Below, one piece after another: positions 1 through 23,521 of a stretch of DNA of 23,521 nucleotides (the stretch's first letter is position 1; every line of letters starts with the position of its first letter). The position numbers and the translations under genes were made by a program. The notes under the pieces were generated by a model. That model was not told the DNA's origin and ran no database searches. It saw nothing but the letters and a program-made list of their open reading frames with translations. The stretch is from a virus, in IMG/VR virus record IMGVR_UViG_3300005441_000033, positions 1 to 23,521 of that record; one strand, 5' to 3'.

Positions 1-199
1 CACCAGCTCCGAGGCCTCCGCCGACGACCAGCGTGGCGAGCACGACGAGCTTCTGATTGAACACGACCTTCGAGGGGATCTGCGCGGCGAGCTCCACCGT
101 CTCCACGACGGTCGGGAGAGTGGTCTCGACGGCGGTTGCCGCAGCCTGAGCGGCCTTCTTCGAGGCGGTGTTGGCGGCAGCGGTGGTGGTCTCAGACAC
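1..199 (-). CDS. Small membrane protein, C-terminus cut by window edge
   Basis: A GTG start at 199 opens a frame that is still open at base 1, giving about 66 residues. AAAGG about 8 bases upstream supports the start. The product begins SETTTAANTASKKAAQAAAT, an Ala/Thr-rich helical stretch, then has a hydrophobic segment (LVVLATLVVGGGLGAG) near residues 49-65 that looks like a membrane span. Codons end almost always in C or G, unlike several neighbours, which suggests high expression. It has its own promoter-like element at 251-284. I do not recognise the family. It resembles the other single-span proteins of the region in layout, not clearly in sequence. The end of the gene lies outside the window. 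Confidence 0.75.
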   Translation of the reverse strand, partial: MSETTTAAANTASKKAAQAAATAVETTLPTVVETVELAAQIPSKVVFNQKLVVLATLVVGGGLGAG

Positions 200-224
200 G
201 AAAATACCTTTCAGGTTAAAGTTT

Positions 225-256
225 GACCCCGAGTTGCATCTGCGATTCTCGGGGTC
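225..256 (-). promoter_or_regulatory. Hairpin at the 5' end of the predicted leader
   Basis: A perfect 9-bp inverted repeat (GACCCCGAG / CTCGGGGTC, 225-233 and 248-256) with a 14-base loop lies just downstream of the -10 box at 259-264. The predicted transcript for the gene starting at 199 would begin in or next to the first arm. It could protect the 5' end of the RNA or control translation. The other six promoter copies do not have the matching second arm. Confidence 0.45.
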
Positions 257-284
257 TCATTATAGGGCGTGTTTTTGGTGCGAG
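251..284 (-). promoter_or_regulatory. Promoter-like element, copy 7 (P251)
   Basis: On the minus strand this reads CTCGCA, an A-rich stretch, then TATAATGAGACCCC. The -10 box TATAAT is at 259-264, exactly 14 bases after CGCA as in the six other copies. It precedes the small membrane protein gene starting at 199. No TTGACA-type -35 box is present at normal spacing. Confidence 0.75.
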
Positions 285-363
285 CAGTTTCACATCTATG
301 CTCAGGATGGCCTGGCTTCGTGGTTCAACAGAACAAGGGTAAAAGCCGCATTAACGCATGAAC

Positions 364-483
364 TTACTCGCAGTCGTGTTTAGGAACGCGTATGGCGTTC
401 CCTAGTGAACTCTGCGTCCACTCATGTCGATCGTCGAATACGCCCTCAGCAAGACCGATAGCCGTGGGACATCCGCCACTCAT
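364..483 (-). CDS. Possible 39-residue protein
   Basis: ATG at 483 to TAA at 364 encodes a 39-residue peptide beginning MSGGCPTAIGLAEGV and ending with KHDCE, with two cysteines and an acidic middle (FDDRHEW). An AGAAGG site lies upstream, but it sits in a small hairpin (AAGGAT-ATCC-ATCCTT) directly before the ATG. The frame starts 37 bases after the stop of the upstream membrane gene, in the same direction. It runs through the hairpin at 383-401. I do not recognise it. It may be only the 3' untranslated end of the 1315-521 gene. Confidence 0.35.
   Translation of the reverse strand: MSGGCPTAIGLAEGVFDDRHEWTQSSLGNAIRVPKHDCE
383..401 (-). terminator. Hairpin after the 521-1315 gene, weak terminator
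   Basis: A 7-bp perfect stem (GGAACGC / GCGTTCC, loop of 5) lies 120 bases after the stop of the DUF6353-like gene and before promoter P251. On the minus strand it is followed by TAAACACG and not by a T-run, so intrinsic termination is uncertain. Confidence 0.4.
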
Positions 484-520
484 AAGGATGGATATCCTTC
501 TCAAGACGTTTCGGTCAGTA

Positions 521-1315
521 CTAGTGAAATCGACCGTAATCGCGAACCGGCTCGTTACGGAACTCGAACGCCAGCACTGGTCGTCCAGCTGGCGTGAGTG
601 CGGAGCAGAATCGCACCTTGAGCATGTCGTCGCTGTTCCACCCGATCTCCTGGGACCATGGGGGTGCTGGCATATCCAGGAGATAGTAGAAGTCAGCGAG
701 CGTAGCATATCCGTTCTTGAGAATGCCTTCGTTCAAGTCGTTCTGTGCTCCGCGAATACCCTCCGCTGTGTGCCAGACATATCGATCGCTGAATTTGTCG
801 TAACACACCTCACCGTCAGGTTTACCATGGATGACGATCGAATCGTCGTCGTCCCAACTCCAACCGGCGTTGATGCGGTCTTGGATAATATCCGCTCGTA
901 CCTGTTCCTCCTTCTTCTCCCCGACCTTCTCAATGACCTTCGCCTTGTATTCCTCGAATGCCTTCTCCGTGATGGAATACGCTGCCGCGAGACCAGCGGC
1001 ACGTCGTGAACCGATGTGGTTGGCGCCGATGATGCAGACGACCGTAGCGAGCCCCGTGGATACAGCGGGAACATACAGTCGCCACACCAGCTCGACACGT
1101 TTCTTCATCAATTCGCGAGGATCATCGAAATACGTCTCGCCGGCTTCTTCGTCCTCCGCTTCCTTGAGGCGAATGATATCGGCTGCCTGGAACGAGGCTC
1201 GTCCCGCGAGATATGCCGTGGTGATTGCTCCCACCACGCCGACAGAAGTCAGAATCGTTGGGGAATTGTCGATGGTGAATTTGGCTGCTCGCTTGATCAG
1301 ATGTTGAAAGCTCAT
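521..1315 (-). CDS. Two-span membrane protein, DUF6353-like
   Basis: 264 residues from the ATG at 1315, chosen because GAGGAA stands about 10 bases upstream and the preceding stop is at 1317-1319. A longer reading from 1351 would overlap the upstream gene. Two hydrophobic spans are visible at about residues 18-38 (TILTSVGVVGAITTAYLAG) and 79-98 (YVPAVSTGLATVVCIIGANH), joined by an acidic loop. A charged coiled stretch follows at about 110-140, then a soluble C-terminal domain with aromatic motifs (ADFYYLLDMP, VLAFEFR). The architecture matches a membrane protein family common in actinobacteriophages that I recall as DUF6353; its role is unknown. It probably shares a transcript with the gene at 1317-1682. 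The family name is from memory and was not searched. Confidence 0.85.
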   Translation of the reverse strand: MSFQHLIKRAAKFTIDNSPTILTSVGVVGAITTAYLAGRASFQAADIIRLKEAEDEEAGETYFDDPRELMKKRVELVWRLYVPAVSTGLATVVCIIGANHIGSRRAAGLAAAYSITEKAFEEYKAKVIEKVGEKKEEQVRADIIQDRINAGWSWDDDDSIVIHGKPDGEVCYDKFSDRYVWHTAEGIRGAQNDLNEGILKNGYATLADFYYLLDMPAPPWSQEIGWNSDDMLKVRFCSALTPAGRPVLAFEFRNEPVRDYGRFH

Positions 1316-1316
1316 C

Positions 1317-1682
1317 CTACAGTTCCTCAGTGTTTTTGAATATGTCCGCATCGGCGAGCTCGTCCAACTTTCTGCATTCCTCCCACAACTCGTTGATATC
1401 CACCGCCATGTGTCGTCCTCGGTACAACAGCTCGCCCTTACCGTCGAATCCCGGGACGTAGGGAACCAAGGAATCGCTGAAGAAGCCTCCTTCGAGAGCT
1501 TTCTGCTCTTTCTCTTCCCGAAGTTTCCTCTTCACCGATTCCTTCCATTCAACGTGCTTGCGCTCTGCGGAATATCCCATGATCAAATCATATCCCAAGG
1601 TTGTTCCGATCATGACCATGGCGATAACCGCAAGGAATCCAAGGATTTTGAAACAGATCAGCAGAACGTACAGAGCCATCAT
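1317..1682 (-). CDS. Single-span membrane protein with cytoplasmic tail
   Basis: 121 residues. The N-terminus (residues 2-35) is strongly hydrophobic (ALYVLLICFKILGFLAVIAM) and forms one membrane span with almost no residues before it. A basic, helical stretch follows (ERKHVEWKESVKRKLREEKE), so the tail is expected inside the cell. The C-terminal 50 residues look soluble and acidic. The start is one of two adjacent ATGs at 1682/1679, and the nearest purine-rich site (GAAAGG) is about 16 bases away, so initiation looks weak. It lies behind the terminator at 1731-1768 and ends two bases before the next start, so the two genes are likely co-translated. No family recognised. Confidence 0.8.
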   Translation of the reverse strand: MMALYVLLICFKILGFLAVIAMVMIGTTLGYDLIMGYSAERKHVEWKESVKRKLREEKEQKALEGGFFSDSLVPYVPGFDGKGELLYRGRHMAVDINELWEECRKLDELADADIFKNTEEL

Positions 1683-1730
1683 GATGTAGGGTGTCTGCCT
1701 TTCACGTAGGGGTAGTGCGGTAAAGCAAAA

Positions 1731-1768
1731 CGCTAAGACCCGTGTATGGTATTGCGGGGGTCTTAGCG
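1731..1768 (-). terminator. Intrinsic terminator after the 1776-1979 gene
   Basis: On the minus strand an 11-bp stem (CGCTAAGACCC pairing with GGGTCTTAGCG) with a 16-base loop is followed by TTTTGCTTT. It starts 8 bases after the stop of the 1776-1979 gene. Partial read-through would feed the genes at 1682-521, which show no promoter of their own. Confidence 0.85.
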
Positions 1769-1775
1769 CTCGAGA

Positions 1776-1979
1776 TCAGTTGTCCAGGTCCAGTTGCGTG
1801 TAGAATTCGTTGGTCAGTCCGCGCTCGGCCAGGAAATCGTTCCACTGACGCACGGCGCCACGGTTCACTCGGATCATCACGGCCGTGGTAACGACTGCGG
1901 TGGTGGTGACTGCGATGGCGACCTTGTGGTCGGAAACGAACTCCTGGACGCGGGCAGCGGCCTTCTTGACGGGGTTCAT
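1776..1979 (-). CDS. Small single-span membrane protein (67 aa)
   Basis: Start is the ATG at 1979, where AAAGGAG stands 8 bases upstream. An in-frame ATG at 2012 falls inside the promoter's conserved TATAATGAGA and is rejected. The product has a basic amphipathic N-terminus (MNPVKKAAARVQEF), one membrane span at about residues 20-38 (VAIAVTTTAVVTTAVMI), and a polar C-terminus ending in LDLDN. Codon choice is strongly biased to C/G-ending codons in the N-terminal half. It forms a complete cassette with promoter P2004 and the terminator at 1731-1768. The order basic helix, span, charged helix is shared with the 4944-5225 protein. Function unknown. Confidence 0.85.
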   Translation of the reverse strand: MNPVKKAAARVQEFVSDHKVAIAVTTTAVVTTAVMIRVNRGAVRQWNDFLAERGLTNEFYTQLDLDN

Positions 1980-2003
1980 AACAAGCTCCTTTGTAGGGGT
2001 CAT

Positions 2004-2036
2004 GGGTCTCATTATAACCCTTGTTTTTCTTGCGAG
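2004..2036 (-). promoter_or_regulatory. Promoter-like element, copy 6 (P2004)
   Basis: Minus strand: CTCGCA, 14 bases after CGCA to TATAAT (2011-2016), then GAGACCC. It lies between the stop of the 2042-2365 gene and the start at 1979. Confidence 0.75.
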
Positions 2037-2041
2037 GCTTG

Positions 2042-2365
2042 TTACTCGGTCTTCTCTTCCGTCTTCTTGGCGGTAGGCGTGCTGGTGTATTCTGGGGCGT
2101 CTGACAGCTTGAGCATGAGATAGAGGAAACCCGTTCCGAGACCACCGATCAATGCGAAGCTGCCCAATGTCATAAGAACATCGTACTTGTTGGTGGGCAC
2201 GCGGGGGATGCTGGCTACGTACGCTTCCACGTCATCGCGAACGACAGTCGCGGCTATCTTGGAGGCGATCTTGGGGTCGATACCGATGGGTACACCGAGA
2301 AAGGAAACGCTCTGCGCTTCGTTCAATGCCACTTCGATCTTCTGTGCCATCAAATCCCAGTTCAT
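2042..2365 (-). CDS. C-terminally anchored single-span protein (107 aa)
   Basis: ATG at 2365 follows AAGGATTGAT and sits two bases after the TGA of the NUMOD-like gene. The first 65 residues look soluble and helical (KIASKIAATVVRDDVEAYVA). One membrane span lies at about residues 66-88 (LMTLGSFALIGGLGTGFLYL), followed by a polar Thr/Lys/Glu tail ending KKTEEKTE. The N-terminal opening (MNWDLMAQKIEVAL) resembles that of the 2537-2872 protein (MRNWDEIAREIERELKHF), and both carry their span towards the C-terminus, so these two may be distant paralogues. Last gene of the five-gene group that starts at 3363. Function unknown. Confidence 0.82.
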   Translation of the reverse strand: MNWDLMAQKIEVALNEAQSVSFLGVPIGIDPKIASKIAATVVRDDVEAYVASIPRVPTNKYDVLMTLGSFALIGGLGTGFLYLMLKLSDAPEYTSTPTAKKTEEKTE

Positions 2366-2366
2366 A

Positions 2367-2537
2367 TCAATCCTTCACTCGCTCGAAGGTGTAGCCCCTG
2401 TAGGATTTCTTCCGACCAGCAAGACAGTCGCTGATAGCAGAAGGGGTGATGCCAAGCTTCTTCGCACACGCCGACTGTGTCTCAAATATCTCGCCGGTCT
2501 CAACGACTCTGATACGACGACCAGTTCCCGCTTCCAT
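2367..2537 (-). CDS. 56-residue NUMOD-like DNA-binding protein
   Basis: ATG at 2537 overlaps the TAA of the preceding gene (TAATG); TGA at 2367 is two bases before the next ATG. Almost the whole protein is one domain: a short strand pair (RIRVVETGEIFE), a helix-turn-helix-like part (ACAKKLGITPSAISDCLAG) and a closing RGYTFERV. This order (RCxETGxxF, then AAxxLGxxxSxIS, then GYTF) is that of NUMOD1-type modules found beside HNH and GIY-YIG homing nucleases. No nuclease domain is present here or next door. It matches the last 47 residues of the 4104-4487 protein in layout. The tight coupling to membrane-protein genes on both sides shows it is a normal member of the operon. DNA binding is inferred. 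Confidence 0.8.
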   Translation of the reverse strand: MEAGTGRRIRVVETGEIFETQSACAKKLGITPSAISDCLAGRKKSYRGYTFERVKD

Positions 2538-2872
2538 TACTTCGCCTTACGGATTCGGTGATTCACCTGCCGAGCGTATGCGTGGGATCCTCGAGCTCGA
2601 CCAATCGCGATAATGATTTTGGTCGTTGCGCTCAGAATGGCGACGCCCAATACGATGACCTGCAATGGATTTTCTTCGAAAGCTTGGTTGAGTTTTTCCA
2701 TGAAGTTCTTCACGAAGCGAGAATTAGAGAAGCCTGGGTTCCTTTTCTGTATGACGCGGAGAGCGATCTGCGATGCGCGCTGGGCATCCAGAGTCAGATC
2801 GCCATGCGGACCACTTTCGAAGTGCTTGAGCTCACGCTCGATCTCACGAGCGATCTCATCCCAGTTTCTCAT
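2537..2872 (-). CDS. C-terminally anchored single-span protein (111 aa)
   Basis: ATG at 2872 has AAGGA 7 bases upstream. The protein has an acidic amphipathic N-terminus (IAREIERELKHF), a soluble middle containing a QRASQIALRVIQ helix, and one membrane span at about residues 72-92 (LQVIVLGVAILSATTKIIIA) followed by a very basic tail (GRARGSHAYARQVNHRIRKAK), so the C-terminus is expected inside the cell. Its TAA overlaps the next ATG. The start resembles that of the 2042-2365 protein. No family recognised. Confidence 0.82.
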   Translation of the reverse strand: MRNWDEIAREIERELKHFESGPHGDLTLDAQRASQIALRVIQKRNPGFSNSRFVKNFMEKLNQAFEENPLQVIVLGVAILSATTKIIIAIGRARGSHAYARQVNHRIRKAK

Positions 2873-2896
2873 TTACACATCCTTATCCGACGTTCT

Positions 2897-3124
2897 TCAT
2901 TCCAAAAAAGAAGGTGGCTGAACCTTTCCGGACGACAATGCATTGCATAGTTCCTGTACGGCTTTTTTCGCTTGCTCTTCTGAACGCGACGACGAAACAT
3001 ACGCATAGAACTTATCCAACAGTTTTCCGATGTTCTCGGCGAGTTCAAATGTTTCGTCGTGGGCGGGAATATGCGCCCCGATTAACACCTGTCCGCGTGC
3101 GATCTCATGGTAAACGTTAGTCAC
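2897..3124 (-). CDS. Small soluble helical protein (75 aa)
   Basis: The GTG start at 3124 overlaps the TGA of the upstream gene (GTGA, 4-base overlap), and GGAGG lies 8 bases upstream, which fixes the start. The product has no membrane span, unlike most neighbours. It contains an acidic helix (ETFELAENIGKLLDKFYAYV) and an Ala/Glu/Lys helix (SEEQAKKAVQELCNALSSG), with a Pro-rich end. It is mid-operon between two membrane-protein genes, so a cytoplasmic partner role is possible but is only inferred. No family recognised. Confidence 0.8.
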   Translation of the reverse strand: MTNVYHEIARGQVLIGAHIPAHDETFELAENIGKLLDKFYAYVSSSRSEEQAKKAVQELCNALSSGKVQPPSFLE

Positions 3125-3363
3125 TTACACAACCTCCCCACGATCTTGCAGACGACGAACGTCGCACCGATGGTCAGGGCGGCATGCGTGATGAAGTCCT
3201 TGGCGATCTCGGAATATGCCGCGGCAATCTGAGGACCCACCATTGGGTCGAAGAGATTTTCACTGCCCTCGATCGGGGTCGTCTCCGGAGTGCTGCCGTT
3301 GAGCTTGGCATTCTCACGAACGAGACGGGTGTTGGTCTGAACCGCGAACTTTCGTCCGAACAT
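3121..3363 (-). CDS. Small membrane protein (80 aa)
   Basis: ATG at 3363 with AGAAGGAG about 9 bases upstream. Residues 1-45 are polar (RLVRENAKLNGSTPETTP); a hydrophobic span follows at about residues 58-75 (ITHAALTIGATFVVCKIVG), ending in RLCK. It begins a run of five coupled genes (3363 to 2042). The promoter for the run is not obvious: only a terminator (3408-3432) stands upstream, so transcription probably reads through from P3630. Function unknown. Confidence 0.82.
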   Translation of the reverse strand: MFGRKFAVQTNTRLVRENAKLNGSTPETTPIEGSENLFDPMVGPQIAAAYSEIAKDFITHAALTIGATFVVCKIVGRLCK

Positions 3364-3407
3364 GATTGTATCTCCTTCTCATCGCATGAAATTTCCCAGG
3401 AGAAAAC

Positions 3408-3432
3408 CTAGAGCCCGTGTTAGGGGCTCTAG
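3408..3432 (-). terminator. Intrinsic terminator after the 3439-3612 gene
   Basis: Minus strand: a 9-bp stem CTAGAGCCC / GGGCTCTAG with a TAACAC-type loop, followed by GGTTTTCTCC. It starts 7 bases after the stop of the small membrane gene and before the 3363 gene. Confidence 0.85.
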
Positions 3433-3438
3433 TTGAGG

Positions 3439-3612
3439 TCAGTTGGAGGTGGTTTCCTGGTCGAGGGCGTCGATCATGCTCTCCACGTCGTCGGTCTGCA
3501 GCTGGTTCTTCTCGGCGGCCTTCCGCGCCCGGTAGCGGGTGGCGAGGAAGAGGGCGGTCGAACCGGCGACAACGGCGACGGTGGCGATGGCGGTGATCTT
3601 GTCCTTGTTCAT
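3439..3612 (-). CDS. Small single-span membrane protein (57 aa)
   Basis: The ATG at 3612 was chosen (MNKDKITAIATVAVVAGSTA) because an upstream in-frame ATG at 3639 lies in the promoter element. The ribosome site is weak (GAGAATGG, about 8 bases away). One membrane span covers residues 6-25, followed by a basic stretch (RYRARKAAEK) and an acidic C-terminus (DDVESMIDALDQE), so N-out/C-in topology is likely. Codons are strongly C/G-ending. Complete cassette with P3630 and the terminator at 3408-3432. Function unknown. Confidence 0.82.
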   Translation of the reverse strand: MNKDKITAIATVAVVAGSTALFLATRYRARKAAEKNQLQTDDVESMIDALDQETTSN

Positions 3613-3629
3613 GGCAAATCCATTCTCTA

Positions 3630-3663
3630 GGGGTCTCATTATAGGACGTGTATTTTTTGCGAG
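3630..3663 (-). promoter_or_regulatory. Promoter-like element, copy 5 (P3630)
   Basis: Minus strand: CCTCGCA, A-rich spacer, TATAAT (3638-3643), GAGACCCC. It lies in the 70-base gap between the stop at 3683 and the start at 3612. Confidence 0.75.
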
Positions 3664-3682
3664 GCCTCAGGAAAATGTCGTG

Positions 3683-4021
3683 TCAGTACCGCCACTGATC
3701 GCGTGCGCGTTTCATTTCCTGTTCGAGTCGCAATGCTTCCGCGGTGGGTTGAGTACTTACGCCCGTGATAACCTGTCCAGTTTCACGATCTATGCCATGA
3801 TGGAATATCGTACGGTTCCATGCGTGGTGGGCTGCGATGGCTTCTTGAAACAGCTCTTCTTCTTTCGCTCGTTTGCGAGCTCGCTCATTCAAAATAAGTC
3901 GCACTTCAGCGCGGAGATCTTCGCGAACGAGAAGAACGAGAAGAACCATGAATATCAACAATGCAATGGCGCACAGACCACCCAAGGTCCATGCGAGGAA
4001 ATACAAGACATTCTGTAGCAT
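3683..4021 (-). CDS. N-terminally anchored membrane protein (112 aa)
   Basis: ATG at 4021 (MLQNVLYFLAW) with AAAGG 10 bases upstream; a TTG at 4045 is the only earlier alternative. One long hydrophobic span runs over residues 3-31 (LCAIALLIFMVLLVLLV), followed by a highly charged helix (EDLRAEVRLILNERARKRAK) and a soluble tail with the motif DRETGQVITG. Expected to be a membrane-tethered cytoplasmic helix. It follows the Zn-ribbon/NUMOD gene. A poor -10 candidate (TAAAAT) is seen near 4052-4057. Function unknown. Confidence 0.82.
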   Translation of the reverse strand: MLQNVLYFLAWTLGGLCAIALLIFMVLLVLLVREDLRAEVRLILNERARKRAKEEELFQEAIAAHHAWNRTIFHHGIDRETGQVITGVSTQPTAEALRLEQEMKRARDQWRY

Positions 4022-4070
4022 TACGTGTGGGCCTTTCTTGATCAATGTATTTTAGCCCAAATACAATCCA

Positions 4071-4101
4071 TTCTCGCAGGAGGACGATGGGTGTGCGAGA
4101 A
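4071..4101 (-). promoter_or_regulatory. Hairpin between 4104-4487 and 3683-4021 genes
   Basis: Perfect 8-bp inverted repeat TTCTCGCA / TGCGAGAA with a 15-base loop, directly after the TAA at 4104. No T-run follows on the minus strand, so it is more likely an RNA-processing or weak pausing site than a full terminator. The second arm re-creates the TGCGAGAA string seen near the promoter elements, but no TATAAT is at the matching distance. Confidence 0.4.
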
Positions 4102-4103
4102 TA

Positions 4104-4487
4104 TTACTGGAGACGAGTAAAGGTATAACCACTAACATGTGATCGTTGACCGTTGATGTGTTTGGATAAGCTGCTACGCCATAAACCCATCTCTTTCGCA
4201 GCATCTTTCAGACTGCTGAAAATAACACCCGTTTCGTTACAACGAATCTTGTAGGATGGGCGTCCCAAGGGGATATCGCGTTTCGCATGAGTTTCAGCAT
4301 CGCGTGCGTATTGATCGAACATGCGGAAAACGACAGTGGGTTTTTCATCGCGAAGTCGCTGGATGAAGAAGTCTCCGTGATTCGGACAAAATCTCGCGCC
4401 AGACTTGGTAAAGAGAAGGTGGGGTAGCAACTCTGTTTTGCAAATAGGACAGTAGGCAAAGAGTTCTACCATAGTGGCATTGTCCAT
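4104..4487 (-). CDS. Zinc-ribbon plus NUMOD-like DNA-binding protein
   Basis: 127 residues; ATG at 4487 with AGGAG 6 bases upstream. Two parts are visible. Residues 10-40 hold a Cys/His cluster (C13 and C16 in AYCPICK, C34 and H37 in RFCPNHGD) that looks like a zinc ribbon. Residues 80-126 hold a NUMOD1-type module (KIRCNETGVIF, then LKDAAKEMGLWRSSLSKHI, then SGYTFTRL). In known families such modules bind DNA for homing endonucleases, but no HNH, GIY-YIG or LAGLIDADG motif is present. The middle (residues 45-78) is unassigned. A second, shorter NUMOD-like protein is encoded at 2367-2537. A regulator, or the remains of a homing endonuclease, are both possible; regulation of nearby cassettes is speculation. 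Confidence 0.8.
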   Translation of the reverse strand: MDNATMVELFAYCPICKTELLPHLLFTKSGARFCPNHGDFFIQRLRDEKPTVVFRMFDQYARDAETHAKRDIPLGRPSYKIRCNETGVIFSSLKDAAKEMGLWRSSLSKHINGQRSHVSGYTFTRLQ

Positions 4488-4586
4488 CTAGCTCCTCTCA
4501 AAAAAGTTAGACGGAAAATCTCCGGCGGGGAATTTTGGAAAAAATAACGAATCCTTGTTATCGGATTCGAGGAGAAGTCCTGGCAC
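4488..4586 (-). CDS. Possible short reading frame overlapping a terminator
   Basis: A GTG at 4586 opens a 32-codon frame (start PGLLLESDNKDSLFFPKF) whose TAG directly abuts the ATG at 4487. There is no convincing ribosome site. The frame crosses the intrinsic terminator hairpin at 4548-4569, so translation could influence termination, as in attenuation. It may equally be chance in the leader RNA. Confidence 0.2.
   Translation of the reverse strand: MPGLLLESDNKDSLFFPKFPAGDFPSNFFERS
4538..4569 (-). terminator. Intrinsic terminator inside the leader of the 4104-4487 gene
   Basis: Minus strand: 7-bp stem CGAATCC / GGATTCG (4563-4569 and 4548-4554), 8-base loop, then TTATTTTTTCC. It lies downstream of promoter P4624 and upstream of the start at 4487, so transcripts from P4624 would stop after about 80 bases unless the terminator is relieved. 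A second imperfect hairpin is seen at about 4512-4537. Confidence 0.8.
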
Positions 4587-4623
4587 TAGTTGCTCAACAG
4601 GATGTACGGCCTTTCCGTTTCCT

Positions 4624-4653
4624 TCTCATTATAGTCCGTGTATTTTGTGCGAG
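4624..4653 (-). promoter_or_regulatory. Promoter-like element, copy 4 (P4624)
   Basis: Minus strand: CCTCGCA, 14 bases after CGCA to TATAAT (4628-4633), then GAGAAGGA. This copy lacks the CCCC that follows GAGA in most others. The first good gene downstream starts 137 bases later, at 4487. Confidence 0.72.
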
Positions 4654-4660
4654 GTAAAAC

Positions 4661-4687
4661 AATAAGCCCTTGTTTTCAGGGCTTATT
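4661..4687 (-). terminator. Intrinsic terminator after the 49-residue gene
   Basis: Minus strand: 9-bp stem AATAAGCCC / GGGCTTATT followed by GTTTTACC. It ends 8 bases before the next promoter element begins, so termination and re-initiation are back to back. Confidence 0.85.
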
Positions 4688-4697
4688 GCCTTAGACC

Positions 4698-4847
4698 TTA
4701 CTTAATCAGCTTGATGCTTGCCGAATCTGGAAGTGCCACTACGGCGCTGTAATTCTCCAGCGAGAAGGGAATACGGAATGTGAGGAAGAATCCGTTCTCC
4801 CAGTCTCGCAAGTCGAACTCGATGGCGGTGTAATTCATAATGGGCAT
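4698..4847 (-). CDS. 49-residue soluble protein
   Basis: ATG at 4847 with AAAGG 7 bases upstream, TAA at 4698. The peptide starts MPIMNYTAIEFDLRDWENGF and ends SIKLIK. It looks like alternating strand segments (FFLTFRIPFSLENYSAVVAL) with no membrane span, unlike its neighbours. It is the only gene between promoter P4866 and the terminator at 4661-4687, which makes a complete transcription unit of about 220 bases. This context, the good ribosome site and the frame ending just before the terminator are the reasons for calling it. No family recognised. Confidence 0.78.
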   Translation of the reverse strand: MPIMNYTAIEFDLRDWENGFFLTFRIPFSLENYSAVVALPDSASIKLIK

Positions 4848-4865
4848 GATACAGCCTTTCTTGCA

Positions 4866-4898
4866 GGGGTCTCATTATAAGACATGTTTTCCCTGCGA
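4866..4898 (-). promoter_or_regulatory. Promoter-like element, copy 3 (P4866)
   Basis: Minus strand: TTTCGCA, GGG plus A-run, TATAAT (4874-4879), GAGACCCC. It drives the 49-residue gene starting at 4847. Confidence 0.75.
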
Positions 4899-4906
4899 AA
4901 GGCAAA

Positions 4907-4935
4907 TATGAAAGCCTGTGTTAGAGGCTTTCATA
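4907..4935 (-). terminator. Intrinsic terminator after the 4944-5225 gene
   Basis: Minus strand: 10-bp stem TATGAAAGCC / GGCTTTCATA with a loop containing TAACAC, followed by TTTGCCTTT. It begins 8 bases after the stop and ends 8 bases before the next promoter element. Confidence 0.82.
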
Positions 4936-4943
4936 CTTCAGAT

Positions 4944-5225
4944 TTACGGTTGGAAATCTTCGGGAGCGATGCTCAACAGAAGCGTGTTGATGTCATCGAT
5001 CTTGAAGTACACACCGTCAAGGTTCAAGTCTACAATCTGGTCGAGTGCTTTCTCAGCGTCGATCCACTTCTTGCTTTTGAGTTCTTCGGCGATTTTTACC
5101 CATTGACGCTCGTAAGCAACACTCATGGCGACGCCTGCGATAACAGCACCAGTCATGTAGGCATATATTGTACGGTTGGACTTTACGTGATCGACGACAG
5201 TATTGAACTTCTTTTTGATGTTCAT
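4944..5225 (-). CDS. Small single-span membrane protein (93 aa)
   Basis: ATG at 5225 with AAAGGA 6 bases upstream. Basic N-terminus (MNIKKKFNTVVDHVKSNR), one membrane span at about residues 20-38 (TIYAYMTGAVIAGVAMSVA), then a charged helix (IAEELKSKKWIDAEKALDQI) and an acidic C-terminus with the motif DLNLDGVYFKIDDINTLLL. Complete cassette: promoter P5243, gene, terminator 4907-4935. Its general layout resembles the 1776-1979 protein. Expected N-in topology from the basic start is uncertain. Function unknown. Confidence 0.85.
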   Translation of the reverse strand: MNIKKKFNTVVDHVKSNRTIYAYMTGAVIAGVAMSVAYERQWVKIAEELKSKKWIDAEKALDQIVDLNLDGVYFKIDDINTLLLSIAPEDFQP

Positions 5226-5242
5226 GTCGATTCCTTTCGTAA

Positions 5243-5274
5243 GGTTCTCATTATAAGACGTGTTTTCCTTGCGA
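5243..5274 (-). promoter_or_regulatory. Promoter-like element, copy 2 (P5243)
   Basis: Minus strand: TTTCGCA, spacer, TATAAT (5250-5255), GAGAACC. Starts of RNA near 5243 would leave a short leader of about 18-20 bases before the ATG at 5225. Confidence 0.75.
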
Positions 5275-5290
5275 AAGGCAAAAATAGAAA

Positions 5291-5310
5291 GGCGTGTAGT
5301 TTCACACGCC
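5291..5310 (-). terminator. Intrinsic terminator after the 5347-5760 gene
   Basis: Minus strand: 7-bp stem GGCGTGT / ACACGCC with a 6-base loop, followed by TTTCTATTTTTGCC. It lies 36 bases after the stop and 16 bases before the next promoter element. Confidence 0.85.
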
Positions 5311-5346
5311 CTCCCATTTTGATCATCTGTGCGGGGGATTACTGGT

Positions 5347-5760
5347 CTACCTCATCTTGTTCACGAAGCCGAGGGCTTTCGATGCGATGACGTTGGCCTT
5401 CTCGTGGTGGAGGACGAGCAGGATACCGACGACAGTGGCCGCGGCGCCGACAATCGCGTCAGGACTGGGCCTCCAGGAACGTTCTTTCACTTGATCTGCA
5501 TTGAACTTATTTTGCTCGAGCTCGATCTTGTCGCACTCGACCGCGTGGTCAAATCCGATCTTGATCTTGTCGTTCTCGAGTTTGGTTCGCTCGTTTTCGG
5601 TCTTGTGAATGTCGTTCCTGAGTTGCATCAGTTTGACGAGATTGCCGACGGTCTTGGTGTATTCGTCGGAGTCTCCTGCTACGCTCTTCAACTCATCGAT
5701 CAGAGCAGCGATGCGAGCATCGAGGTCTTCGGGAATCGTGATAGTATCAGGGCTAGACAT
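5347..5760 (-). CDS. Coiled-coil protein with C-terminal membrane span (137 aa)
   Basis: ATG at 5760 with AAGGAGA 5 bases upstream. Residues 10-90 are a long charged helical region (EDLDARIAALIDELKS, then NDIHKTENERTKLENDKIKI) typical of a coiled coil. A Pro-rich break (RPSPDAIVG) leads to one membrane span at about residues 103-119 (IVGAAATVVGILLVLHH) and a short helical tail. It is the first cassette after the holin-like genes and has its own promoter (P5779) and terminator (5291-5310). I have the impression that proteins with this layout occur in other actinobacteriophages after the lysis genes, but I cannot name a family. A lysis-accessory or exclusion role is a guess. Confidence 0.82.
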   Translation of the reverse strand: MSSPDTITIPEDLDARIAALIDELKSVAGDSDEYTKTVGNLVKLMQLRNDIHKTENERTKLENDKIKIGFDHAVECDKIELEQNKFNADQVKERSWRPSPDAIVGAAATVVGILLVLHHEKANVIASKALGFVNKMR

Positions 5761-5778
5761 GGGATCTCCTTAGGCATA

Positions 5779-5812
5779 GGGGTCTCATTATAGCCTATGT
5801 TTTCCCTGCGAG
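5779..5812 (-). promoter_or_regulatory. Promoter-like element, copy 1 (P5779)
   Basis: Minus strand: TCTCGCA, GGG plus A-run, TATAAT (5787-5792), GAGACCCC. It starts 12 bases after the stop of the r1t-type holin gene and marks the change from the structural block to the cassette region. Confidence 0.75.
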
Positions 5813-5824
5813 ATCCGATATGCC

Positions 5825-6175
5825 CTATTTCTTCTCCACCCGCAAACGAACCTCGGACTTCCCCGCGACATCGTGGATGTCGTTTTCCACCCCGAGCACG
5901 AGATTCTTCTCGCCGCCGGAATCGGTGATCACGTAGAGGTCGCCGTCGTATGCCGCACCGCTGCTGTTGTAGGATTTGCTCGAGAGACCGAGAAGCACGC
6001 CCAGGAAGGTATTGACCGCAGTGATGGTCACAACCACCTGTTCAGGGGCCGGGAAGTCCCAGACCTGCGCCAAAGCCGCGTAGAGAGTCGCGAGGGCCGG
6101 CAGAACAGTCGTGGCGATCGGCTTGAGAAAGTTGTAGACACGATCGCTCAGAAGGGGCGTCTTGCTATCGCTCAT
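5825..6175 (-). CDS. Holin, r1t-like
   Basis: 116 residues; the ATG at 6175 overlaps the end of the upstream gene by 11 bases, with CGGAG about 8 bases upstream. Two hydrophobic segments are visible, about residues 20-38 (ATTVLPALATLYAALAQ) and 47-65 (VVVTITAVNTFLGVLLGLSS), with an acidic/polar C-terminal domain (DLYVITDSGGEKNLVLGV). The conserved order (RxxxY...LPALATLYxALA, then FLGVLLGxSS) is that of the Lactococcus phage r1t holin family, common in actinobacteriophages. It would form membrane holes that end infection. The C-terminal extension beyond the two spans is long for a minimal holin. No endolysin gene is adjacent. Confidence 0.75.
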   Translation of the reverse strand: MSDSKTPLLSDRVYNFLKPIATTVLPALATLYAALAQVWDFPAPEQVVVTITAVNTFLGVLLGLSSKSYNSSGAAYDGDLYVITDSGGEKNLVLGVENDIHDVAGKSEVRLRVEKK

Positions 6176-6530
6176 TGATGGACTCCGAATTCAGTCGTTG
6201 TACCTGATCGATCGGGACATAATGCGAGGAGGACCTCAAGCGAAGACCCTTTACTTCCTCCATGATGCGCTCGGCAACACCATTACCACCGAGTTCTTTG
6301 TAGGGCTCGTAGAAATACTTGCGGAAATCTTCGTATTCGTCCCTGGTGATTTCCCCCCGGTCGATGTATCGCATACCGAGGAGAATCAGTTTGTCATAAC
6401 CCAGCCCCATCAACAGTCGAGTTGATGCCGAATTCTTCTCGCTTCGCCTGGCCAAATATGCCCAGAAACCAGACGATGCAGCAATCGATGTTGCTGACGT
6501 GATGAGGACGAGTAACCACGGGTCAAGCAT
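6165..6530 (-). CDS. Holin-like single-span membrane protein (121 aa)
   Basis: ATG at 6530 with AAGGAG 5 bases upstream; a longer frame overlaps the preceding gene and is rejected. N-terminal membrane span at residues 3-24 (WLLVLITSATSIAASSGFWA), a basic turn (LARRSEK), then a conserved-looking soluble part containing KLILLGMRYIDRGEITRDEY, a YEPYKELGGNG motif and a closing IMEEVKGL. I recall this soluble motif in many Gram-positive phage proteins annotated as membrane or holin-like. Its position before an r1t-like holin supports a lysis role, but that remains an inference. It overlaps the next gene by 11 bases. Confidence 0.75.
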   Translation of the reverse strand: MLDPWLLVLITSATSIAASSGFWAYLARRSEKNSASTRLLMGLGYDKLILLGMRYIDRGEITRDEYEDFRKYFYEPYKELGGNGVAERIMEEVKGLRLRSSSHYVPIDQVQRLNSESINER

Positions 6531-6549
6531 ATATGCTCCTTGTCGATCC

Positions 6550-7548
6550 TTAAGTCGTCTCTTTCCAAATCCCCGCAGCACGACTCCAAGGACGAGCGAG
6601 CTTCCAAACACCACCATCGCGGACGTAGGGAACTGCTTCTTTCCAAATACCACCGACATTCACCCAAGCGCCTGCAATAGTTCGTTGAAGCGTGACCGGT
6701 GAATATGGACTCCACCCCGCTGCGGTGCGAACTCTACCCCACCAATAATAGTCTGTTGCTGGTTGCATATTGATGATGGTAGTAACGCCGGTATAGGTGA
6801 AGGTAAATGCGCCCGTCGTATTGTTAACGGTATTCAAGACGAGTTGACGTTCAAGGATGGGGGATCCGCCAGTGCTACCGTCAGTGAAGGATGCGACCGC
6901 ACTTGTTTGAGTAACATCCGACACAATAACCGGGTCGGGAGCACCTGGCATCGTCAACGTGGTTACGGTCTTTAGGGCAGACCATGGACTGTAACCTTTG
7001 GAGTTGTGAGTTCTTGCCCAAACGTAATATAGAGTTCCGGGTGTCAGAGCACCAACAGTAATAGAACTGCCGCTGTTGATATTCGTCGTAGTGACGCCCG
7101 AAGCATTGTTATTGACCGTATTACGACCGATTTGCCGAAAATCGATAGGATCCCCGCCGTTGGCACCGTCAGTAACCGTAGCGAAGAAGGATGTTGTCGT
7201 AATATTCGAGAGTGCCGGTGCGGGGGGTGCGCTAGGCGCGGATGACCGTTCAATAGCGTGCGTGAATGTGGTGGGTCCACCGAAGCCAGCGGTTCCTGTG
7301 TCAAACAGCCTAAACGTAACGTTTTGATCAACGGTCAGCGTGAATTCGATAAGCTTCTGCCAGCCAGAATTCGCTATGTAATTGTACGTTCGGCTGTTAT
7401 TGGTAACACCACCCACCGTGTAACCCCACGGCAGAGCATGATGAAACGTAGTGGAATTAAACGAGTTGATCCAGAACTGTACGAGCGAACCCGTGTCCCG
7501 AATCATCATCCGACCGGTAGTACCGGTATTCATCTGATAATCGACCAT
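6550..7548 (-). CDS. Fibronectin-III minor tail / receptor-binding candidate
   Basis: 332 residues; the ATG at 7548 overlaps the TAA of the HAD gene (TAATG). Residues 1-105 form an N-terminal beta-rich domain (FWINSFNSTTFHHALPWGYT) probably used for attachment to the tail tip. Two fibronectin type III-like repeats follow at about 107-198 (PPAPALSNITTTSF to GYSPWSALKTVTT) and 200-291 (PGAPDPVIVSDVTQTSA to GWSPYSPVTL). The last 40 residues hold three GG/AG-x-W units (GGIWKEAVPYV, GGVWKLARPW, AGIWKE). Similar GGxW units end the 15867-16607 protein. Location at the end of the tail block, after Dit and the Gp37-like protein, is typical for host-recognition proteins. Receptor unknown. Confidence 0.82.
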   Translation of the reverse strand: MVDYQMNTGTTGRMMIRDTGSLVQFWINSFNSTTFHHALPWGYTVGGVTNNSRTYNYIANSGWQKLIEFTLTVDQNVTFRLFDTGTAGFGGPTTFTHAIERSSAPSAPPAPALSNITTTSFFATVTDGANGGDPIDFRQIGRNTVNNNASGVTTTNINSGSSITVGALTPGTLYYVWARTHNSKGYSPWSALKTVTTLTMPGAPDPVIVSDVTQTSAVASFTDGSTGGSPILERQLVLNTVNNTTGAFTFTYTGVTTIINMQPATDYYWWGRVRTAAGWSPYSPVTLQRTIAGAWVNVGGIWKEAVPYVRDGGVWKLARPWSRAAGIWKETT

Positions 7549-7928
7549 TACTGCACCCCCATCCGGAGATACAGTAGCGTTTTCTCCCACGACGTGAAAT
7601 GGTACGCTCGATCATCGATATATACCGTTGCGGGAAACTTGCGATCGGTCACGAGAAGAAGACCGCGAATATCCCAGAACCGCTTTCGCTTACCCCACCA
7701 CTCTCGAGGAAGTCTGGTAGTGCATTCGATACCGTATCCCGATCGCTGCTCGATCCATTGAGCTACCTGATGCGGATTACGAGACGTATGAACAAACACC
7801 GCGTTATCCCGCATCAGATATGTCAACGACGTCAGAGCATGCTCTACTGGCTCATCGTAAATGGTTCCATCGCCCCAACCGCGACGATATTGATGTATCA
7901 CTCCGTCGAAGTCAACGGCGATTGTCAT
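7548..7928 (-). CDS. HAD-superfamily phosphatase-like protein
   Basis: 126 residues; ATG at 7928 with GGAGG 5 bases upstream. All four HAD motifs can be placed: motif I DFDGV (D6, D8), motif II VHTSR (T48/S49), motif III at K97 (TDRKFPA), and motif IV YIDDRA (D105, D106). The protein is short and has only a small cap, as in phage and bacterial polynucleotide-phosphatase-like or nucleotidase-like HADs. Its substrate cannot be read from the sequence. It is locked into the tail operon: the start follows the previous stop by 8 bases and the stop overlaps the next start. A role in virion assembly or in DNA/RNA end processing would both be guesses. Confidence 0.85.
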   Translation of the reverse strand: MTIAVDFDGVIHQYRRGWGDGTIYDEPVEHALTSLTYLMRDNAVFVHTSRNPHQVAQWIEQRSGYGIECTTRLPREWWGKRKRFWDIRGLLLVTDRKFPATVYIDDRAYHFTSWEKTLLYLRMGVQ

Positions 7929-7936
7929 TACACCTC

Positions 7937-8179
7937 CTACGTGACAATTCGGAAGTAGATGTCTCCGTCGACACCCCCGGACGGCGCAGCAGTCCCCGAA
8001 GAAAGTCCTGCAGCCGTACGGTAACCGGCCTTACCCACAGGGATAAGTGCTTTGACTTGGGCGATGAAGTCCCGAGTTCGATTGAGTTCCCGAGCGCCCC
8101 AGCGAACTCGAGCGTCGTCATTTCCTGACTCGGGAACCAAGGTGAACCCAGCAGCAACTGCTTGGTCGCCGATTGGCAT
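7937..8179 (-). CDS. Small virion-associated protein (80 aa)
   Basis: ATG at 8179 with GAAGGAG 7 bases upstream. The first half is polar/helical (WGARELNRTRDFIAQVKALI); the second half contains GTAAPSGGVDGDIYFRIV, a Gly-rich ending of the kind seen at the tips of tail fibres (compare GSVNNGSVWFDTSA at the end of the 16619-17476 protein). It sits directly after the Gp37-like baseplate gene, so it is likely a tail-tip component. No named family recognised. Confidence 0.72.
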   Translation of the reverse strand: MPIGDQAVAAGFTLVPESGNDDARVRWGARELNRTRDFIAQVKALIPVGKAGYRTAAGLSSGTAAPSGGVDGDIYFRIVT

Positions 8180-8194
8180 GGCAACTCTCCTTCG

Positions 8195-9367
8195 CTATGG
8201 CATGTCTGCCCATTCTTCGGTCGTCATATCCGCCCACTGAGTATTGTCGACGAACGACAACCACGAACCAGTATTGATGAACTGATTCAGAACAAACGTC
8301 GGATATGCCCGAGTACCTTCACGGTCAGCGACACGAATAATCTCGCTGACTCGCATATTGTTGGTCGTACCATCAGAATCCCTGACCTCGACAATGTCAC
8401 CCAGATTGTAGTCAACACCAGCGACGTAGGCGCTGTTCTGATTGATTTCTCCATCAAAGGCCTGGAAGACACGAGCTTTCGCCAATTCGTCTTGACCTCG
8501 GCGAATCAGCGCTGCGCTGATTTCGGGAGCAGTTCCCGAGTTGATGTCAGTGGCGTTGATGACGAGAGCTCGCCGTTCAAATCCCGAAACATCAGGATCG
8601 ACACCATCCGCATAGACCATCTCGAAGCCCACAGGAGAATATACGTAAGCGACATTCTTCGCGTTCTCGATCGTCATGAACTGTTTCGTGTTCTGCAGAT
8701 TGTCCAGTTCTGGAGCGAATACGACGGCCGGATTCGTGGTTTGGGCTGTTGTACGATCTCGCCCAGTGTAAATATCGAACCACAATTTGGAGGTATCGTA
8801 TTCCCGCAACAAACGGAACCCAAAGTTCCAAATATCCGCAATCTGCACGATGGCGTCGTATACCGTCGTCGGTTCGAGCTCGATGTCTACCAGGTCGACG
8901 GGTTCGGGAATAGTACTCGCTGGGAGAAACGTGCCTTCGAATATGAACGGAATCACGTCGTACGAGCTCAGAATCCCAGTGACGCAAATGTCGTGGAATA
9001 TCTTCCTGGCTGCCGCGGTAGGCGTCAGGCCAGTAATTAGCCACGCTGGGGAGGTTGTAGTGTTCGACAACGACTCCTTAGCTACACGGTCATAGAGGAT
9101 GACCTCGAGAGATCTGCCTTTGACTTTAAGTAGTTTCCGGTTGTCACTGTCGGTCGCATCTTCAACCGATTCAATCACCATGACATAGTGAGAGTCATCG
9201 GTCGCTAGCAACGTCCCCGTCTTCAGCAAAGTTCTCGCTCGAAGAGTTGAACTGATGTCCAACTCAAAATCGCCGTACTGCTTGAACCGCTCGGTCCAAA
9301 TAAGGGATGCGAACTCGTCGAAAACCTCAGCTCGGCGCAGGAGCGGATCAAGCGTGTACAGCTCCAT
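8195..9367 (-). CDS. Baseplate / tail protein, ReqiPepy6 Gp37-like
   Basis: 390 residues; the ATG at 9367 overlaps the TGA of Dit (TGATG). A longer frame from 9469 would lie inside Dit and is rejected. The N-terminus (LRRAEVFDEFASLIWTERF) and the later motif YNLGDIVEVRDSDG match the family named after Rhodococcus phage ReqiPepy6 Gp37, which takes the place of the Tal/gp27-like hub below Dit. A WFDIYTGRDRT stretch at about 208-218 is also typical. The protein ends with an unusual Trp-rich acidic tail (WADMTTEEWADMP). Expected function: tail-tip hub that joins the tube to receptor-binding proteins. Confidence 0.85.
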   Translation of the reverse strand: MELYTLDPLLRRAEVFDEFASLIWTERFKQYGDFELDISSTLRARTLLKTGTLLATDDSHYVMVIESVEDATDSDNRKLLKVKGRSLEVILYDRVAKESLSNTTTSPAWLITGLTPTAAARKIFHDICVTGILSSYDVIPFIFEGTFLPASTIPEPVDLVDIELEPTTVYDAIVQIADIWNFGFRLLREYDTSKLWFDIYTGRDRTTAQTTNPAVVFAPELDNLQNTKQFMTIENAKNVAYVYSPVGFEMVYADGVDPDVSGFERRALVINATDINSGTAPEISAALIRRGQDELAKARVFQAFDGEINQNSAYVAGVDYNLGDIVEVRDSDGTTNNMRVSEIIRVADREGTRAYPTFVLNQFINTGSWLSFVDNTQWADMTTEEWADMP

Positions 9368-10197
9368 CACAGGCCTCCGTACCTGTTGTAATACTGGATG
9401 GAGACGGGGCACCCAGTACCAGTGGTGTACACCCGGATTTCGTTTGCCCCGCTCTCCAACGTCGTCCACACTGACTGCACCGACTTGGCGTACAGAATCG
9501 ATGTCGTCACACTGCTTCGCGTCAAGGTCACCGCCTTGGAGCCTGGGCGGGTATCGATCTTAACGACGTCATTCAGCACCAACGCCGCGGTGATGTCCAA
9601 CGTTTGGACGTTCGATCCCGGCGGCTTGTGGTACACCGTGAAATCGCTCATCGTCGCTCTGGTCACTGTGAGCGTCAGTTCGATGCCGGTATCCTCGGTA
9701 CCATCTACGGTGAATACCTGCGGTGAGGTATCCGAGGTGAGCAAACCGGTCAAGACGACCGGGGTCGGGTTGATGAAATCAGGCTTGAAGCAGACGATAG
9801 AAATATCGACTGCCGGCTCTGCCGTAAACAGAGCAGCCTCCATGGTTTCAACCCGACCCGCGATCTCCACGATAAGACCGTCAGTCATGTAGAACTTGAG
9901 CACAATCGGCGATTTCGGCATGAAGTAGCGATAAAGCTGCTTCCTCAGATCTCTGATCGTTTGATTGGTCCCGAAATCAGGATTGTACTCGAGCTGGAAA
10001 CGAATGTTACGTTTCTCAAGACTACTGGACTGATATTCTTCGCCATCCATTGCAGCGAAGTTTGAGGATACCAGGGTCGCGTCCGCTGGATCGAGACCCT
10101 GGATATCCTTCACGATAAAGCCGCCGGAAATATCTTCCAGCGGCAAAGTGAGCAGGCTGCCCTGCCGATTCGTTACTTCAACTTTGATGATTGACAT
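9367..10197 (-). CDS. Distal tail protein (Dit)
   Basis: 276 residues; the ATG at 10197 overlaps the TAA of the tape measure (TAATG). N-terminal part (about 1-130) has the Dit pattern: a beta start, KRNIRFQLEYNP, then RDLRKQLYRYFMPKSPIVL. The C-terminal part (about 130-276) is beta-rich (VDISIVCFKPDFINP, PGSNVQTLDITAALVLND) and resembles the galectin-like second domain of Dit proteins. Dit forms the hexameric ring at the tail end between tube and hub. Position directly after the tape measure and before the Gp37-like protein confirms the assignment. Confidence 0.87.
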   Translation of the reverse strand: MSIIKVEVTNRQGSLLTLPLEDISGGFIVKDIQGLDPADATLVSSNFAAMDGEEYQSSSLEKRNIRFQLEYNPDFGTNQTIRDLRKQLYRYFMPKSPIVLKFYMTDGLIVEIAGRVETMEAALFTAEPAVDISIVCFKPDFINPTPVVLTGLLTSDTSPQVFTVDGTEDTGIELTLTVTRATMSDFTVYHKPPGSNVQTLDITAALVLNDVVKIDTRPGSKAVTLTRSSVTTSILYAKSVQSVWTTLESGANEIRVYTTGTGCPVSIQYYNRYGGL

Positions 10198-13100
10198 TAC
10201 GTCGACAGAGCCTCCTTCACTGTGGACACTTGGTTCTTCGTCTTACGGTAGATCTCGGACGTTGTCAAAGCCTTGGGCGAGTAGTTGTTCTGCGTGTAGT
10301 TGAACACGCTTCCACCCGAGCCGTCCGGGTCGTCATCAGGGTTACGGCTATTGTTGATAGCCGATGCCAGATTTACCGCTTGTGAATATGCGCCAGCAAC
10401 TGTCAACTTCCCCTTAGTAGGAAGCAGCGTATCAATCTTACTGGCGTTCTTCTGAATATCCGTCAGATCAAGAACGGGCCTGACAACTGGTTGGAAGTGG
10501 AGATTCCCACCCACCATTTTGTCGACATTCGCCAGCGATTTCTGCAGCGTGATAACCGCCTTGTCGGCGATGTTTTCTGCAGATTTGCCGACCAAGCCAA
10601 CGTTGTCGTCAAGACCCTTGACGAGACCTTGCGCGGAGTAGCTACCGATTTCAGCGAAGACCTTCGACGGCGACTTGATACCGAGCTTCTTCTTGATGGC
10701 GTTCACCAAGGAATCGGCGATCTTGTCCATTTGCTTCTCAATCGCAGCCTGCTGGTTCTGCAGACCCTTGACCAAACCGGCAGCCGAATCAACAGCAGCC
10801 TGGTACAACTGAGACGATGCCGTCTTACCGAGAGATGTACCAACCGTGTCGAGTTCTTTACCCAACTGGTTGAGCTGATCAACACTAGCCTTACCACCAG
10901 CAAGAAGTTCTTGCATGAATGGTAGTGCACTGGTACCACTCGACAGGAGATCCTGATAGGTTTCATCGTTGAGGCCGAGCGAACGGAGACGCTGAATCGC
11001 ATTCGCGAACGTCTTCGTATCCGCGATTTGTTTCTTAAGATTGTCGAGGTAATCCGCGAGCTTAGTTTCGCCCGTGGCACTCGGCAGATCGGAGAACTGT
11101 TCCCTGATCTGCTTGTTGTAATCGTCGCGAGTCTTGATCGCATCTGCCAGCGTTTGCTTGGCAGCTTCCAGCTTGGCAGTGACTGTGTCGTACTGGGTAG
11201 CCAGCTTACCCAGAGCGGTCTGCTGGTTCTTGTACGCTGCAGTCAAATAGGCCTGAGCTCGCACAGCGGCCAGATGTTCTTTGTTCGCCTGTGCCAGAGC
11301 GGCCTTAGTTTCCTTGATCTCCTGACGGTCTTTCTTGCGAGCGCTGTTGAGCTTCTTCAGCTTCGCTTCGAGAGCATCGATATCCTTGCTACTTTCCTTA
11401 GCCATGTTGGAAACCATGGCCTTAAGATCCTTGAACGCGGTGTCGATCTGGCTCTTGTTGCCATCCAGACCCTTGCGGAAACCGTCGTTGACGTACTTAC
11501 CGATCTTCTCGAATTCCTTCGAGGGCGAATGAATACCCAGCGCAGCTTTCGCAGCACTGAGCGCATTTTTTGCGATCGTTCGGGCAGCGTCAACAACCGC
11601 GCCAATACCATTACGAATTCCGCTGACCATACCCTCGACAATAGCGGAAGCGAGATTTCGCCCAGCGGCATTCATACGATCCGAATTACTTCGGATAGCA
11701 TTAGCAATACCATTGACGAAATTGATGATCAGATTGACGCCAGCTTGGATGATACGCGGAAGATTCTTACTGATCGAATTGATAAAGGCGACGATCAGGT
11801 TTGTGGCTGCGGTCACCATTCCATCGACACGCTTGGCCATACCGTTAAGAACACCGGTAACCAATCGAGCACCAGCATCAACCATGCGAGGAACGTATTG
11901 CGCTAGCTTCTCGATAAGAATGGTGAGAAGCTTCAGCAACACATTAATGATCTTCGGACTGATCTTATCGATGACGTCCAGAAGTGTATTGAGGATAGCC
12001 ATCAGAGCCCGACCGATTGCCGGAGCTCCCTTCACGATGACGTCTGCCAACGCAACCAATGCCACGCCAAATTGCTTGACAATCATCGGAATAAGACCGA
12101 TAAGTGCTGTCACCAATCCAACGACAACGACCGTAGCCGCACCACCAGATGCCGCAAGGAGAGCAAGACCAGTCGCGAACAAGAACACGCCCGCACCCGC
12201 CAGAGCCAATCCTGCACCCAGAAGAGTGATCGCCGCGCCAAGCCCGATGAGCGACGGGATTACCGGAGTCAATACCAAACCAGCAATACCGATAATCGTC
12301 AGCGCTCCTGCCAAAGCGACAAGACCCTTGAGGATTTCGCCCCAACTCATCCCGCCCAAGGTGGTCAAGACCGGCGCCAAGATAGCTAGCGACGCCGTTA
12401 CCACGAGAAGAGCAGCTGCTCCGGGAAGAGCGCCCGACATCAGAATCATCGCGCCAGCGATGATACCCAGAGAACCAGCAAGTACCACGCCAGCTTTGAG
12501 GATCTCGCCCCAGCTGAATTTACTGAAACGCTCGAGAGCGTCTCCTATTTTGCCGAGTGACAGAGCAACGATCAGAACAGCCGCCGCTCCTGCTGGCGCC
12601 GTAGGCGGAATGATCGTGACAGCAGCGGTAATGATCGTCAGAGCGCCCAACATCAGAGTCAGACTCTTACCGATCTCGCCCCAAGACATCTTCCCCATTT
12701 GCTCGAGAGCCTTGGCTACCATTCCCAGAGAAACCGCCACGATAAGAACCGATGCTGCTGCCAGTGGAGCAGTAGGCGGAATCAGCATCAGCGATGCAGT
12801 AGCCAGAGCCAAAGAGCCAGCCATAGCGACCAAGCCACGACCGATCTCGGCCCACGACAAACCAGCCATGTCCCCCACAGCACTGGCGAGAATCTTGATT
12901 CCTGCCGCCAGGAGGAGAAGACCTGCGCCGGCAAGTATGCCTGTCTTGTTTGCCTGAGCGAACTTGGTAAAGAGCCCCAAGCCCAACAGAAGACCGCCGA
13001 CGCCTATAAGACCCTTGCCAAGTTCTTCCCAGCTAAGACCAGACAGATCGGTCACAGCTTTGACGAGAATGCGAATACCAGCTGCCAGAGCAATAAGTCC

Positions 13101-15479
13101 AAGACCTGCTGAGATCATGCTTGTCGGGTTCTTGATCAGTAGCATGACACCAACCAAAGCACCGATTAGTACTGTCGTACCAACCAAGCCCTTGGCTAGC
13201 TCGTTCCAGTCCAACCCAGCAAGCTTGGTTACCGCAGTCGCCAAGACATCCACTGCCGCGGCCAACAGAATCATTGAGAGCGCAACAAACGGCATCTTAG
13301 CGAATCCGGTAAATCCGGAGAACTTCTCGAACAGAAGCAAAGAACCTAGCAACTGAGCAAACATCACCGTGATCGCCGAACTAGCCCGAATAAGACCAGC
13401 CTGATCGATCTTGGACAGAGTGTTCATCGAAATGGCGAGAATACCCACTGCCGCAGCGATTTGAAGCAAGGTCGCAGCACGCAAGGTATTCTGCATAGCT
13501 CCGAGAGCACCCGTGAGATTCTCGAAGCCCTCGCTGATGTTCTCGAATATGCCGCCGACACCCTTGCCACCGAGGATATTGCGGATCGCTAGTCCGATCG
13601 AGGCCAAGACACCAGTACCAATACCGGCGAGAATATCGTTGAAGTCAAGGCCGCCCAGCATCTCCGAAATATCGTTCCCGAGATCGCCGAAGAAACTACT
13701 TGCCCAGCGACGGAAGCCCTGCATTTTGTCCCAGACGCCAGTGATGACGCTAAGAACCTTGCTCCAGGCAAACGATGCAAGTTCACCCAGCTTCTGGATT
13801 GGAGACAGATTGACGTCGAGGTCGCCAACCTTACCCGCCACAGACCCCAAGAAGCCCAGCAGAACCTTAATCAGTTTGATAGGAACCGCCAGAACCTTAC
13901 CGATACCTTCGAACACATCATGCAGGCCACTACCACTCTTGATGGCGTCCCGAACTTTGACAAGCCAGTCGCCAATGTTTCCCGTGAATTCTAGGAAACC
14001 ACCAGAACCCTCAGTCACTACACCAAGGAGGTCGAAAATAACACCGACAATCTCCTTAACGATGGTGAAACCGATGTCGAGAAGAGCGAAGAAGCCCTTG
14101 AATGTCCTCTTGAGATTGTCCGCCGTGGTGCTGCTGATCGTCAGACCAGCGGTGAAGTCGCGAATACTCTTCGAGAATTCAGCCAGTTGCTTGCCCGTGG
14201 TCGCCGGAAATATGTCTCGGAAAGCCTCTCTAATCGGTTTGACGAAAGCGAGAAGAGCTTTCCAAGCATTTCCAATTCCTTCGATGAGAGCCTTGCGCCC
14301 GCCTAGCTTATCCCAATCCGCCAACAGTTTGTTACGTGCATCAGCGGATCGACTGATCATACCACCGATGACGTTGTTGACATTGGTGAAGAGCGTCTTT
14401 GCCTCTTCGAAATCGCCGAAGATCAGCTTCCACGTCTGCGACCAACCAGAACCCGCGGTCTCCTTCAGCGTTCCCATCAACTGCGAGAACGTCTTGACCT
14501 GGGTTGCGGCATTCTTAGCCATCTGAGCTTGCTTCTGAATGGCTTCGATTTCGGCTTTGTTAAATCCTTGGGCAGCAAGTTGAGCGTCAGTAAGATCGCC
14601 CGTAAACTGAGCCAACGTTCGTGTCAGAACATCCGATGTTAGCCATGACTTCTCACCAGGTTTGGCAGTGATGGATTCACGGAAAGATTTGCCTTCAATG
14701 GTGACATTCTTCATGTCACCCTTGAGTTTGACAGCACCCTTGCTGAGCGTTCCCATTTTCTGCGCATTCAGCGCCAAGGCTCGTTGGAATACGGTACCGC
14801 CCATACCCGCGTTGACAACCGAGTTCCAGTCCTCCAGGGAAACGCGTCCTGCAGAAATGGCTTGCGAGAGCTGATACATGGCGGTAGATGCCTGCTGCGA
14901 ATTGGAGCCGGAAAGCGCAGCCAAGTTGGCGATACCCTTGATAGCAGCCACAGCAGGTTTGAGTGCCACACCAGCCGCGGTAAACGTACCGATGTTTCGT
15001 GCCATCTCGGAGAAATTATAGATCGTCTGATCCGAGTAGTGGTTCAATTCATCGAGAGCAGCGGTGACATCCTTCAGATTTGTTCCTGCTGAAACCGTGT
15101 TCGACAGAATCGTCTGAATGGAGTTCAGGTTAGTCTCATATTCGCGAAAACCCGCCATGATAGGTTCTACGCTGAGAGACTTGACCATGTTTTGACCAGC
15201 AAATATCGCCTGGTTGGTCACGTTCTGAATCGCCGACATTCCAACGATTCCCATGGTCTTAAACCGGTCAGAAATACGTTGTACCCCATCCTCGATGGTC
15301 CTCAACGCACCAGACTGCTTGTGTGCGGCGGCGCCAAGGTTATCGAGTCCCTTGGTACCCTCCTGCATTTTCAGTTTCTGATTGAACTGTTCGAGCTTCT
15401 GAAGACTCTTGTCGATGCCGGCCAGGAATTGTTCACCCTGGAACTTCATCGCCACTACGCGCTCTTCGATAGTAGCCAT
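10197..15479 (-). CDS. Tape measure protein
   Basis: 1760 residues, by far the longest gene. Residues 1-110 start with a helical region (IDKSLQKLEQFNQKLKMQEG). About 110-270 is the TP901-type tape measure core (YETNLNSIQTILSNTVSAGT, FSEMARNIGTFTAAGV). A hydrophobic central part (about 640-1180) includes six repeats of 56-59 residues, each with a conserved Trp (W758, 817, 876, 933, 990, 1046). Two matching motifs, SPSKEFEKIGKYV (from S1318) and SPSKVFAEIGSYS (from S1603), frame a coiled coil at about 1345-1475. It sets tail length; at about 0.15 nm per residue a tail near 260 nm is expected. The ATG directly follows the previous stop (TAAATG) without a good ribosome site, so translation is probably coupled. 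Confidence 0.95.
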   Translation of the reverse strand: MATIEERVVAMKFQGEQFLAGIDKSLQKLEQFNQKLKMQEGTKGLDNLGAAAHKQSGALRTIEDGVQRISDRFKTMGIVGMSAIQNVTNQAIFAGQNMVKSLSVEPIMAGFREYETNLNSIQTILSNTVSAGTNLKDVTAALDELNHYSDQTIYNFSEMARNIGTFTAAGVALKPAVAAIKGIANLAALSGSNSQQASTAMYQLSQAISAGRVSLEDWNSVVNAGMGGTVFQRALALNAQKMGTLSKGAVKLKGDMKNVTIEGKSFRESITAKPGEKSWLTSDVLTRTLAQFTGDLTDAQLAAQGFNKAEIEAIQKQAQMAKNAATQVKTFSQLMGTLKETAGSGWSQTWKLIFGDFEEAKTLFTNVNNVIGGMISRSADARNKLLADWDKLGGRKALIEGIGNAWKALLAFVKPIREAFRDIFPATTGKQLAEFSKSIRDFTAGLTISSTTADNLKRTFKGFFALLDIGFTIVKEIVGVIFDLLGVVTEGSGGFLEFTGNIGDWLVKVRDAIKSGSGLHDVFEGIGKVLAVPIKLIKVLLGFLGSVAGKVGDLDVNLSPIQKLGELASFAWSKVLSVITGVWDKMQGFRRWASSFFGDLGNDISEMLGGLDFNDILAGIGTGVLASIGLAIRNILGGKGVGGIFENISEGFENLTGALGAMQNTLRAATLLQIAAAVGILAISMNTLSKIDQAGLIRASSAITVMFAQLLGSLLLFEKFSGFTGFAKMPFVALSMILLAAAVDVLATAVTKLAGLDWNELAKGLVGTTVLIGALVGVMLLIKNPTSMISAGLGLIALAAGIRILVKAVTDLSGLSWEELGKGLIGVGGLLLGLGLFTKFAQANKTGILAGAGLLLLAAGIKILASAVGDMAGLSWAEIGRGLVAMAGSLALATASLMLIPPTAPLAAASVLIVAVSLGMVAKALEQMGKMSWGEIGKSLTLMLGALTIITAAVTIIPPTAPAGAAAVLIVALSLGKIGDALERFSKFSWGEILKAGVVLAGSLGIIAGAMILMSGALPGAAALLVVTASLAILAPVLTTLGGMSWGEILKGLVALAGALTIIGIAGLVLTPVIPSLIGLGAAITLLGAGLALAGAGVFLFATGLALLAASGGAATVVVVGLVTALIGLIPMIVKQFGVALVALADVIVKGAPAIGRALMAILNTLLDVIDKISPKIINVLLKLLTILIEKLAQYVPRMVDAGARLVTGVLNGMAKRVDGMVTAATNLIVAFINSISKNLPRIIQAGVNLIINFVNGIANAIRSNSDRMNAAGRNLASAIVEGMVSGIRNGIGAVVDAARTIAKNALSAAKAALGIHSPSKEFEKIGKYVNDGFRKGLDGNKSQIDTAFKDLKAMVSNMAKESSKDIDALEAKLKKLNSARKKDRQEIKETKAALAQANKEHLAAVRAQAYLTAAYKNQQTALGKLATQYDTVTAKLEAAKQTLADAIKTRDDYNKQIREQFSDLPSATGETKLADYLDNLKKQIADTKTFANAIQRLRSLGLNDETYQDLLSSGTSALPFMQELLAGGKASVDQLNQLGKELDTVGTSLGKTASSQLYQAAVDSAAGLVKGLQNQQAAIEKQMDKIADSLVNAIKKKLGIKSPSKVFAEIGSYSAQGLVKGLDDNVGLVGKSAENIADKAVITLQKSLANVDKMVGGNLHFQPVVRPVLDLTDIQKNASKIDTLLPTKGKLTVAGAYSQAVNLASAINNSRNPDDDPDGSGGSVFNYTQNNYSPKALTTSEIYRKTKNQVSTVKEALST
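12255..13247 (-). repeat. Six hydrophobic repeats within the tape measure
   Basis: Each unit has the form x-(L/M)-x-x-(L/M/F)-(D/S)-W-x-E-(L/I)-x-K/R-(G/S)-L followed by 25-30 hydrophobic residues, for example SWEELGKGLIG, SWAEIGRGLVA, SWGEIGKSLTL, SWGEILKGLVA. The Trp codons lie at 13208, 13031, 12854, 12683, 12512 and 12344, so the period is 177, 177, 171, 171 and 168 bases. At DNA level the copies share a GATCTCGCCCCA-like string on the plus strand. Confidence 0.85.
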
Positions 15480-15857
15480 TTAGGAGGAGGTCACCGCCTT
15501 TCTTACTCGTTGCTCGATTCGATCGAATATGGGTTTCATGGCAGGGTTGATGTAATCGATGCCTTGCACATAGCCACCCGTCCCAGTCGAATAACCATAC
15601 TGGAGCATGATGGCCACGGGAAAGCCGGTCTCAACATCGGTGTTATACCAGGTAATCGTTAGATTTGCCCTGGTCTTTTCGATTTTATAGTTCCAACTGG
15701 ATGCTGCCAAGCCCGATTCTTTAGGAGTAGCCGACGCTAGAGCTGTGACTCCATCGCGAGCGTAGGAGTCCAACCCGTTGTACATATCACCACGGGATAA
15801 TCTCCTGAGAAAATCTTCTGTTTTCCTGAAGGATCCGCTCGAACTGAAAGAAATCAC
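15480..15857 (-). CDS. HK97 gp10-like tail completion protein
   Basis: 125 residues; GTG start at 15857 with AAGGAG 7 bases upstream. Central motif ESGLAASSWNYKIE followed by a strand pair (LTITWYNTDVE), VAIMLQYGYSTGTGGYVQG and a C-terminal helix (PIFDRIEQRVRKAV) matches the HK97 gp10-like (head-tail joining / tail completion) family. Such genes normally lie between the capsid and tail tube genes; here it stands directly before the tape measure, behind two fibre-like genes. It may therefore have a tail-specific role. The stop is adjacent to the tape measure start, so the two are translationally coupled. Confidence 0.72.
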   Translation of the reverse strand: MISFSSSGSFRKTEDFLRRLSRGDMYNGLDSYARDGVTALASATPKESGLAASSWNYKIEKTRANLTITWYNTDVETGFPVAIMLQYGYSTGTGGYVQGIDYINPAMKPIFDRIEQRVRKAVTSS

Positions 15858-15866
15858 AGCAACTCC

Positions 15867-16607
15867 TTACGGCGCGATCCAGGCTCCACCAACACGCTTC
15901 TTGGGTTTAGCCGTCACCCATGCTCCACCGACGCGAACCTTGACTTTGGTGTTGGCCGTCAGTGAAACCCATGAACCACCGACGCGAACCTTGACCTTGG
16001 GATTTGTTCCCGTTCCATTGTTGGTCCAGAAAGATGCATCATCAACGTCAGCGACCCATGTCGAAGACCCCGACCACACACCGGCCAGCATAGAAATTCC
16101 AGAAGTGGCCTTGGTGAATGTTCCGCCCACTGTCGTGCGCGCCAATTCGGTCCAGGTTTGACCGTCGCTGGACTTGTAGAAGCGCAGAATATTGTCTGCG
16201 CCCATATTGCCACAGCCCAACCAATCGTTGGCTGTCCAGCTTGATCCAAGCCCAACAGTGGTGTCAGTAATAACATCACTGGAATGGGTTGCTGAACCGA
16301 ATGTTTCAATACCCAATGTTGCATTGATAGGACTCGAGAACAACGTAACGTGATTACCAGCGCCATCATGAGCGCCGATATAAAACTCAGTCTCTGCCGT
16401 CGCCGTACCACTCTTGGCGAACTTAACGGCCCAAATACCATTGGCCAAATTTTGATTGTTCTGACCATGGGCATGAGGATATGACGACAGAGCCGCGACA
16501 TGCATTTTACCACTGGTCTCGGTAACGCCGGTTACCGTTGTCGGCCATTTAGTGGCATTAATGGAGTTATCTGCGAAATCATCATGTAGGGTTTGTGTGT
16601 ACGACAT
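15867..16607 (-). CDS. Lectin-like minor tail protein with GGxW ends
   Basis: 246 residues; ATG at 16607 with GAGGT upstream. Residues 5-200 look like a concanavalin/LamG-type beta sandwich: it begins DDFADNSINATKWP, the usual opening of such domains, and has a middle strand run WAVKFAKSGTATAETEFYIG and RFYKSSDGQTWTELAR. The C-terminal 40 residues contain three repeats (KVRVGGSWVSL, KVRVGGAWVTA, KRVGGAWIAP), encoded in part by a 20-base direct repeat. A carbohydrate-binding role on the virion is likely from the fold, but the ligand is unknown. The place between tail tube and tape measure is unusual for such a protein. Confidence 0.78.
   Translation of the reverse strand: MSYTQTLHDDFADNSINATKWPTTVTGVTETSGKMHVAALSSYPHAHGQNNQNLANGIWAVKFAKSGTATAETEFYIGAHDGAGNHVTLFSSPINATLGIETFGSATHSSDVITDTTVGLGSSWTANDWLGCGNMGADNILRFYKSSDGQTWTELARTTVGGTFTKATSGISMLAGVWSGSSTWVADVDDASFWTNNGTGTNPKVKVRVGGSWVSLTANTKVKVRVGGAWVTAKPKKRVGGAWIAP
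15925..15995 (-). repeat. 20-base direct repeat coding GGxW units
   Basis: The plus-strand string CCACCGACGCGAACCTTGAC occurs at 15925-15944 and 15976-15995, 51 bases (17 codons) apart, inside the C-terminal repeats of the lectin-like protein. A diverged third copy is near 15888-15905. Such repeats can change copy number by slippage or recombination. Confidence 0.8.
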
Positions 16608-16618
16608 CGCTTACCTCG

Positions 16619-17476
16619 CTATGCGCTGGTGTCGAACCACACAGAACCGTTGTTCACCGAACCTGGGTCGACGGAACCGATGTAGAAGTTAACGCCGTCA
16701 GCGTCAACATAGGATGAACCGTTGTGAAGACGCATATCGGGGAATTCTCCGGTGGCGACCAGATCGGTAGCAAGCTGTGCCATGGTTCGATTGGTCCACG
16801 CACCCGACTTGCGTTGAATGACATCGTCGTTGGTTGCCGACAGCGCAGCGATGTCAGTCAGATCCGAATCGAGAGGCTGTTTGGTGTCTCCGACCGCCTT
16901 GACGCCTGCTGGCGTCACAGCTCGAGTGGTATCCGTACCTGTCGTGGTTTCGGCATTCGTAGCAAGCTCGACGATGCCCTTAGCGGTGTCCGTGGCAGCA
17001 AGCTGTGCCAGTCCCGCAGGAGTTACGGCTCGTACTGTATCAGTGCCGGTCGTTACTTCGGCATTCGTAGCAAGCTCGACAATACCTTTTTGCGTGGTGG
17101 TAGCCGCCAATTGAGCCAACCCCGCAGGGGTAACAGCTCGAGCAGTGTCGCTACCGGTCGTTACTTCCGCATCGGTAGCGAGTTCAACAAGACCACGACG
17201 AGTATCGCTGGCAGTCAATGCAGCCAAGGAAAATGGAGTGACCGCTCGAGCAGTGTCTGTTCCTGCGATCGTTTCAGCATCGGTGGCAAGCTCGACGACA
17301 CCTTGTGCAGTTTCACTGGCACTGCCGATAGATCCCACCACAGATCCGGCGTCGATCGTCGAACCATCGAACTTGGTGATGATGAGATGGCCGGAACCAT
17401 TCACGGTTGCACTGACGATCGAGTTGGCCTCGATTTCCAGCGTTCTTTCTGCTGTCAATACGGTAACAGTAGCCAC
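16619..17476 (-). CDS. Tail-fibre-repeat protein
   Basis: 285 residues; GTG start at 17476 with AGAAGGG upstream. After a 55-residue beta N-terminus (LIITKFDGSTIDAGSVVGSI) come four 36-residue repeats at 56-91, 92-127, 128-163 and 164-197, each of the form GIVELATNAEVTTGTDTVRA followed by VTPAGLAQLAA. This is the phage tail fibre repeat (Phage_fiber_2 type) that forms trimeric fibres in coliphages such as T2/T4-like and lambda-like phages. The C-terminal part ends FYIGSVDPGSVNNGSVWFDT, typical of a fibre tip. It lies between the second tail tube gene and the tape measure, which suggests fibres attached along or at the end of the tail tube. Confidence 0.85.
   Translation of the reverse strand: MATVTVLTAERTLEIEANSIVSATVNGSGHLIITKFDGSTIDAGSVVGSIGSASETAQGVVELATDAETIAGTDTARAVTPFSLAALTASDTRRGLVELATDAEVTTGSDTARAVTPAGLAQLAATTTQKGIVELATNAEVTTGTDTVRAVTPAGLAQLAATDTAKGIVELATNAETTTGTDTTRAVTPAGVKAVGDTKQPLDSDLTDIAALSATNDDVIQRKSGAWTNRTMAQLATDLVATGEFPDMRLHNGSSYVDADGVNFYIGSVDPGSVNNGSVWFDTSA
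16886..17311 (-). repeat. Four tandem 108-base repeats in the fibre gene
   Basis: Four in-frame repeats of 36 codons (the last slightly short). On the plus strand the recurrent core is GTAGCAAGCTCGAC, seen well in the two central copies. Diverged third positions show the array is old enough not to be a recent duplication. Confidence 0.85.
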
Positions 17477-17488
17477 GAGACCACCCTT

Positions 17489-18283
17489 CTAATCGTCTGA
17501 GCTGATCGAATATGAGTCAACACCGACGGAAACCACAGTAGGCCAGGTAATCTGAACAACAGTTGCTTCCAGGTACTGAATAGCGTCGGCAGGACCAGTC
17601 ACGGTAAACGTATCGTCTTCGTTGTCCTCGACCTCGAGCGTAACGATGACGTCAAATATGGTGATCAATTCGGCCAGAGTGGGGATTCTCGGCGGAGTCG
17701 ATGCAGTTCCATATAGAACGTCCTCGACCGCGGCCAAGGTAATCGGATGAATATCGCGAGAATCAATAATGATGTGGGCCGACTGTGAATATCCCGACAT
17801 CGCCACCGGACGAGTGGTGATGTTCCAGCTGAAATTCGTCGGTTCTGTCGATTCAGCAATACTCTCACGACTGAGTTGCGACGGAGATACCAATGCGTTG
17901 TACACGATGTGCAACTTATAGCCGTGCGAAACGCCGTCAGTATCGTTACCCACCATGGTTCGGTAGGAAAGTCCAAATGACTTTCGCCGCTGCTGAGCAA
18001 GATACAGACCGGGTCGAACCGTCGCAGTACCGTCGCATTGCGCGAATTCCGTAGGATATGTGTAAGCCTCAATAGTGGCGGCGAACTCCTCCGCAGAGGA
18101 CACATTCAGATACTTCACACCATCCAAGTAATACGCTCGTGGTTCCCCACCTGATGGAGCCTCAGCGACCGAGGTGAGTCCATTCCATGCAACGCCGGGG
18201 GAAGAATCGATATACAGAACACCACGATCAACACCTGCTTCGAAGAAGCGCTCTCCCGCAGCATTCCAATTCAGCCTTGTCAT
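17489..18283 (-). CDS. Second tail tube protein (paralogue)
   Basis: 264 residues; ATG at 18283 with GAGGAGG about 9 bases upstream. Residues 1-200 align along their length with the protein at 18860-19747: shared blocks GVLYI, VAWNGLT, EEFAATIEAYTYPTEFAQ (EEFGATIEAYTYPDEFAQ in the paralogue), FGLSYRT, and YKLHIVYNAL. The C-terminus differs: instead of the IPSVTG domain it has a short beta stretch (TFTVTGPADAIQYLEATVVQ) ending DSYSISSDD. Codon use is less GC-biased than in the first copy, which suggests lower expression. It may be a minor tube component at one tail end or an alternative tube subunit; the sequence does not decide. Confidence 0.82.
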   Translation of the reverse strand: MTRLNWNAAGERFFEAGVDRGVLYIDSSPGVAWNGLTSVAEAPSGGEPRAYYLDGVKYLNVSSAEEFAATIEAYTYPTEFAQCDGTATVRPGLYLAQQRRKSFGLSYRTMVGNDTDGVSHGYKLHIVYNALVSPSQLSRESIAESTEPTNFSWNITTRPVAMSGYSQSAHIIIDSRDIHPITLAAVEDVLYGTASTPPRIPTLAELITIFDVIVTLEVEDNEDDTFTVTGPADAIQYLEATVVQITWPTVVSVGVDSYSISSDD

Positions 18284-18297
18284 ATGAGCTCCTCCTC

Positions 18298-18837
18298 TCA
18301 GCCCCGAGATCCTGTTCGTGCTCTACGTTGTGCGTTAAGCTGCTGACGCTGTCGAGCGGCATCACCACGAGACATCTTCTTCTCGGGTTGGTTCTTCACA
18401 CTATTCACACGAATAAGTGCAAAGAGACGATTCAAATGCCGCGTCTCCCATTCAATCGGAATGTGATATGCAATCATCCAGTAATGAATGATCTCAGCAG
18501 TGATAATTTCGCGGTTGCGAGGAGCACTTGGATGATCAGTGAATCGAGTAGCCGTTTGTTTACCGTTAATGTACTCGTTGATGTCATCGAAGTTCTTTTG
18601 CGACAAGTGGAGAAAAATCTCCGGAGGAACATCAGGAGTCAATGTCATGGCCTGAATGTACCACAACGTTTCTTCGCCAGTCTTTTCTTCTGAACTAAGA
18701 AACGGCTTCTCGAATCGTGACTCCCATTTTGACAGTGAGACCAGAGAGTGCTCTAGCTCCAACGTATAAACCGTTGTTACGAACGAATTCGTCGATTCGT
18801 CGAAACGTTCGGACATAGGCACATCGATGGTAAGCAC
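18298..18837 (-). CDS. Probable tail assembly chaperone
   Basis: 179 residues; the GTG start at 18837 was chosen because AAAGGAG lies 8 bases upstream and the upstream tail tube gene stops at 18860. The C-terminal half carries a pattern I associate with chaperones of Gram-positive siphophages: an EIIHYWMIAYHIPIEWE helix, RHLNRLFALIRVNSVKN, then a basic KKMSRGDAARQRQQLNAQRR tail. It lies between two tail tube paralogues upstream of the tape measure, the expected neighbourhood. No slippery sequence or overlapping second frame is visible near its end, and only 14 bases separate it from the next gene, so the usual -1 frameshift product seems absent. Confidence 0.7.
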   Translation of the reverse strand: MLTIDVPMSERFDESTNSFVTTVYTLELEHSLVSLSKWESRFEKPFLSSEEKTGEETLWYIQAMTLTPDVPPEIFLHLSQKNFDDINEYINGKQTATRFTDHPSAPRNREIITAEIIHYWMIAYHIPIEWETRHLNRLFALIRVNSVKNQPEKKMSRGDAARQRQQLNAQRRARTGSRG

Positions 18838-18859
18838 TCTCTGGTCTCCTTTCTCTGTC

Positions 18860-19747
18860 TTACGCGAAGGTGATGAGCCAGTCGTCGTCCGTGACGGCCG
18901 GGAACTTGTAGCCCTGCGCCGGAACAGCATTGACGACGGTGTTGGCCGTGATCGGACCGTACGCACCCGCCGGAACAACCTCGCCGTCGATCATGTAGAT
19001 GACGCCGGTAACAGACGGGATCGTGATGATGTCCGTCGATGCGTTGTAGGTCGGAGCCGTCGGCGTCGCCGTGACGATGGTTCCAGTGAACAGCGCCATC
19101 ACCGCAGCCGGCAGAGGAAGGCTCGGGTCCGTGCCCACCGTGCCGTAGAGCAGATCCTCGAGCGCGGCAAGCGCCAGCACGTCAACCTTGGTCGAATCGA
19201 TGACCAGACTGGCCGTCGGCTTGTAGGCGACACCACCAACCGTTCCGACCTCGACCGGCGTTGTCGTGAGCTCCCAGCTGAAAGTGATAGCTTCCGGCGA
19301 GTCGTTGATGGACGCGTAAGCCTTCTCCGACGGCGCTGCCAGAGCGTTGTAGATCAGATGCAGCTTGTATCCGTGGTCGGTGCCGGCCAGATCGTTCCCC
19401 AGCCGCGTGCGGTAGGACAGACCGAAAGTCTTGCGCGTCTGCTGACCCACGTAGACGCCACCCTCGTGTACGAGCATGCCGTCGAACTGAGCGAACTCGT
19501 CCGGGTACGTGTAGGCCTCGATGGTGGCGCCGAATTCCTCGACGGACACCAGACTCAGGTAGGGAATGTTGTCCGCGTAGGTCTTGGTGACCTCCGCACC
19601 GGTCGGCGACTCCGTAACGGTGGTAAGACCGTTCCAGGCGACACCATCGTTGAACACACCCGAGCTGTTCGGGATGTACAGGACGCCATGGTCGACACCG
19701 GTTTCGTACAGGCGCTCACCGACCTGGTCCCAAAGGAGCTTGGTCAT
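18860..19747 (-). CDS. Major tail tube protein with C-terminal beta domain
   Basis: 295 residues; ATG at 19747 with GAGGAGAAG upstream. Residues 1-210 are the tube domain, similar throughout to the 17489-18283 protein. Residues 226-295 form an added domain (TPTAPTYNASTDIITIPSVT, VIYMIDGEVVPAG, then GYKFPAVTDDDWLITF) that also ends the capsid fusion protein at 20391-22406. Tail tube proteins of lambda (gpV) and others carry a C-terminal Ig-like domain on the tail surface, so a surface decoration is likely. Codons are almost always C/G-ending, as in the capsid gene, in line with very high expression; this makes it the main tube subunit. Confidence 0.88.
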   Translation of the reverse strand: MTKLLWDQVGERLYETGVDHGVLYIPNSSGVFNDGVAWNGLTTVTESPTGAEVTKTYADNIPYLSLVSVEEFGATIEAYTYPDEFAQFDGMLVHEGGVYVGQQTRKTFGLSYRTRLGNDLAGTDHGYKLHLIYNALAAPSEKAYASINDSPEAITFSWELTTTPVEVGTVGGVAYKPTASLVIDSTKVDVLALAALEDLLYGTVGTDPSLPLPAAVMALFTGTIVTATPTAPTYNASTDIITIPSVTGVIYMIDGEVVPAGAYGPITANTVVNAVPAQGYKFPAVTDDDWLITFA

Positions 19748-19757
19748 TTACTTCTCC

Positions 19758-20057
19758 TCAGAAATACAACGTGAACACGTCGTGATTTTGGTTGTTCGCC
19801 TTGTAGTGTCGATCATACGTACACAAAGGCAAAGCAGCGATCTTGGCCAGGATAATGCTATCTGGATTCGGATCGATGAGCGTCACTTGGTAACGCTGTT
19901 GGTAGGAATATGGACGATTGCCAGCGAACTTTGTGTCCGCATCATCACGTTGATAGACGATGCAGGGGTATTCCATCTGCACGTTGGAGGGTGGCTGGAA
20001 ATACACCTTCGGAGTGATAACCTTAAATATTGCATGGAGATCAAGCCGTTGGCCCAT
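19758..20057 (-). CDS. Probable tail terminator / completion protein (99 aa)
   Basis: The ATG at 20057 lies 17 bases inside the upstream gene, with GGGGGTG 5-11 bases before it. The product begins MGQRLDLHAIFKVITPKVYF and has the pattern of tail terminators and neck proteins: an N-terminal helix, a strand with YPCIVYQRDD, then YQQRYQVTLIDPNPDSIILA (strand followed by the helix that packs on it). Position between a connector-type protein and the major tail protein supports this. The family assignment is by pattern and gene order only. Confidence 0.72.
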   Translation of the reverse strand: MGQRLDLHAIFKVITPKVYFQPPSNVQMEYPCIVYQRDDADTKFAGNRPYSYQQRYQVTLIDPNPDSIILAKIAALPLCTYDRHYKANNQNHDVFTLYF

Positions 20058-20373
20058 GATAGACACCCCCCAACTCCAACAGAAGGCGGGGTCTCTGAAC
20101 CTCAACCGAAGTCACGATCCAGAGAGTCCCCGCCCACCGAATGTAGCGGATGGCATGAAAATGTTCGTTGGCGTAAGCATCAGCGACGATACTGATAGAG
20201 TTGCCGACAGAAATATCGAAATTGACTTTCTGATCAGCTTCCAGGCGTCGAGCATTGCGAATGATATCACCGTAATACGGGTATTCCACAATTACATCGA
20301 CAAATATCCCTGAGTTCGCTGGGCTTTCTATCTGTCCGTCGGCATATCCCACTTCGCCGAAGAACTTAGCCAT
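20041..20373 (-). CDS. Probable head-tail connector / stopper protein (110 aa)
   Basis: The ATG at 20373 follows the capsid stop by 17 bases. Beta-rich product with the motifs YYGDIIRNARRLEADQ, NSISIVADAYANEHFHAIRY and LWIVTSVEVQRPRLLLELGG, a pattern I know from neck proteins located just after the capsid gene in Gram-positive siphophages (head closure or stopper role). It is the first of the two short genes between capsid and tail tube. No ribosome site is visible and the start codon lies in a perfect hairpin (20367-20390), so translation may be restrained relative to capsid protein. Confidence 0.72.
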   Translation of the reverse strand: MAKFFGEVGYADGQIESPANSGIFVDVIVEYPYYGDIIRNARRLEADQKVNFDISVGNSISIVADAYANEHFHAIRYIRWAGTLWIVTSVEVQRPRLLLELGGVYHGPTA

Positions 20374-20390
20374 CGTCTACGTGATGGCTA
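20367..20390 (-). promoter_or_regulatory. Hairpin covering the connector gene start codon
   Basis: Perfect 8-bp inverted repeat TAGCCATC / GATGGCTA with an 8-base loop between the capsid stop and the connector gene. The ATG at 20373-20371 lies in the second arm on the mRNA. No T-run follows, so it is more likely translational than a terminator. Confidence 0.5.
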
Positions 20391-22406
20391 CTAGGCCGAC
20401 GGACGCTTGAAGGTCCAGGGACCGTCGACCACCGTGTCGGTGAAGAAGTAGCCCGACGCCGGAGTCGCCTTGACGTTGATCGAGGCACCGGCCGACAGAG
20501 CGCTCTGCGCACCCGCCGACAGCGTCGCGTTGGTGTCAGCGTTCTTGTAGACCACGCCGGTCACGGACGGGATGGTCACCACGCCGGTGCTGGAGACGAA
20601 GCTCGGCTTGACCGGGGTCGCCAGGGTGTCCGTGGACGCCGAGGTCGCCCGAATGACCAGAGCCGCCTTCACCTTGGTCAGGGCACCCGAAACTCGGGTC
20701 TCCATCAGGTACTTCAGCTGGTTGTAGTCGATGTCGAAGTCGTCGAACAGGTTGACCTCGCCGCCCTTGTCGGCGCCGATGTTGTAGTCCTGCAGATTGA
20801 CGATGATACCGATGAGACCCGAGACCTCGTTCATCGGTTCGACGGTGACGATCCGGTCGACACCCAGCGCCTCGGCGACCTCGGCACGGTTCTTGTAGTA
20901 GCGCCGGCCCTCGAGGTCCTTGGCCTTCATGAACTTGTTGAGGTTCTTGATCGTGGTGTAGAAGGTCGGCGTACCCGTTCCCTTGTAGAACTCCATGCCG
21001 TCCATGACGGCATCCACGACCTCCTCGTAGTTCGAGTTGGCGTCGTCCACGTTCACCGTCAGAGTGGTGACGTAAACCTCGTGGTCGTTCGCGATGGAAC
21101 GGATGCCGTCGCCCGAGGACGCACCGATCGGGTCCTTGATCTTGTCCTCGTCGGACACGTCACGACCGTCGCCGATCAGGATGGCACGCGCCAGTTCCTC
21201 CTCGAGCATGAGGCGCATCTCGGCCTTGAGCCACGCCACCATGTCGAAGTCGGTGATGTCCAGCAGGTCATCCCGGTCCAGCTTCTGCTTCTTGTAGACC
21301 GTGGTCGGGCTCGTGGTCCGCTTGGTGACGCCGAACCACTCTTCCTTCTTGTAGTTGCCCTTGATGTAGCCCTTGGCACGGGCGTCGTCCTGGGTCAGAT
21401 CGGCCACGAGGGTCTTCACCCGCGAGAACGGCGTGTGACGGGTGCCGTTGAGAACGTCAGCCACCCACTCGGTACGCCGCTTGTCGAACTCGGGCGTACC
21501 GGTGATGTTCCGCGCGTCCGGGAACAGGACCGAGATGTTGTCGATACCGTGCGCGAGCGCGTAGTTCGTCACGGCGTCCTTGAAGGAACCGATCTTCATG
21601 GCCGAAGCCACGATCCCCTTCACGTCCTCGTGGGACAGCGTGTGCTGCTGGGCCGAACCTTCGCCCTGGTCGTTCTTCGTCTGGTCGAAGACGTTTCGCA
21701 TTTCGTCGTTTCCTTCCTGGTGGGCGTCGCCCTCGTTGGTGGCCGAGTGTTCGGCAGAAGCAGCGGCGGCCCGCTCGAGCGCCGCGCCGATCATGTAGTG
21801 GAGGACGTTCTTTTCCTTCTCGGACATCGCGTCGTAGATGTCCTGGATGGTCTCGCCGTCGTCTTCCGCGTCGTCCATGTTGTCGCCATCGGCATGCTCG
21901 ACGGTGTCGTCATCCTCGTCTTCGTCACCTTCATCCTCGACGAACTCCAAGAGCTCACCGCTGTGGATGATGGCCTCGTCGTCCAGCTCCGTCACATCGT
22001 CCGGATCCGAAGTGTGCTGAATCCGAACATAGTCGATCTTCGCCCCGGGATTGGCACCGGCGAGGACGAGACTGACCTCACGGATGTTGCCGTGGTGAAC
22101 GACCTTGGACTTCTCCACGAGCTGATTGGCGTAGATCGACAGCTTGTCGATGTCCTTGTGCTGGACCAGAAGCTTGGCGTTCTGGCCCTGCTTGGTCGTG
22201 TTGAAGTAGCCGTGTGCTCGAACACCATCGGGAACAACCTCGAGGATGGCGTGGCCCAGAACATTGTCGGCACTGTTGTGACCGTGCTGCCAGACCAACG
22301 GAACCTGCTGCCCGTGCATGTGCTTGAAAGCCTCGGGCGTGATGATCCGATCGTCGGAGCACTTGAGACCTGCCTTGGTGGCGTACCCGCTGAAATCGGG
22401 TTCCAT
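20391..22406 (-). CDS. Prohead protease-scaffold-major capsid fusion
   Basis: 671 residues; ATG at 22406 with GAGGAG about 9 bases upstream. Residues 1-130 are an HK97-type prohead protease: VPLVWQHGH supplies the likely catalytic His (H41) and REVSLVLAGANPGA the Ser (S112). Residues 137-235 are a very acidic linker and scaffold-like part (DEDEDDDTVE, then ETIQDIYDAMSEKEKNVLHY). Residues about 236-595 are the HK97-fold capsid protein (YKKQKLDRDDLLDITDFDMV, LEEELARAILIGDGRD, LMETRVSGALTKVKAALVIR). Residues 597-671 are a C-terminal beta domain shared with the tail tube protein. A possible internal start at 21701 (M236) would give capsid protein alone. Codons are almost all C/G-ending, the strongest bias in the window. 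Confidence 0.92.
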   Translation of the reverse strand: MEPDFSGYATKAGLKCSDDRIITPEAFKHMHGQQVPLVWQHGHNSADNVLGHAILEVVPDGVRAHGYFNTTKQGQNAKLLVQHKDIDKLSIYANQLVEKSKVVHHGNIREVSLVLAGANPGAKIDYVRIQHTSDPDDVTELDDEAIIHSGELLEFVEDEGDEDEDDDTVEHADGDNMDDAEDDGETIQDIYDAMSEKEKNVLHYMIGAALERAAAASAEHSATNEGDAHQEGNDEMRNVFDQTKNDQGEGSAQQHTLSHEDVKGIVASAMKIGSFKDAVTNYALAHGIDNISVLFPDARNITGTPEFDKRRTEWVADVLNGTRHTPFSRVKTLVADLTQDDARAKGYIKGNYKKEEWFGVTKRTTSPTTVYKKQKLDRDDLLDITDFDMVAWLKAEMRLMLEEELARAILIGDGRDVSDEDKIKDPIGASSGDGIRSIANDHEVYVTTLTVNVDDANSNYEEVVDAVMDGMEFYKGTGTPTFYTTIKNLNKFMKAKDLEGRRYYKNRAEVAEALGVDRIVTVEPMNEVSGLIGIIVNLQDYNIGADKGGEVNLFDDFDIDYNQLKYLMETRVSGALTKVKAALVIRATSASTDTLATPVKPSFVSSTGVVTIPSVTGVVYKNADTNATLSAGAQSALSAGASINVKATPASGYFFTDTVVDGPWTFKRPSA
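21699..21718 (-). promoter_or_regulatory. Possible internal ribosome site for separate capsid protein
   Basis: In frame inside the fusion gene, AGGAAGG (21712-21718) stands about 10 bases before an ATG (21701-21699, residue 236), which is followed by RNVFDQTKND. The position falls at the border between the scaffold-like part and the capsid part. Use of this start is inferred, not shown. Confidence 0.5.
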
Positions 22407-22423
22407 TTTGACAGTCTCCTCTC

Positions 22424-22969
22424 TTACTTGTCGTTTGACTTGTTCCGTGCTCCGACGGAGCCCGTATTGCGAAGTCGTCTGATCCGTTCTTGAATGGCTT
22501 TGACCTTATCGCTCAGATCTTTGACTCGCTCTTCAAGGATCTGGTCTTTGTTCTTGTCGTAGTACTTCTTCGAAGCTTCTGCCGCAGCATCTTTCTGCTT
22601 TTGTGTCTTCTTGTCGTACTTGGATGTTGGGTCGGATCGCTTCTTGTCTCGGTACTTTTCGACAGTATTCTTATCGACACCGCTACGCTTTTGCGCAGCT
22701 TCCACCAACGCCTTGAGAACTTTTTGAAGTTGGTCAAGCTTTGCTTGAAGCCTGGTCGCTCGTTCTTCTAGCTCTTTGTGACGCTGAGCTCGGGACTTTT
22801 TAACAGGAGCCCTGCGAACCGGCAATGCTTTGACCGGTTTGGTGGACTTTCGAGACGGTAGTGCTTTGACCGGTACAGGCAAAGCTTTTTTCTGATTACC
22901 TACCAATTCTCTGGTGCGGAGATAATACTCACGGCGTTTTACCGGATCGTATGCGTGAGTGAAAGACAT
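22424..22969 (-). CDS. Basic coiled-coil head protein, possible scaffold or minor head protein
   Basis: 181 residues; the ATG at 22969 overlaps the portal TGA (TGATG); a GTG three bases earlier is the alternative. The N-terminus (YDPVKRREYYLRTRELVG) is a motif I recall from several actinobacteriophage head operons. A Lys/Pro-rich part with repeated KALPV units (residues 27-62) follows, then a long coiled coil (KELEERATRLQAKLDQLQKV) and a second one near the C-terminus (LEERVKDLSDKVKAIQERIR). Very basic overall. The place between portal and protease suits a head morphogenesis role, but the protease fusion already has a scaffold-like part, so its function is uncertain. Confidence 0.75.
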   Translation of the reverse strand: MSFTHAYDPVKRREYYLRTRELVGNQKKALPVPVKALPSRKSTKPVKALPVRRAPVKKSRAQRHKELEERATRLQAKLDQLQKVLKALVEAAQKRSGVDKNTVEKYRDKKRSDPTSKYDKKTQKQKDAAAEASKKYYDKNKDQILEERVKDLSDKVKAIQERIRRLRNTGSVGARNKSNDK

Positions 22970-23521
22970 CACGGACCCAGATCAGTCAACATACTGTCCA
23001 CTGCCAACTCCATCTGATCCATTTGCGCCAACGCAGAATCGAGAGCTTGGTTGTCGTCTTCGACAACCTGACCTTCGATCGTAGGTATGTTGGACGAGGG
23101 AAGTTGGTTGTTTTGTGGCATGTTACTGTTGACGAGCTGATCTGCCTTGGGGTCCTTGGAGGGCTTCCAGCCGATCGCTTGACGAATATCGTTGGACGAG
23201 AAGATCTCGTTACGAGTAAATTTGTCAGCGATCTCGGCAATGTCAGCGACAGGAACCAACTTGAACGGATCACGGAACGCCATGATGGACTGCCCTTGCG
23301 AACGGGCAGTTTTGGTCAGGAAGGTACGCTTCATTGCTTCTACAATAGATTGAATGATCGGATCGATCGTTCGATTGTAGTAGTTCTTCATGGCCTTTTC
23401 ATCGGCAGTGCCGTTCATTACTTCTGGTGTCAAGCCCAGTTCGGCATACAGCTTGTCCGTAAGATACTCCACCTGCTTCAACAGGTTGTTTTCTACTGGA
23501 CGATTGAGCTGCGTGATCTTC
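22969..23521 (-). CDS. Portal protein, C-terminal part (5' end outside window)
   Basis: The frame is open to the window edge at 23521 and ends with TGA at 22969, giving 183 residues of the C-terminus. It contains blocks typical of the portal stem, wing and C-terminal region: VEYLTDKLYAELGLTPEVMN, NYYNRTIDPIIQSIVEAMKR, FKLVPVADIAEIADKFTRNE, and IRQAIGWKPSKDPKAD, the last two being the well-known 'allocate next site' part of HK97-like and SPP1-like portals. A Gln/Asn-rich, acidic tail follows. The portal forms the dodecameric ring for DNA entry and tail joining. Position just upstream of the capsid genes agrees. Confidence 0.88.
   Translation of the reverse strand, partial: KITQLNRPVENNLLKQVEYLTDKLYAELGLTPEVMNGTADEKAMKNYYNRTIDPIIQSIVEAMKRTFLTKTARSQGQSIMAFRDPFKLVPVADIAEIADKFTRNEIFSSNDIRQAIGWKPSKDPKADQLVNSNMPQNNQLPSSNIPTIEGQVVEDDNQALDSALAQMDQMELAVDSMLTDLGP

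Follow-up and report, generated by a model that had tools for sequence, protein, structure and literature searches.

A recurrent TATAAT-bearing element as a candidate promoter for the two-barrel RNA polymerase of a phage lineage

Introduction

The stretch of viral DNA analysed here, called the window throughout, comprises 23,521 nucleotides. Its minus strand repeatedly carries a perfect TATAAT hexamer, embedded in a longer conserved element. In a preliminary description the element was regarded as promoter-like and the hexamer as a hint of a housekeeping sigma factor. This raises the question of which RNA polymerase uses the element and where its transcripts begin.

Results

The element and its transcription units in the window

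A search of the whole window for CGCA-N14-TATAATGAGA revealed seven exact copies, all on the minus strand, and none outside these seven; 100 dinucleotide shuffles of the window contained no copy. The fixed distance between CGCA and TATAAT, as described before, is thus exact in 7/7 copies. The upstream block is likewise real and comprises, in addition, a T directly 5′ of CGCA and the bases ACA at positions 7-9 of the N14 segment, both in all seven copies; the full element is TCGCA-RRAWWWACANGSCC-TATAATGAGA. The reported lack of a -35 box was confirmed: a conventional sigma70 scan called a sigma70-type -35/-10 pair at none of the seven elements, and no conserved -35 column was found in 203 element instances; neither a TTGACA-like hexamer at 16-18 bp nor an extended -10 box was recognised. 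Also in agreement with the preliminary description, the structural block of the window has no copy of the element. The following elements and genes were assigned:

5783..5810, minus strand: element copy 1; TATAAT 5787-5792; RNA 5′ end predicted at 5786-5788
5347..5760, minus strand: ORF of 137 aa with Shine-Dalgarno sequence, phrog_5818-like, under copy 1
5246..5273, minus strand: element copy 2; TATAAT 5250-5255; terminator-like stem 5307-5292 before the copy
4944..5225, minus strand: small ORF of 93 aa under copy 2
4870..4897, minus strand: element copy 3; TATAAT 4874-4879
4698..4847, minus strand: small ORF of 49 aa under copy 3
4624..4651, minus strand: element copy 4; TATAAT 4628-4633; no ORF driven
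4540..4629, minus strand: predicted noncoding RNA of ~90 nt with its own terminator, under copy 4
3634..3661, minus strand: element copy 5; TATAAT 3638-3643
3439..3612, minus strand: small ORF of 57 aa under copy 5, followed by a terminator (3432-3408)
2007..2034, minus strand: element copy 6; TATAAT 2011-2016
1776..1979, minus strand: small ORF of 67 aa under copy 6
255..282, minus strand: element copy 7; TATAAT 259-264
2..199, minus strand: small ORF with GTG start, running off the record, under copy 7
524..1312, minus strand: phrog_2152 protein, a lineage marker; no element directly before the gene
20394..22406, minus strand: capsid-protease fusion, 64% identical to that of a Streptomyces phage

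The earlier assignment of all copies to small-protein cassettes has to be modified: six of the seven precede small ORFs, and the copy at 4624 would drive the noncoding RNA. Of the bases described as conserved after the hexamer, GAGA stands, whereas CCCC is missing from the copies at 4624 and 5246. The leader of copy 7 can form a 9-bp hairpin that begins within GAGA (GACCCCGAG/CUCGGGGUC). By eye, stem-loops were noted directly before copy 3 (about 4935-4902, with a T-rich stretch) and copy 4 (about 4691-4655, with a T-run), as was a C-terminal membrane segment in the 137-aa ORF. The phrog_2152 family corresponds to the DUF6353-type membrane proteins, to which Tanis gp48 belongs.

Distribution in one phage lineage

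Comparison with related phages, which the preliminary description had proposed, bore the element out: it recurs, often in many copies per genome, across a single phage lineage with the hosts Gordonia, Streptomyces, Arthrobacter, Rhodococcus, Microbacterium, Curtobacterium and Bifidobacterium, and as a dialect in Lactococcus phages. Since a 14-base pattern gave chance matches in very large contigs, a stricter 18-base pattern was adopted for specificity. With it, more than 118 viral stretches were found to carry the element, many of them in several copies, and a mutated control pattern had no match in the viral sequences. The reversed 14-base pattern occurred in 106 stretches, as a single copy in all 80 among the matches listed. 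A search of 84,980 genomes of bacteria and archaea detected the full element in 10 stretches, which is near chance; two of these ten sit in one genome that carries the polymerase described below. As judged from its sequence, the window belongs to this lineage, and the 64% identity of its capsid fusion places it in the lineage whose complete members encode this polymerase.

A matrix in which TATAAT was masked located 84 sites in 11 genomes on the gene strand and none on the other strand. The sites lie at a fixed distance to ribosome sites and start codons, with terminators before and ORFs or terminated RNAs after them. Of these sites, located without using the hexamer, 56 of 84 have TATAAT, while A2 is present in 77/84 and T6 in 83/84. 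T1, A2 and T6, the best conserved hexamer bases here, are also the best conserved in the sigmaA -10 box. Between clades the element occurs in dialects with unchanged spacing and TTTTACA core, Firmicute phages included: P162 has TTTA..TATAAT, CHPC971 has CACA..TATAGT, and a further dialect is found in Bifidobacterium phages. Some genomes carry TTAAAT, TTTAAT or TGTAAT in place of TATAAT and keep the rest of the element; A2 is missing from the majority of the elements in Rosa and from those of Pippin15 that read TTTAAT.

A two-barrel RNA polymerase encoded by the lineage

Complete members of the lineage encode an RNA polymerase of ~900 residues (PHROG 4291); in Tanis it is gp92, next to which lies the 82-aa gp93. 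Its sequence SGADFDGD, which contains the catalytic DxDxD motif, is invariant in alignments of 10 and of 40 sequences. The AlphaFold model (pLDDT 79) matches QDE-1 with an E value of 8e-10 and P23-45 gp64/P74 gp62 with about 5e-7, the TM-scores being modest at about 0.3. By motif and overall fold of the model, PHROG 4291 is assigned to the two-barrel RNA polymerase superfamily. The enzyme has helix-turn-helix (HTH) segments at both ends; a phmmer search against the PDB returned only a designed repeat, matching the HTH.

The polymerase is present in 39 of 50 contigs with the element, compared to weak partial matches in the HTH range in 2 of 50 contigs with the reversed pattern; the 11 element contigs without it appear to be mostly incomplete contigs or single chance matches. 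Record counts for named phages are in line with this (Gordonia 55/55, Streptomyces 54/54, Rhodococcus 4/4, Microbacterium 4/4), and among contigs chosen by the polymerase alone, 23/26 have element-like matches. Many loci have an element variant that precedes the polymerase gene by about 0.9 kb, and in 23 of 61 polymerase loci a site lies within 1.9 kb. The right-arm proteins shared by 10 genomes were searched for further HTH or sigma proteins and none was detected, although a divergent factor could be missed; besides the polymerase, the shared proteins are unknown, membrane, chaperone-like and replication proteins only. The distribution of a control gene, the capsid fusion, is almost identical to that of the polymerase. 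Co-occurrence alone is therefore not proof, because the polymerase is inseparable from other genes of the lineage. The phage of the window presumably has the polymerase as well; its gene would lie outside the partial record.

Noncoding RNAs and the predicted start site

Folding of the noncoding RNA in the window pairs its 5′ GAGAAG (4627-4622) with CUUCUC (4577-4572), and 3′ of this closing helix a terminator hairpin (4569-4548) is followed by a T-run. No Rfam match was obtained for this RNA, nor, in the loci searched, for a recurrent RNA with the motif GAGACAC-AAU-GUGU. At the fifth base of the closing stem of the recurrent RNA, covariation between A-U and G-C was seen by eye; this is not proof, since the MAFFT alignment of the family is poor at that stem.

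In short element-driven noncoding RNAs, the 3′ ends pair with AUGAGA or GAGA directly at the edge of TATAAT. A 6-mer exactly complementary to the GAGA stretch of the same RNA was found in 40 of 115 noncoding RNAs versus 8 of 371 mRNA cassettes (p 2e-20). The onset of complementarity is sharp, with 2, 5 and 5 cases at offsets 0-2, 32 at offset 4 and 40 at offset 6, and AT follows the 3′ arm in 21/40 of these RNAs versus a background of 6%. Past GAGA, the match exceeds that of every swap of 3′ ends. At offsets 4-5 it is no higher than with swapped 3′ ends, as AUGAGA is constant, and the exact start base is therefore uncertain. CCCC after GAGA is present in mRNA cassettes but not in noncoding-RNA cassettes; GAGA itself is part of the promoter or start. 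From the pairing at the TATAAT edge, the first transcribed base should lie within TATAAT or directly behind it. The RNA 5′ end is accordingly predicted at the TATAAT/GAGA junction and should thus be too early for sigmaA, for which a start 6-8 bases downstream of the hexamer is expected.

Discussion

Which polymerase uses the element?

From the sequence comparisons above, we consider it quite probable that the phage's own RNA polymerase uses the element as its promoter and that TATA immediately precedes the start. The user would be the single-chain two-barrel enzyme PHROG 4291, a relative of YonO, QDE-1 and the P23-45 type, and not host sigmaA. TCGCA and WWWACA may form the upstream block, presumably recognised by the polymerase itself, and TATA the melting region immediately 5′ of the start. 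Transcription would start either on the final bases of TATAAT or on the G after them, giving AUGAGA or GAGA as RNA 5′ end. Each copy would initiate one short, mostly terminator-bounded unit, usually with a gene for a small, often membrane-type protein and sometimes with a noncoding RNA. The exact start base and the timing of the cassettes, which the preliminary description had taken to be their own, are conjectural. For the lineage of actinobacterial and lactococcal siphophages it appears fairly likely that a YonO/QDE-1-like enzyme transcribes the cassette region from TCGCA-N6-ACA-N5-TATA|ATGAGA, a mimic of the sigmaA -10 box with the start inside TATAAT.

The housekeeping sigma factor proposed earlier is disfavoured by these results. 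Host sigmaA polymerase could use TATAAT and a GAGA discriminator without a -35 box, and TCGCA-WWWACA would then be bound by an activator of the phage or by a host factor, much as in MotA promoters of T4. Promoters of actinobacteria often lack a -35 box, TATAAT is perfect in most copies, T1, A2 and T6 are conserved, GAGA resembles the favourable GGGA discriminator, and the authors describing phages Vardy and Conley took the motif as a sigma70 -10 box. Nevertheless, we regard this explanation as rather unlikely: the clade variants TTAAAT, TTTAAT and TGTAAT lose the critical second A and keep the rest, RNA complementarity places GAGA within the transcript, and the element occurs in a single phage lineage only, complete members of which encode a polymerase of their own, and is not used by host genomes. 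Moreover, no other conserved regulator was found among the right-arm proteins shared by 10 genomes, and Lactococcus phages, from a different phylum, have the same layout.

One point against use by the phage enzyme is that it would need a first round of expression or packaging in the virion. Use by both polymerases, host sigmaA early via TATAAT and the phage enzyme later or more strongly via the upstream block, would solve the first expression of the polymerase operon, which has its own element, and would account for a near-consensus TATAAT next to extra conserved blocks. Two start sites would then be expected, but complementarity gives one boundary, and the TTAAAT clades would lose the host part; such dual use seems improbable. 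Even less can be said for an operator or repeat bound by a repressor, replication or packaging factor. Many copies of the same sequence per genome recall the stoperators of cluster A phages, yet the single orientation (84 to 0), the fixed distance to ribosome sites and starts, and the flanking terminators and terminated units make this highly improbable.

If the phage polymerase does use the element, a candidate promoter becomes available for a YonO-type polymerase; its natural variants number in the hundreds, its start site is predicted, and culturable SEA-PHAGES hosts exist for its study. Phage annotation would be affected as well, since even a perfect TATAAT would no longer suffice to indicate a host promoter, and an orthogonal expression system for actinobacteria might become possible.

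Comparison with known systems

Like the element, the middle (MotA) promoters of T4 have a good -10-like hexamer, a box upstream of it and no -35 box. They differ in box and spacing; no MotA-like factor was found among the right-arm genes common to 10 genomes, and the start predicted here lies inside the hexamer. T7-type promoters (...CTATA|GGGAGA) resemble the element in their compact size of ~23-30 bp, the TATA directly upstream of the start, the purine-rich GAGA start region and the many copies per genome. T7 polymerase has an unrelated fold and the upstream promoter sequences differ; the resemblance is probably convergent.

Dedicated promoter motifs are known for the virion polymerase gp96 and the non-virion polymerase gp64 of phage P23-45 (PMC10770324). 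As here, these are two-barrel phage polymerases whose motifs co-occur with the enzyme, and gp64 is among the closest solved folds. Their motifs, however, are AT-rich/GC-rich and lack TATAAT-GAGA, and the polymerase is partly fused to the tape measure protein. In SPbeta, YonO transcribes the late genes from a single start as one operon, and its promoter sequence and need for other factors were left to be determined in 2017 (PMC5467207). Like PHROG 4291, YonO is a single-chain two-barrel phage polymerase with a DxDGD active site, and it is specific for phage genes. In contrast, many dispersed copies serve small cassettes here, and PHROG 4291 has HTH segments at both ends.

The literal string TATAATGAGA had only unrelated matches in the literature. 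An intergenic motif was reported for the cluster DJ Gordonia phages Vardy (50 bp) and Conley (43 bases), each with five copies; it contains TATAAT and was described for single phages and read as a sigma70-like -10 box (PMC9671010, PMC10868162). Like our element, it is intergenic and lies in the middle of the genome, where small and membrane genes abound. Tanis and relatives, of the same lineage as Vardy and Conley, carry the present element, and from these we judge that the two are very probably identical. Unlike the present study, those reports neither link the motif to the phage polymerase nor trace it more widely, and they infer no start site. Thus, the TATAAT motif itself has already been reported, while its connection to a phage polymerase and the predicted start site appear to be new.

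The element and its distribution

A scan of the window with CGCA-N14-TATAATGAGA matched exactly at seven places within 255-5810, each on the minus strand, with no further copies elsewhere in the window and none in 100 shuffles; the number, strand and spacing given in the preliminary description are thereby confirmed. In 7/7 copies CGCA is preceded by T and the N14 positions 7-9 read ACA, both features lying outside that pattern. The idea that these elements drive small-protein cassettes agrees with six copies, each followed by a small ORF (with a clear ribosome site for five of the six, as scored by script), and not with the copy at 4624, which has no ORF downstream and precedes a predicted RNA of ~90 nt. 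Since several copies stand directly behind a terminator-like stem, most cassettes look like independent units.

Features of the window
3634, minus strand: element copy preceding a 57-aa ORF
4569-4548: terminator hairpin ending the predicted RNA of copy 4624
220-260, minus strand: leader of copy 255, with a 9-bp hairpin (GACCCCGAG/CUCGGGGUC) beginning inside GAGA
2370-2537 and 4107-4487, minus strand: two ORFs whose C-terminal segments resemble homing-endonuclease DNA-binding repeats

Among the listed matches to the pattern in viral contigs, many contigs are multi-copy. The consensus of 203 non-redundant instances is T-CGCA-RRAWWWACANGSCC-TATAATGAGA, where T (87%), A (85%), C (90%) and A (84%) are independently conserved in columns outside the search pattern; no conserved -35 column was found. 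An 18-base version occurs in >118 viral stretches and, with two TCGCA bases changed as control, in none. Across all 84,980 prokaryote genomes searched it occurs in 10 stretches only, two of them from one genome, which carries the polymerase treated below. The reversed 14-base pattern gave 106 stretches, and 80/80 of those listed were single-copy. Four exact copies before small ORFs also occur on QHXL01000552.1, a contig of 4.1 kb assigned to an Acidobacteria MAG and probably a misbinned phage fragment.

A predicted phage RNA polymerase accompanies the element

At their end, element-bearing phages encode a ~900-residue protein (PHROG 4291), annotated as an HTH protein or as an RNA-dependent RNA polymerase. 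Its SGADFDGD is invariant, HTH segments lie near both ends, and an AlphaFold model (pLDDT 79) matches QDE-1, RDR2, P23-45 gp64 and P74 gp62; by sequence and fold it is thus a two-barrel RNA polymerase, of predicted activity. A near-invariant HYGxxRxSGRYPWGSG motif occupies residues ~10-26, and as the ReqiPoco6 annotation labels the polymerase a structural protein on account of its likeness to Lactococcus phage 1706 gp75, this motif might be a virion-packaging signal. The 82-aa Tanis gp93 (L127:41310-41558), adjoining the polymerase downstream and present in 10/10 genomes compared, is a candidate cofactor.

In named phage records, element and polymerase counts were 55 and 55 for Gordonia, 54 and 54 for Streptomyces, and 4 and 4 for both Rhodococcus and Microbacterium; nine weak Mycobacterium hits are probably due to chance. 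In IMG/VR the polymerase was present in 39/50 element contigs, against no full-length copy in 50 contigs with the reversed pattern, which gave two weak, partial matches in the HTH range. Contigs picked by polymerase alone had element-like sites in 23/26 cases, mostly on the polymerase strand. The window's capsid fusion (20394..22406, minus strand), 64% identical to that of a Streptomyces phage, places the window in this lineage by sequence. Its distribution nearly equals that of the polymerase, so that co-occurrence cannot single the polymerase out from other core genes; a search of the right-arm proteins common to ten genomes gave no further HTH or sigma protein. The polymerase region lies outside the window, a fragment of 23.5 kb, and we infer the enzyme from the relatives of this phage.

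Noncoding RNAs and the predicted start site

About 115 elements have no ORF downstream, and many of these are followed by predicted short terminated RNAs whose ends pair, the 5' arm starting at the TATAAT edge. An exact downstream complement of the six bases from GAGA on exists for 40/115 noncoding RNAs versus 8/371 mRNA cassettes. Moving along from the first T of TATAAT, successive offsets give 2, 5, 5, 17, 32, 26, 40 and 38 such RNAs, with lower numbers beyond. AT follows the 3' arm in 21/40 (background 6%). Complementarity beyond GAGA exceeds every swap of 3' ends; that within AUGAGA is inseparable from the constant sequence, yet much higher than further upstream. An independent helix score gave 12.8 versus 9.5 (sd 0.3) for swaps, foldings of RNAs from Lactococcus, Arthrobacter, Rhodococcus and saliva phages agree, and in the window's own predicted RNA GAGAAG pairs with CUUCUC. 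From this pairing, GAGA should lie within the transcript, whose 5' end would fall at GAGA or slightly upstream, ~6-8 bases earlier than a sigmaA start.

The bases downstream of the -10 had been described as conserved, which stands for GAGA, within the predicted transcript, and not for the following CCCC: each position is C in 56-75% of mRNA cassettes versus 12-22% of noncoding ones, so CCCC is best assigned to the mRNA rather than the promoter.

Two kinds of predicted RNA follow the element. One, element-driven and recurrent, combines a GAGACAC-AAU-GUGU hairpin and a UCACAGUUUU-GAUGGG-CUGUGA motif with the closing stem GAGA[AG]G / C[UC]UCUCAU; Rfam gave no match to it at the loci searched. The other, tRNA-like, begins a few bases after the element and has D- and T-arm consensus, but its anticodon arms are odd and a terminator closing helix takes the place of CCA; ARAGORN called a sense tRNA only for that of ReqiPoco6.

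Recurrent GAGACAC-AAU-GUGU RNA (loci in other phage or contig sequences)
L008:1467-1580
L016:2164-2283
L018:8594-8706
L080:2339-2455
L348:11303
L370:1092-984, minus strand
L373:9517
L383:10133

tRNA-like RNAs after the element (loci as before)
L140:20072
L141:26326
L142:6261
L129:14623
L143:9523
L145:10779

Which polymerase reads the element

A matrix search of 11 genomes with the TATAAT columns masked gave 84 gene-strand sites and 0 on the opposite strand. The hexamer is TATAAT in 56/84, the rest being TATAGT, TATGAT, TATTAT, TATGGT, TTAAAT, TTTAAT and others. The spacing is unchanged in the dialects of Lactococcus phages P162 (TTTA-AGTTTTACATACCC-TATAATGAAA) and CHPC971 (CACA-TGTTTTACACATAC-TATAGTAGAA), and in Bifidobacterium phage BitterVaud1, whose genome includes the polymerase motif, the element reads TCGCG-N14 followed by TATAAT/TATGAT. 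In many loci a variant, TATAATAGAAGG, lies ~0.9 kb upstream of the polymerase, possibly allowing self-amplification of the enzyme; in its longer form, TATAATAGAAGG[AG][AG]TAGAATG, this variant precedes the VRR-Nuc/Cas4-exonuclease/polymerase operon, with a conserved leader (e.g. in loci L172, L225 and L178).

The main rival reading, that host sigmaA uses the element and the upstream block is a regulator site, retains some support, as T1, A2 and T6 of the hexamer are conserved. The second A is the key base of the sigmaA -10. Streptomyces phage Rosa has lost it in 4/6 sites while keeping the remainder of the element, and Pippin15 has TTTAAT in several sites. Together with the missing -35 column and a predicted start that is too early, these hexamers speak against the housekeeping sigma factor that the perfect TATAAT had suggested. 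The most economical reading is that the element would serve as promoter of the phage's own polymerase, with the putative layout TCGCA-N6-ACA-N5-TATA|ATGAGA.

A motif of the cluster DJ Gordonia phages Vardy and Conley, which belong to the same lineage, was read as sigma70 (PMC9671010, PMC10868162) and is very probably the present element. The promoter of YonO-type enzymes was left open in the YonO paper (PMC5467207), and no paper linking element and polymerase was found in the open-licence literature searched. The element resembles the T7 promoter in layout, not in ancestry.

Follow-up and report, generated by a model that had tools for sequence, protein, structure and literature searches.

The gene described here very probably makes two proteins from one mRNA. 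The first is a 73 kDa fusion of a prohead protease, an acidic linker and a major capsid protein, and the second, a 48 kDa product comprising the capsid protein alone, is predicted from the sequence to start at an ATG within the frame that has a Shine-Dalgarno (SD) sequence of its own. The gene lies on the minus strand of a 23,521-base IMG/VR virus record, the whole of which is referred to below as the window.

A fused protease-capsid gene

The fused ORF occupies positions 20391-22406 (minus strand), with its ATG at 22406-22404 and an SD-like AGGAG at 22416-22420 (minus strand) serving this main start. It encodes 671 aa (73.5 kDa), and residue numbers in the text are those of the fusion, one residue to one codon. 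The original prediction, which omitted the strand, had both protease and capsid in a frame of 671 residues, and Pfam bears this out. Peptidase_S78 (PF04586) matches residues 4-127 (22026-22397, minus strand; E 3.6e-5, 24.4 bits against a cut-off of 21), which makes the N-terminal domain an S78 prohead protease, and Phage_capsid (PF05065) matches residues 358-584 of the same uninterrupted ORF (34 bits against a cut-off of 24.2; E 2.6e-8). A PHROGs match to phrog_3270 spans residues 1-622 of the fusion (E 7e-242).

An AlphaFold model of the fusion, built from 48 aligned rows and with a mean pLDDT of 76.6, has a well-folded protease part at residues 1 to about 116. H41, S90 and E110, which we take from the S78 motifs to be the catalytic residues, are invariant across the 48 rows. 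In the model the protease is followed by a linker of residues 117-235 (21702-22058, minus strand) with a pI of 4.05 and 40 aspartates and glutamates against 5 lysines and arginines. The linker had been predicted to be acidic, helical and scaffold-like. Its acidity is confirmed, but most of it is disordered in the model and helices are found only at 187-193 and 196-216; a scaffold role for the linker may be proposed. M236 sits in a disordered stretch (217-254, pLDDT < 50) between the linker helix and the capsid, and helices at 259-285 precede the capsid itself.

The HK97-fold major capsid protein, recognized by Pfam and by its fold, takes up residues ~281-590 (20637-21566, minus strand). Foldseek matched the modelled capsid part to HK97 (1ohg_A) with an E value of 1.9e-9, and VIA-align superposed it on the same structure with Z 16.4 (rmsd 3.7, 243 residues aligned) and on that of the GTA (6tb9_B5) with Z 17.5 (rmsd 3.2, 247 aligned). 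A sequence search of solved structures gave no capsid match, the best being a chitinase at E 0.44. In the model alignment residue 104 of HK97 2fs3_A, presumably the first residue of the mature gp5 capsid protein, falls on residue 281 of the fusion. Residues 236-280 (21567-21701, minus strand), with a helix at 259-272, resemble a short delta domain at the N-terminus of the capsid product and are probably cut off during maturation.

Residues ~591-671 (20394-20636, minus strand) form a C-terminal beta domain in the AlphaFold model, which is likely to be a surface decoration; Flg_new_2 of Pfam matches residues 620-655 below its cut-off. Roughly the last 80 residues (584-665) share 42% identity with the C-terminal end of the same phage's major tail protein (20394-20636 against 18875-19105, minus strand), so that one small beta domain, probably a surface decoration, serves head and tail alike. 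Two minus-strand genes, at 17489-18283 and 18860-19747, match the major tail protein family phrog_2645 and flank a phrog_4338 gene, so this phage probably has two major tail proteins. In the fusion of Lactococcus phage P078 a Big_2 Ig domain takes the place of the small beta domain at the C-terminus.

The neighbours of the fusion are of the usual kind: it is preceded by part of a portal gene and a gene for a coiled-coil protein, and after it come genes for DUF7253, the tail terminator, the major tail protein and the tape measure. The annotated records of relatives have the same gene order, and members of the phrog_3270 family share the same gene over its whole length together with the same neighbours, the portal before it and the tail terminator and major tail protein after it. 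The coiled-coil-like gene between portal and fusion (22424-22972, minus strand; 182 aa; phrog_12541) is a candidate for a separate scaffold. In Microbacterium phage DizzyRudy the gene at this place bears the note 'scaffolding protein', while in some of the related Streptomyces and Arthrobacter phages the fusion follows the portal gene with nothing in between.

The original prediction set the fusion against the usual state of separate genes, but it is a known arrangement. The fusion is matched by 244 INPHARED records, and earlier papers describe it for Arthrobacter clusters AM, AU and AN (PMC5513430, which terms the AM and AU fusion unusual), for Microbacterium clusters EE and EL (PMC7302621) and for Rhodococcus cluster CF (PMC13313380). 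Similarly, Effantin et al. 2010, as cited in PMC8814770, termed the capsid gene of Gifsy-2 tripartite. The fusion is ordinary in its family, and what is new is the near-universal internal start. A full-text search of the literature within its reach, which did not extend to Garneau 2008 (1706) or Effantin 2010 (Gifsy-2), turned up no reference to a start codon inside genes of this family. None of 13 annotated records of family members lists a second, shorter CDS, and therefore the family's major capsid protein is probably mis-annotated in them.

A predicted internal start and its conservation

Just inside the C-terminal end of the linker coding region is the sequence AGGAAGG (21712-21718, minus strand), followed by the in-frame ATG of codon 236 (21699-21701, minus strand), exactly as first predicted; the AAGGA of this motif ends 9 nt ahead of the ATG. 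The conserved start, described below, predicts a nested CDS for the capsid alone (20391-21701, minus strand) of 436 aa and 47.7 kDa.

Relatives were collected in two sets. The first was drawn from IMG/VR (80 loci), genome contigs (33) and INPHARED (12) and comprised 126 aligned genes, of which 125 cover the site (L109 does not). In every one of the 125, a start codon stands in the M236 column or in one next to it (ATG in 111, GTG in 12 and TTG in 2). An SD was scored where one of its 5-mers ended 4-12 nt upstream of the start codon; by this rule it is present at 110 of the 125 sites and at only 122 of 1687 other in-frame ATGs (7.2%). Under a narrower spacing of 3-9 nt from the AAGGAGG core, a limit that proved too tight, the figures are 80 of 125 and 82 of 1687. 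The search peptides in the first-set loci lie away from the site (DFDIDYNQ in 110 loci, MDGMEFYK in 6 and NYKKEEWF in 2), and the peptide covering the site itself recruited none of the genes.

The second, more distant set was found with Lactococcus phage P078 and a Lachnospiraceae prophage as queries. A start codon is present in all 68 of the genes that cover the site and an SD in 65; 13 of the 81 rows were left out as not covering it, four of them with intact frames (L247, L252, L255 and L295). Among the search peptides of the prophage query, one (KDMKHNVF) covers the start, and 6 of the 68 genes contain it. At least one contig, IMGVR 3300035080_000012, is common to both sets.

Combining them gave 197 aligned ORFs. 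The longest frame was used at each locus; loci where it was shorter than 300 codons were dropped, as was L306, a duplicate of phage 1706. The 197 ORFs reduce to 173 representatives at <90% identity, two of which do not cover the site. Every one of the remaining 171 has a start codon (148 ATG, 21 GTG and 2 TTG), at the exact column in 166, at +1 in four and at -3 in one. The SD 5-mer is present in 153 (66/74 and 87/97 in the two G+C classes), and most of the 18 without the strict motif retain AAGG or GGAG. The G+C content of these 171 genes runs from 31 to 66%, they belong to phages as diverse as actinophages, Lactococcus phages and gut phages, and the site is retained down to ~33% protein identity. 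Since relatives share ancestry, the row counts are not counts of independent events; on a FastTree tree, parsimony requires at least 14 changes of the internal start codon, all of them among ATG, GTG and TTG. The Lactococcus phages P078, P1046 and 1706 (L125, L126 and L306) have TTG, a rare start, with a good SD. Conservation of the SD-start pair in relatives had been put forward as a check on the prediction, and the comparative genomics strongly supports a second start at codon 236 for a capsid-only product.

The pair might instead be a relic, left when separate protease and capsid genes fused and the old capsid start was inherited, to be little used today. Streptococcus phage phiARI0923 makes such an origin by loss of a stop codon plausible: its S78 protease gene is separate and lies just 5' of the capsid gene (the two genes at L307, 1560-3370), and its standalone capsid is distantly related to the capsid part of the Lachnospiraceae prophage member (23% identity, E 4e-6). 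It is possible that phiARI0923 gives a picture of the state before fusion. However, a disused SD and start would be expected to decay, and here they have persisted over the whole range of base composition and protein divergence given above. The phiARI0923 capsid also has 128 residues ahead of the matched region, against ~38 counted from the internal start in the fused relative, so its start lies elsewhere. We consider a relic very unlikely.

Selection on the nucleotide sequence

The site stands out when the alignment is searched without reference to it. In a blind scan of all 1392 alignment columns over 116 representatives of the 126 first-set genes, the column that most often combines a start codon with an SD is that of M236 (97/113). 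The gene's own start comes second (79/114), and no other column exceeds 13. Raw duplex energy alone discriminated poorly, ranking the site first among all in-frame ATG, GTG and TTG codons of the gene in just 43 of the 125 cases, and the position-specific motif was used instead.

When synonymous codons are drawn anew and the amino acids kept, an SD arises on average at 67 of the 125 sites and at 77 at most, against the 110 observed. In the 34 genes of gut or Firmicutes type 30 are observed where the null averages 9 and never exceeds 16. In the genes of actinophage type the null is itself high (mean 58/91) because the conserved Glu-Gly residues invite an SD. Over the SD of these actinophage-type genes, glycine is encoded by GGA in 69 of 87 cases against 12% gene-wide, and glutamate by GAA in 103 of 137 against 27%; the nominal binomial probabilities are 6e-47 and 1e-31, for rows that are not independent. 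The 14 non-ATG codons at the internal start in the first set comprise 12 GTG and 2 TTG, yet GTG makes up just 17% of the valine codons (1096/6463). The SD is found in more than one codon phase among relatives, and in 91% of the 125 genes the mRNA is predicted to fold more weakly near the site than over the gene as a whole. Together, the codon choice and the synonymous null argue for selection on the nucleotides.

These observations bear on two other explanations. Release by self-cleavage has been proposed for the capsid protein of the Gifsy-2 tripartite gene, and the same might hold here, with the fusion as the only product, self-cleavage freeing the capsid and the site conserved for its amino acids as a protease-recognition or hinge peptide. 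The invariance of N238 and F240, just after M236, in the 48 aligned relatives indicates that the protein sequence matters too, and the Gifsy-2 genes show that a fused gene can exist without a conserved internal start. Conservation for the peptide fits poorly, however, with an SD that stays while the peptide encoded over it varies (EEGRR, EGTGA, EGADD, KEGTW, GGNDN and many more), with the unusual codons over the SD, GGA above all, and with a methionine that has given way to GTG or TTG in 23 of 171 representatives and in none to a non-start codon. A fusion acting alone is accordingly an improbable reading.

SD-like sequences within genes have also been proposed to slow elongation, and in this gene such a stretch might hold back ribosomes so that the protease folds ahead of the capsid part, without any initiation. 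The location of the site in an interdomain linker would suit this role. A pause site, however, has no need of a start codon at a set distance, and one is present in all 171 representatives. Nor would pausing account for the repeated switches among the three start codons or for the weak folding of the region, and we regard this as the least probable of the explanations, hardly to be expected at all. A dual-start capsid gene, from whose single mRNA both the protease-linker-capsid protein and the capsid alone would be translated, is highly likely on this comparative evidence.

Comparison with related systems

Genes with one frame and two starts are known from lambda (C/Nu3), Mu (I/Z) and the herpesviruses (UL26/UL26.5). 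In each, the part unique to the longer product is the head protease, the short product is the scaffold, which is needed in more copies, and the capsid protein is encoded by another gene. Like C/Nu3, the present gene has a predicted further start in the same frame, preceded by an SD, within its protease gene, but codons 236-671 encode an HK97 capsid fold rather than a scaffold, and here the capsid protein itself would be the shorter product. The gene would work like C/Nu3 yet is no member of that class.

In HK97 the gp4 protease and the gp5 capsid protein are products of two separate genes, and the protease is packed together with capsid subunits bearing the delta domain. The likeness lies in the S78-type protease and the HK97-fold capsid, and the predicted capsid-only product would be equivalent to gp5 with a shorter delta domain.

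Gifsy-2 resembles the present gene in having a protease, a middle part and an HK97-type capsid in one gene. It differs in its ClpP-type protease (CLP_protease), where the protease here is S78 by Pfam, in its capsid family (Phage_capsid_4, phrog_133) and in the lack of a conserved internal SD-start. A blind scan of 18 Gifsy-2 family representatives (<90% identity, from 78 sequences) recovered the gene start in 9 of the 18 and no internal column in more than 2. All 18 share an ATG at codon 221 of Gifsy-2, but just two of them have an SD before it. The protease-scaffold-capsid fusions of the small-genome phages in Arthrobacter cluster AN and Microbacterium cluster EE (phrog_2263) also join an S78 protease to a capsid but have little sequence similarity to the present gene. 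They have no start-plus-SD column common to most members and no internal column above chance, in scans confined to few sequences (4 representatives of 8 for AN and 3 of 8 for EE). As Gifsy-2 has no comparable column, the conserved start is a trait of the phrog_3270-type family and not of fused capsid genes generally.

A model for protease dosage

Ribosomes starting at 22406 would make the full 671-aa protein of protease, acidic linker and capsid, and those entering at the internal SD-ATG (21718-21699) would make a 436-aa capsid protein with its short delta-like N-terminal part. As the HK97-fold subunit at the C-terminal side is common to both products, they could co-assemble, capsid-only subunits presumably forming the majority. 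The full-length copies would bring the protease and an acidic, scaffold-like arm into the prohead; this longer stretch would be carried by the fusion alone. The protease would then trim both forms near residue 280 and be lost or degraded. The ratio between the two starts would thus set the dose of protease per head.

The original prediction reckoned that 415 protease copies per head would be produced if only the fusion were made, an arithmetic that assumes a T=7 head for this virus, and proposed that the internal start supplies capsid protein alone in excess. This last claim draws no support from the predicted SD pairing, which is no stronger at the internal start than at the main start. The means are -7.8 kcal/mol (internal) and -8.4 kcal/mol (main), the internal pairing is stronger in 54, equal in 3 and weaker in 67 of 124 genes, and in the window the values are -6.5 and -8.4 kcal/mol, respectively. 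With the internal pairing on average slightly weaker, the sequence does not tell which form is in excess. A full-length product alone before maturation, with a capsid N-terminus produced by cleavage far from residue 236, had been named as grounds for rejecting the second start. Such an N-terminus would not count against it, since the alignment of HK97 residue 104 with residue 281 implies that maturation probably trims both products to one mature N-terminus near 281, far from 236.

Implications

Phages and herpesviruses must equip every prohead with only a few proteases. A fused protease-capsid gene looks incompatible with such a low dose, as each subunit would carry a protease, and the conserved internal start would resolve this puzzle for the present family. 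What is new is a nested start, in phase, from which the major capsid protein itself would be made; if the reading is right, this would be, to our knowledge and from the literature searched, the first dual-start gene of that kind. Dual initiation can be tested in phages of Arthrobacter, Gordonia, Streptomyces and Lactococcus. On balance we think it somewhat probable that the entire capsid family, from actinophages to the Lactococcus 1706-like phages and many gut phages, builds its heads by dual initiation from plain subunits and subunits armed with protease and scaffold, so that the ratio of the two starts would fix the number of proteases and no separate gene for protease targeting or scaffolding would be needed.
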